From Ensifer adhaerens (GTDB lineage: Bacteria > Pseudomonadota > Alphaproteobacteria > Rhizobiales > Rhizobiaceae), in assembly GCF_020035535.1 (NCBI RefSeq), contig NZ_CP083351.1:186001-250000 (forward strand): a stretch of 64,000 nucleotides of DNA, given 5' to 3'. Below are positions 1 through 64,000 of this stretch, one piece after another. Both the position numbers and the translations under genes were made by a program. Under the pieces are notes generated by a model, which saw only the letters and a list, made by a program, of their open reading frames with translations, ran no database searches and was not told the DNA's origin. Position 1 is the first letter of the stretch. Each line of letters starts with the position of its first letter.

Positions 1-1
1 G

Positions 2-493
2 GCCGTGCTGAGGATGAGTTGTATCTACGGGCCGAGGCAGTGTGGAACAGAAGATCAGGGATGGGTAGCCCATTTCCTGAACTGCGCAATGGCAGGCAAG
101 AAAATTTGCATCTATGGCGACGGAAAGCAGGTGCGCGATGTCCTGCATGTAGAGGACGCGATTGCTGCCTACAAGAAGTTGCTGGGCGACATCGATGTCC
201 TCAGCGGCCGTGCATTCAATCTAGGTGGTGGTCCAGCCAACGCGGTAAGCATCGCGGAGATCATCGCCGAGATTGAAAGACTTCCCGGCTGCAAACTCAC
301 GACCACCAACGCTGACTGGCGTGCTGGAGATCAGTTGTACTTCGTCGCCGATACGACCGCCCTGGCCAAAGCAACGGGATGGACGCCGCAGATTGGGTGG
401 CGGCAGGGCTTGCGCGATCTTCACGCCTGGCTCCTTCAGGAAGGGCCAGCCAAAGAAGAGCGTCACGTCCAGCCAAGGAGTATCTCTGCATGA
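2..493 (+). CDS. NAD-dependent sugar epimerase/dehydratase, C-terminal part (5' end outside window)
   Basis: The reading frame is already open at the window edge, so only the C-terminal part (about 160 residues) is present. It carries the extended-SDR sugar-nucleotide pattern: an IYGPRQ segment, IYGDGKQVRDVLHVEDA (the substrate-side loop of CDP-paratose or UDP-sugar epimerases) and an FNLGGG turn. The Rossmann GxxGxxG and the YxxxK pair must lie upstream of the window. It should convert a nucleotide-sugar for the glycosyltransferases that follow. Its TGA overlaps the next ATG as ATGA, so the genes are translationally coupled. CDP-tyvelose or CDP-paratose 2-epimerase is the closest guess; the substrate is not determinable. 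Confidence 0.8.
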   Translation, partial: AVLRMSCIYGPRQCGTEDQGWVAHFLNCAMAGKKICIYGDGKQVRDVLHVEDAIAAYKKLLGDIDVLSGRAFNLGGGPANAVSIAEIIAEIERLPGCKLTTTNADWRAGDQLYFVADTTALAKATGWTPQIGWRQGLRDLHAWLLQEGPAKEERHVQPRSISA

Positions 494-1647
494 GTGGCTT
501 GGTGACGGTGGCAATGGAGACCGACGCACGTCGAAGGCTGCCTCAAAACTTGCCCAGCCGGGTCCTGATGACTGTCGATGCTGTCGGGGGCGTATGGCGG
601 TACGCAATGGACTTGGCTTCCGCCGCGCAAAGTATGGGGATAGAGGTGATCTTTGCCGGGTTCGGCCCGCCGCCATCGGTGGAGCAAGCTGACGAAGCCA
701 GGCGGATCGGGACGCTCGAATGGGTTCCCGCCCCCCTCGACTGGACTGCGACCGCCGAGCAGGAGCTTACTCTCGTACCATGGCTTCTTGAAAAGCTGGT
801 GACGCAGCACTCCGTCGACCTGCTTCACGTAAATTTGCCTTCCCAAGCCGTCGGAATCCACGAGGATATACCAGTCGTGGCGGTCTCCCACTCCTGTGTG
901 GCGACCTGGTTCCAATCTGTCCGTGGGACGCCACCTTCACCGGATTGGTTCTGGCACAAGCGGCTCAATAGTGAGGGGTTTAAACGAGCGAACGTGGTGC
1001 TTTCCCCGAGCGCCAGCCACGCGGCGTCACTGGTGCGTTGCTATGGCGCCATCGAGCGGATTGTCGTCGTGCATAACGCCACCCGGTGCTCATGCCGCAA
1101 TCCGCAGAAGCAACATTTCGTTTTTGCCGCGGCCCGATGGTGGGATGACGGCAAAAATGGAGCCGTTCTCGACGCCGCTGCCGGGCGGATTGTTTGGCCC
1201 CTGATCATGGCAGGCGCTTGCACCGGTCCTGACGGGCAGGGGATAACGTTTGATCATGCAAATAGTCCAGGCGAGCTCAGCCACCCGGAGGTGACCAAGC
1301 TCATGTCTCGCGCGTCGATCGTGGTCTCCCCCTCGATTTACGAACCGTTCGGTCTGGTTGCTCTTGAGGCCGCGCGAGTGGGGGCGGCACTCGTTCTGGC
1401 CGACATCCCGTCCTATCGAGAACTTTGGGACGGAGTTGCTGTTTTTGCGAATCCGCATGATCCGGCAGCTTTTGCTGATGCCGTCAATGCGTTCATCGTA
1501 GACCCGTCCCGTACGATAGATTTTGCTCGCAGGGCACAGATCCGCTCCACAGATTTCACCATCGAAGCCCAGCGCGACGGCGTGTTGAACGCTTACCGCC
1601 AAGCTATGCGCCCCTTCGTGCAACCGCAACTGGTGGGTGAAAGATGA
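490..1647 (+). CDS. Glycosyltransferase, GT4-like (GT-B fold)
   Basis: The start is the ATG at 490, inside the upstream stop (ATGA overlap); the frame is open further upstream but would overlap the epimerase. The protein has 385 residues. The N-terminal part has the MTVDAVGGVWRYAMDLA donor-fold start typical of GT4 enzymes. The C-terminal half has the nucleotide-sugar binding segment EPFGLVALEAARVGA (E-x7-E motif). It probably adds a sugar to a cytoplasmic or membrane-linked acceptor. It ends in another ATGA overlap with the next glycosyltransferase. Acceptor and sugar are unknown. Confidence 0.85.
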   Translation: MSGLVTVAMETDARRRLPQNLPSRVLMTVDAVGGVWRYAMDLASAAQSMGIEVIFAGFGPPPSVEQADEARRIGTLEWVPAPLDWTATAEQELTLVPWLLEKLVTQHSVDLLHVNLPSQAVGIHEDIPVVAVSHSCVATWFQSVRGTPPSPDWFWHKRLNSEGFKRANVVLSPSASHAASLVRCYGAIERIVVVHNATRCSCRNPQKQHFVFAAARWWDDGKNGAVLDAAAGRIVWPLIMAGACTGPDGQGITFDHANSPGELSHPEVTKLMSRASIVVSPSIYEPFGLVALEAARVGAALVLADIPSYRELWDGVAVFANPHDPAAFADAVNAFIVDPSRTIDFARRAQIRSTDFTIEAQRDGVLNAYRQAMRPFVQPQLVGER

Positions 1648-2774
1648 ATTTCCTGTTCTACACGCACTCCCTCATCTCTGATTGGAATCACGGAAACGCC
1701 CACTTCCTGCGGGGCATCATGCGTGAATTGTTGCGATGCGGCCACGGTGCCTTTGCGCTCGAACCCAGCCATTCTTGGAGTCGGCGCAATTTGATCGCTG
1801 ACCAGGGCATCGGGCCGATTGCCGCGTTCCGCGCAGCTTTTCCGGATCTGTCGGTAGACATCTACGAACCGGGTTTCGACCACGAAGCCGCGGTTGCCGC
1901 GGCAGACGTGGTAATCGTACACGAGTGGACAGAACCGGAGCTCATCTCACACCTCGGTCGGCTTCGGCACGGGTCCAGATCGTTCACTCTGGCTTTTCAC
2001 GATACGCATCATCGTGCGGTCTCAACCGAGGGCGAGATCGCACGCCTTGATCTGTCAAACTTCGATTTTATCCTGGCTTTCGGCGAAGCTTTGCGCGAAC
2101 GCTATTTAAGTGCGGGCTGGGGGAGCCACGTGTTCACGTGGCACGAGGCTGCCGACACCGCCCTTTTCCATCCCCTTGCGCACGTCGAGAAACAAGGAGA
2201 TCTCGTCTGGGTCGGAAACTGGGGCGATGACGAGCGCAGTGCGGAAATCATATCCTTTCTCGTGGAGCCTGCGCGTGCGCTGAAACTGCGCACGAACGTA
2301 CGTGGTGTCAGATACCCGCAAGAGGCTCTTGCGACGTTACGCCAGGCGGGCGTTTCCTACGGCGGATGGCTTGCTAATGCGGCGGTGCCCCAGGTCCTGG
2401 CCGAGCACCGCATGACAGTGCACATCCCCAGACGTCCCTACACGAAAGTGTTGCCGGGCATACCGACTATTCGAGTTTTTGAGGCTCTTGCCTGCGGCAT
2501 TCCACTTGTATCTGCCCCTTGGAATGATGTCGAAGGCCTCTTTCGCCCAGGCAAGGATTTCGTGTTCGCGCACAACAGCGCACAGATGACCCGTCTCCTG
2601 AAACAGATCCTTTGTGAACCGGCCTTTGCTGAGGAGATGGCAAGCAACGGCCTTCAAACGATCCGCAGCCGTCATACGTGCGGGCATCGTGTCGGCGAGC
2701 TTCTCGAGGTCGTTGCCGGCTATCGCAATATATCACTCAACTCACAATTCACTCAGTCAGAGGTCACATCATGA
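1644..2774 (+). CDS. CgeB-like glycosyltransferase (1 of 3)
   Basis: 376 residues. The C-terminal block IPTIRVFEALACGIPLVSAP, followed by EGLFRPGKDF, is the Glyco_trans_1_2 (CgeB-like) signature: an acidic residue in RVFEA, then a loop that marks acquisition of a donor sugar. The N-terminal part begins MNFLFYTHSL and contains an HEWTEPEL segment consistent with a GT-B N-lobe. No signal peptide or membrane helix is evident, so the protein is likely cytosolic. It is coupled at both ends by ATGA overlaps. Sequence divergence from the next two CgeB-like proteins suggests different linkages. Confidence 0.8.
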   Translation: MNFLFYTHSLISDWNHGNAHFLRGIMRELLRCGHGAFALEPSHSWSRRNLIADQGIGPIAAFRAAFPDLSVDIYEPGFDHEAAVAAADVVIVHEWTEPELISHLGRLRHGSRSFTLAFHDTHHRAVSTEGEIARLDLSNFDFILAFGEALRERYLSAGWGSHVFTWHEAADTALFHPLAHVEKQGDLVWVGNWGDDERSAEIISFLVEPARALKLRTNVRGVRYPQEALATLRQAGVSYGGWLANAAVPQVLAEHRMTVHIPRRPYTKVLPGIPTIRVFEALACGIPLVSAPWNDVEGLFRPGKDFVFAHNSAQMTRLLKQILCEPAFAEEMASNGLQTIRSRHTCGHRVGELLEVVAGYRNISLNSQFTQSEVTS

Positions 2775-3859
2775 AAGTGGCGTTCTATGGATCCAGCCTC
2801 CTTTCGGCCTATTGGAATGGGGCAGCGACCTACTACCGCGGACTGCTGCGAGCGCTCGCGCGACGCGGCTATGAGATCACGTTCTACGAACCCGACGTCT
2901 ACGATCGGCAGAGGCATCGTGACATCGACCCACCTGACTGGTGCAAGGTCGTCGTTTATGAGGCAACGGTGGGCGCGGTTCAGCGGGTCGCGGGCGAAGC
3001 GGCCCTCGCCGACATTGTCGTCAAGGCCAGTGGCGTCGGATTTGAAGACCATCGACTGCTTCGCGAAGTGCTGAAGGCAGCGCGCCCTGAGGCCTTGGTG
3101 ATCTTCTGGGACGTCGATGCGCCCGCCACATTGGCTGAAATGAGATCGTCTGACGAGCATCCGCTTCGGTGCGACCTTGAACGGCTCGATCTGGTGTTGA
3201 CCTACGGTGGAGGCGAACCGGTCGTCAAAGCATATCGCGAGCTGGGCGCTGTGGAATGTGTTCCGATCTACAACGCTGTCGATCCCGAAACCCACCACCC
3301 CGTACCGCCTGAAGCACGATATTCCGCTCATCTGGCCTTCCTCGGGAACCGCTTGCCGGACCGTGAAGCCCGCATGGAAATGTTCTTCCTCTATCCGGCC
3401 TATCGCTCTTTGGATCGACGGTTCGTCTTGGGCGGAGCAGGTTGGCACGACAAGCCTCTGCCAGCCAACGTCATCTATCTCGACCACGTGCCAACGGCCG
3501 AACACAATGCTTTCAACGTCAGCGCCAATGCCGTTCTAAATATCTCGCGTGCCAGCATGGCCGAAACCGGGTTTTCCCCGGCAACACGCGTCTTCGAGGT
3601 GGCTGGGGCTGGCGGGTGTCTCATAACCGATGACTGGAAAGGAATAGAGTTGTTCCTCAAGCCAGGCCAGGAAGTTCTGGTCGCCAGAGACGGCCAGGAC
3701 GTTCTGGAACTGACAAAGGATCTGACGCCCGCCCGCAGCCGCGAAATTGGCGAGCGCGCGCTCCAGCGCGTTTTGAGGGACCATACCTACGCGCAGCGTG
3801 CCTGTGAGCTCGACCGCCTTCTTCGCCAGTCAACTGACCGAGCTGAGGCAGTCGTATGA
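2771..3859 (+). CDS. CgeB-like glycosyltransferase (2 of 3)
   Basis: The ATG at 2771 is chosen because it overlaps the upstream stop (ATGA) and begins the clean MKVAFYGSSLLSAYWNG fold start; the frame is open 93 bases further upstream. 362 residues. The N-lobe contains VIFWDVDAPATLAEM, shared in pattern with the next gene (CFYDIDTPVTLAKL), so the two are related paralogues. The C-terminal signature is FSPATRVFEVAGAGGCLITD, followed by GIELFLKPGQEVLVA. A cytosolic glycosyltransferase of the spore-maturation CgeB type is likely. Substrates are unknown. Confidence 0.8.
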   Translation: MKVAFYGSSLLSAYWNGAATYYRGLLRALARRGYEITFYEPDVYDRQRHRDIDPPDWCKVVVYEATVGAVQRVAGEAALADIVVKASGVGFEDHRLLREVLKAARPEALVIFWDVDAPATLAEMRSSDEHPLRCDLERLDLVLTYGGGEPVVKAYRELGAVECVPIYNAVDPETHHPVPPEARYSAHLAFLGNRLPDREARMEMFFLYPAYRSLDRRFVLGGAGWHDKPLPANVIYLDHVPTAEHNAFNVSANAVLNISRASMAETGFSPATRVFEVAGAGGCLITDDWKGIELFLKPGQEVLVARDGQDVLELTKDLTPARSREIGERALQRVLRDHTYAQRACELDRLLRQSTDRAEAVV

Positions 3860-4977
3860 CACAGACAGGGAAGATCATTGTTCTAGGCCTTTCGCTCTCG
3901 TCTTCATGGGGAAATGGTCATGCCACAACGTTTCGTGCCCTGCTGCGCGGCGTAAAGGACGCCGGCAGCTATCATGTCCAGTTTCTCGAAAGGGATGTTC
4001 CTTGGTATGGGCGTCAAAGAGATCTGCTGGTCCCGGATTTCTGTGATCTGGATTTCTATTCGAGCCTTGGCGAGTTGATGGATCGGTATTCCCACCAATT
4101 CATCGAGGCAGACGCGATCGTCATCGGTTCCTACGTGCCTGACGGGGTAAAAGTGATCGACGCCATCTGCGCGCTCCAACCCTGTCGGTTGTGTTTCTAT
4201 GACATCGATACACCTGTGACCCTTGCGAAGCTTGACCGGGGAGATGAGGAATATATCGCCCGCCGACAGATCCCGTGTTTTGACGTCTACTTCTCCTTTA
4301 CTGGCGGGCGGACGCTCGTACGCCTTTCGGACGAATTCGGCGCGAAGCGGCCTCAGGCGCTTTATTGTGCTGTCGATCTCGATCTTTACCGAAATACCAG
4401 CGAACGCCAGGAATGGGATCTTGGCTATCTTGGTACCTATAGCGGCGACAGGCAGCCGACGTTGCAAAAGCTCCTGATCGAGCCCGCGCGCAAATTGCCT
4501 GACCGGCGCTTCGTCATCGCTGGGCCGGGCTATCCAGATCCCGGCGCGTGGCCCTCTAATGTCGAGCACATCGAGCATTTGCCTCCCTCTGCGCACGCAA
4601 GTTTCTATAGCCGACAGAGGTTCACTTTAAACGTAACCCGCAGCGACATGGTGCAGGCGGGGTGGTCGCCAAGCGTCCGTCTCTTTGAGGCCGCCGCCTG
4701 TCGCACGCCCCTGATTACCGATTGGTGGGACGGAATTGACAGTCTTTTCCCCCCAAATGAAGCCATCGTGATCGCAAGAACCTGCAGCGATGTCATTACG
4801 ACACTGACGAGCACCAACGAGACGGAGCGGCAGGCCATCTCAGATCTTGCATACCGTTGTGTCGAAAACGACCACAGCGGTCATGCACGGGCAAGAACGT
4901 TCATTGAGGCGATCGAAAGCATCGAGCCACGGGGCAGTCTCGCACCCAAGCATCTGGGGCAACACCTCCCGATCTGA
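3856..4977 (+). CDS. CgeB-like glycosyltransferase (3 of 3)
   Basis: 373 residues, starting in an ATGA overlap with the previous stop. It starts GKIIVLGLSLSSSWGNGHA and carries YDIDTPVTLAKLDRGDEEYI in the N-lobe. The C-lobe has WSPSVRLFEAAACRTPLITD, then GIDSLFPPNEAIVIA, the same donor-site block as its neighbour. The paired paralogues may act in sequence on one glycan. No transmembrane segment is visible. A 20-base gap with an AAGGAGAATAG ribosome site separates it from the epimerase that follows. Confidence 0.8.
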   Translation: MTQTGKIIVLGLSLSSSWGNGHATTFRALLRGVKDAGSYHVQFLERDVPWYGRQRDLLVPDFCDLDFYSSLGELMDRYSHQFIEADAIVIGSYVPDGVKVIDAICALQPCRLCFYDIDTPVTLAKLDRGDEEYIARRQIPCFDVYFSFTGGRTLVRLSDEFGAKRPQALYCAVDLDLYRNTSERQEWDLGYLGTYSGDRQPTLQKLLIEPARKLPDRRFVIAGPGYPDPGAWPSNVEHIEHLPPSAHASFYSRQRFTLNVTRSDMVQAGWSPSVRLFEAAACRTPLITDWWDGIDSLFPPNEAIVIARTCSDVITTLTSTNETERQAISDLAYRCVENDHSGHARARTFIEAIESIEPRGSLAPKHLGQHLPI

Positions 4978-4997
4978 CGTCACAAGGAGAATAGCCG

Positions 4998-6038
4998 ATG
5001 GCACGGATAAATATCGCAGACAAGAGAAAGGTCGCCCTCGTCGCTGGCGGCGCCGGTTTTATCGGATCTCACCTCTGCTCGGAGCTCCTCACGGCCGGCA
5101 GTCGGGTGATCTGTGTCGACAGCTACCTCACGGGTTCTCGCGCAAATCTCGGTGATTTGTTGGAAGATCCTCTTTTTTCGGCTGTCGAGCACGATGTTTG
5201 TGATGAACTCAGTTTCGAAGAGCGGATCGATTGTGTCTACAATCTTGCCTGCCCTGCGTCTCCCCCATCTTATCAGGCCGATCCCATTCACACCTTGATG
5301 ACGAGCGTCACTGGGACTGCGAATCTGCTACGGCTTGCCGAACGAGATGGTGCGGTCTTTCTGCAGGCTTCGACGAGTGAAATCTACGGTGATCCAGAAG
5401 AGCATCCGCAGGGTGAGGACTATTGGGGACACGTCAATTGCACGGGGCCTCGTGCCTGCTATGATGAAGGAAAGCGCGCGGCCGAGACACTGTGTTTTGA
5501 CACTTTGAGGGCAGGCAACGTCGATGCGCGCGTTGCCCGCATCTTCAATACTTATGGTCCGCACATGCAGCCGAGTGATGGGCGCATCATCTCAAACTTC
5601 ATTGTCCAGGCGTTGAGGAATGAACCGCTCACTATCTATGGCAGCGGCCTACAGACGCGTTCCTTCTGCTACGTGTCTGATCTCGTTGACGGGCTCTTAC
5701 GTTTGTCGCAGCGCCAAACGAATCCTCTCGGACCGGTTAATCTGGGAAACCCGCAGGAATTCACGGTGGTTAAGTTGGCTGAAATGGTCTTATCCATGGT
5801 TCGTACAAAGTCATATGTTGTGCATGAAGCCCTGCCTGAAGACGACCCGCAGAGGCGCCGACCTAATATAGCGCGCGCCCGGGAACTGCTCGGCTGGGAG
5901 CCGAAAGTGGCTCTTGAGGAGGGCTTGTCACAGACAATCGAATGGTTCCAAGGGGAATTAGCCTCGGCGCGACTGAGGAGGCGACCGGGCAGCGCGCGAC
6001 CTCAGGCCCAGGTTGCCGCCCTGCGGCAGGATTACTGA
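4998..6038 (+). CDS. Extended-SDR sugar dehydratase/decarboxylase, UXS-like
   Basis: 346 residues. The Rossmann motif GGAGFIGSHL lies at residues 17-26, CPASPPSYQADPIHT at 85-99, a TSEIYGDPEEHPQ catalytic-loop segment at about 126-138, and the catalytic YDEGK (Y155, K159). Late in the protein NTYGP-HMQPSDGRIISNF and TIYGSGLQTRSFCYV follow. This arrangement matches UDP-glucuronate decarboxylase (UDP-xylose synthase) and close dTDP-glucose dehydratase relatives. It would supply an activated sugar, possibly a pentose, to the upstream glycosyltransferases. The exact substrate is inferred. Confidence 0.82.
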   Translation: MARINIADKRKVALVAGGAGFIGSHLCSELLTAGSRVICVDSYLTGSRANLGDLLEDPLFSAVEHDVCDELSFEERIDCVYNLACPASPPSYQADPIHTLMTSVTGTANLLRLAERDGAVFLQASTSEIYGDPEEHPQGEDYWGHVNCTGPRACYDEGKRAAETLCFDTLRAGNVDARVARIFNTYGPHMQPSDGRIISNFIVQALRNEPLTIYGSGLQTRSFCYVSDLVDGLLRLSQRQTNPLGPVNLGNPQEFTVVKLAEMVLSMVRTKSYVVHEALPEDDPQRRRPNIARARELLGWEPKVALEEGLSQTIEWFQGELASARLRRRPGSARPQAQVAALRQDY

Positions 6039-6040
6039 CC

Positions 6041-6793
6041 ATGAGAGAACAAGCAGACCTGAAGGCGCAGATCCATGCTCTCGGCCCCTGGTTCCATAAT
6101 ATGCGGATCGATGGGGTGGAGACGGCTCCCGACCACTTTCTGGGTGACTACCCGGCTGTAAAATGGAAAAAGTTCAAACATGTGCTCCCTGATGATCTGA
6201 CAGGTCGCAGCGTTCTCGATATCGGCTGCAACGCGGGTTACTACGCACATGAAATGAAGCGCCGCAATGCCGACCGCGTGGTGGCCATCGATTCAGATCC
6301 CCGCTACTTGCGGCAAGCTGAGTTCGCGGCGAAACAGATGGACGTGAAGATCGAGTTCAGGCACATGTCGGTCTATCAAATTGCTGAATTGCGCCAGAAG
6401 TTTGATCTCGTCCTTTTCATGGGAGTACTTTATCACCTTCGACATCCGCTGCTCGCCCTGGACCTCATCCACCAGCATGTCGTTGGCCACCAGATGCTAT
6501 TTCAATGCATGCAACGTGGGTCGAACATGGTGACGCCACTCGAGGCCGACTATCGGTTTGAGGAATGGAAAATTTTCGAGGAGCCTGGCTGTCCGAAGCT
6601 GTTTTTCATTGAAAGGCGTTTCGCCGAAGATCCGACGAATTGGTTCATTCCAAACCGAGCGGGTGTTGAGGCAATGTTGCGCGCGTCGGGCTTTGTCATC
6701 GAGGCTCATCCCGAGCGAGAGGTCTATCTCGTGAGAAAGGGAGATATGCCCATGATCGATCCTGTACCGTTCGCCCCCGCAGCGGCCAGGTGA
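6041..6793 (+). CDS. SAM-dependent methyltransferase, glycan-operon type
   Basis: The ATG at 6041, two bases after the previous stop, gives 250 residues; a longer in-frame start would overlap the upstream gene. The SAM-binding motif VLDIGCNAGYYAHEMKRR is followed by VVAIDSD and LVLFMGVLYHLRHPL, a layout close to CmoB and to the methyltransferases often found in glycosyltransferase clusters (TIGR04290-like, from memory). It probably O-methylates a sugar. It ends the operon; no terminator hairpin with a T-run was seen downstream. Confidence 0.75.
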   Translation: MREQADLKAQIHALGPWFHNMRIDGVETAPDHFLGDYPAVKWKKFKHVLPDDLTGRSVLDIGCNAGYYAHEMKRRNADRVVAIDSDPRYLRQAEFAAKQMDVKIEFRHMSVYQIAELRQKFDLVLFMGVLYHLRHPLLALDLIHQHVVGHQMLFQCMQRGSNMVTPLEADYRFEEWKIFEEPGCPKLFFIERRFAEDPTNWFIPNRAGVEAMLRASGFVIEAHPEREVYLVRKGDMPMIDPVPFAPAAAR

Positions 6794-7240
6794 TCGGCGT
6801 CTTATCTAGCCTGTGACACGGTTGTTAGGCGACAGGAACACAGATCGATAAAAGACCTCACCAACAAGGAACGCGAAGACCTATTTGCTGATATCGCCCA
6901 TGTCCTCGAGGACACCTCCGACGAGGCCTGTGAAGGTAACCCGCACCCTCCGCGGTTTCAGTCAACATCTCTCAGGCGGTGCGCGCAAACGCCAGCGAAC
7001 TGGCATGCAATCGCGCGCAAGATGCCGAACGCATGCTTCAGTAGGCGAGGGCTGTCATCCCCCAATTTCACGCAGGTCGTCCTTATCGAATGATAGGCTA
7101 CGCCATCCCTTGGCCGCCGGCCTTTGGTAAGGGACGATGATTGCCAGTGAGTATTAGTACAACCGTGACCGATGGCCGTGGTAAGGCAGAGCGCCGAGGC
7201 AAAAACTCGCAATAATCTACGACAAGAAAATTTAACGCCC
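6794..7240. other. Intergenic region with a possible coding remnant
   Basis: No complete gene was found. In the frame of the preceding methyltransferase, directly after its stop, the + strand reads for about 55 codons without interruption, with a coding-like acidic stretch (KDLTNKEREDLFADIAHVLE, near 6850-6910) and no start codon. It may be the tail of a lost gene. I do not recognise it. Confidence 0.3.
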
Positions 7241-7246
7241 ACGGCT

Positions 7247-7274
7247 CTTGAAACTACCAAATCGCAAACCACAT
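7247..7274 (+). promoter_or_regulatory. RpoH-type heat-shock promoter of the first Hsp20 gene
   Basis: CTTGAAA at 7247-7253 and CCACAT at 7269-7274, 15 bases apart, fit the alphaproteobacterial sigma-32 pattern (CTTGAA, then CCATNT-like). The second Hsp20 cassette has the same arrangement at 56572-56600. Transcription start was not determined. Confidence 0.5.
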
Positions 7275-7282
7275 CGATCGTC

Positions 7283-7364
7283 GCCAGTCGCCGCAAGGGC
7301 TGGCTTTGCTGGAGGCGTCGTCTTCGGCGCCTTCATAATCCATGTTGCTTCAAGGAGGATATGG
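7283..7364 (+). promoter_or_regulatory. ROSE-like RNA thermometer in the Hsp20 leader
   Basis: The leader folds by eye into three stems. GCCAG (7283-7287) pairs with CTGGC (7300-7304). GGCG (7313-7316) pairs with CGCC near 7328. A last hairpin closed by CCAU/AUGG puts UUGCU opposite the AAGGAGGA ribosome site. UYGCU facing the Shine-Dalgarno is the ROSE hallmark in rhizobial small heat-shock genes. The second cassette (56611-56693) keeps the stems with paired changes, GGCG/CGCC becoming AGCG/CGCT. Confidence 0.7.
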
Positions 7365-7366
7365 TT

Positions 7367-7843
7367 ATGGCAACATCGTACGATTATGCACCGCTGTTCC
7401 GCTCCAGCGTCGGGTTCGACAGGATTTTCAATCTGCTTGAGAATGCCCATCGCGGCCGCACGATCAGTGACTGGCCGCCTTACGACATCGTAAAGACGGG
7501 CGATGACAGCTATCGCATCTCGATCGCGGTCGCAGGCTTCACCTCGGAAGAGCTCGAAATCACATTTCAATCCAATCTCCTAACCGTCACCGGAAAGAAG
7601 CAGGAACCGGCTTTGGACGGCTATTTGCACCGCGGCATTGCCGGGCGACCGTTCGAGCATCGCTTTGAGCTTGCCGATCACGTCAAGGTTCATGCTGCTG
7701 ACCTGAGCAACGGTCTTTTGAAAATCGAACTCGTGCGCGAGGTTCCGGAGGAGATGAAGCCGCGGAAAATTACCATCCAGAGCTTGACCCCTGCGCCAGG
7801 CGTGGATGCTGCGCCCCAAATCGACGAGCGGAAAGCAGGATAA
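7367..7843 (+). CDS. Small heat-shock protein Hsp20 (alpha-crystallin type), cassette copy 1
   Basis: 158 residues; an ATP-independent holdase that binds unfolding proteins in the cytosol. The alpha-crystallin domain spans roughly 35-135 and includes DSYRISIAVAGF, ITFQSNLLTVTGKK and the late GLLKIELVREVPEEMKP. The N-terminus (YDYAPLFRSSVGFDR) is typical of the rhizobial IbpA/HspA class. ATG 7367 is preferred over ATG 7361 because it lies 8 bases from AGGAGG. It is preceded by an RpoH-like promoter and a ROSE-like leader and followed by a DUF982 gene. The same arrangement recurs at 56694. Confidence 0.93.
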   Translation: MATSYDYAPLFRSSVGFDRIFNLLENAHRGRTISDWPPYDIVKTGDDSYRISIAVAGFTSEELEITFQSNLLTVTGKKQEPALDGYLHRGIAGRPFEHRFELADHVKVHAADLSNGLLKIELVREVPEEMKPRKITIQSLTPAPGVDAAPQIDERKAG

Positions 7844-7858
7844 AGGTCGCTGTGAGAA

Positions 7859-7882
7859 GGGGGCCTTTGCCGATGGGCCCCC
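7859..7882 (+). promoter_or_regulatory. Intercistronic hairpin between Hsp20 and DUF982
   Basis: GGGGGCC and GGGCCCCC form a GC-rich stem with a short loop. There is no T-run, so it is more likely an RNA-stabilising or attenuating stem than a full terminator. A different 9-bp stem sits in the same place in the second cassette. Confidence 0.5.
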
Positions 7883-7915
7883 AACGGCATTTTGGGTTGG
7901 AAAGGAGACACACGA

Positions 7916-8211
7916 ATGAAACCCGATATGTTCAAAACCCCCGTGACCATCTTCGTCGGACTTGGATTTCCCACCGATGTCTGTTGCGTGATGGAAGCTT
8001 ACCGGCACCTGGTTGAATGGCCAGCCTCGAACCGGGATGCGTTGCACCGCGCGGCGCTCAATGCCTGTGGCGCCGCGCTGCGCGGCGAGATCGAAGCGGA
8101 AACAGCTGATTGTTTGCAGCCTTTGCGCAAAAGCACGATCTGCTTGCGCCAGAGGCCTTTGTGCCAGCGGCAATAAGGTCAAGGCGCGACCGGGATCCGC
8201 GCGTCAGATGA
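7916..8211 (+). pseudogene. DUF982 family protein, frameshifted
   Basis: The frame from ATG 7916 reads MKPDMFKTPVTIFVGLGFP, VMEAYRHLVEWPASNRDALH and ACGAALRGEIEAETAD, matching the intact DUF982 protein at 57240. After about 8110 it turns into a Cys/Arg/Gln-rich tail that stops at 8176. In the third frame from 8110 the expected ending is found (LFAAFAQKHDLLAPEAFVPA), running to the TGA at 8209-8211. Comparison with the 57240 copy (ETVRGLFVAFAEKH) indicates one missing base near 8110. DUF982 is a small rhizobial family of unknown function, often near heat-shock genes. Confidence 0.8.
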
Positions 8212-8222
8212 GGTGAGCGGGG

Positions 8223-8498
8223 ATGAAACACATCTTCGAACGCACCATCAGAGCGATGGCTGGCGGCCCTGCCGTTCTCATGCCTGCAGCCTCGGGGATC
8301 AATCGGCCGATTGACGTTGTTCAACTCGCCGGCCTCCCGGTCGATGACAAGAGGGCCATCCTTGCGTCCTGGGCGTCGGATTACCATGCTGTGCGGTCAC
8401 GCCCGTCTATGCGTTGGATACCAGGAACGCCAAACCCAGTTGCAATTGCCGAAATCAAAGCAGCGCTCGTGGAGCTTGACCGGCGCTATGACATATAG
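8223..8498 (+). CDS. Conserved hypothetical rhizobial protein
   Basis: 91 residues with a GGTGAGCGGGG ribosome site just before the ATG. The segments RPIDVVQLAGLPVDDKRAIL and ASWASDYHAV, then PGTPNPVAIAEIKAALVELD, look like a genuine soluble helical protein. Similar small proteins occur beside small heat-shock genes in rhizobia (from memory). It follows the broken DUF982 gene by 11 bases, so it belongs to the same stress cassette. No function is known. Confidence 0.6.
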   Translation: MKHIFERTIRAMAGGPAVLMPAASGINRPIDVVQLAGLPVDDKRAILASWASDYHAVRSRPSMRWIPGTPNPVAIAEIKAALVELDRRYDI

Positions 8499-8758
8499 AG
8501 CTTCGGCCGCGATTGGACCCAGCGTTGCGAAGGAGCGTTGTTTAGGTTCTTCGCACGCTGATCACAATCGGTACAGGCGAGATTAAGCGGCAATTCTTAT
8601 CCGCCCTCGTGAGACGGCACAGCGCGGTGGCCGGGAACATCAGCTCGAAGCGCGGGGACCGGAAGTGATTGTCGCGGATTCTACCGTCGGTGACCATGCA
8701 TCTTCAACTGGGTCATCAACCCTAGTGGGTGGGCCGGACGACCGGCGCGCCAAGCTGG

Positions 8759-9151
8759 TCATTGAACCCCGCAGTTTGCGCGCGCCTCTGCAAGTTTGAT
8801 CAGGTGATCAACCAACAATGTCATGTTGAGGGGTTTGTCGAAGTGCGGGAGCGCTCTGTATCGGTGCGGCATTAGCGCGCGGCTGTGGCCGCTTACGAAC
8901 ACCACCGCGACATTCTTCTCCAGAAGCTCGCGGGCCAGCGGGAACACCGTCTGTCTATGCAAGTTCACATCAAGTAACGCGGCATCTATGTTGTGCAATG
9001 CTTTGGAGACCTCCATTGCGTGTTCAAGATATGAGATCGGTCCAAGCACCCGCGCCCCCAGATCGTCCAGTCGTGTCATCACGTCAGACGCCGCATAGTA
9101 GTCGTCCTCGACGAGCAGATATGTCCGGTCTTTGAGAGGGAGATGTGTGAT
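8759..9151 (-). pseudogene. Single-domain response regulator with a lost start codon
   Basis: The frame encodes a receiver domain: YLLVEDDYYAASDVMTRLDD (acidic pair), AALLDVNLHRQTVFPLARE (phosphoacceptor Asp), VVFVSGHS (Thr/Ser position) and LPHFDKPLN (Lys). The first in-frame GTG/ATG is at 9082, which would delete strand 1 and the acidic pair. A good ribosome site (GGGAGG) sits about six bases before an ATC codon at 9151-9149, exactly where an ATG would be expected. Either ATC is used or the start was destroyed by point mutation. It resembles the receiver encoded at 43941-44303. Confidence 0.65.
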
Positions 9152-9489
9152 TGTTTTCCTCCCGAGGTCTTTCGGTTCATCTGTGCGCCAGACAGCGTGT
9201 TAAGGATTGAAGCCTGAACCCCGACGGGAAATCACATTTCAGCATCGCGCTGCCGCACATCGGCTCACCGGTTAACACACGATGTGAACAAACAACCAGT
9301 TCGATCACGATCGCCGCGCGGCGAACTGCCGTTGCCTTCACTCTGGGTGATGTTGCCAAACCCGGCCAGCCGTGTGCGCCGCGTACAAAGGAACCGTCCG
9401 CGGCTGGCACGGACGGCCCTGCTTTATGCTAGCAACCGCTGACTTTATAGAGTTCTGCTTCGGAGTTTTGACGAGACCGCCGGCCTCAT
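9152..9489. other. Intergenic region, nothing recognised
   Basis: Short overlapping frames only, with no convincing coding pattern, no hairpin with T-run and no recognised operator. It separates the broken receiver gene from the Ser-rich small protein. Confidence 0.4.
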
Positions 9490-9666
9490 TCAGCTCTTAC
9501 GATCGTTGTCGCGACTGCCAGAGCTACCCTTGCTGCCGGCAGAACTGGAACTTTTGCTGCTGCTGCTCTCGCGGCTCGATTCCCGCTTGTCGTCGTTCTT
9601 GTGACTTTGTTCGCCAGCCTTGCGATGTTGTTCGCTGCTGCCACCTCGACCGCCTTGATTTGCCAT
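9490..9666 (-). CDS. Small Ser/Lys-rich hydrophilic protein (SEQHRK family)
   Basis: 58 residues from ATG 9666, with AAGGAG nine bases upstream. The composition is extreme: no large hydrophobic residues, a core GGSSEQHRKAGEQSHKNDDK, then long Ser runs. A second member is at 29665-29880 (GPSEQHRKTAQSHNNEDKRE), so the SEQHRK-x2-(Q/E)-SH-(K/N)-N-(D/E)-DKRE block defines a family within this window. It is probably intrinsically disordered. A stress-protectant or nucleic-acid-binding role is possible but not shown. Confidence 0.6.
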   Translation of the reverse strand: MANQGGRGGSSEQHRKAGEQSHKNDDKRESSRESSSSKSSSSAGSKGSSGSRDNDRKS

Positions 9667-10002
9667 TTCCATTCTCCTTAAGTGCTGCTCAACCGTTTGC
9701 CGGCTGAGAGGCTCTCCTAAACCCGGACGAGCGATAAGGTTCCCGCAAGGTAGGCAGAATCGCGGAAGAAGGCCTCGCTCAAAAGGATACGGAAAGTAAA
9801 GCCGGCCGGGCAACGCCTGGCCCTCGTCTCCCCTGACCGCACACAGTATCATTCCTGATTGACGCCGAATCTCACCTTGATTGCCGGCACGCACCGCATT
9901 GCGGCATTTTCGCCAAGCAAGAGTGAATAGTGACTTTAGAAGCGCCTGAAACCCACGATCTGCGGGGCGATGACACGGGCGCGATCCTCGGTTTCCCGCA
10001 TT
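9667..10002. other. Intergenic region, nothing recognised
   Basis: Contains the upstream region of the Ser-rich protein gene and the 3' side of the DUF1365 gene. No promoter motif of the RpoE or RpoH kind was spotted. Confidence 0.4.
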
Positions 10003-10836
10003 TTACGGGTTCCCGGCCTCATCACCAAAGCTCGCGGATGCTGGCGGCGGTGGACTGCGACGCAAGCGCGCGCCCTTCAGCCAGAGCCTGAGCGCTTCCC
10101 AGTGGATACCAGCAATCACCTTCAGTGTCATAAAGGGAAAACGTAGGAGAATGCGCACGAGATTGGTGTCGGAGACGAAGGCCGCGTTGCCATTGAACGT
10201 TGCGGCCAGGACAGGTGTGTTTCCCGCGGTCTCGTGGATGCGCAGCCGCACGATTTTCCCCGGAGGCAACACCCGGAAATGGTAGCGCAGGCTCATGTCC
10301 ATGAAGGGCGAAACATGAAAAATCTTCGTGCGGCTCTGCCGGATGCCAGCAGCACTTTCTTCGCCAGGCAACACCGGTGCGACATAGCTGTGCCGTTGGC
10401 CGAAGGTGTTGCGCACAGCATAGATGACGGCGATCAGCTTTCCTTGCGCGTCATAGGCGAAATAGGTGGAAAGCGGATTAAAGGCGTAACCCAACATCCG
10501 CGGAAACGCGAGCAGCAAGACGCGCTCCGCCGGCGTCGCAATTCCCGCCTTGGCCAACAGGCGATCGGCGAAGGCCCTCACGGTTTCGTTTTCCTGCTCG
10601 ACGTGATCCCGCGTATGAAAGGACAGGATGCCGGGCCGGTCGACGGAGAGGAGGTTAGACATGCGGCCGAGTTCTTCCAGTCGATCGATGTCGACGAGCA
10701 GGGAGAAGACGGAATAGCTGAAACGGTGGCCGAACGGTCTTAGCCGCTGATGCATGACCTTTCCGCAATAAAGGGTTCCCGCCGTCACGCACGGCGCCCC
10801 GTTTTCTGCCATGCAAGAGATCCTCTTGTGGGTCAT
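10003..10836 (-). CDS. DUF1365 family protein
   Basis: 277 residues. Diagnostic segments are TLYCGKVMHQRLRPFGHRFSY, shortened here to its first part LYCGKVMHQRLRPFGHRF, then MLGYAFNPLSTYFAYD, AVRNTFGQRHSY and KIFHVSPFMDMSLRYHFR. DUF1365 proteins are regularly encoded with an FAD amine-oxidase-like protein and a cyclopropane-fatty-acid synthase homologue in ChrR/RpoE singlet-oxygen regulons, and may help modify membrane fatty acids. Here the partners are nearby but not adjacent (12308 and 15575). An AGGTAGG site precedes the ATG, and the DUF2147 gene lies 19 bases upstream in the same direction. Confidence 0.88.
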   Translation of the reverse strand: MTHKRISCMAENGAPCVTAGTLYCGKVMHQRLRPFGHRFSYSVFSLLVDIDRLEELGRMSNLLSVDRPGILSFHTRDHVEQENETVRAFADRLLAKAGIATPAERVLLLAFPRMLGYAFNPLSTYFAYDAQGKLIAVIYAVRNTFGQRHSYVAPVLPGEESAAGIRQSRTKIFHVSPFMDMSLRYHFRVLPPGKIVRLRIHETAGNTPVLAATFNGNAAFVSDTNLVRILLRFPFMTLKVIAGIHWEALRLWLKGARLRRSPPPPASASFGDEAGNP

Positions 10837-10855
10837 GTGAGCCTACCTGAAGTCC

Positions 10856-11236
10856 TCACTGTGCCGATGCCCAATGCACATCCCGGCAAAGGATGCCGCC
10901 GAGTATGCACCCGCGCGTAACCAGCGATTTGTCTAAGACGACCACGGTTATCGAATAGGTCCTGTTGCGTTTGGGATCGTAGGCCGTTCCGGTGAGCGTA
11001 TCGGCCGTTTTCGGCGTGAGCGACATCACGAGACGGTCACCGGCTTCCTCGCCCTTGCTCGTGTCGCCTATCCAAAGGTTGGTGGCGCAGATGTTGGAGC
11101 CGCATGGCGCAATGCGCACGCGCGCATTGCCATCGTCGCGCATCCAGACACCGCTAGGGTCGGCCGATTGTTGGGCGGCGCCGGATGCTGCCAGTGTCGA
11201 CAAGGCAAGTGCTGTCAGAAGAGGGATTTTCATCAT
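10856..11236 (-). CDS. DUF2147 family secreted protein
   Basis: 126 residues with an N-terminal signal peptide (MKIPLLTALALSTLAASGAA). The mature part has DPSGVWMRDDGNARVRIAPCG, here split as GVWMRDDGNARVRI and PCGSNICATNLWI, then YDPKRNRTYSITVVV and GCILGGILCR, the DUF2147 pattern with four conserved Cys. It is likely a small periplasmic beta-rich (lipocalin-like) protein. It is divergent from the DUF2177 gene and followed by DUF1365. No RpoE-like promoter was found on its own strand. Confidence 0.82.
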   Translation of the reverse strand: MMKIPLLTALALSTLAASGAAQQSADPSGVWMRDDGNARVRIAPCGSNICATNLWIGDTSKGEEAGDRLVMSLTPKTADTLTGTAYDPKRNRTYSITVVVLDKSLVTRGCILGGILCRDVHWASAQ

Positions 11237-11289
11237 GTATCCTCCACCTCTTTCTTACGCGACAGAGAGGCGAACGGTTCACTCTGAGG

Positions 11290-11319
11290 TGATCCGAAGA
11301 AGTGCAGCCGGCGTAAAAG
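11290..11319 (+). promoter_or_regulatory. RpoE(ChrR)-type promoter before the DUF2177 gene
   Basis: TGATCC at 11290-11295, 18 bases, then TAAAAG at 11314-11319. The same hexamer and spacing occur at the two promoters between rpoE and the FAD oxidoreductase gene. It lies 27 bases before the DUF2177 ATG. Confidence 0.65.
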
Positions 11320-11345
11320 CCGAAAGATCATACCGGAGTTTCGGC

Positions 11346-11747
11346 ATGAAGACCGCAATAACTGCCTATTTTGCCGTCGGCATCGCGTTCCTTGTCGTTG
11401 ATGCCGTCTGGCTGACAACCATGGCCGACACGCTTTACCGGCCTTTGCTGGGCGACAGGCTGGAGCCGGCGTTCAAGCTTGCGCCCGCGATCTGTTTCTA
11501 CCTCATTTATGTGGCGGGTATCGTCTTTTTCGCGGTGTTGCCAGCGCTTCAGGGCGGTGGAGTGTTAAAGGCAGCCCTCAACGGTGCGGTGCTCGGGATT
11601 GTCGCCTATTCGACCTACGATCTCACAAACCAGGCGACGCTGCGCGATTGGCCGCTGGCGGTAACGCTCGCTGATATTCCCTGGGGCGCCTTCGTGACGG
11701 CGGTCGGCGGGTCAACCGGGTTTCTGGCCGCCAACCGCATCGGCTGA
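11346..11747 (+). CDS. DUF2177 family membrane protein
   Basis: 133 residues with four predicted membrane helices. Recognisable segments are FLVVDAVWLTTMADTLYRPL, VLGIVAYSTYDLTNQATLRDW and DIPWGAFVTAVGG, typical of DUF2177. Such proteins recur in RpoE/ChrR neighbourhoods. ATG 11346 is preceded by CCGGAG and by an RpoE-type promoter. Its 3' end overlaps the convergent membrane-protein gene by 36 bases. Function unknown, perhaps in membrane photooxidative protection. Confidence 0.85.
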   Translation: MKTAITAYFAVGIAFLVVDAVWLTTMADTLYRPLLGDRLEPAFKLAPAICFYLIYVAGIVFFAVLPALQGGGVLKAALNGAVLGIVAYSTYDLTNQATLRDWPLAVTLADIPWGAFVTAVGGSTGFLAANRIG

Positions 11748-12311
11748 TCGTTCGGCCTCGGCGAGGCGGTTCGAAAAAACAAGCGCGACGAAACCCGTCA
11801 GCATTGCAGCACTGATCGCATTCAGACGTGCAAGCGCCGTATATTCTTGTGCGGTATAATCGATCATCGGCGGTCCATAGACCTCGTGGAGGAACAGGAA
11901 CGCTGCCAGAGCCAATCCCGCCAAGGCTATGGCGACAGGGCGCTCGGAGGGGCGAAACAGGAGAAGCGCGATAACCGCGCAAGGGAGCAGGAAGATTTCC
12001 ACGGCTGAGGTTACGCCAAACAGCCAGGCGCTGAGAACTGTATTTGCAATGCCGGTAAGTGGCAGCAAGACCCGCCCCGCGACACCGTTACGGCGTGAGA
12101 GCGCCGGTACCGCGATAAAGAACGGCGTCGAGAAAAAGGTGAACCAGACCGGCGTGATATCCTGCCTCACCGCCCAAAGGACGTAGAGCGGATAGAACGG
12201 CTGGTTGGAGGCGACGAGCAGCGCGATGGTGTTTGCGCAAGCTACGCGAGGATCCGGGTGACCGGCATAGCGCCGCGCGGTCGCAAAAACGTTTCTAAGA
12301 ACCGGGGTCAT
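11712..12311 (-). CDS. Multipass membrane protein of the rpoE-chrR operon
   Basis: 199 residues with about six hydrophobic helices (for example IALLVASNQPFYPLYVLWAV, VEIFLLPCAVIALLLF, AIALAGLALAAFLFLHEVYG). It starts in an ATGA overlap with the upstream cfa-like gene, so it is the fifth cistron of rpoE-chrR-DUF1295-cfa. I do not recognise a named family. The hydrophilic C-terminal tail overlaps the convergent DUF2177 gene. Confidence 0.7.
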   Translation of the reverse strand: MTPVLRNVFATARRYAGHPDPRVACANTIALLVASNQPFYPLYVLWAVRQDITPVWFTFFSTPFFIAVPALSRRNGVAGRVLLPLTGIANTVLSAWLFGVTSAVEIFLLPCAVIALLLFRPSERPVAIALAGLALAAFLFLHEVYGPPMIDYTAQEYTALARLNAISAAMLTGFVALVFSNRLAEAERSADAVGGQKPG

Positions 12312-13339
12312 ATGCGTTCAGCCGGACGAAGCAGATAGTGACTGACGCCCCATTCCATCCCGTCTGCATGGCCGAACAGTCCCGCCGTAGCCAGGAAGAA
12401 CAACCGCCAGCGCCGCAGCCAAAGCGCTGCGTCGCGACCGTACGTCGTCTCAAAGATCGCGCGGACCACTTCGCGGTTGGCATCCATGTTGCGTAACCAA
12501 TCGAGGGCGGTGCGGGCATAATGCTTGCCGTTCCAGCGCCACTCCCTCTCGACGGTGAAACTCTCGCCGAATTCCCGCATCAGGCTATGACTTGGCATGA
12601 TGCCGCCGGTGAAGAAATGCTGGGCGATCCAGTCCTCCTTGTCGGTATGGTCGAAGCGGTAGGCGCAACTCCGATGGGAGAAGACATGCACAAACAGCCG
12701 CCCATCCGGCTTCATCCAGGCGCGTGCCCGTTCCAATAGGTCCTTCCAGTTCGACATGTGCTCGAACATTTCAACCGAGACGATCCGGTCGAAATGCTGG
12801 GCTGACGCAAGGGTACTGACGTCGGCTGTAACGACCGCGAGGTTTTCAAGCCCGCGGCGCCCGATTTCCGCCTCGATATGAAGTCGTTGCGAAACCGAGT
12901 TCGACACCGAGAGAATGCGCGACGACGGATAACGCTCCGCCATGAAGAGAGACAATGAGCCCCAACCGCATCCAAGCTCCAGCACGTCCTGCCCATCGGC
13001 GAGTGCGGCATGCAGGCAAGTCTGCTCCAGCGCCGCTATCTCGGCTTGGGCAAGCTTGGTGTTTGGCGTGTCGTAGAGGCAGCAGGAATATTTCTTGCGG
13101 GCTCCAAGGGTCAGCGCGAAGAATTCCGACGGCAGTTCGTAGTGCTGCGCATTGGCTGTCGCCGTATGGAGGGCGATCGGCCATCCCGCCATGGCCGCTG
13201 CGAAATCCGGATCGGTCGAAAAACCGTCTTCCAATCGGCGACGGGTTCGACTGACAAGGCGTTCGATGCCGAAGCGAAGGGCGCGGTCGGGAAGCGGCAG
13301 TCGTTCGGCGGCGGTGATGGCGGTGACGGCAAGTTTCAA
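12308..13339 (-). CDS. cfa: Cyclopropane-fatty-acid-phospholipid synthase family methyltransferase
   Basis: 343 residues from a TTG start at 13339, chosen because GGGAGG lies six bases upstream and the TTGA overlaps the upstream stop; the frame is open further upstream without family similarity. HYELPSEFFALTLG (about 66-79) and KYSCCLYD are the Cfa lipid-side motifs. VLELGCGWGS (about 119-128) is the SAM site, followed by ILSVSNSVSQ. It transfers a methylene group from SAM to unsaturated phospholipid acyl chains. In Rhodobacter the RpoE/ChrR regulon includes such a gene. Confidence 0.88.
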   Translation of the reverse strand: MKLAVTAITAAERLPLPDRALRFGIERLVSRTRRRLEDGFSTDPDFAAAMAGWPIALHTATANAQHYELPSEFFALTLGARKKYSCCLYDTPNTKLAQAEIAALEQTCLHAALADGQDVLELGCGWGSLSLFMAERYPSSRILSVSNSVSQRLHIEAEIGRRGLENLAVVTADVSTLASAQHFDRIVSVEMFEHMSNWKDLLERARAWMKPDGRLFVHVFSHRSCAYRFDHTDKEDWIAQHFFTGGIMPSHSLMREFGESFTVEREWRWNGKHYARTALDWLRNMDANREVVRAIFETTYGRDAALWLRRWRLFFLATAGLFGHADGMEWGVSHYLLRPAERI

Positions 13340-14151
13340 CTCGATACCTCCCTGGTTTGCGGCCCCGGCCAAAACGCGTTGACGCGCTCTACGTAGGTGG
13401 CAAATGCCTGCCCGCGCGAGCGCCGCATATGCGCTTCCAGCGGCGGAATGCCGGAAACGTGGACCAGTAGCCAGTACATGGAGGCGGGCCCGGCAAGCGC
13501 CGCCCAGCCCAAGGGCCACCCACCCACGGGGCCGATCGCGATCACCGCGTAACCGGTCCAGCCAAGCCACTGGAAGAAATAGTTCGGATGGCGCGAGAGG
13601 CCCCACAGGCCAATATCGCAAACCTGATCCTTGTGTGCGGGGTCGCTGCGAAACCGCGTCAGTTGGGCGTCTGCAGCGCCCTCACCAACGATCGCGATTA
13701 AGAGGATGAGGAAGCCGGCGACGTCGGTCCACTGCAGACCCGCGGTCGGGTTGCGGGCAGCGAGAAAAACCGTGCCGGCAAGCAACAAGGCGGCGGCCGC
13801 CTGGATCTCAAGGAAGACGAACAGGCGAAAACGCCAGCGTGCGCCCCATTCCTCCCGCAGCTTCGCGTATCGCGGGTCCTCACCGCCGCCAAGCGTGCGG
13901 AGGGCGATGTGGAATCCAAGCCTGCACGACGAGATACCGGCGGCGACCGCAACGGCAAGCTGCCTTGCAAACTCACCCTCCCAGCCCAAAAGCGGCGTCA
14001 ATGCCGCTGCAAGTCCGGCCGCTCCGACGAGAAAGGACCAGGTCGCGTCGACCCAGCCGGATTTGGAACCGGACAGCACGGACAGCCAGGCAAGCATCAT
14101 GGCAAGGGAAAGGGCGGCAGCGAGCAGGAGGAAGAAGGATGCCGGTACCAT
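13336..14151 (-). CDS. DUF1295 family membrane protein (steroid-reductase-like)
   Basis: 271 residues with several membrane helices. DUF1295 motifs are DATWSFLVGAAGL, GEDPRYAKLREEWG, GLWGLSRHPNYFFQWLGW and YVERVNAFWP. The family shares the C-terminal fold of 5-alpha-steroid reductases and isoprenylcysteine methyltransferases, so a lipid reductase or methyltransferase role is plausible. It follows chrR by three bases and overlaps cfa. Confidence 0.88.
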   Translation of the reverse strand: MVPASFFLLLAAALSLAMMLAWLSVLSGSKSGWVDATWSFLVGAAGLAAALTPLLGWEGEFARQLAVAVAAGISSCRLGFHIALRTLGGGEDPRYAKLREEWGARWRFRLFVFLEIQAAAALLLAGTVFLAARNPTAGLQWTDVAGFLILLIAIVGEGAADAQLTRFRSDPAHKDQVCDIGLWGLSRHPNYFFQWLGWTGYAVIAIGPVGGWPLGWAALAGPASMYWLLVHVSGIPPLEAHMRRSRGQAFATYVERVNAFWPGPQTREVSS

Positions 14152-14154
14152 GGC

Positions 14155-14808
14155 TCAGATCCCGAAGATTGGCTGCAGTATCCGTCCGATCATCCCCTTG
14201 AAGCGCATCTTTCCTTCCATCGCGGCAAGACAAATGCATTCACCGTCCGGGTCGACGATCGGTTGGTGCTCTACGTCCTCGTCCATTTCGGCAAGGTCGC
14301 CGGGCCGAAATGTGCCGAACCGGTCTGTGTAGGAGCCCGAGACGATGTAGGTGAACTCTGTCCCGACATGCCCATGATCGGGTAGAGCCCGGCCGGGCCC
14401 AACCCTCAGAAGAATGAGATTGGCGTCGGGATCGTGTGGCACTGCGACCCGGCTCATCTTCATGCCTGGCCCGATCCAGCGCCAGCGTCCGATATCGCAA
14501 CCGCGCAGTGCTTCTGGAAGTAGAACGCCGTCGATCTCCAGGGGGGCGAGGGGACGCGTTGCGGGCGCGTCAACCGCTTGCTCTGCTTCGATGAGCGCAA
14601 GCACGTCGCCCAGTGCGGTCGCGGAAAGAGAGGTCGCAGCCGTATCTTCGAGGAGTGCGCCACCCAATGCCTGGTATTCGCCCGCACGCGCACGACAAGC
14701 GAAGCATTGCGCCAGATGGGCTTCCACGGCAATTGCCGGTCCGGCAGCGAGTGTGCCGGCCGCAAAGCGCATCAGGGTCTCATCCGTTGCGTGGTGATTG
14801 GCGGTCAT
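14155..14808 (-). CDS. chrR: ChrR-type zinc anti-sigma factor with cupin domain
   Basis: 217 residues. The N-terminal anti-sigma domain carries H6, H31, C35 and C38 (HLAQCFAC), the same zinc-ligand spacing as in Rhodobacter ChrR. The C-terminal cupin has H145, H147, E151 (HGHVGTEFTYIVSG) and H181. ChrR holds RpoE inactive and releases it on singlet oxygen; the cupin domain is needed for that response. Its ATG overlaps the rpoE stop (ATGA), giving coupled stoichiometric production. Confidence 0.93.
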   Translation of the reverse strand: MTANHHATDETLMRFAAGTLAAGPAIAVEAHLAQCFACRARAGEYQALGGALLEDTAATSLSATALGDVLALIEAEQAVDAPATRPLAPLEIDGVLLPEALRGCDIGRWRWIGPGMKMSRVAVPHDPDANLILLRVGPGRALPDHGHVGTEFTYIVSGSYTDRFGTFRPGDLAEMDEDVEHQPIVDPDGECICLAAMEGKMRFKGMIGRILQPIFGI

Positions 14809-15410
14809 GTCTGGTCTTCCAAAAGCGTGCGGAGGCGGTTGATCGCCAGGCGTGTTCTCGATTTCACGGTGCCGAGCGGAATGCCCAGTTCCGCGGCTAT
14901 GTCGCTCTGCGACTTCTCGCTGAAATAGGAAAGGCGGATGATCGTCTGTTGTTCAGCGGAGAGTGCGGCAAGCGCGCGACGGACCCGCTCATCGCGCTCG
15001 GCGCCAATGACGTGCTCTTCGACGGAAGCAGGCATCTCCTGCGGATCGGGTGGTAGGCTCGACGGATCGCGCCGGCGGCGCAGATGATCGATGCGAATAT
15101 TGCGGGCGATCGTAAAGATCCACGTCGCTACGCCGGCGCGCGCGGGGTCGAAATAGGAGGACTTGCGCCAGACATTCAACATCGTTTCCTGCATGAGGTC
15201 CTCGGCCATATCCGATGACACGGTCAGCCGTAGGAAGTATGTCTTCAATCGCGGCCCAAAGTGCTGAAAGACCAGCGCAAAGGCCAGCCGGTCTCGCTCG
15301 CGCGAGACCGCCCGCATGAGGTCGATCAGCTCTTCCGGGGTCGGCGCCTGCCGGTTTTCAATGAGGCTCACGATGGCATGCCGCTTTGGTGGCGTGCCAT
15401 GACCAGGCAT
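14805..15410 (-). CDS. rpoE: ECF sigma factor RpoE (ChrR-controlled)
   Basis: 201 residues from ATG 15410. Region 2 contains YFLRLTVSSDMAEDLMQETML, here shortened to MAEDLMQETMLNVW, and TWIFTIARNIRIDHLRRR. Region 4 contains LSYFSEKSQSDIAAELGIPL, then GTVKSRTRLAINRLR. An upstream in-frame ATG at 15440 would coincide with the predicted transcription start, so 15410 is preferred. The gene is preceded by its own TGATCC-N18-TAAAAA promoter, indicating autoregulation. It directs the photooxidative/singlet-oxygen regulon. Confidence 0.9.
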   Translation of the reverse strand: MPGHGTPPKRHAIVSLIENRQAPTPEELIDLMRAVSRERDRLAFALVFQHFGPRLKTYFLRLTVSSDMAEDLMQETMLNVWRKSSYFDPARAGVATWIFTIARNIRIDHLRRRRDPSSLPPDPQEMPASVEEHVIGAERDERVRRALAALSAEQQTIIRLSYFSEKSQSDIAAELGIPLGTVKSRTRLAINRLRTLLEDQT

Positions 15411-15445
15411 TTCGTCGATGTCGGTCGAGCTACCATACATGCGCC

Positions 15446-15475
15446 TTTTTACGCTGCGGTTGCTTCCGCGGATCA
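15446..15475 (-). promoter_or_regulatory. Autoregulatory RpoE promoter of rpoE-chrR
   Basis: On the minus strand TGATCC (15475-15470) is followed by 18 bases and TAAAAA (15451-15446). The spacing is identical to the two other RpoE-type promoters of this cluster. The predicted start falls near 15440. Confidence 0.7.
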
Positions 15476-15500
15476 CCGGTTCGAAATTATTGAACAATGG

Positions 15501-15530
15501 TGATCCGCAGGGGCTCCGCACTCGTAGAAT
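15501..15530 (+). promoter_or_regulatory. RpoE-type promoter of the FAD oxidoreductase gene
   Basis: TGATCC at 15501-15506, 18 bases, then TAGAAT at 15525-15530. It is divergent from the rpoE promoter, with 25 bases between the two -35 hexamers. It lies 45 bases before ATG 15575. Confidence 0.7.
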
Positions 15531-15574
15531 TACAGAAACTCCGAGACAAAGCGACAGCGGCAGGAAGGTTCCCA

Positions 15575-16912
15575 ATGCGCCATATTTCGCGGTCCGGCCG
15601 GCCCCTCAAAGTCGCCGTGGTGGGCACGGGTATCGCCGGTCTTTCCGCTGCATGGCTGCTGTCGCAGCGTCATGAGGTGACGGTGTTTGAGGCAGACGAC
15701 CGCATCGGAGGGCACTGCCACACGGTGGACGCGGACAGTGCGGCGGTCGATACCGGCTTCATCGTCTATAACGAACTGACCTATCCGAACCTGGCGGCGC
15801 TGTTTCGCCACCTTGAAGTGCCGACGAAGGCCTCGGACATGTCCTTTGCGGTTTCCATGGATGACGGGCTTCTCGAATACTCTGGAAGCAGTCTCGCCGG
15901 TCTCTTTGCTCAGCGCAGCAATCTTGCAAGTCCACGCTTCTGGTCGATGCTGCGCGATCTGGTGCGTTTCTACAGGGAGGCGCCGGAGGGCGTGCGGAGC
16001 CTTGATCCCTCGGCAAGTCTCGACGACTACCTCAACGGTGCGGGGTTTGGAACGGCCTTCCGCGAGGATCATCTCTATCCGATGGCAGCCGCGATCTGGT
16101 CGACGCCGGCGCTCGAGATTGGCAACTATCCCGCGGTGTCGTTCGTCCGCTTTTGTGAAAATCACGGCCTCCTGAAATTCTTCCGCCGCCCCGTCTGGCG
16201 CACCGTGGATGGGGGCAGTCGTGCCTATGTCGAACGGCTTACCGCTTCCTTCCGCGATCGCATCCGTTTGAAAGCACCCGTGAAGGCAATCCGACGGCTT
16301 AACGGCGCGGTGGAGATAACGGTGCCAGGCGCGGAACCGGAATGGTACGACCGCGTCGTGATCGGCGCCCATGCCGACCACGCGCTTGGTCTTCTGGTTG
16401 ACCGTTCGACACGAGAGGCCGAGGTCTTAGGCGCCTTTTCCTATGGCGTGAACGAAACGATTCTTCATAGCGACGAAAGCCTGATGCCGCGGCGCAATCG
16501 CGTCTGGGCGAGCTGGAACTATCTGGCGCGCTCGGGCCGCGAGGGCGGCGAGCGACGCAAGCCCTGTGTGACTTACTGGATGAACAGGCTCCAGGGCGTT
16601 GGGAGCCGACGTCCGCTCTTCGTGACGCTCAGCCCGCTCCATTCGCCGGCCAAGCACAAGGTGCACTGGCGGGGCTTCTATCAGCATCCGCTCTTTAACG
16701 CTGCGACCCTTGCGGCCCAGAACCAGCTCTGGTCGTTGCAAGGGCAGTCCAACACATGGTTTTGCGGCTCGTATTTCGGCTCCGGCTTCCACGAAGATGC
16801 CTTGCAGGCGGGGCTCGCAGTGGGTGAAACCCTCGGCGGCGTTCAACGACCTTGGGCGGCGTCCGGACTTCGGACCGTATTTGCAGGAGCGCGCAACCTG
16901 TCTTCGCCGTGA
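15575..16912 (+). CDS. FAD-dependent amine-oxidase-like oxidoreductase of the ChrR regulon
   Basis: 445 residues from ATG 15575 with GGAAGG upstream; an earlier in-frame ATG (15497) lies before the promoter and is rejected. The N-terminal dinucleotide fold is VAVVGTGIAGLSAAWLL, followed by VFEADDRIGGHCHTVD. Later come DTGFIVYNELTYPNLAALF and WRTVDGGSRAYVERL, and the C-terminal FCGSYFGSGFHEDALQAGL returns to FAD. Homologues accompany DUF1365 and Cfa proteins in RpoE/ChrR regulons and are thought to act on membrane lipids. The substrate is unknown. Confidence 0.88.
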   Translation: MRHISRSGRPLKVAVVGTGIAGLSAAWLLSQRHEVTVFEADDRIGGHCHTVDADSAAVDTGFIVYNELTYPNLAALFRHLEVPTKASDMSFAVSMDDGLLEYSGSSLAGLFAQRSNLASPRFWSMLRDLVRFYREAPEGVRSLDPSASLDDYLNGAGFGTAFREDHLYPMAAAIWSTPALEIGNYPAVSFVRFCENHGLLKFFRRPVWRTVDGGSRAYVERLTASFRDRIRLKAPVKAIRRLNGAVEITVPGAEPEWYDRVVIGAHADHALGLLVDRSTREAEVLGAFSYGVNETILHSDESLMPRRNRVWASWNYLARSGREGGERRKPCVTYWMNRLQGVGSRRPLFVTLSPLHSPAKHKVHWRGFYQHPLFNAATLAAQNQLWSLQGQSNTWFCGSYFGSGFHEDALQAGLAVGETLGGVQRPWAASGLRTVFAGARNLSSP

Positions 16913-16955
16913 CGTTCGACCGCGGGTCATGCGGCAGAGTTCTAAAGCGGCTCCT

Positions 16956-17274
16956 TTACAGCCAGTTTTCGTGCCGAGCACCTTGGAGTGTTCCTAGGTT
17001 TCCTTTGGACCGAAATAATCGCACAATGTATCGTCGGGAATTCTTAAGGCAGAGCGCGCCGACGAGCCGCGGATCTTTGCCGTCGATAGTTCGAAGGGCT
17101 TGAAGTTCAGCGAGAAAGGCAGTTGCAACCTCGGTCATGAGATGCGACCACGGGAGCGACGTCCAGGCCATGCGCTGCTCTGTTCATCGTGTGAAGCGCG
17201 CCTCGAAATTGGTCTGCGGTTTTCGGCGCGAACCCGAGGCGTTCGACCTCTCTGCGGAACTTTACTAGCGACAT
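16956..17274 (-). pseudogene. Decayed conserved hypothetical gene
   Basis: From ATG 17274 one frame reads MSLVKFRREVERLGFAPKTA, then DQFRGALHTMNRAAHGLDV. After about 17160 the sense continues in another frame (HLMTEVATAFLAELQALRTI) to a stop at 16956. Both parts look coding, so a frameshift near 17150 is likely. The start overlaps the stop of the DUF1016 fragment, as in an operon. Family not recognised. Confidence 0.5.
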
Positions 17275-17480
17275 TGACGGAATTCCCGTGCAAGCTCTGC
17301 TTCGGTCGGTAGCTCCCTTCGCAATGGTGGGGAAGGGCGGCGGATAGCCGATATTCCGCAGCAGCGCCCATCGGCTTTGTCGAATCTCGAAGTGCGTACT
17401 CGACGATTACCTCGTTCTTGCCCTCGCACAGCATGATCCTGATGCTCCGAGCATCGGACTTGCGCCAAGTCTGACTGCGG
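17265..17480 (-). pseudogene. DUF1016 (YhcG-type PDDEXK nuclease) C-terminal fragment
   Basis: The minus strand carries RIMLCEGKNEVIVEYALRD and then KPMGAAAEYRLSAALP, the conserved C-terminal nuclease end of DUF1016 proteins. The expected ending ELPTEAELAREF follows in a different frame and stops at 17265. The N-terminal two thirds are missing. DUF1016 proteins are linked to mobile and restriction-type loci. This is a decayed remnant. Confidence 0.7.
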
Positions 17481-17603
17481 GGCCAGCAATGTCTGATTCC
17501 TTGCGATCTGATGGATAAGAACGTTCGGTTCCACCCCTGTTCTACCGCTTGGCGTGCCTACCACGGCCTCTCTTCAAGGCGCGCATGTATTTGGGCGTTC
17601 GCT

Positions 17604-18040
17604 TCAGACGCCGCCGTTTTGCAGCCGCTTCCACCACGGCCAGAGATGCCAACACCCGACGAGCATCAGGACGACCACGACTGCCGTTACGTTTGCAACG
17701 GCCGGACTTTCAGTGATCTTACCGATCACCACGTGAATGTCAGCTGCCAAACCCAATGCCAGAAAGGCCGTGGCAGCAATCAGGAAGCGGCTCGCAATGT
17801 GATAGAACGCTGGTATATCGGCGCCGTCATAGACGATACGATGGTACGCTGCGGGCGTCATCAAGAGCATGGTAGCAACCGCGACCGAACTCAGCGCCAC
17901 ACAATGAACCGCTTTCGCCAGAACGCCGAGCTCGGCGAATCCCTTCGTCAGCACGATTTGCAAGTTGGAAGCCCAGTAACGCCTGGGCACCTGGCAGGAC
18001 CACGCGGGCTTCCGTCAGGACGTAGTCGATCTTGCAGCAG
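17604..18040 (-). pseudogene. DUF6328-like membrane domain, frameshifted
   Basis: The N-terminal part DYVLTEARVVLPGAQALLGFQ lies at about 18020-17955 (quoted here within the limit as TEARVVLPGAQALLGFQL) in one frame. The rest, IVLTKGFAELGVLAKAVHC, LLMTPAAYHRIVYDG and FLIAATAFLALGLAADIHVV, is in another frame down to 17604. The shift lies near 17950. It matches the preceding DUF6328 domain segment by segment, so it is a tandem second domain or paralogue that has been broken. Confidence 0.6.
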
Positions 18041-18506
18041 TCGGTGTTTTTTCATTGGAAGTGGCCATTCTCGTATCCCTGTAGTTGTCGCTTATCAGCG
18101 TGGGTCCGTACCAAAGCCCAAGTGCCACGGCCCCACTAAAGGCTCCGGCGACGCCTCCGATCAACCAGCCAAGAGCGCGACCGATAGCAATGCTGAGGTC
18201 CAAGCCAAGTGCGAGCGAAAACGGAGCTAGCGTCAGAAAAGAAATCCGCGTCACAAAAGCGATGAAACGCTGCGTCGCTTCACCCCTTTCGACAATCCGA
18301 TGACGCGCACTCGGTGTGATCAGAAGCGCGATGATTAGGACCATGATGCAGAGAACAATCGCTTCGATCCATTTCTCGAAGACGCTCAGATCTGAAAACG
18401 CATCTTGAAACGGCGCCTGGAGCTGAAATCCGAGCAGGATTTGCGCGCCCAGCATCAGCATGCGCAACTCGTCAAGAGCCGTCTTCGTTTTCTCAGCCAG
18501 AGACAC
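18015..18506 (-). CDS. DUF6328-like four-helix membrane protein
   Basis: About 163 residues from GTG 18506 (a TTG at 18536 is an alternative). KTALDELRMLMLGAQILLGF, then LLITPSARHRIVERGEATQR and FLTLAPFSLALGLDLSIAIG match the DUF6328 layout with three to four membrane helices. The C-terminal tail (NEKTPTAARSTTS) looks like out-of-frame reading, because the second DUF6328 domain begins at the same place in the next frame. The original protein may have been a two-domain fusion. Function unknown. Confidence 0.6.
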   Translation of the reverse strand: MSLAEKTKTALDELRMLMLGAQILLGFQLQAPFQDAFSDLSVFEKWIEAIVLCIMVLIIALLITPSARHRIVERGEATQRFIAFVTRISFLTLAPFSLALGLDLSIAIGRALGWLIGGVAGAFSGAVALGLWYGPTLISDNYRDTRMATSNEKTPTAARSTTS

Positions 18507-18649
18507 CCGCTCGACCTTTCTTTCAGACGAAAGCAACGGCTGCGCGGCCGTCGAGTTCGATCATCCTGAATAACCGTCGCCCTTGGCGAAAGTTCCTGTT
18601 GACCAGCGTCGTCAGCAACGAGCGTCGACTTCCCGCGTCGAGCACGACC

Positions 18650-18860
18650 GCTTCACGGCTATTGCGGGCGAAACGCGAGACCTCGCGCGGCCACGGCGCC
18701 GACCGTTCCAAGGGAGACTTCCGCCACCGTCCGGTCAAATCCAGAGCGGGTCACGCCGCCGGCGGCAGAACGACCGAGACCTCGTCCAGACGCAACGCCT
18801 TTGACGTGATCCCGAGCAACTTCGCCGCACTGCCGATTAAGCCACGGTTCAAACCCCGTC
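18650..18860 (-). pseudogene. Serine recombinase N-terminal (catalytic domain) remnant
   Basis: In three frames the minus strand gives GSAAKLLGITSKALRLDE, then GRSAAGGVTRSGFDRTVAEV, then VGAVAAREVSRFARNSRE. Together these match the catalytic-domain core of large recombinase-family proteins (DLGRSA..., GAVAAREVSRFARNSR). Frame changes and loss of the remainder make it non-functional. It lies downstream of the C-terminal fragment on the same strand, so the order is permuted. Confidence 0.6.
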
Positions 18861-18863
18861 GTC

Positions 18864-19040
18864 TCAGCGCAGTGCCCCGCTCCCGAGCCCAGCGACAACG
18901 TCATTGGCAATAAGCACGAGCTGTCGCACAGCATCGACAATGTCTTCAGGCGTCGCGTTTCTGTGGCTGCAGTGCCGCTTCGGCAGGCGCAGTTCGGTGT
19001 GGACGCCACCAACCCAATGAACGACGAGGACGATCTCAGA
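18864..19040 (-). pseudogene. Serine recombinase C-terminal remnant
   Basis: A single open stretch reads SEIVLVVHWVGGVHTELRLP, then ATPEDIVDAVRQLVLIANDV and stops at 18864. VHWVGGVHTELRLP with a following EDIVDAVR is characteristic of the C-terminal region of rhizobial site-specific recombinases. There is no start codon. It is adjacent to the DDE transposase remnant, so the block is a former mobile element. Confidence 0.65.
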
Positions 19041-19082
19041 GGTTGGAACCGCGCGGGCTTGCCGGAGGCCATTTGGTTTGAG

Positions 19083-19850
19083 TTATGCGGCCATGGCCGG
19101 TTCGTCCAGCATGGCGTAGTAGCGTTCTTCTGCTCGCCTCAGGCTTAATCGTTCTTTCGATAGGCGCGCGAACGCGTCACCTCCAATCCCGCTTCGACAC
19201 CAGCAGACAACCAGTTCGTTCATGAGGGCGCTGTCATTGTCGAAGTCGACGCCAAGCAGCGGAAATGGAAACTGCGAGCGGGCTTGCTTGATCGCAGCGA
19301 TCACGAGGCCGCTTTCGCGCGTACGCACTGGCACGCACTCGGTCCAGCCCATAGCGATATCGGTCAGCACCATCGTCTGCGCGAAGCTGCCGGACGAAAA
19401 GGTACCCGAATGGGCCACGAAATTGACCTCGACATGGCCGGGCAACGGATCGTTCCAGTCCCCGAAGGTGCGACCGCACCGACCGGCGTACCGAGGGGAC
19501 CCATTTCGGCACGCCGACACTGGCCGCTGCGAGCCACCACACGGACTCTGACAGCAACCGATCCATCGTCGCTGCACTGACCATCGGCAGTTTATCGCGA
19601 AGGCCGTCGTTCAGCTCGAGCCGGCCATGACGCTCAAGGGCTGGCAGTAAAAACGGAATCAGCGGTTTCAGGCGTCTCGAGCAAAGACGATCGGATGCTT
19701 CCCATTGAACCACCAGCGCTTCCCTGACATCGGGAGTGTAGTGGACAACATGCTGCCGAGCGGAAGGCGGCTCGGCCCCACGATAGCGGAGCACTCTGAT
19801 TGCATGTTTACGGGGATATCCGGTAACAGCGACGAACTCATCTAGGATCC
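19083..19850 (-). pseudogene. DDE integrase-type transposase remnant
   Basis: The N-terminal frame (about 19850-19560) reads ILDEFVAVTGYPRKHAIRVL, FLLPALERHGRLEL and PMVSAATMDRLLSE. After a shift the catalytic part follows in a second frame: GHVEVNFVAHSGT, TMVLTDIAMGWTECVPVRTR and LLGVDFDNDSALMNELVV. A third frame holds LEVTRSRAYRKND before a stop. At least two frameshifts and a missing C-terminus make it inactive. No terminal inverted repeats were identified. Confidence 0.75.
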
Positions 19851-20225
19851 CTTGCCTGTCCGCCCGACAGCTCGATCGATATCGCTCGATGGCGCCTCAA
19901 CTCGTTCCGTCCGTATCGCTATGCTGATCCGCAGTGCCATCCATTCCGAGCTGGGACAGCGAACCATGACCATCCCATCGGAAACATCAACACTATCGGT
20001 AACATTTTGCTTGAGGCAATCCGGGCTTAATAGTTGGCTGTGCGGATGCGAGCGACGGTTCCGAGGCGTCATCCGAATGCGACTTCCAGGGAACCGTTGC
20101 CGCGACCGAAGGTTGGAAGGAGCGTTTAGGAAAGGGGCGAACATTGGGGCCCAAATGTTCCTTGCCGGCAATATCGAGCCGGTTATGAGCCCTATCGTGC
20201 TGACCGGCTCGCTGAGGATCGGGCG
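19851..20225. other. Intergenic region, nothing recognised
   Basis: Lies between the transposase remnant and the di-heme cytochrome gene. No coding pattern, operator or FNR-type palindrome was noticed. It should contain the cytochrome promoter. Confidence 0.4.
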
Positions 20226-21131
20226 ATGCGCTTGAAATCCGTAATTCTTATCGGTGTTGGCACGTGTGGAGTGGCCGGCATCCTCTGGTTTTTTTCTGTA
20301 CCATCACCGCCATTTGCCAGCGATGATCGGAGATTTGACGGTTCTGGAAGCGTCGCGAAGGGCCGGATCGTATTCGCAGCCGGCGATTGCGCCTCTTGTC
20401 ACTCCACTCCGGGGCAATCCGACCGGCTTAAGTTGGGAGGCGGTATGGCGCTGGCGTCACCTTTTGGCACCTTTCGCCCGCCAAACATTTCACCAGACCC
20501 GGTAGACGGCATCGGTGCCTGGAGCGCCGTCGATCTCGCAAACGCCCTGATTGGGGGCGTTTCGCCGCGGCACACGCATTACTATCCAGCCCTTCCCTAT
20601 ACTAGTTTTAATAGCATGACGATCGCGGACCTTAACGACCTCTACGCCTATCTTCGCACGCTGCGGAAGGTCACCGGCCGGGCACCGCAACATGATCCGG
20701 CAATTCTATCCGCCGCACGGCGACTGGTTGGCTTCTGGAAACTGCTGTTCTTGCGCGACGATCGATGGAAGCGAAATGGCGATGTTGTCCATGACCGCGG
20801 GGCCTATCTCGTCGAAAGCGTCGCGCACTGTGCCGAGTGTCATTCGACCAGAAACGTCTTCGGTGCAATTCGCCCAGAAACCCGGTTTGCGGGCGGCATC
20901 GACCCGCAGGGGACGGGTTTCGTTCCGAACATCACCCAGGAAAGGTTAAGCGGTTGGTCGGAAAATGATCTCGTCGAAATGCTGAAAACCGGGAAGACCC
21001 CCGATCACGGCCAGGTCGGTTCGTCTATGGTGGACGTCGTGACGAATACCGCCATGCTGTCACAGAGTGACCGCGTCGCCATCGCACGCTACATTAAGAC
21101 GCTTCCGCCCGTTCCTACTCCACACCCCTGA
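20226..21131 (+). CDS. Di-heme c-type cytochrome
   Basis: 301 residues with an N-terminal membrane anchor or signal (VILIGVGTCGVAGILWFF). Two heme-binding motifs are present: C55-ASCH and C202-AECH. PFGTFRPPNISPD and FVPNITQERLSGWSENDLV are the post-heme segments seen in cytochrome subunits of alcohol, aldehyde and gluconate dehydrogenases. It would pass electrons in the periplasm. It is convergent with the cox operon, ending 12 bases from it, and may serve as donor to that oxidase. Confidence 0.85.
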   Translation: MRLKSVILIGVGTCGVAGILWFFSVPSPPFASDDRRFDGSGSVAKGRIVFAAGDCASCHSTPGQSDRLKLGGGMALASPFGTFRPPNISPDPVDGIGAWSAVDLANALIGGVSPRHTHYYPALPYTSFNSMTIADLNDLYAYLRTLRKVTGRAPQHDPAILSAARRLVGFWKLLFLRDDRWKRNGDVVHDRGAYLVESVAHCAECHSTRNVFGAIRPETRFAGGIDPQGTGFVPNITQERLSGWSENDLVEMLKTGKTPDHGQVGSSMVDVVTNTAMLSQSDRVAIARYIKTLPPVPTPHP

Positions 21132-21143
21132 CCTTCGCCGATA

Positions 21144-21554
21144 TCAACGCGCGTAAAGATAAGCGGCAAGATCCCGCGCTTCCTTCTCAGAGACTCCCGT
21201 AGGCGGCATCGCCGAGTTCGGCGAGAAGCGCTGCGGTGACACGACCCACGCGGTGAGATTGTCGGAGCTGTTTTCCAGCACCCCGGCGATGTATAGCCGC
21301 TGGGAGAGCTCGGAGAGCGGAGGCCCAACCTGCCCGTCAGCCCCGGGCACGCCCGGGATGGCATGGCAACCCGCGCAACCATACCGGCGAAAAATCTCCG
21401 GTGCACGGGAAGGATCGCCGCCGGACAGCGTCTCGGCTGTGTTAACCTTGAGCCGGTGATGGCGCAACTCAGTGGTTGAAACCAATGCGGCAAGGCTGAC
21501 GACCATAGTCAAAACCAGCCAGACGGCGCCATGCGAAAGCGGAACCTTAGACAT
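21144..21554 (-). CDS. Membrane-anchored mono-heme cytochrome c
   Basis: 136 residues: an N-terminal hydrophobic anchor (VWLVLTMVVSLAALVS), then the heme site C60-AGCH with IPGVPGADGQVGPPLSEL, and an axial Met in NSAMPPTG. The layout matches cytochromes encoded with caa3-type oxidases. It overlaps the end of the ctaG gene by 8 bases and is the last cistron of the leftward respiratory operon. Confidence 0.85.
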   Translation of the reverse strand: MSKVPLSHGAVWLVLTMVVSLAALVSTTELRHHRLKVNTAETLSGGDPSRAPEIFRRYGCAGCHAIPGVPGADGQVGPPLSELSQRLYIAGVLENSSDNLTAWVVSPQRFSPNSAMPPTGVSEKEARDLAAYLYAR

Positions 21555-22422
21555 TTTGCTCCCCTATTCGACCCGACCGGTAGATCCACAAAGCAAACAT
21601 CGTCAGACAGGCGGCAGCGTAAACCGTTCCAGCCGGAACCCACATGATCATTCCAGCCAGTTGTTGGTCCTGTAGCGGTGTCAGGCCCCAGGAGAGCGTC
21701 GTGTTTGTTTGAGCAAAGTAAACCGCGCGGGGCGCCAATGCCATAAGCGCCCCAAGGATGTTGGTATGCATCATCGTGACGAAGAGATGCCAGCCTGCCA
21801 CTCCGTGGCCGCTTTTCCAGACGAGGGCCCACCAGAACAGGATTGCCGTGGCAAAGAAACTGATGTGCTGAAGCCGATGAATGTGAGGACTGAGAAAGGC
21901 GGCGTCGAAAAGCGTTGGCACATGCCAGGCCCAAATCGCGATCCCGTGGAGGATAGTTGCGTTGGTCGTGCGCGTAGACCATTCCCACGCCTTCGACATG
22001 GCAGGAGAGTGTATGGCTCTGCCAGCGAGATGACGCGTCCGCCTCGGCAATGCCCACAGGAGGAACCCCATTGGCCGGGCGATAACCATCAACGGCGCCG
22101 AGACCACCATAACGATCTCGTGCTCGATCATATGAAACGCGAAGAGATGTTCACCGAGCCAGTGAAGGGGGGAGAGGAGCGCACCCGCCAAGCTCAGCAC
22201 CCCTGCATAGAATAAGAGAATTCGCTGGGCGATCGGGCCCACGCGCCGCGCTCGACGCCAGACTTTGATGAGACCCAAACCGTATAACAAGCTGATTATC
22301 GCGAGCGGAAGCGAGATCCATGGATCGAAAGTCCATTGAGGTCCCGAATGAGCCTCGCCACCATGGGCGATCGCAGGGGACGCCGTCATGAGAATGGTAA
22401 AGAGCCCGATCAGCGCTGACAT
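21547..22422 (-). CDS. ctaG: CtaG-type cytochrome c oxidase assembly protein (caa3 class)
   Basis: 291 residues with about seven membrane helices and a signal-like start. MIEHEIVMVVSAPLMVIARP, ILHGIAIWAWHVPTLFDAAF and LQHISFFATAILFWWALVW are the caa3_CtaG family pattern, with the conserved His of HMIEHE and QHISFF. It helps build the copper centre of heme-copper oxidases. It overlaps the preceding small subunit gene by 13 bases, consistent with translational coupling. Confidence 0.85.
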   Translation of the reverse strand: MSALIGLFTILMTASPAIAHGGEAHSGPQWTFDPWISLPLAIISLLYGLGLIKVWRRARRVGPIAQRILLFYAGVLSLAGALLSPLHWLGEHLFAFHMIEHEIVMVVSAPLMVIARPMGFLLWALPRRTRHLAGRAIHSPAMSKAWEWSTRTTNATILHGIAIWAWHVPTLFDAAFLSPHIHRLQHISFFATAILFWWALVWKSGHGVAGWHLFVTMMHTNILGALMALAPRAVYFAQTNTTLSWGLTPLQDQQLAGMIMWVPAGTVYAAACLTMFALWIYRSGRIGEQNV

Positions 22423-22718
22423 GGTTCCAGCAGCAGCGACGCTGCTCCCTGCAACGACAGAGCGAACACAAAAGCCAGTCCGAGCAGGTGGCCGCCATTA
22501 AGGATGAACCGCTCGGTGCCCAGTGTCGGTTGCGAGGCCGATCGGGAGGCCGCGATAGCGGCAAGCGATATGATCAGCAAAAGTCCGCATGAGATCGCCG
22601 ACCAGGAGATGCCCTGTCGACAGTCGACAACGGGTGTGATTTGTCCAAGCTGTGTCGCCGCTGCCCAGGCGATGGGAGGGAGGATAAGTCCAGCATGGCG
22701 TAGCGAACGTGCAGTCAT
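22410..22718 (-). CDS. coxP: Small membrane subunit of the alternative oxidase (CoxP-like)
   Basis: 102 residues from ATG 22718, which overlaps the coxO stop by four bases. Three hydrophobic segments (AGLILPPIAWAAATQL, WSAISCGLLLIISLAAIAA, LLGLAFVFALSLQGAASLLL). Position after the subunit III gene matches coxP of the Bradyrhizobium coxMNOP cluster. The sequence itself is too plain to assign on motif alone, so the symbol rests on gene order. Confidence 0.6.
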   Translation of the reverse strand: MTARSLRHAGLILPPIAWAAATQLGQITPVVDCRQGISWSAISCGLLLIISLAAIAASRSASQPTLGTERFILNGGHLLGLAFVFALSLQGAASLLLEPCQR

Positions 22719-23317
22719 AGGCGCGGTACCCAGTAAAGGCACAGGAATAACGGTAACCACGTCGCGACAACGAAGTTCCAATACATCGCATTATCGGAGA
22801 CATCTCCGAAACGGCGAGGATTTTTGCCATGACGTGAAAACATCAGGCAGGTTAAAACCAATGTGTCAACGAGGTCGGTAAGAATATGCGTCGTGTGTAG
22901 GCCGAGCATCACCCATACGATCGACCCATAGGCGTTCCGATCCCATGCGATCTGCATAGCCGAAAACTCAAAAATGCGCAGTGCCAAGGGAACCACGCCC
23001 ATTACGACCATGACGATCAGCCCGATGCGTACTCTTTGAAGGTCTTGTGTCCGCGCCCATCGAGCGATGAGGATATTTGGTAAGAGACTTAAAAGAAGGA
23101 CAGCCGTAAGCAGAGTTCCAGGAAGGAGATCGGGCGGCGGCGCGTTGAGTGGCCAGCGCGGCGCCAGGGCCATGAGATACAGGTAAACTGCGACCGTGAG
23201 GGCAAAGCCGGTGCCCTCGATCAGCATGAAAGCGAGCGTCCCCCACCAAGTCGGGCTCGCGGTGCCAAACCCGTGTGCCGGCAATGTCGTCAAGTCCTGG
23301 GCGACGTAGGTTTTCAT
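22715..23317 (-). CDS. coxO: Cytochrome c oxidase subunit III (CoxO-like)
   Basis: 200 residues from ATG 23317 (ATGA overlap with subunit I). Several membrane helices, with WWGTLAFMLIEGTGFALTVA, YGSIVWVMLGLHTTHILTDL and YWNFVVATWLPLFLCLYW. The ExxxF and HxxH patterns fit subunit III of heme-copper oxidases of the five-helix kind. It forms part of the membrane oxidase complex with CoxM and CoxN. Confidence 0.85.
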   Translation of the reverse strand: MKTYVAQDLTTLPAHGFGTASPTWWGTLAFMLIEGTGFALTVAVYLYLMALAPRWPLNAPPPDLLPGTLLTAVLLLSLLPNILIARWARTQDLQRVRIGLIVMVVMGVVPLALRIFEFSAMQIAWDRNAYGSIVWVMLGLHTTHILTDLVDTLVLTCLMFSRHGKNPRRFGDVSDNAMYWNFVVATWLPLFLCLYWVPRL

Positions 23318-25227
23318 GCATCGTCCTCCGGCGTGCCTTTCGGCCAGAACCAACCCGTAAGAGCAATTGCGACCGGGATCGAGCCCCAAACAACCGCCCA
23401 TGGCGTGAATATTGACCAGATCAGCAGTATCGACGTCGCGACAGCCGACCAGAGCGGCCAGATGGAAGCGGTGGGCGACGACTCGCGAGCCTCCGGACGA
23501 GCCTCTATGACAGTGCTGACGATTAGCTCGCGACGGTGAACACTGAGACCACAGGCAACATCAAGCACATGGGGATTATCCATCAAAGGCTGGAGGCTTT
23601 TGACAACCGGCAAACGACTGAAATTGTAAGCGGGTGGCGGTGACGATGTCGCCCACTCGAGTGTTGTGGCACCCCAGGGATTTGCCGAGGCGGTACGACC
23701 GGATCTGACGCTGCGCAGTGCGTCCATAAAAAACAAGAGGAATCCGACGGCAAGGAGGAGGGCACTTAAGCTGACAAACAGGTTTAATCCGGCCCACGGC
23801 ATTTCGGGCTGATATGTATAAATTCGTCTTGGCATGCCTTGAAGTCCGAGGATGTGCATGGGGAAGAAGGTCAGGTTAAAGCCTATAAAAATCAGCCCGA
23901 AGACCCAGCGACCCAGCGTCTCGCTCATCATCCGACCCGTTATCTTCGGGAACCAGTAATAGATGGCGCCCAGCAAGGGGAATACGGCGCCTCCAACAAG
24001 GACGTAGTGGAAATGGGCCACGACGAAATACGTATCATGGACCTGCGTATCCAACGGCACTGACGCCACCATTACGCCGGTGAGGCCACCCACAACGAAG
24101 GTGACGATGAAGCCGGTCACGAACAGAAATGGCGTCTTGAATACTGGTTTGCCAGCCCAAATGGTTGCGATCCAGCAAAAGACCTGAAGGCCCGCAGGCA
24201 CCGCAATTGCCATGCTCGAAGCCGTGAAAAAACTCTCGCCCACACGCGGCAGACCCGCGACGAACATGTGGTGGACCCAGAGGCCGAAGGAAAGGATTCC
24301 GGTAGCGACGAGCGCCACGACCATCGCGAGATATCCGAATACAGGACGGCCGGTAAACGTCGCAACGATCGTCGATACCATTCCGACAGCCGGCAGGAAA
24401 ATGATGTACACTTCCGGATGGCCGAAGAACCAGAACAAGTGCTGCCATAAAAGCACGTCACCGCCTTCGGCGGGATTGAAAAAGTGCGTACCGACGAGGC
24501 GATCCAGGATTAGGCTCGAGCTTGCGATCATGATTGCCGGCATTGCCAGGATGACGAGAAACGAAGTCACCAGCATCGACCAGACAAACAGGGGGATTCG
24601 GTCGAGCGTCATTCCAGGCGCGCGTTGTTTGAACACCGTCACGACGATTTCAACCGAGACCGCAAGCGCGGACAATTCGGTAAAGGTAATCATCTGAGCC
24701 CAGATGTCGGCTCGCTTTCCCGCCCCATATTCTGGCCCTGAAAGAGGCACATAGGCAAACCAGCCGACGTCAGGACCTGCGTCGATTGCAAAGGCCACCC
24801 AAAGCAACAATCCTCCCGCAAGATAGACCCAATAGGAAAACGCATTGAGACGCGGGAACGCGATATTGCGCGTGCCGACCATGAGGGGAACGAGATAAAC
24901 GGCTATTGCCTCCATCACCGGCACGGCAAACAGAAACATCATGTTGGCGCCGTGCATCGTGAAAATTTGATTGTAACGGTCGGGCCCAATTAACCTGGCT
25001 TCCGGCTGCGCGAGTTGCAGCCGCATGGCGATCGCCAGCACACCGCCCAGAGCAAGGAACACAAATGCGGTCACGATGTAGCGGCGACCGATGATTTTGT
25101 GATCGACCGTTGAAAGAGCGCCCCAAATCCCCGACGCCGTATTCCACGTGGCCGCCAGACGGCGGTTGAGTTCCGCGTCTTCTAGCAGAGTGTCGCGAAG
25201 ATCTGGGTCCTCAGCCGTCGTGGTCAT
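23314..25227 (-). CDS. coxN: Cytochrome c oxidase subunit I (CoxN-like)
   Basis: 637 residues from ATG 25227, in an ATGA overlap with the subunit II gene. Canonical elements are TMHGANMMFLFAVPVMEAIA (heme a ligand His), WFFGHPEVYIIFLPAVGM (CuB His and cross-linked Tyr), GLWVHHMFVAGL (His pair) and VVAHFHYVLVGGAVF (heme ligands). The HPEVY motif marks an A-type proton-pumping oxidase. A C-terminal extension adds two membrane helices (WPLWSAVATSILLIWSIF). The order M-N-O-P agrees with the rhizobial alternative oxidase. Confidence 0.93.
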   Translation of the reverse strand: MTTTAEDPDLRDTLLEDAELNRRLAATWNTASGIWGALSTVDHKIIGRRYIVTAFVFLALGGVLAIAMRLQLAQPEARLIGPDRYNQIFTMHGANMMFLFAVPVMEAIAVYLVPLMVGTRNIAFPRLNAFSYWVYLAGGLLLWVAFAIDAGPDVGWFAYVPLSGPEYGAGKRADIWAQMITFTELSALAVSVEIVVTVFKQRAPGMTLDRIPLFVWSMLVTSFLVILAMPAIMIASSSLILDRLVGTHFFNPAEGGDVLLWQHLFWFFGHPEVYIIFLPAVGMVSTIVATFTGRPVFGYLAMVVALVATGILSFGLWVHHMFVAGLPRVGESFFTASSMAIAVPAGLQVFCWIATIWAGKPVFKTPFLFVTGFIVTFVVGGLTGVMVASVPLDTQVHDTYFVVAHFHYVLVGGAVFPLLGAIYYWFPKITGRMMSETLGRWVFGLIFIGFNLTFFPMHILGLQGMPRRIYTYQPEMPWAGLNLFVSLSALLLAVGFLLFFMDALRSVRSGRTASANPWGATTLEWATSSPPPAYNFSRLPVVKSLQPLMDNPHVLDVACGLSVHRRELIVSTVIEARPEARESSPTASIWPLWSAVATSILLIWSIFTPWAVVWGSIPVAIALTGWFWPKGTPEDDA

Positions 25228-26216
25228 TTGAGGCTTTCCATGTAAGCAGAGATGTTCCGCAGTTCCACACTGCTCAACGGTACGACCGGCATGTTGTTGC
25301 CGGGCTTCAGGGTTTGTGGATCGGCAATCCAAGCCGCGAGCGATCCGCGCGTCGTTTCAAGCAGGCCGGTCGCAATCGTTGCCCGGTCTGCCACGTGTGT
25401 GAGGTCCGGACCGGTCTTACCTTTGGCCGGCGTGCCTCTGACCGTATGACAGGCGGCGCACGGTTTGGCCAGGAACGTGACCTTGCCCGCCACAGCATCT
25501 GGCTCCTCGGATGACACACCATCGCTTCGCTGCGCTGCTGCCCACTGCTCGAACTCGCCAGGGCTTTCGGCAATGACGGCGATGGCCATATGGCTGTGTT
25601 GGAGCCCACAAAATTCCGCGCACTGCCCTCGGTAGATGCCCGGCCGCTCAGCACGTAGGAGGAGAGCGTTCGATCGTCCTGGTATCATATCCTGCTTTCC
25701 AGCAAGGCTCGGTACCCAGAATGAATGAATGACATCCGAGGCTTCAAGCACGATGCGGACATCCTGTCCGACCGGAATGTGGATTTCATTTGCTGTTTCA
25801 AAGCTGCGGGAAGGATCCGGGTCAGTATAAACGACCTGCCACCACCATTGCTTTCCTCTGACCATAATAGTGAGGCCGGCGGCATCCGGGCTACCAATGT
25901 TGCGCGTCGTTAAAAAGCTCCAGATGGTCAGCCCCGAAATGACGATGACGGTCGCTCCCACAGCAAAGGCTACAATCGCCGTCAGCCGTTGATCGGACGG
26001 TCGCCAACCTTGTATCGAGCGGTCGCGCAGGAGCCCCCAGGCAAGCGCTGTCATCACCAGAATCCAGACAACGAAGCACATGGTGATGAAACCGATGATC
26101 AGTTGCTCGAGGTGGATCGCAGGAGCTCCCTGGGCCCCAAGCGCCGACTGATTGGCAGTGCATGCGCGGGTTATCGCAACGGTCGACATAACAATGAGCA
26201 AGCCGGACGATTTCAT
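25224..26216 (-). CDS. coxM: Cytochrome c oxidase subunit II with fused cytochrome c (CoxM-like)
   Basis: 330 residues. A signal or anchor is followed by two membrane helices (about 38-62, 79-100). The cupredoxin domain has the CuA ligands H164, C199, E201, C203, H207 and M210 (CAEFCGLQHSHM). A C-terminal cytochrome c domain has C253-AACH and an axial Met near 309. This is the caa3/coxM architecture that takes electrons directly from cytochrome c. It is coupled to the upstream cytochrome gene and downstream coxN by ATGA overlaps. Confidence 0.92.
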   Translation of the reverse strand: MKSSGLLIVMSTVAITRACTANQSALGAQGAPAIHLEQLIIGFITMCFVVWILVMTALAWGLLRDRSIQGWRPSDQRLTAIVAFAVGATVIVISGLTIWSFLTTRNIGSPDAAGLTIMVRGKQWWWQVVYTDPDPSRSFETANEIHIPVGQDVRIVLEASDVIHSFWVPSLAGKQDMIPGRSNALLLRAERPGIYRGQCAEFCGLQHSHMAIAVIAESPGEFEQWAAAQRSDGVSSEEPDAVAGKVTFLAKPCAACHTVRGTPAKGKTGPDLTHVADRATIATGLLETTRGSLAAWIADPQTLKPGNNMPVVPLSSVELRNISAYMESLK

Positions 26217-26815
26217 GGTGATTGCCCCTGGTTCGGGTGGACCGCCACCGGCCCCTCTTGAAAGAGGATCGCTGCGGGCCTTCTGTTTTCGGCTGGCCTT
26301 GTGTGCGCATCGTCGTTTCTTCCCGTCGCCGCCATTTTTGCCTGATAGGCCCCGATCGTCTGCACATATCCGGCAAGTTGCCAGATCTGCTCGATCGTCA
26401 TCCTATCCTTGAAGGCCGGCATGCCCTGTGGTCGACCGTCTCGAATAGAGGCGACGATCGATACGACCTCCGGTCCGTAGAGCCACCAGCCATCGAGGAA
26501 GGATGGTCCACCATTGCCGCGACCATCGCCATGACAGGATTGGCACCCAAACCAGGTATAAAGGCGTTTGCCCTGGCTAAGACTGTAGGAGTCGGCTTCA
26601 TACGGCTTGCCGCGCGCAAAATAGCTTTCAGGCGGTGCTCCGCTGATGCCGTTGGGCATCAACCGCAAATTGTCCAAATCTGCAGCAAGAGCGGGTTCTA
26701 ACCGGAACTCTCTTGGCTGGCGCTCCCAACCGAGCAATGCGGCCGCAGCTATGGGGATAAGCGACGCCATCATCCATCGTAGCCATTTTCGTTCGTAAAA
26801 TGCCCTTCGGATCAT
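26213..26815 (-). CDS. Membrane-anchored cytochrome c of the cox operon
   Basis: 200 residues with one N-terminal membrane helix (MMASLIPIAAAALLGW) and a periplasmic heme domain, C91-QSCH-GDGRGNGGP, with an axial Met candidate in GRPQGMPAF. The C-terminal tail is Arg/Pro-rich. It lies between the molybdoenzyme gene (27 bases away) and coxM (ATGA overlap), so it could link the oxidoreductase to the oxidase. This is an inference from gene order. Confidence 0.85.
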   Translation of the reverse strand: MIRRAFYERKWLRWMMASLIPIAAAALLGWERQPREFRLEPALAADLDNLRLMPNGISGAPPESYFARGKPYEADSYSLSQGKRLYTWFGCQSCHGDGRGNGGPSFLDGWWLYGPEVVSIVASIRDGRPQGMPAFKDRMTIEQIWQLAGYVQTIGAYQAKMAATGRNDDAHTRPAENRRPAAILFQEGPVAVHPNQGQSP

Positions 26816-26841
26816 GGCGCGTCACCGAACACAGATATTCT

Positions 26842-29235
26842 TCATCCAGATCCCCTTGGCGACCGCAAAAGACGCACCGGAAGAAGCTTGTAGGACGGCG
26901 TCTTAGATTTCGGGTCGTGGTGGGGCAGCGGAAAGAGAGGGTTGGTCTCGGGATAGTAGGCCGCGCAGCAGCCTGAGGGGATATCGTAGGAGACGATCCG
27001 CATGCCCGCCACTTTGCGGATGGTATCTGTGTCGATTGCGGTCGTCAGGTCGACAGTATCGCCATCGGCAAATCCTAGGCGCACAATGTCATCTTTGTTC
27101 ACAAAGACCACTTTGCGTGAGCCGCGGACCCCACGAAAGCGATCGCTGTAGCCATAGATCGTTGTGTTGAATTGATCATTCGATCGCAACGTTGCGAGAT
27201 GTAGCACGTCTGCGCTCTGTGAAGTCGAGAACTCTGGAAAAAGGGCTTTCGGCGTGATGAAGTTCGCCTTTCCTGATTTCGTAACCCATTTGCGCTCGCG
27301 CGCGGGTAGCGGTCGCGGAAACCCACCGGGTTGGAAGAGCCGTTCGTTAAAATTTCGGAACGTCTCCGGATAGGTCTGTTCGATGGCGTCGCGGATCTTC
27401 GAATAGTCGTCGACCCACATATCCCAGGGAACATTCGTGTGACCAAGCGTTGCCTTCGCGATACCAGCGACGATCGCCGGTTCCGAGAGCAGTTCGGGGC
27501 CAGCTGGCTTCACTTTGCCCCGAGATCCATGAAAATGGGCAACGGAGCTTTCCATCGAGACCGCCTGCGGGCCGGTCGCTTGTTCATCGATCTCGATGCG
27601 GCCGAGACATGGCAGCAGATAAGCGATCGCGCCATGGACAACATGGCTCCGGTTAAGCTTGGTGGCGACCTGCACAGTCAGGCGCAGCTTGCGCCAAGCC
27701 TCTTCCATAGCCACGGTTTCAGGGGTAGCGCGCAAGAAATTGCCGCCGAGACCGATGAAGGCGCGCGATTGGCCGCTCATGATCGCTTCGCAGGTCTCAA
27801 CGGTCGAGCGCCCCTGCCACCGTGGCGGTTCAAATTGGTAAAGTTGGGAGAGCCTGTCGAGTGGGACGAGCCCGGGCTTTTCCGTGATCCCGACTGTTCG
27901 CTGCCCCTGAACGTTCGAATGACCGCGCACCGCACAGATGTTGGCACCCGGCTTACCAATATTGCCGCGCAGAAGGGCGAGGTTGCAGACCATTTGAACG
28001 TTTTCGACGCCCATCAGGTGTTGTGTCAGTCCCATGCCGTAGACCATCATAACAGCGTCGGAGTTCGCATATGTGGCCGCGGCTTTCTGCATTTCTTCCT
28101 GAGTAAGCCCGGAAATTCGCTCCAACTCCGACCACTGAAGCATGCGGGCCGTCTGAGCGAACTCGTCGAAGCCCGTCGTGTGCTCCTCGATGAAGTCGTG
28201 GTCGAGCACGTTCTTTTTGTCAGCGGCCGCGATCGAGGCCGCGAAGGCGACCATGGCAGCGTTTTCCGCATCCTTTGGTTTGTCATCATTGCCTGTGATG
28301 CGACTACGCCCCGATGCTCTCAACTCATCGTCAGCTTCTATCAAGGCTTTGCAAACGCCAAAGAGAGCCGCGATATCACCGCCGTTCTTCACCTGATAGT
28401 ATTCAGAAGAGATCGTGGTTTCCTTACCAGTCAGCATTTGCGATGGCGATTGTGGGTTGACGAAGCGCTCCAGCCCGCGCTCGCGTAAAGGATTGAACGT
28501 CACGATCTTCACGCCTCGGTTGACCGCGTCTTGAAGGTCATGAAGCAGGCGAGGCGACGAGGTCCCAACATTCTGAGCTATGTAGAAGATGCAATCCGTG
28601 TTTTCGAAGTCGGATAGGATGGCCGTACCCACCGAGGCGCCGATGCTTTCCGGTAGCGCCACCGAGGAACTCTCATGACACATGTTCGAACTATCCGGCA
28701 GGTTATTGCTGCCGTACAGGCGGGCAAACAGCTGATACATGTAACTTGTTTCGAGTGACGCTCGGCCAGACGTGTAAAAATCCACGCGATCAGGTGCGAG
28801 GTCGCGCAATTCATTGCCGATTTCTTCGAAGGCATTTGCCCAGGAAACGGGGACATATTTGTCCGTCTCGGCGTTCCAGCGCATGGGATGCGTCAGGCGG
28901 CCTTCTTCTTCAAGATCATGATCGGACCATCCTTCGAGCTGATGAAGGGTGTGCGCACTGAAGAAGACTCGGTCTGCCCGTCTCGACGTCACTTCCCACG
29001 CCGTTGCTTTTGCCCCATTTTCGCAGAACTCTAGTGGATGTGTCTTGGCAGGTTTCGCCCAGGCGCAGCTGACACACATATAGCCGTCCGGCTTGTTCTG
29101 GACCGACAAGATTGTTGGCGCCGTCACCACTACGTGTTCTCGCAGCGTGATTTCGGCGACGGACTTTGCCGAACCCCAACCGCCCGACGGTCCCCTATAG
29201 GGCTTTATCCTAGGCACACCTTGTTTAAATGTCAT
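26842..29235 (-). CDS. FdhF/YdeP-family molybdopterin oxidoreductase
   Basis: 797 residues. An N-terminal iron-sulfur segment has C54, C57 and C71. The molybdopterin core includes HPMRWNAETDKYVPVSWANA, DFYTSGRASLETSYMYQLF and SSNMCHESSSVALPESIGAS. The C-terminal cofactor domain begins near FNTTIYGYSDRFRGVRGSRK. No twin-arginine signal is visible, so it is cytosolic. YdeP-like proteins are formate-dehydrogenase relatives of uncertain substrate, some linked to acid resistance. Its placement at the head of a cox operon is notable. Confidence 0.88.
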   Translation of the reverse strand: MTFKQGVPRIKPYRGPSGGWGSAKSVAEITLREHVVVTAPTILSVQNKPDGYMCVSCAWAKPAKTHPLEFCENGAKATAWEVTSRRADRVFFSAHTLHQLEGWSDHDLEEEGRLTHPMRWNAETDKYVPVSWANAFEEIGNELRDLAPDRVDFYTSGRASLETSYMYQLFARLYGSNNLPDSSNMCHESSSVALPESIGASVGTAILSDFENTDCIFYIAQNVGTSSPRLLHDLQDAVNRGVKIVTFNPLRERGLERFVNPQSPSQMLTGKETTISSEYYQVKNGGDIAALFGVCKALIEADDELRASGRSRITGNDDKPKDAENAAMVAFAASIAAADKKNVLDHDFIEEHTTGFDEFAQTARMLQWSELERISGLTQEEMQKAAATYANSDAVMMVYGMGLTQHLMGVENVQMVCNLALLRGNIGKPGANICAVRGHSNVQGQRTVGITEKPGLVPLDRLSQLYQFEPPRWQGRSTVETCEAIMSGQSRAFIGLGGNFLRATPETVAMEEAWRKLRLTVQVATKLNRSHVVHGAIAYLLPCLGRIEIDEQATGPQAVSMESSVAHFHGSRGKVKPAGPELLSEPAIVAGIAKATLGHTNVPWDMWVDDYSKIRDAIEQTYPETFRNFNERLFQPGGFPRPLPARERKWVTKSGKANFITPKALFPEFSTSQSADVLHLATLRSNDQFNTTIYGYSDRFRGVRGSRKVVFVNKDDIVRLGFADGDTVDLTTAIDTDTIRKVAGMRIVSYDIPSGCCAAYYPETNPLFPLPHHDPKSKTPSYKLLPVRLLRSPRGSG

Positions 29236-29664
29236 GTCCGCCTCGCGGAGATGCGGCAGAGCCAGCTCGATCAGCGCTGCTGCGGCTGCCGATCAAATGG
29301 TTCAAACTCGCTTCGTTTATCTATGTTCCTTTCGATAATGTGATGAGCATCTGAATGCCGTTCCCAGCCTGCTCTGCCCAAATCGACGCATCGACTGATT
29401 TAGTGTTGAGGCGCTGCGGTATAGCTCGGCCTGCTAGGACTGTCACGATAGCGAACACCTAGCTAAAGGACCGCCTCGCCACCGGGGCCGGAGGTCGTTT
29501 CACGCGAGCACGGGCCGCAACCCGGTCGATCTTCGATGGGCAAAATCGAGATCTTCGCCTTCGCTGGGGGGCGGAGTACGATGGGAGTTTCTGCGTCCAC
29601 TCGTCTAGTTCCCCTTCTCGGATCTGCACCTTAGACCCCAGGGTTGGGGTCGGCATGACGTCAT
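29236..29664. other. Intergenic region upstream of the respiratory operon
   Basis: Should hold the promoter of the leftward operon. No FNR-type TTGAT-N4-ATCAA palindrome was seen. Several short overlapping frames, none convincing. Confidence 0.4.
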
Positions 29665-29880
29665 TTATGGTCGTTCGTGCCTTGGCTGTTGGCCCATTGA
29701 CGCATCCCGGTTTTTACGCTCGCTAGTGCAACTGCCGGTGGGAGCCGCTCTTGTTGCTATTGGAGTTTTGCTGCAGTCGTTTTCGCGGCTGCTCAATTCT
29801 CGTTTATCCTCGTTGTTATGGCTCTGTGCAGTCTTGCGATGTTGTTCGCTAGGGCCGCTTGGCTGCGCTGATTTGGTCAT
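29665..29880 (-). CDS. Small hydrophilic protein, SEQHRK family (second copy)
   Basis: 71 residues from ATG 29880, with GAGGAG upstream. The core GPSEQHRKTAQSHNNEDKRE matches the small Ser-rich protein at 9490-9666 over about 20 residues. The tail differs (Arg, Thr and His-rich, ending GQQPRHERP) and may be diverged or frameshifted. It is likely disordered. Its promoter region is the 29881-30427 interval. Confidence 0.5.
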   Translation of the reverse strand: MTKSAQPSGPSEQHRKTAQSHNNEDKRELSSRENDCSKTPIATRAAPTGSCTSERKNRDASMGQQPRHERP

Positions 29881-30427
29881 TTTCGTTCTCCTCAGTGTTG
29901 TCCAACCGATTGATGACCGGGGCGAAACCAAGTGGGGCGGATCAAAGAAAAACGCGGAAGGGAATGCCAGACCGATCGCTGCATCGCGCACCGGTATGTT
30001 GATCGGACGTCGCCGTATTGGCCTTGAGAGGTTAGTCCAGTTCGTCGATGATCGGCAGCTGCGGCCTGGACAGTGATGTCAACTGCTTGTCGACCAGCCG
30101 TCAAAGCGAGGATCGGCAGACGTTTCTGCTCAAGCGGAGCGACGCCATGCGACCGGCGGGGCCGCAGCTGATATCCTGGTCGCGGCGGTCCGCCTGCCTG
30201 TCGAACATCTGAGTGCCATCTGACGAGATACGATCTCGACGTCATCCCCGAAGACGTGAGCGATATCCCGACGCGGAAGCCTTTGCCGATGCGGCAAGTG
30301 GTAGATGCCATCAGCAGCCAGACTAGCGCGGCGACCGTCACCGAACTTCTGGAGTGAGGAACATTCCCAAAGTGGACTGGTTCTGAGGGGAGAGCGCAGG
30401 ACGCGCGCAGCAGTTCGGAAAGTATCG
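29881..30427. other. Intergenic region with an unassigned coding-like stretch
   Basis: Between about 30207 and 30359 the + strand reads RYDLDVIPEDVSDIPTRKPL, then MRQVVDAISSQTSAATVTEL and stops at 30359. It looks coding but has no start, and I recognise no family. Probably a gene remnant. Confidence 0.3.
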
Positions 30428-30568
30428 ATGGCAGCGTTTTTCTTATTAGCAGTTATGTGGTTACCGCTCGGTTTGGCTCTGACGCTGTTGTGGTTCGGTC
30501 CTTTTGGGAGAGAGGAAGTAAGACCGCCCGCGCGTCCCACGATTTGGTTCGTCACCCCGAAAACTTAG
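30428..30568 (+). CDS. Small single-helix membrane protein (hypothetical)
   Basis: 46 residues: MAAFFLLAVMWLPLGLALTL with WFGPFGREE, one membrane helix and a charged Pro-rich tail. The frame is open upstream to 30305 but that part has no coding look. There is no strong ribosome site (GGAAAGTATCG). Plausible but unproven. Confidence 0.35.
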   Translation: MAAFFLLAVMWLPLGLALTLLWFGPFGREEVRPPARPTIWFVTPKT

Positions 30569-31040
30569 CGCGTTTCGTCTCGGTCGGGATGCGGCGTACC
30601 ATGCCGCGCCTGAGGAAATCAGGTTGCGTTCGCTTGTTCGTGGATTTGGCCTCGGCAAACTGTGTCAGCGAACTGTCGATTTTTTCTTCTTCCACCAGCG
30701 GCTGTTCGAGCAGGTTGGCGACATCGCGCTTTCTCAGCTGCAAAGCCCATGACCGCACGGTTCCGTAACGAGCGATTTCACAATGACCGACGGCTGCGCA
30801 GCGCCTAAAGGCCCCGCATCCATGCGGGCGAGTCTTTGAATTTCTACACCATTTCCTCACTCTCTTTGATAAGGCCGCCGCCCATCGCGCGACAGGTTTT
30901 CCGCATGCGGGGTTGTCCAGCAACACTAGCCTGTCCACTTGCAGTTCTGTTTCCTGGAGATGCTTATCGAACGCCGCCTTCCCCGACTGGTCGCCGGATA
31001 TGGAATACTTCTGACCGCTCGCGGCATCTTGAAACTCTTT
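30552..31040 (-). pseudogene. DUF892 (YciF-like ferritin-fold) remnant
   Basis: The minus strand carries GKAAFDKHLQETELQVDRLV with CGKPVAR and later HCEIARYGTVRSWALQLRKR, then DVANLLEQPLVEEEKIDSSL and TQFAEAKSTN. These match the second half of DUF892 proteins (KHLEET-QV-RL, HYEIARYGTL, LL-TL-EE-TDK-LT-AE). The N-terminal helix is missing, and key positions are altered (HC for HY, a cationic insert in the middle). It has no start codon at the expected place. DUF892 proteins are stress-linked di-iron four-helix proteins. Confidence 0.65.
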
Positions 31041-31093
31041 GCAGCTGCGCCATAAATAGTAGTTCGTCTGTGTCTTCGAAAAACCAGACAGAG

Positions 31094-31133
31094 GGCCCTG
31101 GATCTCCCCGTTTCGATCCGGGGCCTTTTTTTT
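31094..31133 (+). terminator. Strong rho-independent terminator with no assigned gene
   Basis: An 11-bp stem (GGCCCTGGATC with GATCCGGGGCC, one wobble) and 10-base loop followed by eight T. It is oriented for the + strand, but no + strand coding gene lies just upstream. It may end a small RNA. Confidence 0.8.
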
Positions 31134-31720
31134 ATCGCTCTGCTCACGACCTGCGCGGCGTTCGATACCAGAAAAGCCACAAGCGCGACGGCTGTTCCCT
31201 ATCGCGCGATCTTCATGCGACGCCCGCGAGCCGGCCTCATGCCGCGCCGGACGGTGGCCTGCCTTACCTACAAAGAGGTAAGTCGACCGAAAGGAGCGAC
31301 GTTCGAGGCGCGTGCCTCGGCACGCAATCCGAGATCGGCGCAGGAATGACCATCCTCGACGAGCGGGATCTGCGCGAGCCGATCGGCTAGGTGGTCGGAC
31401 AACCGCATCTCGCCTACATGCTGGCGACCATCTTTCACGAAACCGCCTCTTCGGCCAGGAACTGCTCTGGAAAATACGGACTGCAGTCTTCGTCGGGTAG
31501 GGGCTTGCGGCTTCACTCTTGCCCGCCGATGGCCACCGGTTTGATCGCCGCGCTCGCCTACGTTGGGACGCGTGGCTCCGAGGCTGTTCATGCGATGGTT
31601 CGGGGCGAAGGTGGAGAGGGGATAATACTTGCGCAGGAATCGAGGTTCAGAAGTGGCTAGGGCTGTTCTCTATCTCGCGCGTGCAGATGGGAGTACGTTG
31701 AACGCGGAAGGCGGTGCGTC
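31134..31720. other. Intergenic region, no supported gene
   Basis: Several short frames. One + frame (about 31391-31480) contains QPHLAYMLATIFHETA, which faintly recalls GH19 chitinase or endolysin enzymes, but nothing else of the domain is present. I see no complete gene. Confidence 0.35.
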
Positions 31721-31933
31721 ATGGCTTGCTATCTCCGCGCAGACCTGGACACGGCGCGCAAAACGGTCGCCATGAGCGAAAGACACATCATCCTGCATGA
31801 AATTCGATTAACTCGGTTGCGGATGGCAGGATTGCCGACTGCACACGCGGAGTGGGCGCTTGCGGAGTTCAAGCGATTGTTGATTGGGCATAGAGAACAT
31901 CTCGATCACATTGAGAAATGGCTGCGCCATTAA
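31721..31933 (+). CDS. Small helical hypothetical protein
   Basis: 70 residues: YLRADLDTARKTVAMSERHI, RLTRLRMAGLPTAHAEWALA and HREHLDHIEKWLR. A two-helix or coiled-coil small protein of a type common in rhizobial accessory DNA. GGCGGTG lies before the ATG. No function can be given. Confidence 0.55.
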   Translation: MACYLRADLDTARKTVAMSERHIILHEIRLTRLRMAGLPTAHAEWALAEFKRLLIGHREHLDHIEKWLRH

Positions 31934-32374
31934 ACAACTGAAGCCTCGCAGTGTAGTGGCCCCTAAATCCCTGAACACGATCTCCCACTTGTTAAGTGTT
32001 AGGAGTAAGGTGCCCATTATGACCAGTCACATACCTAAGATAGAAGTGCTGTCCGGCCCGGAGCGGGATCGGCTGAACCGAAACTTCGAGCGGGGTGTCG
32101 ATCTAAAGATTGGACTTGGCGTTGCCTGGAACGTGGAATTAGGAAGGTCCGACCGCATCTGGCGCGGCCGAGGAAGGTGAGAGGAGGAGGGTGCTTGATC
32201 CACCCTCATTTCGCGGTCGGCCATTGGTTTAGCTCCAAGCCACTGCGCGATGCGTCTGTACGAGACAGACAGCGGCGTTTGCCTCCGCGTGAGCATTCAG
32301 GAACTCGGCTGATCGGACCGTAGCGTGGCGAGATGTTGAGGAACCATCGGACCATCGATCGCCTCACCGTTTCA
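31934..32374. other. Intergenic region before the LysR-linked cluster
   Basis: No convincing gene. The first copy of the GCAATW-N17-GCAATT element follows immediately at 32375. Confidence 0.4.
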
Positions 32375-32410
32375 AATTGCGCAATAAAATCGAAACTATT
32401 GGCGCAATTG
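32375..32410 (+). promoter_or_regulatory. Operator-like element, copy 1 (before the hydrolase gene)
   Basis: Contains GCAATA, then AAATCGAAACTATTGGC, then GCAATT. Spacing of 17 bases between the hexamers is identical in all four copies. It ends 46 bases before the hydrolase ATG. Likely bound by the LysR protein of 34880-35779 (inference). Confidence 0.6.
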
Positions 32411-32456
32411 TGAGCGCCCTGCGCTTTCGGCAGTATCAGCCCGTCAGACGAACTTA

Positions 32457-33479
32457 ATGTCGGCTGAAGCCTCAATGAAGAAGCCGCCGGTAGACGAAAT
32501 GACCCAGACCTTTTCTTCCATCACACGCAGAAACGCACTTCGTTCCGCAGGTGCCGCCCTCGCAACCATGGCGCTTTCACCGTCCCTCAATCTGGCAGCC
32601 AAGGCTGCATCAGCATCAAGCTTAACCGAAGGAACCAAGACAATGGCATATGTCACCACCAAGGACGGCGTCGAAATATTCTACAAGGACTGGGGTCCGA
32701 AGGACGCTCAGCCGATCGTCTTCCACCATGGCTGGCCGCTGTCGTCGGACGACTGGGATGCCCAGATGCTGTTCTTCCTGTCAAAGGGTTATCGCGTCGT
32801 TGCTCATGATCGCCGTGGGCACGGACGTTCCGCCCAGGTTTCCGACGGTCATGATATGGATCACTACGCCGCGGATGCCTTTGCCGTCGTCGAAGCGCTC
32901 GACCTTAAGAATGCCGTCCACATCGGTCACTCGACGGGCGGTGGCGAGGTCGCCCGCTATGTCGCCAAGCACGGCCAGCCGAGCGGTCGCGTCGCCAAGG
33001 CGGTTCTCGTTTCCGCCGTACCTCCACTGATGCTCAAGACTGAAGCCAATCCTGATGGCCTGCCGATGGAAGTCTTCGACGGTTTCCGTTCGGCGCTTGC
33101 CGCCAACCGCGCGCAGTTCTTCCGCGACGTTCCGGCCGGCCCGTTCTACGGCTTCAACCGTGATGGTGCCACAGTCCAGGAAGGCGTGATCCAGAATTGG
33201 TGGCGCCAGGGCATGATGGGCGGAGCGAAGCCCCATTACGATGGCATCAAGGCTTTCTCCGAAACCGACCAGACGGAAGACCTGAAGGCCATCACGCTGC
33301 CGACGCTGGTCCTACACGGCGAAGACGACCAGATCGTGCCGATCGAAGACTCTGCGCTGAAGTCTTCCAAGCTTCTGAAGAATGGCGCGCTCAAGACCTA
33401 TCCCGGCTTCTCGCACGGCATGCTGACCGTCAACGCAGATGTCTTGAATGCCGATCTCCTGGCCTTCGTGAAGGCCTGA
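32457..33479 (+). CDS. Tat-exported alpha/beta hydrolase (non-heme chloroperoxidase type)
   Basis: 340 residues. The N-terminal 60 residues form a twin-arginine signal ([20 protein letters not shown]). The mature part is the perhydrolase/chloroperoxidase family: [29 protein letters not shown], nucleophile elbow [25 protein letters not shown] (Asp) and YPGFSHGM (His). Members often start at the position of ATG 32643, so a cytosolic short form is possible. It heads an apparent operon with RidA and ChaC and follows an operator-like element. Confidence 0.85.
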
Positions 33480-33576
33480 TCGCTCCGGCGGCGGGTGCGG
33501 CCTCCCAAGCATCCGTCGCCTCCATGTACCACGCGTGCGTACTCGGCGCGCCATCATTCTATGCAAGGAAGCTATC

Positions 33577-34035
33577 ATGACGAACAGCAAACCATCCAAA
33601 AAGGTAGAGAACCACGGCGTCGCCTGGGAGCGCGCCTTCGGATACGTTCAGGCCGTGCAGGTCAAGGACACGATCTATCTCTCGGGCCAGTTGAGCCACG
33701 ATGACGACGGCAATCTTGTCGCTCCGGCGGAACTCGATGAGGATAGGCGGCCTGTGGACTTCTCGCAGATGGAGAGCCAGATCCGCCAGACCTACGTCAA
33801 CGCAAAGACGCTGCTGGCCAGATACGGTGCGACCCTCGATGATGTCGTTGAAGAGACGCTGTACGTGCTTGATGTTCCTAGCGCCTTTGCCGCTGGATCC
33901 AAGGTCCGCAAGGAAATGTACGGCACCGATGTGCCCCAGTGCGCCAGCAATCTCATCGGGGTTTCGGCGCTGGCTTTCCCCGAGCAGCTCGTCGAAATCA
34001 CATTCCGGGCAATCATCAACCGACCCACTGATTGA
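33577..34035 (+). CDS. RidA family protein (reactive intermediate deaminase)
   Basis: 152 residues from ATG 33577 with CAAGGAAG upstream. GYVQAVQVKDTIYLSGQLSH, QTYVNAKTLLARYGATLDDV, VVEETLYVLDVPSAF and LVEITFRAII are the RidA/YjgF pattern. RidA proteins trim reactive enamine/imine intermediates. Several residues before the final strand differ from canonical RidA (FRAIIN instead of the usual VEAIA), so it belongs to an Rid7-like subgroup and may act on another substrate. Gene follows the hydrolase by 97 bases. Confidence 0.85.
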   Translation: MTNSKPSKKVENHGVAWERAFGYVQAVQVKDTIYLSGQLSHDDDGNLVAPAELDEDRRPVDFSQMESQIRQTYVNAKTLLARYGATLDDVVEETLYVLDVPSAFAAGSKVRKEMYGTDVPQCASNLIGVSALAFPEQLVEITFRAIINRPTD

Positions 34036-34110
34036 TCGGGCGGCAGCCACTCCAAGAACCGCCGGAGGCCATGAGCCGCCGGCGGCAAACTCGTTGAAAC
34101 GGTTGACACG

Positions 34111-34839
34111 ATGCCAAAGACACCGGCCGCCAAGGTGCCCGCACCTGCTACCATGGACCTTACCCCCGAGCTCGTCGCCACGACCATCAGGATTGTAAAA
34201 GACGAGGGCCCGGAACCCAATTGGCATCCGATCTCGCCTGAGCAGCTCGACGACCTCGTCTGCAGGGTTGAGGAAGAGGCCGGTGACGAGGAGATATGGG
34301 TGTTCGCGTATGGTTCCTTGATGTGGAACCCGGGTTTCGAGGTGGCCGCCAGCGAAGAGGCCGTCGCTTACGGCTGGCACCGTGCGTTCTCGTTGAGGAT
34401 TGAGCGGCTGAGGGCCACCTCCGACGCGCCCGGTCTCATGCTCGCGCTTCGGCCAGGCGGAAGCTGTTCGGGTCTTGTCCTCAAGCTTGCGTGCACTAGC
34501 AAGAGGGAGGATCTGCGCACTCTTCTCGCGCGAGAGCTACGGTATGCCGAAGTGTGCGACATGGTGCGGTGGGTTTCAGTCAAGACACCGACGGGTGTGC
34601 GGCGGGCGCTCACGTTCTGGGCGAGTGGCAGGCAATCTGCGCTCACGCAGAAGATCCCCCTCGAAGAGGCGGCAGGGTTGATCGCGCAGGCCTGTGGACC
34701 TGCCGGATCTTGCGCGGAATACCTGCATCGGACGGTTTCAGATCTGGCGGATCGCAAAATCTATGATCGAAACCTATGGCAGCTACAGCAAATAGTCGCG
34801 GGTAGGCTTCGAGCGCTCCAACAGCATGATCCAATCTGA
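34111..34839 (+). CDS. ChaC-like gamma-glutamylcyclotransferase
   Basis: 242 residues. The signature VFAYGSLMWNPGFEV (glycine loop of the GGCT fold) follows an N-terminal stretch of about 65 residues. GWHRAFSL, RATSDAPGLMLALRPGGSC and the catalytic Glu candidate in LLARELRYAEVCD follow. ChaC enzymes cleave glutathione to 5-oxoproline and Cys-Gly. Together with the VOC and isochorismatase-like proteins this suggests thiol and electrophile handling. The gene is convergent with lysR. Confidence 0.8.
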   Translation: MPKTPAAKVPAPATMDLTPELVATTIRIVKDEGPEPNWHPISPEQLDDLVCRVEEEAGDEEIWVFAYGSLMWNPGFEVAASEEAVAYGWHRAFSLRIERLRATSDAPGLMLALRPGGSCSGLVLKLACTSKREDLRTLLARELRYAEVCDMVRWVSVKTPTGVRRALTFWASGRQSALTQKIPLEEAAGLIAQACGPAGSCAEYLHRTVSDLADRKIYDRNLWQLQQIVAGRLRALQQHDPI

Positions 34840-34879
34840 AACGGGTGTGCCAGATCATGGTGACGGGCATTTGCGTGCG

Positions 34880-35779
34880 TCAGTCCAACATGACCATCTT
34901 TGCCGCGACCTGCTCCTCGAAGAACTTGGAGAATGACGCAATCCTTGGCGGGAGGGTTTGGTAGGGCGGGTAGAACAGCGTCAGCCACAGTTCCGGCGGC
35001 GCCCATCCCTTGAAGACGTGGACAAGGCGACCGCTACTGATGTGATCGGCGATGTTGAATCCTGGAAGCAGCGCGACACCCGCACCGTCGGCGGCCATGT
35101 CCGCCAGAACCTCTCCGCTGTTCGCGCTGAAGGCTCGACCTGCCGAAATCGCGATGCTTGACGCACCGTCCGACAGCACCCAGTTCTCACGCCGGCTTTC
35201 GCCGCTGTACGCGAGGCAGTCATCGGGCTTCAGTTCGTTCGGGTGCTGCATGTCGACGTATCTGCTTCCGGGAGCGGCAACCAGGATGCGCGGCACCACC
35301 CGGATCTTCCTCCAGATCGTGAACTTGTCCGAAGGCTGCGACGAGATGCGGATCGCCAGATCGTAGTCGTCGTCGACGATGTTCACCAATCCATCGGACA
35401 GCGAAATCTCGAAGCTCATCTTCGGATAGCGTTCCTTGAACCCAGACAGGATCGGCGGCAGCACTGTCTTGCCGAACCATGTCGGCGCACTGATACGCAG
35501 CCGGCCCTCGTCCGACTTGTGTGCGTTCATTACTTCGCGCCGCGCCTCCTCCAGAGTCTTGAACGCTGGCTGGATCTGCGCCGCAAAGATTGCGCCGTCG
35601 GTTGTCAGCGATACCTGTCTTGTCGTGCGAACGAAGAGCTGCACGCCAAGTTCCGCCTCAAGCGCGGCGATCGCCCGTGTGACGGCTGCGGGCGTCATAT
35701 CCAGTTCGCGGGCGACCTGGGCAAAGTTCCGCTTCTCAGCCGCGAGCAGAAAGGTTCGGAGAGCTTTGTAGTCGTTCAT
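34880..35779 (-). CDS. LysR family transcriptional regulator
   Basis: 299 residues. The winged helix-turn-helix is at the N-terminus (MNDYKALRTFLLAAEKRNFA, QVARELDMTPAAVTRAIAAL, EAELGVQLFVRTTRQVSLT). The periplasmic-binding-like effector domain follows from about residue 90. It is divergent from the VOC dioxygenase gene with an operator-like element in the 111-base gap. Three further elements of the same kind lie before other units of the cluster, so it is the likely local regulator. The inducer is unknown. Confidence 0.92.
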   Translation of the reverse strand: MNDYKALRTFLLAAEKRNFAQVARELDMTPAAVTRAIAALEAELGVQLFVRTTRQVSLTTDGAIFAAQIQPAFKTLEEARREVMNAHKSDEGRLRISAPTWFGKTVLPPILSGFKERYPKMSFEISLSDGLVNIVDDDYDLAIRISSQPSDKFTIWRKIRVVPRILVAAPGSRYVDMQHPNELKPDDCLAYSGESRRENWVLSDGASSIAISAGRAFSANSGEVLADMAADGAGVALLPGFNIADHISSGRLVHVFKGWAPPELWLTLFYPPYQTLPPRIASFSKFFEEQVAAKMVMLD

Positions 35780-35791
35780 CTCATTGTTTCA

Positions 35792-35829
35792 TGAATTGCA
35801 ATTCAATCAAAAGGAATATTGCAATTCTG
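35792..35829 (+). promoter_or_regulatory. Operator-like element, copy 2 (lysR / VOC dioxygenase gap)
   Basis: GCAATT, then CAATCAAAAGGAATATT, then GCAATT, with the hexamers 17 bases apart. It sits 12 bases from the lysR start and 61 bases before the VOC ATG, so it could control both directions. Confidence 0.65.
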
Positions 35830-35890
35830 AACGACGATCAACGGGCCTACATTCTTATCAACACCGGAACACAAACCGAGAGGCTTCAGG

Positions 35891-36823
35891 ATGATCAAGG
35901 ACATCAAGGGACTGCACCACGTGACTTCGATGGCATCGGACGCGCGGCAGAACAACCGATTCTTCACCGACACGCTCGGTCTTCGTCGCGTCAAGCAGAC
36001 TGTTAACTTCGACGACCCGAGCGTCTATCACCTCTACTATGGTGACGAGGCGGGCTCGGCCGGAACGGTGATGACCTACTTCCCATTCCCGAACATGATG
36101 CTTGGCCGCCCCGGTGTCGGTGAAGTCGGCGAGACCCAGTTCTCCGTTCCCGAGGGATCGCTGAAGTTCTGGCAGGATCGCTTCACAACCAAAGGCGTGG
36201 ACGGTCTGGAGCGCGATACTGTCTTCGGCGTCGACCGACTCCGTTTCATGGGACCGGACGGCGACAGCTTTGCGCTTATCGAGTCCGCTGACGACAAGCG
36301 TGCTCCATGGCTGGCAGATGGTATTCCAGATGATGCAGCCATCCGCGGTTTCGCTGGCGCGCGCTTCAGCCTGCGCGACACCGCTGCAACGGAGGAGCTG
36401 CTCGGCTTCATGGGCTACGAGCGCGCCGAGAAGGAGGGCGACGTCGTACGCTTCATCATACCCAACGGTAACGGAGCGGACACGATCGATCTACTGGCGT
36501 TGCCAAAGACGCCGTTCGCGCGACAAGGTGCAGGTTCGGTGCACCATATCGCATTCGCCGTCGACAACCGCGAGAAGCAGCTAGAGGTGCGCAAGGCGCT
36601 GATGGACACCGGCTACCAGGTCACCCCCGTCATCGACCGCGATTATTTCTGGGCCATCTACTTCCGCACGCCGGGCGGTATCCTCTTCGAGGTCGCCACA
36701 AACGAGCCTGGATTCAACCGCGACGAGGATACAGCTCACCTCGGGGAAGCCCTTAAACTTCCGGCCAGATACGAGGAATACCGCGAACAGATCCAGGCCA
36801 ATCTCGTGCCGCTGGCGGTATAA
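35891..36823 (+). CDS. VOC-fold ring-cleaving dioxygenase
   Basis: 310 residues with two VOC repeats. The first begins IKGLHHVTSMASDARQNNRF, with FTDTLGLRRVKQTVNFDDP. The second has VHHIAFAVDNREKQLEVRK and FRTPGGILFEVATNEPGF, which supply the His and Glu metal ligands. The length and arrangement match the MhqO/MhqA group of hydroquinone-cleaving dioxygenases, which detoxify quinones and related electrophiles. The RBS is GAGAGGCTTCAGG. It is a single-gene unit driven from the lysR gap. Confidence 0.85.
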   Translation: MIKDIKGLHHVTSMASDARQNNRFFTDTLGLRRVKQTVNFDDPSVYHLYYGDEAGSAGTVMTYFPFPNMMLGRPGVGEVGETQFSVPEGSLKFWQDRFTTKGVDGLERDTVFGVDRLRFMGPDGDSFALIESADDKRAPWLADGIPDDAAIRGFAGARFSLRDTAATEELLGFMGYERAEKEGDVVRFIIPNGNGADTIDLLALPKTPFARQGAGSVHHIAFAVDNREKQLEVRKALMDTGYQVTPVIDRDYFWAIYFRTPGGILFEVATNEPGFNRDEDTAHLGEALKLPARYEEYREQIQANLVPLAV

Positions 36824-36923
36824 GCAGCAGTCACCGAAAGTTTGGAAACAGCGCCGTGATCCGAAAGGATCGCGGCGTTCTTCCGTTTCTAACGTGCCCT
36901 CCAAGCAACCATTGTTGCAAATA

Positions 36924-36956
36924 TAGCAATTCAATCAAAATTTTTATTGCAATTCC
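36924..36956 (+). promoter_or_regulatory. Operator-like element, copy 3 (before the isochorismatase-like gene)
   Basis: GCAATT, then CAATCAAAATTTTTATT, then GCAATT. A further TTGCAA lies 6 bases upstream (36915-36920). It is 182 bases before ATG 37138. Confidence 0.65.
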
Positions 36957-37137
36957 TCGGGTGGTAGCGACGCGGTAAGTTTGTTTTCAGCCGCCAAGAC
37001 GACGAGTGCATCGGCCCGGAACGGAGCCAGCAACACTCAAAGAATTGCAGAGCGAGCGCCGCTCGACGGCGTCCGATCGACCGCTGCTGACCATTTTCTG
37101 GCACCGCACACGGGCCGCAACCGAAGAGGAAAGAACC

Positions 37138-37827
37138 ATGTCCAAGCTTGAAGTCCTGACCCCGGCGAACAGCCAGCTCATCTTCATTGACCAGCAGCCG
37201 CAGATGGCCTTCGGTGTCCAGTCGATTGACCGCCAGACGTTGAAGAACAATGTCGTCGGCCTCGCCAAGGCCGCCAGGATCTTCGATATCCCGACCACGA
37301 TCACCACGGTCGAGACGCAATCCTTCTCTGGCAACACCTTTCCCGAACTCCTTGCCGTTTTCCCGGAGAACGACCTCCTCGAGCGCACGTCGATGAACTC
37401 CTGGGACGATCAGAACGTCCGTGACGCTCTGGCGAAGAATGCCTCCACCGGCCGGAAGAAGATCGTCGTCTCCGGTCTCTGGACCGAGGTCTGCAACACT
37501 ACTTTTGCTCTTTCCGCTCTCCATGATGTTCCGGAATACGAGATCTACATGGTCGCCGATGCTTCCGGCGGCACTTCGGCGGACGCGCACAAGTACGCGA
37601 TGGACCGGCTGGTGCAGGCAGGCGTGATCCCGGTCACCTGGCAGCAGGTCCTGCTCGAATGGCAGCGCGATTGGGCGCGGAAGGAAACCTACGATGCGGT
37701 CACCACGCTGGTGAAGGAGCATTCCGGCGCCTACGGCATGGGCATCGACTACGCCTACACGATGGTTCATGGCGCAGAAGAACGCGTCAGGCATGGCAAG
37801 CGCATCGGCCCGAACCCCGCAAAGTAG
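37138..37827 (+). CDS. Isochorismatase-family cysteine hydrolase
   Basis: 229 residues from ATG 37138 with GAGGAAAG upstream. The catalytic set is D18 (LIFIDQQPQM), a Lys near 106-108 and C119 (VVSGLWTEVCNTTFAL). The segments TITTVETQSFSGNTFPE and ADASGGTSADAHKYAMDRL fit the group annotated as YcaC-like hydrolases. The family cleaves amides or vinyl ethers; the substrate is unknown. It is followed by an XapX and a Tat amidohydrolase gene. Confidence 0.85.
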   Translation: MSKLEVLTPANSQLIFIDQQPQMAFGVQSIDRQTLKNNVVGLAKAARIFDIPTTITTVETQSFSGNTFPELLAVFPENDLLERTSMNSWDDQNVRDALAKNASTGRKKIVVSGLWTEVCNTTFALSALHDVPEYEIYMVADASGGTSADAHKYAMDRLVQAGVIPVTWQQVLLEWQRDWARKETYDAVTTLVKEHSGAYGMGIDYAYTMVHGAEERVRHGKRIGPNPAK

Positions 37828-37891
37828 GGCCCCGATCCAACCGCTCCGGTCACACGGTCGGAGTGGCCCTTTCGCAACCGGAGATCATCCC

Positions 37892-38170
37892 ATGAAGCTC
37901 TACCTCCTATCGCTAGGCGCAGGCCTGCTTGTTGGCATCGTCTACAGCCTGCTCAATGTCCGCTCACCCGCGCCGCCCGTTATCGCCCTCGTTGGCCTTT
38001 TGGGCATCCTGGTCGGCGAACAGATCATCCCGCTCGCGAAATCTCTCTGGACGAGGGAACCGGCGGCCATTTCATGGATCCATCAGATCAAGCCACACAT
38101 GTTCGGTCATCTGCCGAAGGGCAACGAGGTTGCTCATCAGACGAAGGTTCATGTAGGGGAGCGGAGCTGA
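37892..38170 (+). CDS. XapX domain (DUF1427) small membrane protein
   Basis: 92 residues. The XapX domain is LYLLSLGAGLLVGIVYSLLN, then VRSPAPPVIALVGLLGILVG and EQIIP, two membrane helices. The C-terminal half is soluble and His-rich. XapX proteins often accompany amidohydrolases and xanthosine genes. The stop overlaps the amidohydrolase start at base 38170. Confidence 0.8.
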   Translation: MKLYLLSLGAGLLVGIVYSLLNVRSPAPPVIALVGLLGILVGEQIIPLAKSLWTREPAAISWIHQIKPHMFGHLPKGNEVAHQTKVHVGERS

Positions 38171-40155
38171 TGACGACGCGTCGATCCTTTCTTGGAGGCG
38201 CATCGAGCCTTGCTTTCTCGAACCTCTTCTCACCGGCGAAAGCCGCCGATCCCAGCCAGACCGGAGTAACCACGGTGCAGCATCCCGACTTGATCCTCCA
38301 CAATGGCCGCGTGACCACTCTTGACCGAACCAATCCGAATGCGACAGCGATCGCCATCAAGGATGGTCTGTTTCTCGAAGTCGGATCCGACAGCGAGATC
38401 ATCGCGCTCGCAGGTTCCAGCACCAGGGTCGTTGATCTCAAGGGCAAGCGTGTCCTGCCCGGTCTCATTGACAACCACACCCACGTCGTGCGCGGTGGCC
38501 TGAACTACAACATGGAACTGCGCTGGGATGGCGTGCGCTCGCTCGCCGACGCCATGGACATGCTGAAGCGCCAAGTGGCGATCACGCCTGCGCCGCAATG
38601 GGTGCGCGTGGTCGGCGGCTTCACCGAACACCAGTTCGCCGAAAAACGCCTCCCCACCATCGAGGAAATCAACTCAGTCGCGCCCGACACGCCTGTCTTC
38701 CTCCTTCATCTCTACGACCGCGCGCTGCTCAACGGCGCCGCTCTTCGTGCCGTCGGATACACCCGCGATACGCCGAACCCGCCTGGCGGCGAGATTACGC
38801 GTGATGCCAGCGGGAACCCCACGGGCATGCTTCTCGCCAAGCCGAATGCAGGCATTCTGTATTCGACACTTGCGAAGGGTCCGAAGCTTCCTCTCGACTA
38901 TCAGGTCAACTCGACCCGCCACTTCATGCGCGAACTCAACCGCCTCGGCGTGACAGGTGTCATCGATGCAGGCGGCGGCTTCCAGAACTATCCCGACGAT
39001 TATGAAGTCATCCAGAAGCTTTCCGACGAGAACCAGATGACGGTACGGCTGGCCTACAACCTCTTCACCCAGAAACCGAAGGAAGAGAAGCAGGACTTCC
39101 TGAACTGGACGCAGTCAGTCAAATACAAGCAGGGCAATGACTACTTCCGCCACAACGGCGCCGGCGAGATGCTCGTCTTCTCGGCCGCCGACTTCGAGGA
39201 CTTCCGCCAGCCGCGTCCGGAGATGGTCCCGGAAATGGAAGGCGAGCTTGAAGAGGTCGTCCGCGTCCTGGCGGAAAACCGCTGGCCCTGGCGTCTGCAT
39301 GCCACCTACGACGAGACGATCTCTCGAGCCCTCGACGTGTTCGAGAAGGTCAACAAGGACATCCCGCTCGAAGGTTTGAACTGGTTCTTCGACCACGCAG
39401 AAACGATCTCCGACCGCTCGATCGACCGGATCGCCGCCCTCGGTGGTGGTATCGCCACGCAGCACCGCATGGCGTATCAGGGCGAATACTTCGTCGAGCG
39501 CTACGGCCACGGCGTCGCGGAAGCGACACCGCCGATCAGGAAGATGCTCGACAAGGGCGTGAACGTCTCGGCTGGCACCGACGCCACCCGCGTCGCCTCC
39601 TATAATCCTTGGGTTTCGCTATCGTGGATGGTGACTGGCAAGACCGTTGGCGGCCTGCAGCTCTATCCGCGGGCCAACTGCCTCGACCGTGAAACCGCGC
39701 TGCGGATGTGGACGGAAAAGGTCACATGGTTCTCCAATGAGGAGGGTAAGAAGGGGCGTATTGAGAAGGGCCAGTTTGCCGACCTCGTGGTGCCGGACAA
39801 GGATTTCTTCTCCTGCGCCGAGGATGAGATCTCCTTCCTGGTATCGGAGCTGACCATGGTCGGCGGCAAGATCGTCTACGGCGCGGGCGACTTCAAGACG
39901 CTGGACGAGAACGACATCCCGCCTGCGATGCCCGACTGGTCGCCTGTCCGCAAATTCGGCGGCTATGCGGCCTGGGGTGAACCGGAAGGGGCGGGCGCTC
40001 GTTCCCTGCGCCGCACCGCGATCTCCACATGCGGATGTGCGAGCGATTGCGGCGTTCACGGCCATGACCACGCCGGTGCCTGGACATCCAAGCTCCCGAT
40101 CGCCGATCTCAAAGGTTTCTTCGGCGCTCTCGGCTGCTCCTGCTGGGCGGTCTGA
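38170..40155 (+). CDS. Tat-exported amidohydrolase (YtcJ-like) with a Cys/His-rich tail
   Basis: 661 residues. The leader TTRRSFLGGASSLAFSNLF is a twin-arginine signal. DLILHNGRVTTLDRTNPNAT and LPGLIDNHTHVVRGG (HxH metal site) open the amidohydrolase domain. WFFDHAETISDRSID and VSAGTDATRVASYNPW complete the metal-binding pattern of the YtcJ group. An unusual C-terminal tail (STCGCASDCGVHGHDHAGAW, then GCSCWAV) holds five Cys and two clustered His, which suggests a metal-binding addition. Substrate unknown. Confidence 0.85.
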   Translation: MTTRRSFLGGASSLAFSNLFSPAKAADPSQTGVTTVQHPDLILHNGRVTTLDRTNPNATAIAIKDGLFLEVGSDSEIIALAGSSTRVVDLKGKRVLPGLIDNHTHVVRGGLNYNMELRWDGVRSLADAMDMLKRQVAITPAPQWVRVVGGFTEHQFAEKRLPTIEEINSVAPDTPVFLLHLYDRALLNGAALRAVGYTRDTPNPPGGEITRDASGNPTGMLLAKPNAGILYSTLAKGPKLPLDYQVNSTRHFMRELNRLGVTGVIDAGGGFQNYPDDYEVIQKLSDENQMTVRLAYNLFTQKPKEEKQDFLNWTQSVKYKQGNDYFRHNGAGEMLVFSAADFEDFRQPRPEMVPEMEGELEEVVRVLAENRWPWRLHATYDETISRALDVFEKVNKDIPLEGLNWFFDHAETISDRSIDRIAALGGGIATQHRMAYQGEYFVERYGHGVAEATPPIRKMLDKGVNVSAGTDATRVASYNPWVSLSWMVTGKTVGGLQLYPRANCLDRETALRMWTEKVTWFSNEEGKKGRIEKGQFADLVVPDKDFFSCAEDEISFLVSELTMVGGKIVYGAGDFKTLDENDIPPAMPDWSPVRKFGGYAAWGEPEGAGARSLRRTAISTCGCASDCGVHGHDHAGAWTSKLPIADLKGFFGALGCSCWAV

Positions 40156-40200
40156 GCAAACTTCAGCTCGGGTGATCTGGTCACCCGAGCATCACTCTAT

Positions 40201-40243
40201 AATTGCAGATTTTGCAATTAAATCGAAACTATTGCTGCAATTG
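40201..40243 (+). promoter_or_regulatory. Operator-like element, copy 4 (before the DoxX gene)
   Basis: GCAATT, then AAATCGAAACTATTGCT, then GCAATT. Copies 1 and 4 share the run AAATCGAAACTATTG exactly. An extra AATTGCA starts at 40201. It ends 72 bases before the DoxX ATG. Confidence 0.65.
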
Positions 40244-40315
40244 TTGGTAAGGCGGCAACCAGACAATATCGCTCCATCGAACGCAGCCGCTCGCGGCGAC
40301 CACGCAGGAGCAGAT

Positions 40316-40757
40316 ATGATCTACCAATCTCTAAAATCCGACTCAGTCCGGAGCGGTTTGGCACGCGTCGTCGCCTCGCCTGTCGTGCGGACAGCTTCGC
40401 TGCTGGCACTTTGCGCAGCCTATATCCAGGGTTCGCTCACCAAGATCTTCGACTTCAATGGCGCGTTGGCGGAGATGGAACATTTCGGCCTGCAGCCGGC
40501 TGCGTTCTTCGCAATCGCCGTTATCGCATTTGAACTGACGGCTTCCGCTCTGGTGATCTCCGGCTTCCTGCGGTGGGCGGGTTCCCTGGCGCTCGCCGGC
40601 TTCACGCTTCTCGCGACCTTTATCGCGTTGCGCTTCTGGGAGATGGCCGGGCCTGGATCGCATGATGGTGGCCAACGCCTTCTTCGAACATCTCGGCCTC
40701 GCTGGCGCATTCCTCTTCGTCGCCGCATTCGACTTATCCAAGGGAGCAGGCAAATGA
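40316..40757 (+). pseudogene. DoxX family membrane protein, frameshifted
   Basis: From ATG 40316 the frame gives a DoxX protein with four helices: ALCAAYIQGSLTKIFDFNGA, ALAEMEHFGLQPAAFF, LVISGFLRWAG and LLATFIALRFWEM. After about 40650 the correct continuation lies in another frame (RMMVANAFFEHLGLAGAFLF, then VAAFDLSKGAGK), ending in a TGA at 40755-40757. One extra G near 40650 explains this. The raw frame instead runs into the MFS fragment. It follows operator copy 4. Confidence 0.8.
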
Positions 40758-40948
40758 GCACCGCAAAACCATCTGGCGGCACCTTCGCTTTTCTCAAGCA
40801 GCCTGTGTTCGCGGTCTTCTGGATCGCAACCGCCCTCGACAATACGAGAAACTTCGTGCGCGATGTTGCGAGCTCCTGGCTGATGACGGACCTGTCGGCA
40901 TCCCCTGCCGCTCGTCCCGGGGGGCAAGGGCTGCCCGAGCAAGGATGA
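40754..40948 (+). pseudogene. MFS transporter N-terminal fragment
   Basis: Starts at ATG 40754 in an ATGA overlap with the repaired DoxX frame. FAFLKQPVFAVFWIATALDN and NFVRDVASSWLMTDLSASPA are the first helix region of an EntS-like MFS exporter. The sequence leaves the family at about 40907 (RPGGQGLPEQG) and stops, so only about 50 of about 400 residues remain. Truncation marks the end of the LysR-linked segment. Confidence 0.75.
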
Positions 40949-41075
40949 TCAACTCTCAAGCAAGCTCGGCCCTTGAAACGCCCGCTTTGCTCACCTACCT
41001 CAGGTCTGCCGGATGCCCCTCTCGGATCCTGGCACGGGAACGATGGTCCACTCATGCGCTGGACCTGGTTCGGTT

Positions 41076-41100
41076 CATATCGCTTCGCAAGGAGGATATG
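41076..41100 (+). promoter_or_regulatory. Orphan ROSE-like hairpin upstream of the Hsp20 triplet
   Basis: CATAT at 41076 pairs with ATATG at 41096, and UCGCU faces AAGGAGG, the ROSE pattern seen at 7341 and 56670. A CTTGAAA box lies at 40972. The coding sequence behind this ribosome site (ATG 41098) is only a short non-Hsp20 frame. The real Hsp20 start is 150 bases further on. Confidence 0.4.
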
Positions 41101-41252
41101 GTCCGGCGACTGCCCGACCTCCCTTGCTTAGCTGTTGTGCGATCCACCGCCTCGGTCCCGTCCCGTCCGTTTCCGACCGTTCGACCTCCGGTCTGCACGT
41201 CCTTTGCACGTTGCAAGGAACGATGGCTGGTTTCATAGGAAGGAGGATGCAC

Positions 41253-41684
41253 ATGCTCGTATCGGATTTTGGCCGCATCGGTTTCGATCCATTTGTGGAA
41301 GTGCGGCACATGCAGCAAGAAATGAATCGGCGCTTGTCCGACATGACAGCCAGAGCCGCCCAGGAGTTTCCCCCCATCACGATCTGGATGGGTGAGGACA
41401 GCGTGGCGGTGACCGCAGAATTGCCTGGAATCGCGCCTGACGAGCTCGATCTCACGGTTCGCGAAAACACGTTGACGTTGAGGGGGCAGCGCCCTCCGAC
41501 GGAGGAGAAGAAACCCGTCTGGCACCGGCGCGAAAGAGTGTACGGAAACTTCTCTCGAACGGTGCAATTGCCTTTCCGCGTCGATCCAGAACAGGTCGAG
41601 GCGCGTTTCGCAAACGGGCTTCTTGAAGTCGAGCTACACCGGCCTGAGACGGATCGGCCGAAGAAGATCCAGATCAAGGCATAA
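41253..41684 (+). CDS. Small heat-shock protein Hsp20 (first of triplet)
   Basis: 143 residues from ATG 41253, six bases after AGGAGG; an in-frame ATG at 41247 is too close to it. The alpha-crystallin domain has ITIWMGEDSVAVTAELPGIA, then LDLTVRENTLTLRGQR and ARFANGLLEVELHRPE. It starts the run of three class-A-like small heat-shock genes separated by 10-26 bases, probably one transcript. Holdase in the cytosol. Confidence 0.9.
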   Translation: MLVSDFGRIGFDPFVEVRHMQQEMNRRLSDMTARAAQEFPPITIWMGEDSVAVTAELPGIAPDELDLTVRENTLTLRGQRPPTEEKKPVWHRRERVYGNFSRTVQLPFRVDPEQVEARFANGLLEVELHRPETDRPKKIQIKA

Positions 41685-41694
41685 GGAGGGAAAA

Positions 41695-42099
41695 ATGGCT
41701 CAGGAACTGAAAACAACCGAACGCCGGGCCCCAAGCAGGCTCGACGGTGGCGAACCGACCCATTCGCGCCCGGTGTTTATCCCGCGAACCGATATCTATG
41801 AGACAGAGGACAATGTCGTGGTTCTTGTCGACATGCCCGGCGTGGCCTCGGAGGGCGTCGACATCACGCTCGAAAAACGGACGCTGGCAATTCGCGGATA
41901 CGCGACGGACCAGCAGCACGACAACTATCGCCAAATCTACGCCGAATATGGCGCGGGCAATTATGAGCGCGTTTTCACCCTGTCGGAAGATATCGATCGG
42001 GACAGTATCGAGGCATCGCAGAAGAATGGCGTGCTGCGGCTGGTCCTGCCGAAGGCTGCGCCGGCAAAGGCGAGGAAGATTAAGCTGAAGATGGCATAA
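41695..42099 (+). CDS. Small heat-shock protein Hsp20 (second of triplet)
   Basis: 134 residues from ATG 41695 with AAGGAGGG upstream. PVFIPRTDIYETEDNVVVLV, then DMPGVASEGVDITLEKRTLA and NGVLRLVLPKAAPAK define the alpha-crystallin core. The N-terminal arm is short and Arg-rich (RRAPSRLDGGEPTHSRP). Sequence differs strongly from its neighbours, consistent with hetero-oligomer forming Hsp20 sets. Confidence 0.9.
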   Translation: MAQELKTTERRAPSRLDGGEPTHSRPVFIPRTDIYETEDNVVVLVDMPGVASEGVDITLEKRTLAIRGYATDQQHDNYRQIYAEYGAGNYERVFTLSEDIDRDSIEASQKNGVLRLVLPKAAPAKARKIKLKMA

Positions 42100-42124
42100 T
42101 TCGTCCGAAGGAAGGAGGTTGGCC

Positions 42125-42625
42125 ATGCAGATTAGAGATCTCATCCCCTGGGGAAATCACAAGGGAAGCGAAATTACGAAGTCAGAAGAGGGAAGCGCCA
42201 TCTTTTCTTTGCAGCGCGACGTGAACCGTCTGTTCGATGATTTCTGGAAGCGGCTCGATCAATCGTTCGGCGCTTTCGGTCGTTGGGATAGCGGCGGGCC
42301 GCGAACGGACGTCACGGAAACTGACAGTGCGCTTGAGGTTTCGGTGGAACTTCCTGGAATTGATCAGAAGGATGTCGAGGTCTCCTTGACGGACAGCGCG
42401 CTCACGATCAAAGGGGAAAAGAAAAGTGAGCAGGAAAAGAGCAAGAAGGGGCATCACTTGTTGGAACGCTCATACGGGTCCTTCTGCCGCTCGATCCCGC
42501 TACCGTCGGGCGTCGACACGGGCAAGGTTGCCGCCCGCTTCAAAGACGGCGTTCTGACCGTGACGGTTCCAAAAACGGAGGAAGCGCTGTCGCGTGTTAG
42601 GAAGATCCAGGTGAAGGCGACCTGA
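42125..42625 (+). CDS. Small heat-shock protein Hsp20 (third of triplet)
   Basis: 166 residues from ATG 42125 with AAGGAGG seven bases before it; a TTG at 42119 is the longer alternative. The N-terminus IRDLIPWGN with SLQRDVNRLFDDFWKRLDQS is typical of the Hsp16.6/class C Hsp20 group. LEVSVELPGIDQKDVEVSLT, GHHLLERSYGSFCRSIPLP and DGVLTVTVPKT complete the domain. Cytosolic holdase. Confidence 0.92.
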   Translation: MQIRDLIPWGNHKGSEITKSEEGSAIFSLQRDVNRLFDDFWKRLDQSFGAFGRWDSGGPRTDVTETDSALEVSVELPGIDQKDVEVSLTDSALTIKGEKKSEQEKSKKGHHLLERSYGSFCRSIPLPSGVDTGKVAARFKDGVLTVTVPKTEEALSRVRKIQVKAT

Positions 42626-42675
42626 GGCCTCACGGTCGGCAGATGCGGCCCACGAAACCGCCGTATCTGTTACGA

Positions 42676-42939
42676 TTACTGCAGAGATCTCGTCCGTGGA
42701 TATGCCATGAGCGAAGCGCGGGCGCGGGCGAGATCTTCTCGAGCGACGGTCAGCATCTGGTCTGCGGTATCCAGAGCCGCGAAAGCAGCCGCGGTCGGAT
42801 TGGGCCGCTCCGCAGTGATGCGAACCCAGACGCGGTCGATTTCAGCAAGAGCCGCGCGAACATTCGCGATCGCTCGTTCGATGGCATCGTAGAGAGCAAT
42901 CTCCTCTTCGGAGACGATTGGCGAATTGTCACCGGTCAT
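42676..42939 (-). CDS. Small helical hypothetical protein
   Basis: 87 residues: SEEEIALYDAIERAIANVRA, ALAEIDRVWVRITAERPN and DTADQMLTVAREDLARARAS. All alpha, charged, no signal. It is convergent with the Hsp20 triplet, 50 bases apart. Not recognised. Confidence 0.5.
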   Translation of the reverse strand: MTGDNSPIVSEEEIALYDAIERAIANVRAALAEIDRVWVRITAERPNPTAAAFAALDTADQMLTVAREDLARARASLMAYPRTRSLQ

Positions 42940-43319
42940 CGATCTCTTGCGTCACCCGGGTCCATTGTGCCTGTTCGAATTGCAAAACTACCACAAAGTG
43001 CGCTCTATGTTAAACCGCCGTGGCGACGATCCGATCGCAGGCGAAACCTCGACAGAAACCGTGCTCCCCGATGGCGGTGTACTAAATGCCGCAAGGCGTG
43101 AAAGTGCAACCATGGAAACGATTGGTGATCGTAGGTTCATTGCCAATCTTCGCCTGCCTCCAACATTTTCCTGCACGGATAGGCTATCTGGTAAAACCGG
43201 ATTCAGCGCGACGGGCTTCGCCCCTCCCGATCAAAGTATAAGCCGAGGAATATTAACGGCGGCCACCAGACCGCCGCCGATCAGGGCAGAGGTGTTGTCT
43301 GCATAAGGGTGAAGGACCT
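42940..43319. other. Intergenic region, no supported gene
   Basis: One + frame is open from 42926 to 43306 but has no ribosome site and its composition is not coding-like. The upstream region of the small frame at 43320 falls here. Confidence 0.35.
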
Positions 43320-43460
43320 ATGCTGGATGTTGCACCAAACGTAACGGCCGCGGACCCGAAAAAATCAGCCCGACAGTCGCCCGGTCCGACCGTGAAATCG
43401 TGGCTAGACCGTCAGAAAGCAGGCGCTCCGGATCAAGTCCTCAGCCTCGCGCCTGAATAG
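43320..43460 (+). CDS. Small Lys/Pro-rich protein (short reading frame)
   Basis: 46 residues: MLDVAPNVTAADPKKSARQS, then PGPTVKSWLDRQKAGAPDQV. GGTGAAGGA lies before the ATG. The composition is coding-like and soluble. No family known. Confidence 0.4.
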   Translation: MLDVAPNVTAADPKKSARQSPGPTVKSWLDRQKAGAPDQVLSLAPE

Positions 43461-43501
43461 ATTTCGGTGCAGCCTTCTCATGTACTTTGTCTTCGCCCGG
43501 A

Positions 43502-43960
43502 TCACCGTTCCCAGCGACCTGCGTATTTGAATTCAGGCGCTGCCTTGAGCTGATCCTTAGCCGGATCCATCACCGCTGTCCACTTTTTGTCGTTTTCGAC
43601 ATAAGTGATCTTGACGGCCTTCGGGCTCACAATCACGTAACGATCGCCCATTCCGAGAAACCCGCCAACCGACACGATGTAGCCCGTCAGCTGGTCTTTC
43701 GACAGGATCAAATCCTTGATCTCGCCGATCGTCTCGTTGGCATTGTTAGTGACATTGAGGTTGATGAGGTTGTAGCTCAGCACGTCGGTCGGCTTCGCGG
43801 TAACGAAGGTTTCGGTGGTTGTGGTTGCTGCGGTGCGCTTCGCGACAAGTCTCCAGCAGGGGTGAAATACGCCCCTTGAGTACACGAGGCCAAAAAGATA
43901 ACACAGCAACGGGATTGCGGAACCGCAGTGACCGAAGACGTCACCGGACCAGCGCCGCAA
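43502..43960 (-). CDS. PRC-barrel domain protein with replaced N-terminus
   Basis: The mature domain begins near AATTTTETFVTAKPTDVLSY and continues NLNVTNNANETIGEIKDLIL, GYIVSVGGFLGMGDRYVIVS and ENDKKWTAVMDPAKDQL: a secreted PRC-barrel protein as found in many rhizobia. The usual signal peptide is absent. In its place the frame runs through PLLCYLFGLVYSRGVFHPCW, which also abuts the end of the receiver gene. The 5' end seems to have been lost by recombination, and the given start is only the first ATG. Confidence 0.6.
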   Translation of the reverse strand: MRRWSGDVFGHCGSAIPLLCYLFGLVYSRGVFHPCWRLVAKRTAATTTTETFVTAKPTDVLSYNLINLNVTNNANETIGEIKDLILSKDQLTGYIVSVGGFLGMGDRYVIVSPKAVKITYVENDKKWTAVMDPAKDQLKAAPEFKYAGRWER

Positions 43961-44303
43961 TCACTCGCTGCACATCCTCCGTGACGTAAGGTTTCGCCAG
44001 CGTCGGAACGTCCGCAAACTCACGTTCCAGACCATTTCCGCCATAGCCGGTCGCAAAGGCAAATGGGATACCACGCTCCCTCAACATTTTGGCGATCGGG
44101 TAGCTGGGTTGGCCGTCGAGGTTGACGTCGAGAATTGCCAGATCGAACGTTCCCGTCTGCGCGATGTCGCAAGCCTGGCGCAGGTGCGAGGCGACAGCGC
44201 TCACCGCATGGCCGAGATCTGCCAGAATGTCCTCCATCAACATTGCTATCAGTGCTTCGTCCTCGACGACGAAGATGCGCAGCTTCCGTTCAAGGGCGTT
44301 CAT
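43941..44303 (-). CDS. Single-domain response regulator (partner of the HWE kinase)
   Basis: 120 residues. RIFVVEDEALIAMLMEDILA with acidic residues E14-D15, phosphoacceptor D59 in FDLAILDVNLDGQPS, IPFAFATGYGG and PTLAKPYV (Lys). No output domain. Its ATG overlaps the end of the HWE kinase gene by 14 bases, so the two are a kinase-receiver pair of the alphaproteobacterial kind. Confidence 0.88.
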   Translation of the reverse strand: MNALERKLRIFVVEDEALIAMLMEDILADLGHAVSAVASHLRQACDIAQTGTFDLAILDVNLDGQPSYPIAKMLRERGIPFAFATGYGGNGLEREFADVPTLAKPYVTEDVQRVIAALVR

Positions 44304-46854
44304 GTATGCTCGTTCCGTCTGTCGGGGTTATGTCGATCAACGGGGCATCCAAGGTGAAAACTAGTCCTGATCGGGGAAATAATAGCGCTACCTGGGCATC
44401 CAATTCACGAGCCAATGCCTGTTCGAGTAGGCGGCTGCCAAATCCCCTTTGTACCGGCGCGGTGACATCCGGGCCGTCTAACTCGCGCCAGGTGAGGTGA
44501 AGTCTTCGGATTTCCCCGCTGCCTGTGATACGCCAATCGACCGCCACCTTGCCGGAATCGCCTGATAGGGCGCCGTGTTTCACCGCGTTCGTACCAAGTT
44601 CATGAAATGCCATGGATAGGGAAAGCGCGAGCTTCGGCTTGAGGCGGCACAGCGGTCCGGAGGCCCGAAGGCGGATTCCCGGCTCGGGGCAAACCGCCTG
44701 GAAGGAGCGATCCAAAATGTCGCGGATATCGGCGCCCTCCCAACTTTCCTTTGTCAGAAGGTCGTGCGCCCTAGCAAGCGCAACGACGCGGGTTTCGAAG
44801 CGTTTAAAGCTCTGACTAGCCCGTTCGCCGCGAAATGTCTGAGATGCCAGCGACTGTACGGTGGCAAGGGTGTTCTTCACCCGATGGTTCAGTTCGTTGA
44901 TGAGCAATTGGCGACGGCGTTCCTCTTGCCGCCGCTCGGTAATGTCGCGCGCAATTTTCGATGCGCCGGTAATCTCGCCGCTCCCGTTTTTCAAGGGCGA
45001 GACGGTCAGTGAGACATCGATCAGACTGCCATCCTTGCGCCGGCGCGCTGTTTCGAAGTGTTCGATATGCTCACCTCTGCAGATCCGCGCGAGAATTTGG
45101 GGTTCCTCGTCCTGCCGGTCGGGCGGGATAAGGATCGTGATCGGCTTGCCAACTGCTTCCTCCGCTTTGTATCCGAAGATCCGTTCGGCAGCCTGGTTCC
45201 AGGTCTGAATGACGCCCCGAACATCCTTGCTGACGATGGCATCGTCTGAATAGGTGACAATTGCGGCCAGCCTCTCGGCATATTCCTGGGCCTTCTTCCG
45301 ATCGGAAATATCGATCAGCATGTTGATGGCGCCGATTAACTTGCCGTCGCTATTGTGCAGAGGAGTGGGGTAGGGGATGAAAGGGACACGCGTGCCGTCG
45401 GGCCGTTCCGCAACCGCTTCTTGACCACGAATTGCCCGGTCTTCCTTGATGGCAACCGCCATCGGGCATTGGTCGTGCGGCAGAAAGCTCCCATCCGTGC
45501 GGTACAGGCGCCAGGTGACGCACCATTTATCCCCCAGCGCTGGAGTGCGTCCGGCCATTTGCACAGCTGCCTTGTTGAAAAAGGTGATACGGCCGTCCGC
45601 GTCCGTGGTATAGACGGCCGCCGGCAATGCCTCAAGCAAATCCCCGAAGTTCTTCTCGCTCTCGCGAATGCGGTCCTGCATCCGCTCGGCATCGGTGACG
45701 TCGATCAAGACGCGCACACCGTACCGAAACCGCCCGTCAGCATCTCGCACGGACGAGCTGTGAACGTCCAGGTATATGGAAGATCCGTCTGGCTTTATCG
45801 CCCGCTTTCGGACAACATAACTATCAATCTTACCTTCGATTTGCTGTGCGTAAGAAGCCTTGTCCCGCTCTCGATCAACGGGATCGGTGTAGTCGAGAAA
45901 CTTCATTGCCAACAATTCTTCTTCCGAGCGTCCGAGCATTCGGCAAAGTGCTTCGTTCACACGTACAAGGTGTCCGTCCGCGTCCGCCTCCGCAATGCCG
46001 ATGGTTGCAGCTTGGTAGGTCGCGGCAAGACGTTCTTCGCTTTCGCGGCGTGCGGACTCGGCCTCGTGAACATCAGTGACATCTGCGGTGAAGCATTGGG
46101 TGTTGGTAAACACGCCGTTCTCGAAGCGGCCGCTCGAGGTAATCAGCACATATTTGATCCGCCCGTCTTTGGTGCGCAACCTTGCTGGATAACGATCGAG
46201 GGTCTCTCCAGCTTTCAGTTTGTCAAGGATGTCTGATACTGTCGAGCGATCTGCGTGGAATTCTCCGATATGCCTGCCGACATACTCCTCCGCGGCATAA
46301 CCAAGCAAGTCAAGCTCAGCCCGGTTCGCGCCTCGAATGGTCCCATCGTCGCCCACGATATGCAGTGCAACAGGGGCGTTTTCGAAGAAATCTTCAAGGT
46401 CGGCGGCGTGGCGCCCTTCGAGATCAGGAGGTTTCTGCCGGGAAACGTCGTGGAAGCAGTTAATTGCTCCCTCTATTCTGTCATGGCGATCGCGCAGCGG
46501 GCGGACGTTTACCAACGCATCGAAGCGAGAACCGTCTGGCCGCTCCATGGTCACGAATTCGTTGCGCGTTTGGCGGCCAAACCGTATCGCGTTCGCCATC
46601 GGAGAGTCCTCACGCGGCCAAGCCGATCCGTCGAGGCGGTAGAGGCGATGTGACCCGCAGAAACGCTCCTTCGCGTCCTGCAGCGGGGGATGCCTGCCCC
46701 ACAGACGTGCGGCTTCTCCATTGTAGCGGATAAGATGTCCTTCAACGTCGCACACATAAACTGCACCGGGGATCGCATCCAGAATAGTCGCTTCGCCGGC
46801 CAGGATGGCTTCGTAATCACTCGGTGGTGGACTTAGGGTTTCGGCGTTCGTCAT
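44290..46854 (-). CDS. HWE-family sensor histidine kinase with five PAS domains
   Basis: 854 residues from ATG 46854; the open frame further upstream has no family similarity. PAS segments: AILDAIPGAVYVCDVEGHLI, FFENAPVALHIVGDDGTIRG, YQAATIGIAEADADGHLVRV, LLEALPAAVYTTDADGRITF and TYSDDAIVSKDVRGVIQTWN. The kinase core begins LINELNHRVKNTLATVQSLA (phosphoacceptor His). HELGTNAVKHGAL and LTWREL give the H-box, N-box and WxE pattern of HWE kinases. No transmembrane segment, so it senses cytosolic cues, possibly light or redox through PAS. Confidence 0.9.
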   Translation of the reverse strand: MTNAETLSPPPSDYEAILAGEATILDAIPGAVYVCDVEGHLIRYNGEAARLWGRHPPLQDAKERFCGSHRLYRLDGSAWPREDSPMANAIRFGRQTRNEFVTMERPDGSRFDALVNVRPLRDRHDRIEGAINCFHDVSRQKPPDLEGRHAADLEDFFENAPVALHIVGDDGTIRGANRAELDLLGYAAEEYVGRHIGEFHADRSTVSDILDKLKAGETLDRYPARLRTKDGRIKYVLITSSGRFENGVFTNTQCFTADVTDVHEAESARRESEERLAATYQAATIGIAEADADGHLVRVNEALCRMLGRSEEELLAMKFLDYTDPVDRERDKASYAQQIEGKIDSYVVRKRAIKPDGSSIYLDVHSSSVRDADGRFRYGVRVLIDVTDAERMQDRIRESEKNFGDLLEALPAAVYTTDADGRITFFNKAAVQMAGRTPALGDKWCVTWRLYRTDGSFLPHDQCPMAVAIKEDRAIRGQEAVAERPDGTRVPFIPYPTPLHNSDGKLIGAINMLIDISDRKKAQEYAERLAAIVTYSDDAIVSKDVRGVIQTWNQAAERIFGYKAEEAVGKPITILIPPDRQDEEPQILARICRGEHIEHFETARRRKDGSLIDVSLTVSPLKNGSGEITGASKIARDITERRQEERRRQLLINELNHRVKNTLATVQSLASQTFRGERASQSFKRFETRVVALARAHDLLTKESWEGADIRDILDRSFQAVCPEPGIRLRASGPLCRLKPKLALSLSMAFHELGTNAVKHGALSGDSGKVAVDWRITGSGEIRRLHLTWRELDGPDVTAPVQRGFGSRLLEQALARELDAQVALLFPRSGLVFTLDAPLIDITPTDGTSIHERP

Positions 46855-46982
46855 TCGGGGCCCCAATAGCGTCCACGTCCCTCGCATGCATGCGAAAAAG
46901 ACCGGCAGCAAGTGTCTCCAACGTTCCCGACACCGCTTGGTTCCTTGCCAGCCGGGATTTTCAGTCATAGGGCACCAACTCG

Positions 46983-47777
46983 GGTTATCCTGCCCAGCTT
47001 TCGGGTGGCCAGCGTCAGCGCGTGGCACTTGCCCGCGCCATGGCTGTCAAACCCACCTTGTTGCTGCTTGATGAACCTTTCGGAGCGCTTGACGCGCAAG
47101 TGCGCAAGGAGTTGCGACGGTGGTTGCGCGAAATCCATGATCGAACCGGGTACACAACCGTTTTTGTTACCCACGACCAGGAGGAGGCGCTGGAACTTGC
47201 CGATCGGATTGTCGTGCTGAACAAAGGCGCAATCGAGCAGTCGGGCACACCCGACGAAATTTATGATAACCCCGGGACTCAGTTCGTCTATGGGTTCATT
47301 GGCCAATCCAATAGCTTGAACGTCATCCTTTCCAACGGTGAGATCTGGTTTGACGACAAATTTACAGGGCTTATCGCTGCAAGCGAGCGCGATGGTGAAG
47401 CGTTATTGTACTTCCGGCCCCACGACGTTGAGCTTACAGACGAACCCACACGCAGGCTCGTGGGCCCAGTCACCGGCAGCCGCAGGGTTGCAGCCACGCG
47501 ACACCTGGAAGTTCAGCTGGGAAAGAGGCACTCAGCCGTCGAGATCGAACTGCCGCCCGAGCATGCGCATTTTCCACCCATACTCGCATCACTGTCAGAC
47601 CAACGAAATGGAAGCTCTTTCGTGAACAAGCGTAGCCGCGGCGGAGCGCCCATGTGCAAGAGTGCTTCTAGCCACACAGTCCAATCTCCGCTCCAATTCA
47701 ATGGCCCCTGGAACAAGGGGGTGAAGTTTTTCACCAGGCGCCACTCGCATGCGCGCTGGCATCCAGCTTTTGGATGA
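46983..47777 (+). pseudogene. cysA: Sulfate ABC transporter ATP-binding protein CysA, truncated
   Basis: The frame begins mid-protein with [20 protein letters not shown] (signature motif), then [20 protein letters not shown] (Walker B) and [20 protein letters not shown]. The Walker A region is missing, and a stop lies just upstream. The C-terminal region follows CysA up to ELPPEHA near 47560 and then leaves the family. Both ends are truncated, so it is not functional. Confidence 0.8.
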
Positions 47778-48068
47778 CGTTTGGGCACTGCGGCATTTTC
47801 GGAGATTTCTGCGGTCGCTATGCGGGATGATGAGTATGGATAGACCCTTTGAGGCTCGCGCGAATCCATCGCTGCGCGAAATTCCACTTGCTGCGCGATC
47901 AGGACATGGCGGGGCGAGAGCGCGCCGCTGCCAGAACATTAACGGTAAGGAATCCGTCGCCCCCGAAGATGAGTAAGCAGGTGCATGCGCAATGGCCAGC
48001 GCATTGTCGCATGCGATGGCAAGCATCGCTGCGTCAGTGCCCGGCCAGCGCCTCTCGGCAAGGTTTTT

Positions 48069-48329
48069 CTACTTCGTCATTTCGACCTTGGATGCGAGTA
48101 ACTTATTGCCCTGTTTCACGTAAGTGATCTTCACCGTCTCCCCGACCTTGAGTTTCTTGACGTCGAACTTGGTCGGAAGGGTGAACGTTTCACCGGATTG
48201 AAGGACGATATCGTCCTTGGCTGGATCAATGGTCTTGACAACGCCGGTCGTCGAGAGTGATGCGGCGAGAGCCGAGGCCGCAAGTAGCGTCGAGACGAGA
48301 AGTCCGGGAAGAATGCGTTCGATGGTCAT
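48069..48329 (-). CDS. DUF1344 family periplasmic protein
   Basis: 86 residues from ATG 48329 with AAGGAGCAAGGT upstream. A signal peptide (ILPGLLVSTLLAASALAA) precedes STTGVVKTIDPAKDDIVLQS and TFTLPTKFDVKKLKVGETVK, then VTYV-like KITYVKQGNKLLASKVEM. DUF1344 is a small rhizobial secreted family. It lies downstream of a two-component system and may be a target. Confidence 0.85.
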   Translation of the reverse strand: MTIERILPGLLVSTLLAASALAASLSTTGVVKTIDPAKDDIVLQSGETFTLPTKFDVKKLKVGETVKITYVKQGNKLLASKVEMTK

Positions 48330-48486
48330 ACCTTGCTCCTTCGCTCCAAAAAGGCGGGGGCCACTGGCCCTCCGGATGGTTTGTATCATTGCACGCACGA
48401 CATTGTCGGGAATTGGCTGCTTGATTACGGATAGGTAAGGTGCCGTGTGGTCCGCCCGTCGGGTTTCCCTAAAGGCAGGCCGTGGC

Positions 48487-49887
48487 TCAGTGCGGCTCCG
48501 CCGCCTCGCTGCTCGCCAATCGCGGAAAGTCAATGCGAATGACGAGGCCTGGGCTGTTGTCAGAGAGTGCGACTTTGCCTCCGTGCAGCTCGGCGATAGC
48601 AGCAACCAGACTCAAGCCAAGTCCGCTGCCCGGCGTTGAACGCGACTTTTCTAGCCGATAGAGACGATGAAACACTTTCTCTCGCTCGTGTGAGGGAATC
48701 CCAGGGCCGTCATCCGAGACGATGACACTCGGACCCATTTGGCTAGCGTCCAATGTCATACGAATCGTTGTTCGCGCGGGACAATGGCGGATGGCATTTT
48801 CGATCAAGTTCACGAAAAGCTGCATCAAAAGTTCGCTGTCGCCATTCACAAAAGTTTGCCGGCTCGGGAGACTCATCACGAGAGCATCCCCAGCATCCTC
48901 AGCGACCGGGCGATAGATTTCTGCGATCTCGGTTAGAAGGTCTTTTAAGTCTGTTGCGCGGAATAGCTGCTTTCGCGCGCCTGCTTCAATCTGGGCAATG
49001 CGGAGTAGCGCCTCGAACGTCTCCACAATGGTGTCGAGTTCCACAAGAGAGGTGCTCACTTGTTCTTGAAACTCGGAGAGGCTCGTTGCGGTTCGTCGTG
49101 CCACGTCCAGTCTTTGTCTCAGTCTGCCCATCGGTCGTTTGAGGTCGTGGGCGATATCGGTCGAGGACCGGTCAACACGCTCTATCAGCCGCTGCAGGTG
49201 GTCGAGCGTACCGTTGATCTGCTCAGCCACACGATCGAGGTCGTCGCCCGAGTAGCGCCGGGCAACGCGTTCCTGCAGTTTACCGTCCGCAAAGGCAGCG
49301 AGCACCCAGGAGATAGCTTCGATTTGCGTCTGGGCGCGCCTAGCGATCAGAGTACCGGATGCCGTCGCTAGCAGCACCAAAGCGGCAAGCTCCCAAAATA
49401 GTCCGCCAAGCAGTGTCGATTGAACCACCCGCAGGTCTGCGATGCTGGCGCCGACCAGTAGCTTGCCGCTGGATAATGGAGTCCAACTGGCGTAGTAAGA
49501 GTCGTCCGGATTTCGTTCCCCATTCATGCGTGCCAGGTCGGCTTCCTGTAGTATGCGCCAATTGCGAAAATCTGGGATCCCGGCGACATTGCCTGCCACA
49601 AATGTGCCGGTGCGGTCGACCAGCAGAAGGATCGTGCCAATTGGGCGACGCGAGGCCGCCTCATGCTTAACAACCTCCGAAACCTCGTTAAAGCCGTCGC
49701 TGCTGTCTATCGCCACCAATGCATCGCGGTTGTCGAGTATACGCAGCTTGATACGCTCCTCGAGTTCGGAAGTCAGTCGCCAGTAAATGACGCCCACCCC
49801 AGCAAGCACCGTAGATCCGATCAATGTAGCGAGCAAAATCGATCCCTGCACTGCCGTGCGACGCAACAGGTCAGACATGGTCGTCAA
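48487..49887 (-). CDS. Membrane sensor histidine kinase (OmpR-system type)
   Basis: 466 residues from ATG 49887 (ATG 49878 is an alternative). Two membrane helices (about 16-36 and 162-184) flank a periplasmic domain of about 120 residues. A HAMP-like linker leads to DIAHDLKRPMGRLRQRL (H247). The N-box is LFVNLIENAIRHCPA, then VSDDGPGIPSHE and GSGLGLSLVAAIAELHGG. Its start overlaps the end of the regulator gene, so it is the second gene of the pair. Stimulus unknown. Confidence 0.9.
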   Translation of the reverse strand: MTTMSDLLRRTAVQGSILLATLIGSTVLAGVGVIYWRLTSELEERIKLRILDNRDALVAIDSSDGFNEVSEVVKHEAASRRPIGTILLLVDRTGTFVAGNVAGIPDFRNWRILQEADLARMNGERNPDDSYYASWTPLSSGKLLVGASIADLRVVQSTLLGGLFWELAALVLLATASGTLIARRAQTQIEAISWVLAAFADGKLQERVARRYSGDDLDRVAEQINGTLDHLQRLIERVDRSSTDIAHDLKRPMGRLRQRLDVARRTATSLSEFQEQVSTSLVELDTIVETFEALLRIAQIEAGARKQLFRATDLKDLLTEIAEIYRPVAEDAGDALVMSLPSRQTFVNGDSELLMQLFVNLIENAIRHCPARTTIRMTLDASQMGPSVIVSDDGPGIPSHEREKVFHRLYRLEKSRSTPGSGLGLSLVAAIAELHGGKVALSDNSPGLVIRIDFPRLASSEAAEPH

Positions 49888-50548
49888 TAATATAGCCCGC
49901 TCCGCGTACGGTGTGGATCAACTCGGTGTCAAATGGCTTGTCGATCTTCGTCCGGAGTCGTGAGATATGGGTCTCTACAACGCTGGTCTTGGGTTCAAAA
50001 TGGAAGTCCCATACACGCTCCAGTAGCATTGTTCGGGTTACCACTTTGCCCCTATTGCGGAGCAACACCTCCAGGAGCCGGAACTCGCGCGGCTGGAGGT
50101 CGATAGTCACACCGGCTCGCTGCACGACCCGGCGGGAGAGATTCATTTCGAGGTCGCGAAATCTCAGCGTGGTCTCTTCATCTTTAAGTGGGGGGCGGCG
50201 GCCCAATGCGTTCACACGCGCGAGCAACTCTGAAAAGTAGAATGGTTTCAAAACATAGTCGTCGCCCCCTGCCTCAAACCCCTTTACGCGGTCATCAACG
50301 CCCCCCAGGGACGTCAGATAAAGAACAGGCGTCGCCTTGCCGACGCTTCGGAGCGCCTTCACCAGCGACAAACCATCGAGCACCGGCAGCATTCGATCGA
50401 CTATCAGCACGTCGTAATCGTCTGTCGTTGCCTGTAACAGGCCGTCACGACCGTCGGCAGCAACGTCGACGAGGTGACCGTCCTCGGTGAGACCGTTGTT
50501 GATATAGGATGCTGTCTCCGCATCGTCCTCGATGACCAACACTCTCAT
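49871..50548 (-). CDS. OmpR-family response regulator
   Basis: 225 residues from ATG 50548. Receiver: MRVLVIEDDAETASYINNGL, D51 in DVLIVDRMLPVLDGL, LTSLGGVDDRV and DDYVLKPFYFSELLARV. The winged-helix DNA-binding output: DLQPREFRLLEVLLRNRGKV, then VWDFHFEPKTSVVETHISRL. It overlaps the kinase gene by 17 bases. The pair may act on nearby envelope genes, for example the DUF1344 gene. Confidence 0.92.
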   Translation of the reverse strand: MRVLVIEDDAETASYINNGLTEDGHLVDVAADGRDGLLQATTDDYDVLIVDRMLPVLDGLSLVKALRSVGKATPVLYLTSLGGVDDRVKGFEAGGDDYVLKPFYFSELLARVNALGRRPPLKDEETTLRFRDLEMNLSRRVVQRAGVTIDLQPREFRLLEVLLRNRGKVVTRTMLLERVWDFHFEPKTSVVETHISRLRTKIDKPFDTELIHTVRGAGYIIDDHV

Positions 50549-50982
50549 TTTTTTCGCTCTTGCTGCAGCGGGCAAATCGCCCAGCGCTGCAAGGGTGACT
50601 AAGATAGCAGAATCCGATAAAAATGGCCCGACATTCCTGACGGGCCAGTGCCAATCCGACAAAAGTTCCCCCCAGTCGCGAGAAAAGAAGACCGCGTGGG
50701 GAACGACGATCGCCGGCCGTCGCTGGGGACCGTTGAAGCCAATTGTGCCTATCAAACGGGCAAGGCGAACGCGTTTGCAGGAAAAGGAATTCGCACTTGC
50801 TGCGGCTATTTATCCCCAAGAGTTAACTCATCTGCTAAGGGATAGTTCGGCTCCCGGCAACGCGTTTGCCTAAGGTCGTGTAAGTTCGAACTTTAAGCTG
50901 CATAGGGAGGCTGGGCGGCTCGTCTGCGCGAAGGCTGCGGTACGGGGAATAGTCGCAAGCGTGGTATTGGAGTTGGTTTGAC
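50549..50982. other. Intergenic region, promoter area of two divergent units
   Basis: Separates the two-component operon (leftward) from the MOSC gene (rightward). Short frames only; no recognised binding site. Confidence 0.4.
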
Positions 50983-51630
50983 ATGTCGGACGGGGCGCAA
51001 GATCTTAGAGTGCTGGCGGTTTGCCTTGGCCAGGCCGAGACAAGACCCGGCAAAAAGACGAAAACCGGAATTAATAAGCACCCGACAAACAAAAGCGTGT
51101 TCGTTGGATTCGAAGGTCTCGATGGTGACGCGGTGTGCAATAGAAAATTCCATGGTGGACCGGAGCAAGCGGTTTACATTGAGGGAGATGTGAGCCGTCT
51201 CTGGTGGCAAAAGACCCTCAAAATACCGATTGATCATGGGCAATTCGGCGAAAATCTCTGCATTGAAGGATTGGATAATCAGATCGTGACGGTTGGGGAC
51301 CGCTTCACTGCTGGCGATCTCGTGATGGAAGTCACTGCACCTCGGATGCCCTGCCGAGTGCTCTTTGATAAAATGGGGGATGCAGGTTTTCCCAGGCTAT
51401 ACAGGAACGCTGCTCGGCCCGGCTTCTACTGCCGCATCATTCAACCTGGTCTTATCACCGCAGGAACGCTCGCTCGGTATGTTCCTTACGGCGGAGAGCG
51501 TATCTCAATGCCAGAAATGATGAGCCACCATGGCCAAAGGGTGTCGCCGGAATTGATCGCGCGCTATCAACGCGTACCGGTTCACGCAAAACTGCGGGCT
51601 TCTCTCTCGAAAAGCGTGATCAGATTTTAG
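50983..51630 (+). CDS. MOSC domain protein
   Basis: 215 residues. The MOSC core includes GLDGDAVCNRKFHGGPEQAV, GQFGENLCIEGLDN, VGDRFTAGDLVMEVTAPRMP and C-RVLFDKMG. YiiM-like MOSC proteins detoxify N-hydroxylated bases or carry sulfur from molybdopterin. The Cys in APRMPCRVL is the expected sulfur or molybdenum ligand. A single-gene unit. Confidence 0.85.
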   Translation: MSDGAQDLRVLAVCLGQAETRPGKKTKTGINKHPTNKSVFVGFEGLDGDAVCNRKFHGGPEQAVYIEGDVSRLWWQKTLKIPIDHGQFGENLCIEGLDNQIVTVGDRFTAGDLVMEVTAPRMPCRVLFDKMGDAGFPRLYRNAARPGFYCRIIQPGLITAGTLARYVPYGGERISMPEMMSHHGQRVSPELIARYQRVPVHAKLRASLSKSVIRF

Positions 51631-51649
51631 GCACCTGCGGCTTGCTCGG

Positions 51650-51960
51650 AAGACCAACCCGCTAATCAAAGCTGATGGTCTTTGATCAGCTCCTGCGCCA
51701 CGTGCAGCTGGCCTGCACATTTTGAAACAAGTGATCTGATCTGTGTGCGCCGGTGCGAATTGGGCCCTTCGGCACAGGTTCTCGGCGAGTGACTCCATAA
51801 GATTTCCCGCCGCCTCCAGCGCTGACGCCGTGTGAACGTAGGTGGCCGTTCCGCCCCGCTGCTCAGGTCGGAGCGACTCGTGCCGTAAACGGCGTTCACC
51901 GCGTCGTTCCAGGCCGAGCCACCTTCGGCGGGCGGGTGTCGGTTTACTTGTTGGGCCCTT
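51650..51960 (-). pseudogene. Decayed hypothetical gene
   Basis: A sense can be followed through frames on the minus strand: SAWNDAVNAVYGTSRSDLSS, then ASALEAAGNLMESLAENLC and IRSLVSKCAGQLHVAQELIK, ending DHQL at 51666. Two frame changes are needed. It looks like a small helical protein that has been broken; family not recognised. Confidence 0.3.
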
Positions 51961-52100
51961 GGCGTGCCGCGTTTGCTGTCGCAACCTTCACGAATAACCG
52001 GAAGACTATTGCTCCGTCGTTAAATAACGATATGGATGCCCCGACCTGTTGCTGATGGCGATATGTCGGCACCAGCTCCGAAATTCGGTTTGGAAATACG

Positions 52101-53357
52101 ATGAGTACATTCACCATAACTTGGGGCATTGCGGGACTGACTGCGCTCGGCGTCATCACCAGGCCCTTCGCCTGGCCGGAAGCGATATGGGCGGTCGTTG
52201 GTGCCCTCCTGCTCGTAGGGCTTGGACTGATTGGTCCGGCCGAGGCGTGGACCGGTGTCACAAAGGGTATCGACGTCTACCTGTTCTTGATCGGCATGAT
52301 GCTACTTTCGGAGCTCGCGCGCCAGGAAGGGCTCTTCGACTGGCTTGCTTCGATCACCACCACACATGCCAAGGGCTCGCCTAAGCGGCTGTTCGTCCTC
52401 ATTTACGCCGTCGGCATCGTCGTCACTGCACTCCTGTCGAACGACGCAACGGCGGTGGTTTTGACGCCAGCCGTGTATGCGGCATGCAAGGCGGCCAAGG
52501 TGCGCGATCCCATGCCCCATCTGCTCATCTGTGCTTTCATCGCCAATGCAGCCAGCTTCGTTTTTCCGATCTCTAATCCAGCCAATCTGGTAATTTTCGG
52601 GGGCGGCCATATGCCGCCGCTATCGCGCTGGCTCGCAACCTTCGGTCTGCCTGCGATTGCGTCCATTTTCGTAACCTTCCTGGCGTTGTACTGGAGCCAG
52701 CGCTCGGTCATCAGGGCCGATAGCGTTGCCTTCGATGTACGGGTCGTGCCCTTGTCATCGAGCGGGAAGCTGGCTGGATTTGCATTGTGTGGCACGGCCG
52801 CCATCCTGCTTGCCGCCTCGGTAATGCATTTCGATCTCGGTTTGCCAACGTTCCTTGCCGGTTGCGTGGCAACGGCCGCAGTCCTGCTCATCACCCGTCA
52901 AAGTCCTGTCGGGACGTTAAAAGGAATCTCGTGGGGCGTGTTGCCGCTGGTTGCCGGATTGTTCATCGTCGTCGAGGCACTGGACCGGACGGAATTGATT
53001 GACCATCTCTCGCAGTACCTTTCCCGTCATGCTTCGACATTTCCGACCTGGACTGTCGCTGGCGCTGGCACGCTGGTCGCTCTGCTTTCCAATCTCGTCA
53101 ACAATCTGCCGGCCGGGCTGGTCGCCGGAAGTGCCGTTCAGCTGGCGGATGTGTCCGACAAGGTCGCCGGCGCGGTACTGATCGGCGTTGATCTCGGCCC
53201 GAACCTTTCCGTCACCGGCTCGCTGGCCACCATCCTCTGGCTTACAGCGCTTCGCCGCGAGGGGCTGCAGATCGGAGCATGGGCGTTCATGAGGATCGGC
53301 TTCGCCGTCATGGTGCCGGCGCTCGTGGCATCGTTGACCGTCCTGGCGTTGCAATAG
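52101..53357 (+). CDS. ArsB/NhaD-type ion transporter
   Basis: 418 residues with about eleven helices. LFLIGMMLLSELARQEGLFD, VVTALLSNDATAVVLTPAVY, NAASFVFPISNPANLVIFGG and LLSNLVNNLPAGLVAGSAV match the ion transporter superfamily that includes ArsB and CitM. The SNDATAVVLTP and SNLVNNLP signature pair is the substrate pore. Arsenite or anion export is probable. No arsR or arsC lies beside it, so substrate remains open. Confidence 0.85.
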   Translation: MSTFTITWGIAGLTALGVITRPFAWPEAIWAVVGALLLVGLGLIGPAEAWTGVTKGIDVYLFLIGMMLLSELARQEGLFDWLASITTTHAKGSPKRLFVLIYAVGIVVTALLSNDATAVVLTPAVYAACKAAKVRDPMPHLLICAFIANAASFVFPISNPANLVIFGGGHMPPLSRWLATFGLPAIASIFVTFLALYWSQRSVIRADSVAFDVRVVPLSSSGKLAGFALCGTAAILLAASVMHFDLGLPTFLAGCVATAAVLLITRQSPVGTLKGISWGVLPLVAGLFIVVEALDRTELIDHLSQYLSRHASTFPTWTVAGAGTLVALLSNLVNNLPAGLVAGSAVQLADVSDKVAGAVLIGVDLGPNLSVTGSLATILWLTALRREGLQIGAWAFMRIGFAVMVPALVASLTVLALQ

Positions 53358-53543
53358 GAGGATCAAATCCTGGTGGTCGAGTGGAAAGCGTCGCTTTTGC
53401 CACAACGGGCGGATTGTCGAAACGTTCACGCCCGTTGCACTGCGACTGGCGCTGCCCGCATCTCTTCGACCAAACTTCAGGTGTATCGTCTGAACGACGT
53501 GAGCGGAGAGGCCGCAACCGCAGCCTCTCCCTAAGAGTTTAGT

Positions 53544-53846
53544 TCACGGCGAGATCCGGCCGCCACCGGACTTCGCTTTGATCATCCACGGGAGAACCGC
53601 GGGCGTTTTGACGAGTATGCCTTTTTTCTTCGCGAAGGAACGGAGGGCCTCGCGCGCAACCTGAACTGGCTTGTGACCGTCATGTGCCAAGTAGCATGTC
53701 TTCAGGGTCGCGTCGTGAATGATGTCGCGGTCTCCTTTGGACCATCCCTCAAGGAAATCGATCGCATCGTCCAGGTTTGTGATTTCGAGGACCAGATCCT
53801 TCCTTTCACGCAGGTAAACTGGTCGATCAAACATCTTCGTTTGCAT
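53544..53846 (-). CDS. DUF982 family protein downstream of groEL
   Basis: 100 residues from ATG 53846 with GAGGTAG upstream; a longer frame to 53984 would overlap groEL. FDRPVYLRERKDLVLEITNL, DDAIDFLEGWSKGDRDIIHD, then VAREALRSFAKKKGIL fit DUF982. It follows groEL by 121 bases on the same strand, the third association of this family with chaperone genes in the window. Confidence 0.75.
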   Translation of the reverse strand: MQTKMFDRPVYLRERKDLVLEITNLDDAIDFLEGWSKGDRDIIHDATLKTCYLAHDGHKPVQVAREALRSFAKKKGILVKTPAVLPWMIKAKSGGGRISP

Positions 53847-53967
53847 TTCTACCTCACTGTGAATAGCTGTGGCGCCACTTACCCAACTGAAGCAGCCAAT
53901 ATCCTGGCCGTCTCGCGAAGTTCCGCGGGCCGATCCTGTCGGTGGAGAACGGGTCTGAGCAAACGCT

Positions 53968-55608
<1,641 letters not shown>

Positions 55609-55651
55609 TTAATAGGCAGCTATCTGACTGATGGACATAGAGTGGATCGGC

Positions 55652-55966
55652 TCAGGCGGCCTGTTTTCGCGCAGCTTGGGCTTCGATGATCCCCAGGACG
55701 TCGCTCTCCTTCATGATGAGCAAATCTTCCCCGTTGATCTTGATTTCGGTGCCGGACCATTTGCCGAACAGAATGCGATCGCCTGCCTTGACGTCGAGTG
55801 CCTGGATCTGGCCCGCTTCATTGCGCGCTCCCGCGCCAACGGCAACGACTTCGCCTTCCTGCGGTTTTTCTTTCGCCGTGTCTGGGATGATGATCCCACC
55901 CCTGGTCTTCTCTTCCGAGTCGACCCGGCGGACGAGAATGCGATCATGCAGCGGTCGGAAAGACAT
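55652..55966 (-). CDS. groES: Co-chaperonin GroES
   Basis: 104 residues from ATG 55966 with GGAAGA upstream; an earlier ATG (55984) adds six residues. [40 protein letters not shown] and the mobile loop between them; [20 protein letters not shown] then MKESDVLGI. It forms the heptameric lid of the GroEL chamber. It sits 150 bases after a CIRCE element on the same strand. Confidence 0.97.
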
Positions 55967-56115
55967 GTCTTCCTCCATGGACAAACAGGTGTGACGTTGT
56001 TCCCATCATCGGACCGGTTGACCAGTCGAGACGGGTGCAAGACCTCACTTGAGCATCTTGCGCGAAATCATCTGGTTTCGCGATTTTTCAGTTTCAAGAG
56101 GGCGCTTGCAAAAAA

Positions 56116-56142
56116 TTAGCACTCTTTCGAAGTGGCTGCTAA
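56116..56142 (-). promoter_or_regulatory. CIRCE element (HrcA operator) of groESL
   Basis: TTAGCACTC (56116-56124), nine bases, then GGCTGCTAA (56134-56142). The consensus is TTAGCACTC-N9-GAGTGCTAA; the second half keeps seven of nine bases. It lies about 150 bases before groES. Confidence 0.8.
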
Positions 56143-56237
56143 GCAGCTGTAAAGGAACAAGAATCCGTCCCATCCGTTGAGCATTAGAGGGTGGCTGCAG
56201 ATGCCATCCGTCTCCTTGTTTCGAACGGAGTGCTCAC

Positions 56238-56510
56238 ATGCAAAACTCTTCGGATCTGGAACGCCAGTTAAATGGCTACGGTCTCACCACTGCACACATC
56301 CTTTATCGGATGCCGGATTTTGAATGCCTTTTGCAGACTTACATCTGGCAGGACTACGATATCGCTCCCGACTTTCCTGAAATGCGGAAATTCCTGGACT
56401 ATTGGCAAGCGAATCTCGAAGGAGCACTTCATTCCGTTCGGTATTCCCATCGGGCGCTGATTGGTCCCAGTGAGTGGCGACGCGTGGATGGTGAGTTCAT
56501 GCTGAATTGA
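56238..56510 (+). CDS. usg: Usg family protein
   Basis: 90 residues. LERQLNGYGLTTAHILYRMP, LLQTYIWQDYDIAPDFPEMR, then YWQANLEGALHSVRYSHRAL and WRRVDGEFMLN form the Usg family pattern, known from genes near the trp operon in alphaproteobacteria. Function unknown. It is divergent from groESL and 183 bases before the next Hsp20 gene. Confidence 0.85.
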   Translation: MQNSSDLERQLNGYGLTTAHILYRMPDFECLLQTYIWQDYDIAPDFPEMRKFLDYWQANLEGALHSVRYSHRALIGPSEWRRVDGEFMLN

Positions 56511-56571
56511 GCGTCTGGCCAGGCAGTCAGTCTGGCTGCCAGCCGAAAAAGAGAAATTTTTCTTCTTGGGA

Positions 56572-56600
56572 CTTGAAACCCAACTTTTGTTAAACCAAAT
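56572..56600 (+). promoter_or_regulatory. RpoH-type heat-shock promoter of the second Hsp20 gene
   Basis: CTTGAAA at 56572-56578 and CCAAAT at 56595-56600, 16 bases apart. It has the same position relative to the ROSE-like leader as at 7247-7274. Confidence 0.5.
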
Positions 56601-56610
56601 CGCTTGCCGC

Positions 56611-56693
56611 CAGCCGCTAGAGTGAGGGCTGGACTTGCTGGAAGCGTCGCTTTCGGCGCTTTCATACCCATGTTGCTCAAGGAGGAGATGGCT
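56611..56693 (+). promoter_or_regulatory. ROSE-like RNA thermometer, copy 2
   Basis: CAGCC (56611) pairs with GGCTG (near 56627). AGCG pairs with CGCT (near 56643-56660). The last hairpin is closed by CCAU/AUGG and holds UUGCU opposite AAGGAGGA. Relative to copy 1 the second stem has changed at both ends of one pair, supporting a conserved RNA fold. Confidence 0.7.
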
Positions 56694-57170
56694 ATGACAA
56701 CGACTCATGATTACGCGCCTCTTTTCCGTTCGACCGTAGGTTTCGACCGGGTTTTCAATCTGCTGGAAAACGCCCAGCGGGGGCGCTCTGTCAGCGACTG
56801 GCCGCCCTATGACATCGCCAAGACCGGTGCGGATAGCTACCGGATTTCGATTGCTGTCGCCGGTTTCACGCAAGACGATCTAGAGATCACATTTCAGTCT
56901 AACCTCCTCACCGCGCTGGGTAAGAAGCAGGATGCGTCTTCGGAGGGCTATCTGCACCGCGGGATCGCCGGGCGGCCGTTTGAGCACCGGTTCGAACTTG
57001 CTGACCACGTCAAAGTACGTGGGGCTAATTTGAACAATGGGCTTCTGGAAATTGATTTGGTGCGCGAGATCCCCGAGGAAATGAAGCCGCGAAGAATAAC
57101 GATCCAAAGTGCTTCCACTCTCGGACAGGCGCAGGCTCGGAGGGAAATCGAGGCCCCGAATGCTGCGTGA
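56694..57170 (+). CDS. Small heat-shock protein Hsp20, cassette copy 2
   Basis: 158 residues from ATG 56694. The length is identical to copy 1 at 7367, with strong similarity throughout (THDYAPLFRSTVGFDRVFNL, SYRISIAVAGFTQDDLEITF, GLLEIDLVREIPEEMKPRRI). The tail differs after residue 145. It carries the IbpA/HspA-class alpha-crystallin domain. It is expected to be induced by RpoH and gated by its ROSE-like leader. Two DUF982 genes follow. Confidence 0.93.
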   Translation: MTTTHDYAPLFRSTVGFDRVFNLLENAQRGRSVSDWPPYDIAKTGADSYRISIAVAGFTQDDLEITFQSNLLTALGKKQDASSEGYLHRGIAGRPFEHRFELADHVKVRGANLNNGLLEIDLVREIPEEMKPRRITIQSASTLGQAQARREIEAPNAA

Positions 57171-57183
57171 CCAATTTCGGGGT

Positions 57184-57211
57184 GCTGGGCGCCGGGTTAG
57201 CCGCGCCCAGC
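57184..57211 (+). promoter_or_regulatory. Intercistronic hairpin of the second Hsp20-DUF982 cassette
   Basis: GCTGGGCGC (57184-57192) pairs perfectly with GCGCCCAGC (57203-57211). No T-run follows. It occupies the same place as the stem at 7859-7882 but has a different sequence, so the structure rather than the bases is kept. Confidence 0.55.
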
Positions 57212-57239
57212 GAGCAATTCGGGTGGAAAGGAGCGAGCG

Positions 57240-57557
57240 ATGAAATCCGATATGTTCCAACAGCCAGTTCGCATTCTTGTCGGTCTTGGGGTCCCGGTCG
57301 ACGTCTGGTCGGTGATGGATGCCTATCGTCAGCTTGTTGACTGGCCAGCCTTTTCGAGAGATGCAGCTCACTGCATGGCGCTCAAGGCATGCCTTGCTGG
57401 TTTGCGGGGCGAAGTTGAACCAGAGACTGTCCGTGGGCTCTTTGTCGCCTTTGCCGAAAAACATCACATCCTTGCCTCAGCGATGAGCGTTCACCCTGGC
57501 ATGGCATTCGTGCCAACGAGAGCCGCTGTTGGATCTGGACCTGGCCGTGTTGCATAG
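57240..57557 (+). CDS. DUF982 family protein (intact copy of the cassette gene)
   Basis: 105 residues from ATG 57240 after AAAGGAGCGAG. FQQPVRILVGLGVPVDVWSV, MDAYRQLVDWPAFSRDAAHC and ETVRGLFVAFAEKHHILA define the family and align along their length with the broken gene at 7916. The C-terminal 25 residues (MAFVPTRAAVGSGPGRVA) are less conserved. Function unknown. Confidence 0.8.
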   Translation: MKSDMFQQPVRILVGLGVPVDVWSVMDAYRQLVDWPAFSRDAAHCMALKACLAGLRGEVEPETVRGLFVAFAEKHHILASAMSVHPGMAFVPTRAAVGSGPGRVA

Positions 57558-57597
57558 CAACTTTGTCGTCCGGCTCGGTCACTTAGGGAGGACCCCC

Positions 57598-57894
57598 ATG
57601 CTTGACACCCAGCTGCTGTTGATGGCGCCGGTCGTGGTTCGTATGAAGGATGGAACGCGACGGGTCTTTGGTTCTGTTAATGATGTGCTCGAACTCCTCG
57701 AAGGTGAGCAGCTTGTTTACCGAGGTAGGAAATACGGCAGGGCAGTTCAGACATGCCGCCGAGCACTCAAACGGATTACGCCCGTTGCGATCGCGCGTGA
57801 GGCGTTCATTTATGCGTGCCGAGACGCGGGGATTTTAGCAGAAGGGAACGGATTGCACAGCAACGAACAACAATGGCCCGGGCGGTGGCCCTGA
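57598..57894 (+). CDS. DUF982 family protein (second in the cassette)
   Basis: 98 residues from ATG 57598 with TAGGGAGGA upstream. PVVVRMKDGTRRVFGSVNDV, LELLEGEQLVYRGRKYGRAV and IAREAFIYACRDAGILAE are typical of the DUF982 family, including the central Arg-rich helix. It lies 40 bases after the first DUF982 gene; the copy at 7916 lacks such a neighbour and has the 8223 gene instead. Confidence 0.78.
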   Translation: MLDTQLLLMAPVVVRMKDGTRRVFGSVNDVLELLEGEQLVYRGRKYGRAVQTCRRALKRITPVAIAREAFIYACRDAGILAEGNGLHSNEQQWPGRWP

Positions 57895-58207
57895 CCGGCT
57901 TGTGATACGTCGTCGCGTGACACGAATACTGGGGTACAGAACCTTCCATAACCCGGCTGATCGCTAACCGTCGAACGTCCCGCAGGCAGTCGGCTATGGT
58001 CTGCCTGATCACCCAACGTATGCTCCGTCTTTTCAACTTCCATCGTTGACACCCTATGGCAACGTAATGCGTCAGATGTGATTGCCGATCTATTTCGGGC
58101 GAATCTCGCGCAAATGGGTGACATTTTTTGACGAATGAGGACTGATGTGGGAACCATGTTTTGGCGAGTGGAGACCGCATTTTGCATGGCTGACCGGAGC
58201 GACTTTC
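57895..58207. other. Intergenic region, unassigned
   Basis: Two long overlapping minus-strand frames (57806-58187) exist, but none has a convincing ribosome site or family motif. The start TGTTTTGGCGAGTGGAGACC near 58159 could be an insertion-sequence end; this is only a suspicion. Confidence 0.3.
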
Positions 58208-58963
58208 TCAGTGCGCCGTGTAGGCGCCATCGACAAGGTGAACGCTTCCTGTGATGAAACTCGCTTGCTCGGACAACAGAAAACAGATCAAGGCAGCCAC
58301 CTCATCCGGCGTGCCGCGCCGTCCCATTGGCTGCAGAGACATTATGCGCCTGCTGCTTGCCACATCGACACTTTCTGAAGTGAGCGGCGTGTCGATCCAG
58401 CCAGGGGCGACTGCATTGATGCGGATCCCCGTTCGAGCGTACTCGATCGCAGCTGCCTTGGTCAGGCCGACCACTGCATGCTTGGCGGCGGTGTAAGCGG
58501 CAGCGGTCGGGAGTGCGACGGCGCCCAGAATGGACGCAGTGTTTACGATCGCGCCGCCGCCCTGCGCTGCCATCGCTGCAATCTCATACTTCATGCAGTA
58601 AAAAACGCCGTGCAGGTTCACATCCATGAGTGCGTGCCAGTTCTCAAGCGGATAGTCGGCAATCGGCCGGCGGATCCCGTGGACGCCGGCATTGTTGACA
58701 GCAAGATGCAGGCCTCCACAGGCCTTCACGGCAAACGATACCAGCTGTTCCACCGCGGCCGGATCGGCGACATTGGCCGCGATATCATGGGCCTTGCCTC
58801 CGCTCGAACGGATTTCGTCGGCGACCAGGCGCACGGCATTCGCATCAACATCCGCAGCGACGACTTCGGCGCCCTCGGCAGCGAGCTGGTGACACACTGC
58901 CGCACCAATTCCGGAACCCGCGCCCGTCACAAGCGCGACCTTGCCTGCGAAGTCTAGATCCAT
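58208..58963 (-). CDS. Short-chain dehydrogenase/reductase
   Basis: 251 residues. Cofactor motif VALVTGAGSGIGAAVC, NNAGVHG, catalytic S (NTASILGAVALPTAAAYTAAK) with Y and K in YTAAK, and a C-terminal FLLSEQASFITGSVHLVDGA. Classical SDR; acidic residue in AADVDANAV suggests NAD(H). Substrate unknown. It is divergent from the transpeptidase region. Confidence 0.9.
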   Translation of the reverse strand: MDLDFAGKVALVTGAGSGIGAAVCHQLAAEGAEVVAADVDANAVRLVADEIRSSGGKAHDIAANVADPAAVEQLVSFAVKACGGLHLAVNNAGVHGIRRPIADYPLENWHALMDVNLHGVFYCMKYEIAAMAAQGGGAIVNTASILGAVALPTAAAYTAAKHAVVGLTKAAAIEYARTGIRINAVAPGWIDTPLTSESVDVASSRRIMSLQPMGRRGTPDEVAALICFLLSEQASFITGSVHLVDGAYTAH

Positions 58964-59260
58964 ATGTGTTCATTCCTAACTTTGCCGTTCCGCGAACGCG
59001 CCGTCTTCGCAAGTCATTCTATGAAATGCACCCGAAGACCCGATCTTCCAACCGGACCAGCACAGCAACGCATAAGAATGGCGCTAACTTTAGACCCGAT
59101 TCACGCAGTGCATCTAGGCCCTCTTTTGGAATATACAGCGCTTTCCGCCCAATTCGCGGGGAATGCAGGCAAGAAGCCCGAAGTTTATTGCAGCTTGGTG
59201 GGTAAGTGTTGTAAGTCTAACGGACGATTCGGGGCGTACCATTTTTCTCAGCAGGTAAGA

Positions 59261-59848
59261 ATGGACAATCACCGCATTACACGGAGGTTCCTCCTCGTTG
59301 GCAGCCTTAGCCTATTGGCCGGGTGCAGTTCAAACTGGCAGCGCATTTCCTTTCCCTCCCTGTATGCCGGCATCCCCGGCGTCGATCCGCGCTATCGAAA
59401 ACAACATGTTCGCTTCGACGGCAATGAGCCAGCCGGCACAATTCTTGTCGACACCAACCAACGCTACCTCTACGCCATCGAAGAGGGCGGATGGGCGATG
59501 CGCTATGGCATCGGTGTCGGCGAGGAGGGCCTGACGCTCAAGGGCCGCGCCGTTGTCGGGCGAAAGGCCGAGTGGCCAGCATGGACGCCGACGGCAAGCA
59601 TGATCCGTCGCAAACCGGAACTGGCGCAATACGCCGGGGGCGTTTCCGGCGGCCCTCACAACCCGTTGGGGGCGTCCGCTCTATATCTTTATCGCAACGG
59701 GCAGGACACCAAGTTCCGTCTGCACGGCACCAACGCACCCTGGACAATCGGACACGCCGTTTCCAACGGCTGCATCCGGCTTACAAACGACGATATCGTT
59801 GATCTTTACGCGCGAACTCCGGTTGGAACGCAGGTATTGATCATTTGA
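59261..59848 (+). CDS. L,D-transpeptidase lipoprotein (YkuD domain)
   Basis: 195 residues from ATG 59261; a longer frame to 58964 lacks similarity. The start HRITRRFLLVGSLSLLAGC combines a twin-arginine-like signal with a lipobox Cys. The YkuD catalytic segment is HGTNAPWTIGHAVSNGCIRL (His, then SNGC with the catalytic Cys). GAIPGVD-like DPRYRKQHVRFDGNEPAGTI precedes it. It cross-links or anchors peptidoglycan in the periplasm. Confidence 0.9.
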   Translation: MDNHRITRRFLLVGSLSLLAGCSSNWQRISFPSLYAGIPGVDPRYRKQHVRFDGNEPAGTILVDTNQRYLYAIEEGGWAMRYGIGVGEEGLTLKGRAVVGRKAEWPAWTPTASMIRRKPELAQYAGGVSGGPHNPLGASALYLYRNGQDTKFRLHGTNAPWTIGHAVSNGCIRLTNDDIVDLYARTPVGTQVLII

Positions 59849-60030
59849 TCAAGAATCTATTTCCAAAAGGGAATAGAATAGGAGAGGCATACTTCGGAAT
59901 ATATTTGTGCTTTGATAACTATAATCCGACTCACGGGTGTGCTTTTTCTGAATTAGGACTAATTGGGACTTTGTCGCCAGGGATGTTGCCTTCGAATACC
60001 CATTCCGATCACAGAGGGAAGGAAATATTG

Positions 60031-60162
60031 ATGAGCAGAATTCTAATCGTAACAGTTGCGTTGCTTTCCGTTGCTAGCCTCTCGGCTTGCGGAACAATCG
60101 GCAAAGGTAAGGGTAAAGCGCCGCCACCAGTGGCAGCGGAACCTGCGCCCGTTTACAAATAG
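60031..60162 (+). CDS. Small lipoprotein (entericidin-like)
   Basis: 43 residues from ATG 60031 with AGGGAAGGA upstream. Signal peptide SRILIVTVALLSVASLSAC with a lipobox (LSAC), followed by a Gly/Lys/Pro-rich tail (GKGKGKAPPPVAAEPAPVYK). Such peptides are common in rhizobia and often stress-induced. It is downstream of the transpeptidase. Confidence 0.7.
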   Translation: MSRILIVTVALLSVASLSACGTIGKGKGKAPPPVAAEPAPVYK

Positions 60163-60288
60163 TGGCTGACCTTGGTTCGGGGAGGGCCTCACGGTCCTCC
60201 CCGCCCTGTCTGATCGCGGCTGCGGTGGCAAGCCGCTCAAGATGGCCGCTTCAAGCGCTCATCTGAATTCAGGAGATATGGCGCAGTA

Positions 60289-60861
60289 ATGACGCTCTCA
60301 CTAGGTCGCATTCCGTTCGCCGTCATAACCGCCCTGGCGGTTACCGCGTGTCAATCGCAAGACAAAAGCCCGCAGCCACGCTATGTCTCAACCATTGCAG
60401 GCAGTCCAGCGCAACAACGCGATCAGGGCTATTTCATCGAATTCCGCTCCCGTTATGCGCTCAGTTACGGTCATACCTATGTGGTCTTTGGCCGCCTGAA
60501 CGAGTCCGGAGCAATGGTCAATCCGGAAGTCGCGGGACTGGCTCCAGCAACAAGCGACACCGCTCCCTACGTGCTGGGGCATCTTTTGCCGGTACCTGCA
60601 GAAACGGGCGCAAGCGACGGTGATCTTGAGGAGCAATACAGGTCCGCGAGCTGGCGCGTCATGTTGACTGAAGCGCAATACCGCGACGTCGTCGCCAAAA
60701 TCCGAAAGCTCAAAGCCAAAGCCCACTTCTGGCACGCGTCGCTCTATAACTGCAACGCTTTCGTGGCCGATATTGCCCGCTCCATGGGATATAAGACACC
60801 TGGTATCTGGCTGAGACCCCAACAGTTTGTCACAAGACTACGCGAGATGAATGGCGGCTGA
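60289..60861 (+). CDS. Putative lipoprotein with a cysteine-peptidase-like C-terminus
   Basis: 190 residues. Signal with lipobox AVITALAVTAC. Middle: YFIEFRSRYALSYGHTYVVF. The C-terminal HFWHASLYNCNAFVADIARS with a nearby YNCN hints at a papain-like or DUF4105-like fold (Cys, His pair). It is a conserved hypothetical in rhizobia. Role unknown, perhaps in the envelope. Confidence 0.6.
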   Translation: MTLSLGRIPFAVITALAVTACQSQDKSPQPRYVSTIAGSPAQQRDQGYFIEFRSRYALSYGHTYVVFGRLNESGAMVNPEVAGLAPATSDTAPYVLGHLLPVPAETGASDGDLEEQYRSASWRVMLTEAQYRDVVAKIRKLKAKAHFWHASLYNCNAFVADIARSMGYKTPGIWLRPQQFVTRLREMNGG

Positions 60862-60935
60862 TCTGATAAGCCCCTGCGGCGCGACCAAAGGGAACTGCCG
60901 CTGTCAGCTTTAGGACGTCATCAGGCCGAAGCAAC

Positions 60936-61118
60936 GCGACCAAGTCGCTTTCAAAGGCGATCAACGACCCGACGACGGCCGTGTTGGCGATCGACGAACT
61001 GCATCGCCTGCTGCGCGGCGCCGGAGGCCGCGATCTGCAGAATGAGAGCATCTGCGATCGACGGGCGCGCGTGCGCCTGATACTGCGAACACCAACTGGA
61101 AAGACTTTGTGTAATTGA
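60936..61118 (+). pseudogene. DUF2254 membrane protein, C-terminal remnant
   Basis: The frame reads ATKSLSKAINDPTTAVLAID, then ELHRLLRGAGGRDLQNESI and VRLILRTPTGKTLCN. AINDPTTAVLAID and the ending RTP-NW-DFV (visible in the next frame after one base is removed) mark DUF2254. The long N-terminal membrane part is missing, so it is a remnant. Confidence 0.65.
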
Positions 61119-61336
61119 CCTGTCGCGAGGGCCGAGTACTCTCCCCGCGGCGGCTTTGGGCCATGATTGACATTGCTTAGTCCGCCAACAATCAGCACGT
61201 CGACGGGTTGGGCAGAGAGGCCAGTTGTCGCTGAGACCTGGACTCGAGGGGGCTTCGCCCATAGGAAACCGAAGCTTGCGGTTGTGCGGGGCTGTTTCCA
61301 AGGTCTCCTGTCAGAGCGATGCTTTAAGTGGCCATT

Positions 61337-61570
61337 TCAGCGGTTGCGTTTTTTCCACTCGCGATATGGTGCAAGCAACTGACCCGGAAATCGCTTTGCA
61401 ATTTCTTCTCCGGTCAGGGCAATGCGCGCCAGCACCGCATCGCGTTCCCCGCCTTCAACACATTCGCTTGCAGCTTCCAGATCACTCATGACAGTAAAGA
61501 CCTCGTCCTTTGTCATAGCCGCAAGTCGCGCAGCAAAATCTGCGACGGGAATGTTGTCGAAGTTCGTCAT
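61337..61570 (-). CDS. Small conserved hypothetical protein
   Basis: 77 residues: FDNIPVADFAARLAAMTKDE, VFTVMSDLEAASECVEGGER and AKRFPGQLLAPYREWKKR. Soluble, helical; a GGAGGTG ribosome site lies just before the ATG. No family name known. It appears intact. Confidence 0.6.
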   Translation of the reverse strand: MTNFDNIPVADFAARLAAMTKDEVFTVMSDLEAASECVEGGERDAVLARIALTGEEIAKRFPGQLLAPYREWKKRNR

Positions 61571-61589
61571 GGATCACCTCCAGCCTTCC

Positions 61590-61778
61590 TCACCCTAAAG
61601 CTTGATATCGGCTCGAAAGTTCCCGAGAGGTGGAAATCAGTAAGGCCTGGCTAGGTTTGCGTCCCTTTTGTTGCGAAAAATTCCTTCTCCATGCTGAGCG
61701 GGCAAGTATAACGCCGTAGCGACAACCAGCGCAGAAGGATCGGCAAGCGCGGCACGCCGAGATCTTTTTGACGGCCAT
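61590..61778 (-). CDS. Possible small Cys-rich protein
   Basis: 62 residues from ATG 61778 with a strong AAGGAGGGG site. MAVKKISACRACRSFCAGCR holds four Cys (C-x2-C-x3-C-x2-C). The rest is Arg/Ser-rich and lacks a family. A different frame after the first codons (RAALADPSALVVATALYLPA) also looks coding, so a frameshift is possible. Confidence 0.3.
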   Translation of the reverse strand: MAVKKISACRACRSFCAGCRYGVILARSAWRRNFSQQKGRKPSQALLISTSRELSSRYQALG

Positions 61779-62591
61779 TGCCCCTCCTTTTTCATCAGCG
61801 ACCCTCCCTGTTCGCAAGCACGGTAATGCCCCCGTGGGCGAGTGCCGCCTTGCCAAGTTGGGGGGCCTCCTTGAAGTCCAGGAACCAAGCGTCGCCCCGT
61901 CGTCAGTGACAGTCGGATATGGTCACGAACCACCCTTCCAACAGGCAGCCTGCCAAAAACTAAACGCGAGCGCCGATGTCGAATTTTGGGATTTTATCCT
62001 TCTGACGCGCTTCTTTGTCCAAGGTCGTGGTCGCTCATCTGGTTTGTGCCAAAAACTTATAACAGCTATGCGCGCCTATCAGTGTTATAATTTTTTGCCA
62101 AGATCTTATAACCGCCCGCCGCTATGAGAGTCGCCGAGCGCGGCGGTGCGTCTGACACGGCGCGAGACGGCGCCATGCTGCTTAAACGCCGAAGTCTGGA
62201 AAGCGGGAAGCATGCGCGCATCCAATCTACATGCCTTGCATTCCACTGCAATGATCTGCCACTTGAGAGCCTTGGCTTTCAGGAGACTAAGCGCGTCGAG
62301 GGGCGGTGAGGAAGCTCGGTTTCAGGTCTGTTGTTTCGTGTTTGTTGGATCGGTGAGGAGGAGGGCCACGAGAACCCGGCCGTAAACCGTTCGCAACATC
62401 AGATTATCGACGGACAACAAATACAATGGAAAAATTGGGACCCAAAAAGCGACAACGGGGCCAGTATGTCGAGTAGAAACGGAAGAGCCCCGTCCCTCCT
62501 GCGGCTCTAATTCTTTGATGTCCGCGGGAACTTTCGAATGATCTGTTCGTTTCAAAATGCCAATGATCCAGATCCCTCCGGATCAAGGTAG
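61779..62591. other. Intergenic region, nothing recognised
   Basis: Several short overlapping frames without ribosome sites or motifs. At its right end a GATCC/GGATC inverted repeat (near 62564-62584) precedes the terminator. Confidence 0.35.
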
Positions 62592-62629
62592 GGCCCCATC
62601 AACGCACCCGGCGGAGGTGGGGCCTTTTT
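62592..62629 (+). terminator. Rho-independent terminator with no assigned gene
   Basis: GGCCCCA (62592-62598) pairs with TGGGGCC (62618-62624), with a 19-base loop, followed by five T. No + strand gene precedes it. It may end a small RNA. Confidence 0.65.
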
Positions 62630-62830
62630 GCGAGGTTCTCCTTGATCCACGATCGCCTGATCGAGCGCCGTCACATGGGTCGTCGGTTCCCGGCGAGAAG
62701 AAGTCAGCGCCAAATGCGGCATGGGCGCCATGCGCTGCTTATCGCAGTTGCCGCAGTACCGGTCTGCCGATCGAGGGTGGGGGTCGTCGAGTAAAAATGG
62801 CTGCCGATTGCCTGGGAAAAAACGCATACA

Positions 62831-63025
62831 CTAGACTTGGGGCAGATCCTTAAGAACCATCAGTCGGTTGCCGGGCAACAGCACGATGAACCTGTCCTGT
62901 TCGAGTGCATACAAGACCTCCATGATTTCATCCTGCGTAAATCCTGCCGCGGTCAACGGAACGCCGATATCGCGGGAGCGTAGACGATCGATCAATGCGA
63001 TTTCGGTTTCCGCGAATCTATTCAT
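62831..63025 (-). CDS. Small conserved hypothetical protein
   Basis: 64 residues: TEIALIDRLRSRDIGVPLTA, AGFTQDEIMEVLYALEQDRF and LLPGNRLMVLKDLP. Helix-rich with a compact winged-helix look, but no DNA-binding assignment is made. A single frame with ATG 63025; the ribosome site is weak. Confidence 0.5.
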   Translation of the reverse strand: MNRFAETEIALIDRLRSRDIGVPLTAAGFTQDEIMEVLYALEQDRFIVLLPGNRLMVLKDLPQV

Positions 63026-63402
63026 AGTAGCTTGATAACGCTTTTAGGCGGAATCGTCTCAAATTCCAACTCGATGCGCCTCTATCCTCTAACCGCGGTC
63101 CTCGCAAGCAAATCGGCTTTTGAAGAAAGCCTGTGGTGGCGCGAAATATCACGTCGTTGTTCCGTGGAGCCACCTATTCGAATGCATTCAAGAGTAAGAT
63201 CTCCTTGGTCGCGGGAACGCCAGTCCTCAAGAGATGCGGTACGTCAGTGGCCATCCTGTTAACCCCGAAGGTGGCCGTCCATTGGTCAATTCCAGTCAAA
63301 GCGAGGAAACAGACCAGGACAAGGCGATGATTAACAATCTCAGGCCGTAACAGGACCTCGCGCCGCGTACCGGGTCGCCGTTATGGCCTGCACGGCGAGA
63401 GC
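63026..63402. other. Intergenic region, nothing recognised
   Basis: No coding pattern, operator or terminator was found. Short + strand frames lack ribosome sites. Confidence 0.35.
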
Positions 63403-63861
63403 TTATAAGTCTCCAGGGTTTTGTTTTTCGCCCGCGCTCCTGCCGTCAGAACTCCGAGATCGTTCATCGAAACGCTCTTCCCCTTTGGCGAGCGGACTCC
63501 CTTTCTGGTTTTCGACTCGACGCTCTTCATTTTCCGCACTCTCCCGTAGACCTTGCGCCGATTCAGCGCCTTGTCGCTGGGCCGCGTCGCCTGCATCGCC
63601 ATCTGGCAGTTCCGCGGACTTCGAGATTTGGTCTTCCGATACGACGTTGGCAATGGCCTCACGGCGAATCTTCTCTAAAATCTCGCTTACCTCATCTTCG
63701 TCCCATCCCGCTTCGACAGCGTCGGTCATGAAGTCGACATCGATGTCTTGAGCGGGGCCACTTCGCGCCTGTGCCGAAAGGGTCGATGAGAGGCATTGGT
63801 AACAGTCGGCCACCCGCTCCGCAGTGCCTTTTCCTGTCCTCGGGGATGAAATGTATGCCAT
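63403..63861 (-). CDS. Acidic/charged hypothetical protein
   Basis: 152 residues from ATG 63861. The middle part DVDFMTDAVEAGWDEDEVSE and ILEKIRREAIANVVSEDQIS is coding-like. The C-terminal third is highly charged and low in hydrophobics (ENEERRVENQKGSPLAKGEE). An AGGAGGCTAGG site lies before the ATG. Family not known. Confidence 0.5.
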   Translation of the reverse strand: MAYISSPRTGKGTAERVADCYQCLSSTLSAQARSGPAQDIDVDFMTDAVEAGWDEDEVSEILEKIRREAIANVVSEDQISKSAELPDGDAGDAAQRQGAESAQGLRESAENEERRVENQKGSPLAKGEERFDERSRSSDGRSAGEKQNPGDL

Positions 63862-64000
63862 GGTCCTAGCCTCCTTTGACCAATTGCTGGCTGGAAAAAC
63901 CTAATGCCTCGGCAAATGTTCCGCAGACCGTATGTGATATCGGAGTTCGACCCGGGTCGAGGCATGGGCAGGAGAAAGACTGAGCGCTACGCGATCAAGA

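Follow-up and report, generated by a model that had tools for sequence, protein, structure and literature searches.

The window analysed here is a stretch of 64,000 nucleotides from Ensifer adhaerens (contig NZ_CP083351.1, positions 186,001 to 250,000). It contains a cluster of four transcription units and a gene for a LysR-type regulator (Table 1). The regulator has an N-terminal HTH domain (PF00126, E 9.6e-20) and a C-terminal substrate domain (PF03466, E 1.1e-32). The nearest solved relatives of the VOC protein are MhqO (3oaj), a glyoxalase-family protein (1zsw) and PcpA (4huz). Its residues 2-309 align to MhqO (E 2.2e-72), and HH 9-10, HH 218-219 and E267 align with the His-His and Glu of MhqO and PcpA, positions that we take to include metal ligands. 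The VOC gene likely codes for a ring-cleaving dioxygenase of the MhqO/PcpA type. The isochorismatase-family hydrolase (ISO) scores 121.6 bits against NF041461, below the cut-off of 310 for that model. From 40754 on, the DoxX frame covers the first part of a cut-off MFS transporter gene; in relatives, DoxX and MFS are apparently two separate genes. By eye, the alpha/beta hydrolase (ABH) is chloroperoxidase/esterase-like, with a twin-arginine-like N-terminus. A scan of viral contigs found no relative. A consensus scan found 10 terminator-like hairpins in the region, with 6.8 expected from shuffles.

Table 1. Genes, elements and predicted promoter features of the cluster, in window coordinates. 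Position 52 is counted from the G of the first GCAATT.
Feature	Position	Strand	Basis and parts
Element 1, before hydrolase-RidA-ChaC unit	32366..32409	+	pattern scan, class alignment; left arm 32366-32374, dyad TTTC-N7-GCAA 32370-32384, second GCAATT 32404-32409
Predicted -10 of unit 1, CAGTAT	32431..32436	+	A at position 52
Alpha/beta hydrolase (ABH)	32457..33479	+	PF00561, E 2.1e-30
RidA-family protein	33577..34035	+	PF01042
ChaC-like protein (gamma-glutamylcyclotransferase family)	34111..34839	+	PF04752
LysR-type regulator, proposed binder of all elements	34880..35779	-	PF00126, PF03466; co-occurrence
Element 2, lysR/VOC gap	35783..35826	+	pattern scan, class alignment; left arm 35783-35791, dyad TTTC-N7-GCAA 35787-35801, second GCAATT 35821-35826
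Predicted -10 of VOC gene, TACATT	35848..35853	+	class alignment
VOC-superfamily protein, likely ring-cleaving dioxygenase	35891..36823	+	nearest solved relatives
Terminator-like hairpin between VOC and next unit	36850..36879	+	consensus scan
Element 3, before isochorismatase-XapX-amidohydrolase unit	36911..36954	+	pattern scan, class alignment; dyad TTGC-N7-GCAA 36915-36929, second GCAATT 36949-36954
Predicted -10 of unit 3, TAAGTT	36976..36981	+	class alignment
YcaC-like isochorismatase-family hydrolase (ISO)	37138..37827	+	PF00857
XapX/DUF1427 small protein	37892..38170	+	profile search; membrane protein by eye
Amidohydrolase (Amidohydro_3)	38170..40155	+	PF07969, E 4.8e-132
Element 4, before DoxX	40199..40242	+	pattern scan, class alignment; dyad TTGC-N7-GCAA 40203-40217, second GCAATT 40237-40242
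Predicted -10 of unit 4, CAATAT	40264..40269	+	class alignment
DoxX gene	40316..40948	+	profile search

The pattern GCAATW-N17-GCAATT occurs exactly at four places in the window, all within 7.9 kb and on the + strand (first GCAATW starting at 32381, 35798, 36926 and 40214). As a preliminary description had claimed, there is one per transcription unit; the four places it gave are correct, but its positions are 2-13 bases off. Strand hits number five: copy 2 is nearly palindromic and is matched a second time on the minus strand, at 35794. In 100 dinucleotide shuffles of the whole window, the mean is 0.01 matches (maximum 1). The 8.13-Mb genome holds five exact places, the four in the cluster and one elsewhere (C1:1458215) with an unrelated middle. 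When one mismatch is allowed, the genome has 55 strand hits (six exact), the remainder scattered and, by eye, without the core shared in the cluster; the reversed pattern has 11. The bare hexamer pair is therefore specific only when exact. The motif search suggested for relatives returned a dominant spacing of 17, with 159 exact hits in 80 loci carrying a LysR orthologue and 0-9 at each other spacing from 8 to 31. With one mismatch, the same loci have 259 hits at spacing 17 and 6-67 at the others. Shuffles, genome scan and spacing counts rule out a chance origin of the sites.

The likeness extends beyond the hexamers. Copies 1 and 4 have a core of 15 bases in common (AAATCGAAACTATTG), and the middle between the hexamers has AATC(A/G)AAA in the four window copies, both as previously described. 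A third block, ATTRTTKC, lies at a fixed distance upstream of the first hexamer in all four. Mismatches to the 29-position consensus number 3, 0, 1 and 1 in copies 1 to 4, and the left arm of copy 1 is poor.

Four promoter classes were aligned separately (36, 55, 32 and 43 distinct sites), with the G of the first GCAATT as position 1. The sites had been picked for at most one mismatch to the hexamer pair. Outside this selection, T-10, T-9, C-7 (97-100%), A15, T20 and A52 are common to the four classes. T-9 is found in 100% of sites in all four; the GCA half was among the selection criteria, the left arm was not. All four window copies contain the T-N11-A dyad TKC-N7-GCA. We thus assign the first GCAAT to a classical T-N11-A box (TTKC-N7-GCAA) as its right arm, and the second GCAATT to an adjoining predicted activation site over the -35 position. 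The preliminary description had missed the left arm and had taken the hexamers for a direct repeat unlike the T-N11-A palindrome. This does not hold: the first hexamer is half of such a palindrome, and the second belongs to the predicted activation site. The alignments rule out a pure direct-repeat site.

A -10-like hexamer is conserved at positions 51-56, at a fixed distance after the second GCAATT. A is invariant at position 52 across the aligned sites of the four classes. The fit to TATAAT is best at position 51 (class mean 0.53, next 0.45 at 49; across all offsets, mean 0.244, sd 0.085). At position 56, a minority of VOC sites have T and 58% have C. A sigma-70 consensus scan detected a promoter at none of the four places. 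This is expected if the -35 is weak, but does not count as positive evidence. From the -10-like hexamer, a recognition site near -65 and a second site beside -35 are predicted.

The four copies might be recent duplicates of one mobile promoter segment, alike by descent and not by constraint. The core common to copies 1 and 4 would fit this, as would the likeness of the classes in pairs (VOC with ISO, ABH with DoxX). Duplication would, however, require likeness through the spacers, and the classes diverge between the second GCAATT and the -10 (0.05-0.52 bits at 33-50, class mean), where VOC sites keep their own run at 40-44. T-10, T-9, A15, T20 and A52 are constant even so in the 32-55 distinct sites per class. 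The alignments rule out recent duplication as the whole explanation, and we consider it extremely improbable.

The full element (29 positions, at most three mismatches) is present in 12 of 199 family genomes (reversed control: 0). A LysR orthologue, defined at >=80% identity, is present in 11 of the 199. The element is found in all 11 of these versus one of the 188 others (Fisher P 3e-17), a co-occurrence that is partly built in because one site adjoins lysR, so that the unlinked sites form its independent part. In five LysR-positive genomes, unlinked or distant sites are followed by an ABH, ISO or DUF1622 gene where the gene is visible (five of six sites). In the genome studied here, an unlinked copy precedes a second isochorismatase on another contig. 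Among the 30 hydrolase loci listed, the element occurs in 10/10 from LysR-positive and 1/20 from LysR-negative genomes. In the corresponding ISO test, the best match is the lysR/VOC site and not the pre-ISO site in 6 of the 13 positive LysR-positive loci. In relatives, sites lie upstream of the same genes as in the window. In the 80 loci, a VOC, DoxX, ABH, ISO, RidA or ChaC gene lies within 450 bases of 201 of the 215 elements; 34 of 66 ISO and 9 of 46 ABH genes have no same-strand site with at most one mismatch in the stretch searched. In these loci, spacing-shifted controls of the long pattern (up to five mismatches) gave 43 and 99 hits, which we take to be mostly these sites in a shifted register, and the reversed control gave none.

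The earlier proposal that the sites define a LysR regulon is supported by the co-occurrence, by the recurrence of the same genes in relatives and by the unlinked copies. A different regulator, encoded elsewhere, might bind the elements, with the LysR gene merely adjoining. Two genomes with an element and without a >=80% LysR orthologue would fit: G190 has a good element ahead of its hydrolase gene, yet LysR finds no match there at E 1e-60, and G071 has a weaker one (four mismatches) before an isochorismatase gene and a LysR relative of only 47%. The co-occurrence argues against this, as does the dyad, whose T-N11-A geometry is that of LysR proteins. In addition, six of seven loci with a LysR relative of 46-51% identity carry a variant of the element next to the gene for that relative, with 5-6 mismatches. 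The site beside the LysR relative at locus L184 has nine mismatches, near background. We regard a different regulator as quite unlikely.

The four elements are very probably binding sites of the cluster LysR, each within an activator-dependent promoter. We infer binding as a tetramer of two dimers. One dimer would occupy the recognition site, a T-N11-A box with the consensus ATTRTTKCa-N6-GCAAT and the dyad TTKC-N7-GCAA, whose centre would lie near -66. The second dimer would occupy the activation site; the right half of that site, the second GCAATT, would span -39 to -34 and abut the -35 position. With half-sites at about -9, 3, 14 and 26, each of the four HTH units would meet the next groove along, at intervals of 11-12 bases, and this would account for the rigid N17. 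The core promoter of each unit would have a fair -10 and a poor -35, and its transcription start is predicted some 63 bases past the G of the first GCAATT, near 32443, 35860, 36988 and 40276 for the four units. Once inducer is bound, the second dimer would shift and RNA polymerase would be brought to this core promoter. LysR probably represses its own gene via the site in the lysR/VOC gap, because only 4 bases separate the left arm of this site from the lysR start codon.

A recognition site near -66 with a poor -35 and a fair -10 is the layout of an activator. This speaks against LysR acting mainly as a repressor at these sites, and a pure repressor would need no fixed register between site and -10 over four promoters. 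On the other hand, the second half-site overlaps the -35, and inducer-free binding could block polymerase. There is precedent: LysR-type proteins are described that keep basal transcription repressed at RBS plus ABS' until induction (available part of PMC11739112). On balance, we consider a mainly repressive role unlikely.

The predicted regulon comprises the MhqO-like dioxygenase, isochorismatase-XapX-amidohydrolase, DoxX-MFS and hydrolase-RidA-ChaC, and in some relatives also DUF1275-DUF1622. Isochorismatase copies at C2:1638921-1639601 and C3:585663-586349 of this genome would also be expected to respond to LysR. Probably, one regulator switches on all these likely detoxification genes together. 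Electrophile or quinone handling is plausible, only because the gene families point there. Our guess is that the inducer is a hydroquinone, a quinone or a related aromatic electrophile, which the MhqO-like dioxygenase and the accessory hydrolases would clear. The regulon may instead serve the ordinary breakdown of an aromatic or amide from plants or soil. The amidohydrolase, the YcaC-like hydrolase and the alpha/beta hydrolase belong to catabolic enzyme families, and many relatives are named as rhizobia or root isolates. However, we judge ChaC, RidA, DoxX and MFS a better fit to detoxification, and the four units showed no genes of a lower pathway. Ordinary catabolism is a serious possibility, though somewhat less than probable.

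No description of this gene set was found in the literature, judged by titles and abstract starts. It is tempting to speculate, with some doubt, that many rhizobia share an undescribed pathway, marked by the element, which acts on a single class of aromatic electrophile associated with roots and sensed by this LysR. Its enzymes would be the MhqO-like dioxygenase, the chloroperoxidase-like hydrolase, the YcaC-like hydrolase and the amidohydrolase, joined by four families of small membrane proteins about which little is understood (XapX/DUF1427, DoxX, DUF1622 and DUF1275). If so, the rigid cassette of site and core promoter would be a tag for finding all members. What looked like a loose series of genes for hydrolases and proteins of unknown function becomes one probable co-regulated unit with a candidate regulator, a defined operator and predicted transcription starts. 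Because of its specificity, with no hit of the reversed control in 199 genomes, the element can be used to assign unlinked members, and it may link DoxX, XapX, DUF1622 and DUF1275 to a common job. The identity of the inducer would show which chemical these rhizobia must remove.

Several known systems are comparable. The Escherichia coli gene yqjF belongs to the DoxX family. It is a member of the YhaJ regulon, with yhaK (divergent from yhaJ), ybiJ, ygiD and yhhW, and its induction by hydroquinone, catechol and DNT depends on YhaJ (available part of PMC5031710). As proposed here, a single LysR-type regulator serves several promoters through a common T-N11-A-like box, but the YhaJ box is TCA-N7-TGA (same source), whereas the conserved dyad here is TKC-N7-GCA. 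The available part of PMC11739112 does not assign RBS and ABS for YhaJ. DoxX aside, the gene content differs from that of the YhaJ regulon.

The PcpR box is ATTC-N7-GAAT. PcpR of Sphingobium chlorophenolicum is a LysR-type activator that regulates pcpA, pcpB and pcpE, and thereby a homologue of the VOC enzyme (PcpA, 4huz) (available part of PMC4264193). Among the 46 PDB sequences matching the cluster LysR at E 1e-3, no entry is named PcpR; the same source indicates at most the inducer-binding domain of PcpR in the PDB. Judged by these entry names, the cluster LysR appears not to be a close relative of PcpR. Unlike in the PcpR system, no PcpB or PcpE was seen among the cluster genes.

The MhqR/MhqO system, also found in Bacillus, provides the nearest solved relative of the cluster VOC protein. 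MhqR serves quinone resistance in Staphylococcus (available part of PMC6798810). MhqR is, however, a MarR-type repressor, whereas the regulator here is of the LysR type.

Tetramer sites of the OxyR, BenM and CbnR type have a recognition box near -65 and an activation site beside -35. Tandem OxyR dyads repeat every 22 bases, compared with 23 here. The half-sites (TTKC/GCAA) and the gene set differ from those of OxyR, BenM and CbnR. The predicted layout itself is ordinary for LysR regulators, the textbook pairing of a recognition site and an activation site.

The exact pair GCAATW-N17-GCAATT gives five strand hits in the window, against 0.01 expected from dinucleotide shuffles. Outside the window, the whole genome (8.13 Mb in three contigs, C1 to C3) holds one more exact pair, and its middle is unrelated. 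The preliminary description had asked if the motif occurs elsewhere at equal density; this single further place speaks in favor of the finding. The hexamer pair loses specificity once one mismatch is allowed (55 strand hits in the genome, including six exact ones; the reversed pattern gives 11).

The four elements lie among genes for an alpha/beta hydrolase (ABH), a regulator (LysR), a VOC-superfamily protein (VOC), a YcaC-like isochorismatase (ISO) and DoxX. The window is C3:186001-250000 of a contig of 735,709 bases, and its region 32000-41500 is matched at 100% by the Ensifer adhaerens plasmid records NZ_CP083345 and NZ_CP083348. The VOC protein aligns over nearly its full length with MhqO (3oaj) and PcpA (4huz).

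Elements and associated features, left to right (window coordinates unless a contig is given; element positions are starts of the exact pair; each left arm lies exactly 7 bases ahead of GCAAT)
Feature	Position	Left arm	-10-like hexamer	Genes or remark
Element 1	32381	GTTTC	CAGTAT	ABH, RidA, ChaC
lysR	34880-35779			minus strand
Element 2	35798	GTTTC	TACATT	VOC
Terminator-like hairpin	36850-36879			between VOC and ISO unit (consensus scan)
Element 3	36926	GTTGC	TAAGTT	ISO, XapX, amidohydrolase
Element 4	40214	ATTGC	CAATAT	DoxX
DoxX frame	40316-40948			
Extra ISO copy	C2:1638921-1639601			88% identity; weaker element, 2 mismatches
Extra ISO copy	C3:585663-586349			90% identity; weaker element, 4 mismatches
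Extra ISO copy	C2:1933421			53% identity; without element

The claim that the sites define a LysR regulon is supported across the family. Among 199 genomes drawn from it, 12 have the full element (29 positions, at most three mismatches) and none has the reversed pattern. LysR matches at E 1e-60 occur in 34 genomes (at most 11 candidates were scored in each), of which 11 reach 80-100% identity and 23 stand at 39-52%. The element is present in all 11 genomes with an orthologue of at least 80% identity, versus 1 of the 188 others (Fisher P 3e-17, which overstates independence, as the genomes are related and one site adjoins lysR). The exception, G190 (loci L102 and L163), has a good element ahead of a hydrolase gene and no LysR match at E 1e-60; its element would be an orphan site or belong to a second regulator.

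Unlinked sites are a cleaner test of the LysR link than genome-wide co-occurrence. Five of the 11 genomes with the orthologue have six such sites, on another contig or distant (79 kb in G054). The one in the own genome (C2:1639722) precedes an ISO paralogue, three precede ABH genes (G120, contig C5 of G100, G103) and one a DUF1622 gene (G054); for the sixth (contig C16 of G100), the contig edge cuts off the downstream gene. Among the best 30 of more than 100 ABH matches, all 10 loci from genomes with the orthologue carry the element (1-6 mismatches), while 19 of 20 from genomes without it show only background similarity (10-13 mismatches); the remaining one, in G190, has 2. Among 19 ISO loci, the element is somewhere in the locus in 13 of 14 from genomes with the orthologue (in 6 of these 13, the best is the lysR/VOC site) and in 1 of 5 others (G071, 4 mismatches). 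The two weaker own-genome elements belong to the L151/L150 pair of loci.

Conservation was analyzed in 1.295 Mb of sequence from 80 loci, kept from 145 relatives, whose LysR is an orthologue at 82-97% identity. They come from Rhizobium, Ensifer/Sinorhizobium, Agrobacterium, Neorhizobium, Shinella and others. Spacing 17 accounts for 159 exact pairs in these loci, and every other spacing between 8 and 31 for 0-9. Sites are found between lysR and VOC and ahead of ISO, DoxX and ABH, and are kept where units are rearranged. The stretch searched around every open-frame start reached 320 bases upstream and 150 downstream. On either strand, LysR has a site with at most one mismatch in 71 of 80 loci (59 exact), with two in 6 and with four in 3; a few of them, in loci without VOC, belong to ISO. 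Same-strand sites with at most one mismatch accompany ABH in 37/46, VOC in 55/67 and ISO in 32/66 cases, and the DoxX query in 53 of 91 matches, some operons contributing a second match through the MFS-like frame. The operon-internal genes for amidohydrolase (0/63) and XapX (0/62) have no site at this threshold in the 80 loci.

At up to five mismatches, the 80 loci contain 215 elements, of which 201 have a family gene at most 450 bases downstream (VOC 66, DoxX 48, ABH 42, ISO 40, RidA 4, ChaC 1). Where ABH is missing or displaced, the element precedes RidA-ChaC (L044) or ChaC (L059), which supports that both belong to the ABH unit. Five of the remaining 14 elements were examined (L046, L047, L064, L084, L095); the other nine lie in a lysR gap without a recognized VOC or near a locus end. 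DUF1275 frames follow the element in L046, L047 and L064, with DUF1622 next in L064. With the element ahead of them in some relatives (L046, L047, L064, L118, L128), genes for DUF1275 and/or DUF1622 look like additional members of the regulon. In L084 (6886-7791) and L095 (6576-7484), the element is upstream of a protein of roughly 300 residues whose start looks signal-like by eye; for one of the two there is a glyoxalase match short of the cut-off, for the other no Pfam family.

The architecture of the sites is ordinary for LysR. Distinct sites were aligned class by class (ABH 36, VOC 55, ISO 32, DoxX 43), with the G of the first GCAATT as position 1; they were selected at no more than one mismatch to the hexamer pair, so that hexamer conservation is built in and that of other positions is not. 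The left arm ATTRTTKC spans -14 to -7, with T-10 and T-9 at 100% and C-7 at 97-100% in the four classes; A15 and T20 are invariant. The preliminary description had proposed a direct repeat unlike T-N11-A. This is not supported: TKC-N7-GCA reads as a T-N11-A dyad, so the first hexamer forms the right half of a normal LysR box. There would be four half-sites, near -9, 3, 14 and 26, completed by positions 12-15 (GAAA-like; a putative half-site, judging by spacing) and 24-29 (GCAATT).

After a class-divergent stretch, every class has C or T at position 51 (98-100%) and A at 52 (100%). Three classes have T at position 56 in 97-100% of their sites, and VOC sites most often have C there (58%). The best fit of TATAAT is at offset 51 (class mean 0.53; next 0.45 at 49; all offsets mean 0.244, sd 0.085); the alternative CTATAT fits offsets 51 and 50 about equally well (0.46, 0.45). 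From this placement, transcription is predicted to start near position 63, which would centre the dyad near -66 and let the second GCAATT span -39 to -34. A consensus promoter scan returned no promoter at the four window sites, which fits the poor -35 hexamer at 28-33 (TTGTKG or TTCCGC types).

Seven (L183-L189, 46-51% by tblastn) of the 23 loci whose LysR relative stands at 39-52% were analyzed. A VOC gene of 65-70% identity adjoins lysR in six, with none in reach at L186. A variant element (5-6 mismatches) lies beside lysR in six, its second site altered and its recognition arms largely kept; the best element of L184 has 9 mismatches, near background. Given these variants, the operator seems to have stayed with its regulator down to below 50% identity. 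In L183, L185, L187, L188 and L189, where LysR (about 47-50% identity) is divergent from VOC, the second GCAATT has become GCTATT or TCTATT; these are a natural series for operator/regulator co-evolution.

With element 4 intact, the DoxX operon seems to have decayed downstream of a good promoter. The final part of the DoxX frame diverges from that of relatives and enters a truncated MFS transporter start (MFS_3 match at residues 155-199); the MFS gene behind DoxX ends after about 60 residues. In relatives, DoxX mostly has about 145-147 aa, and the MFS part is matched by separate 532-aa frames (26/75 frames).

On the best reading, LysR would act as an activator and, in addition, as a repressor of lysR itself, since only 4 bases lie between the lysR start codon and the beginning of element 2. 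In the LysR family generally, tetramers touch both a recognition site and an activation site, and inducer binding makes them shift (PMC11739112). No account of the present regulon was found in the literature searched, with most subscription journals outside its reach. Hydroquinone- or quinone-like compounds are a possible inducer, a tentative guess from the gene families, favored because an MhqO/PcpA-like gene adjoins lysR and in view of two analogous LysR systems, YhaJ, which responds to hydroquinone (PMC5031710), and PcpR, which responds to chlorophenols (PMC4264193).
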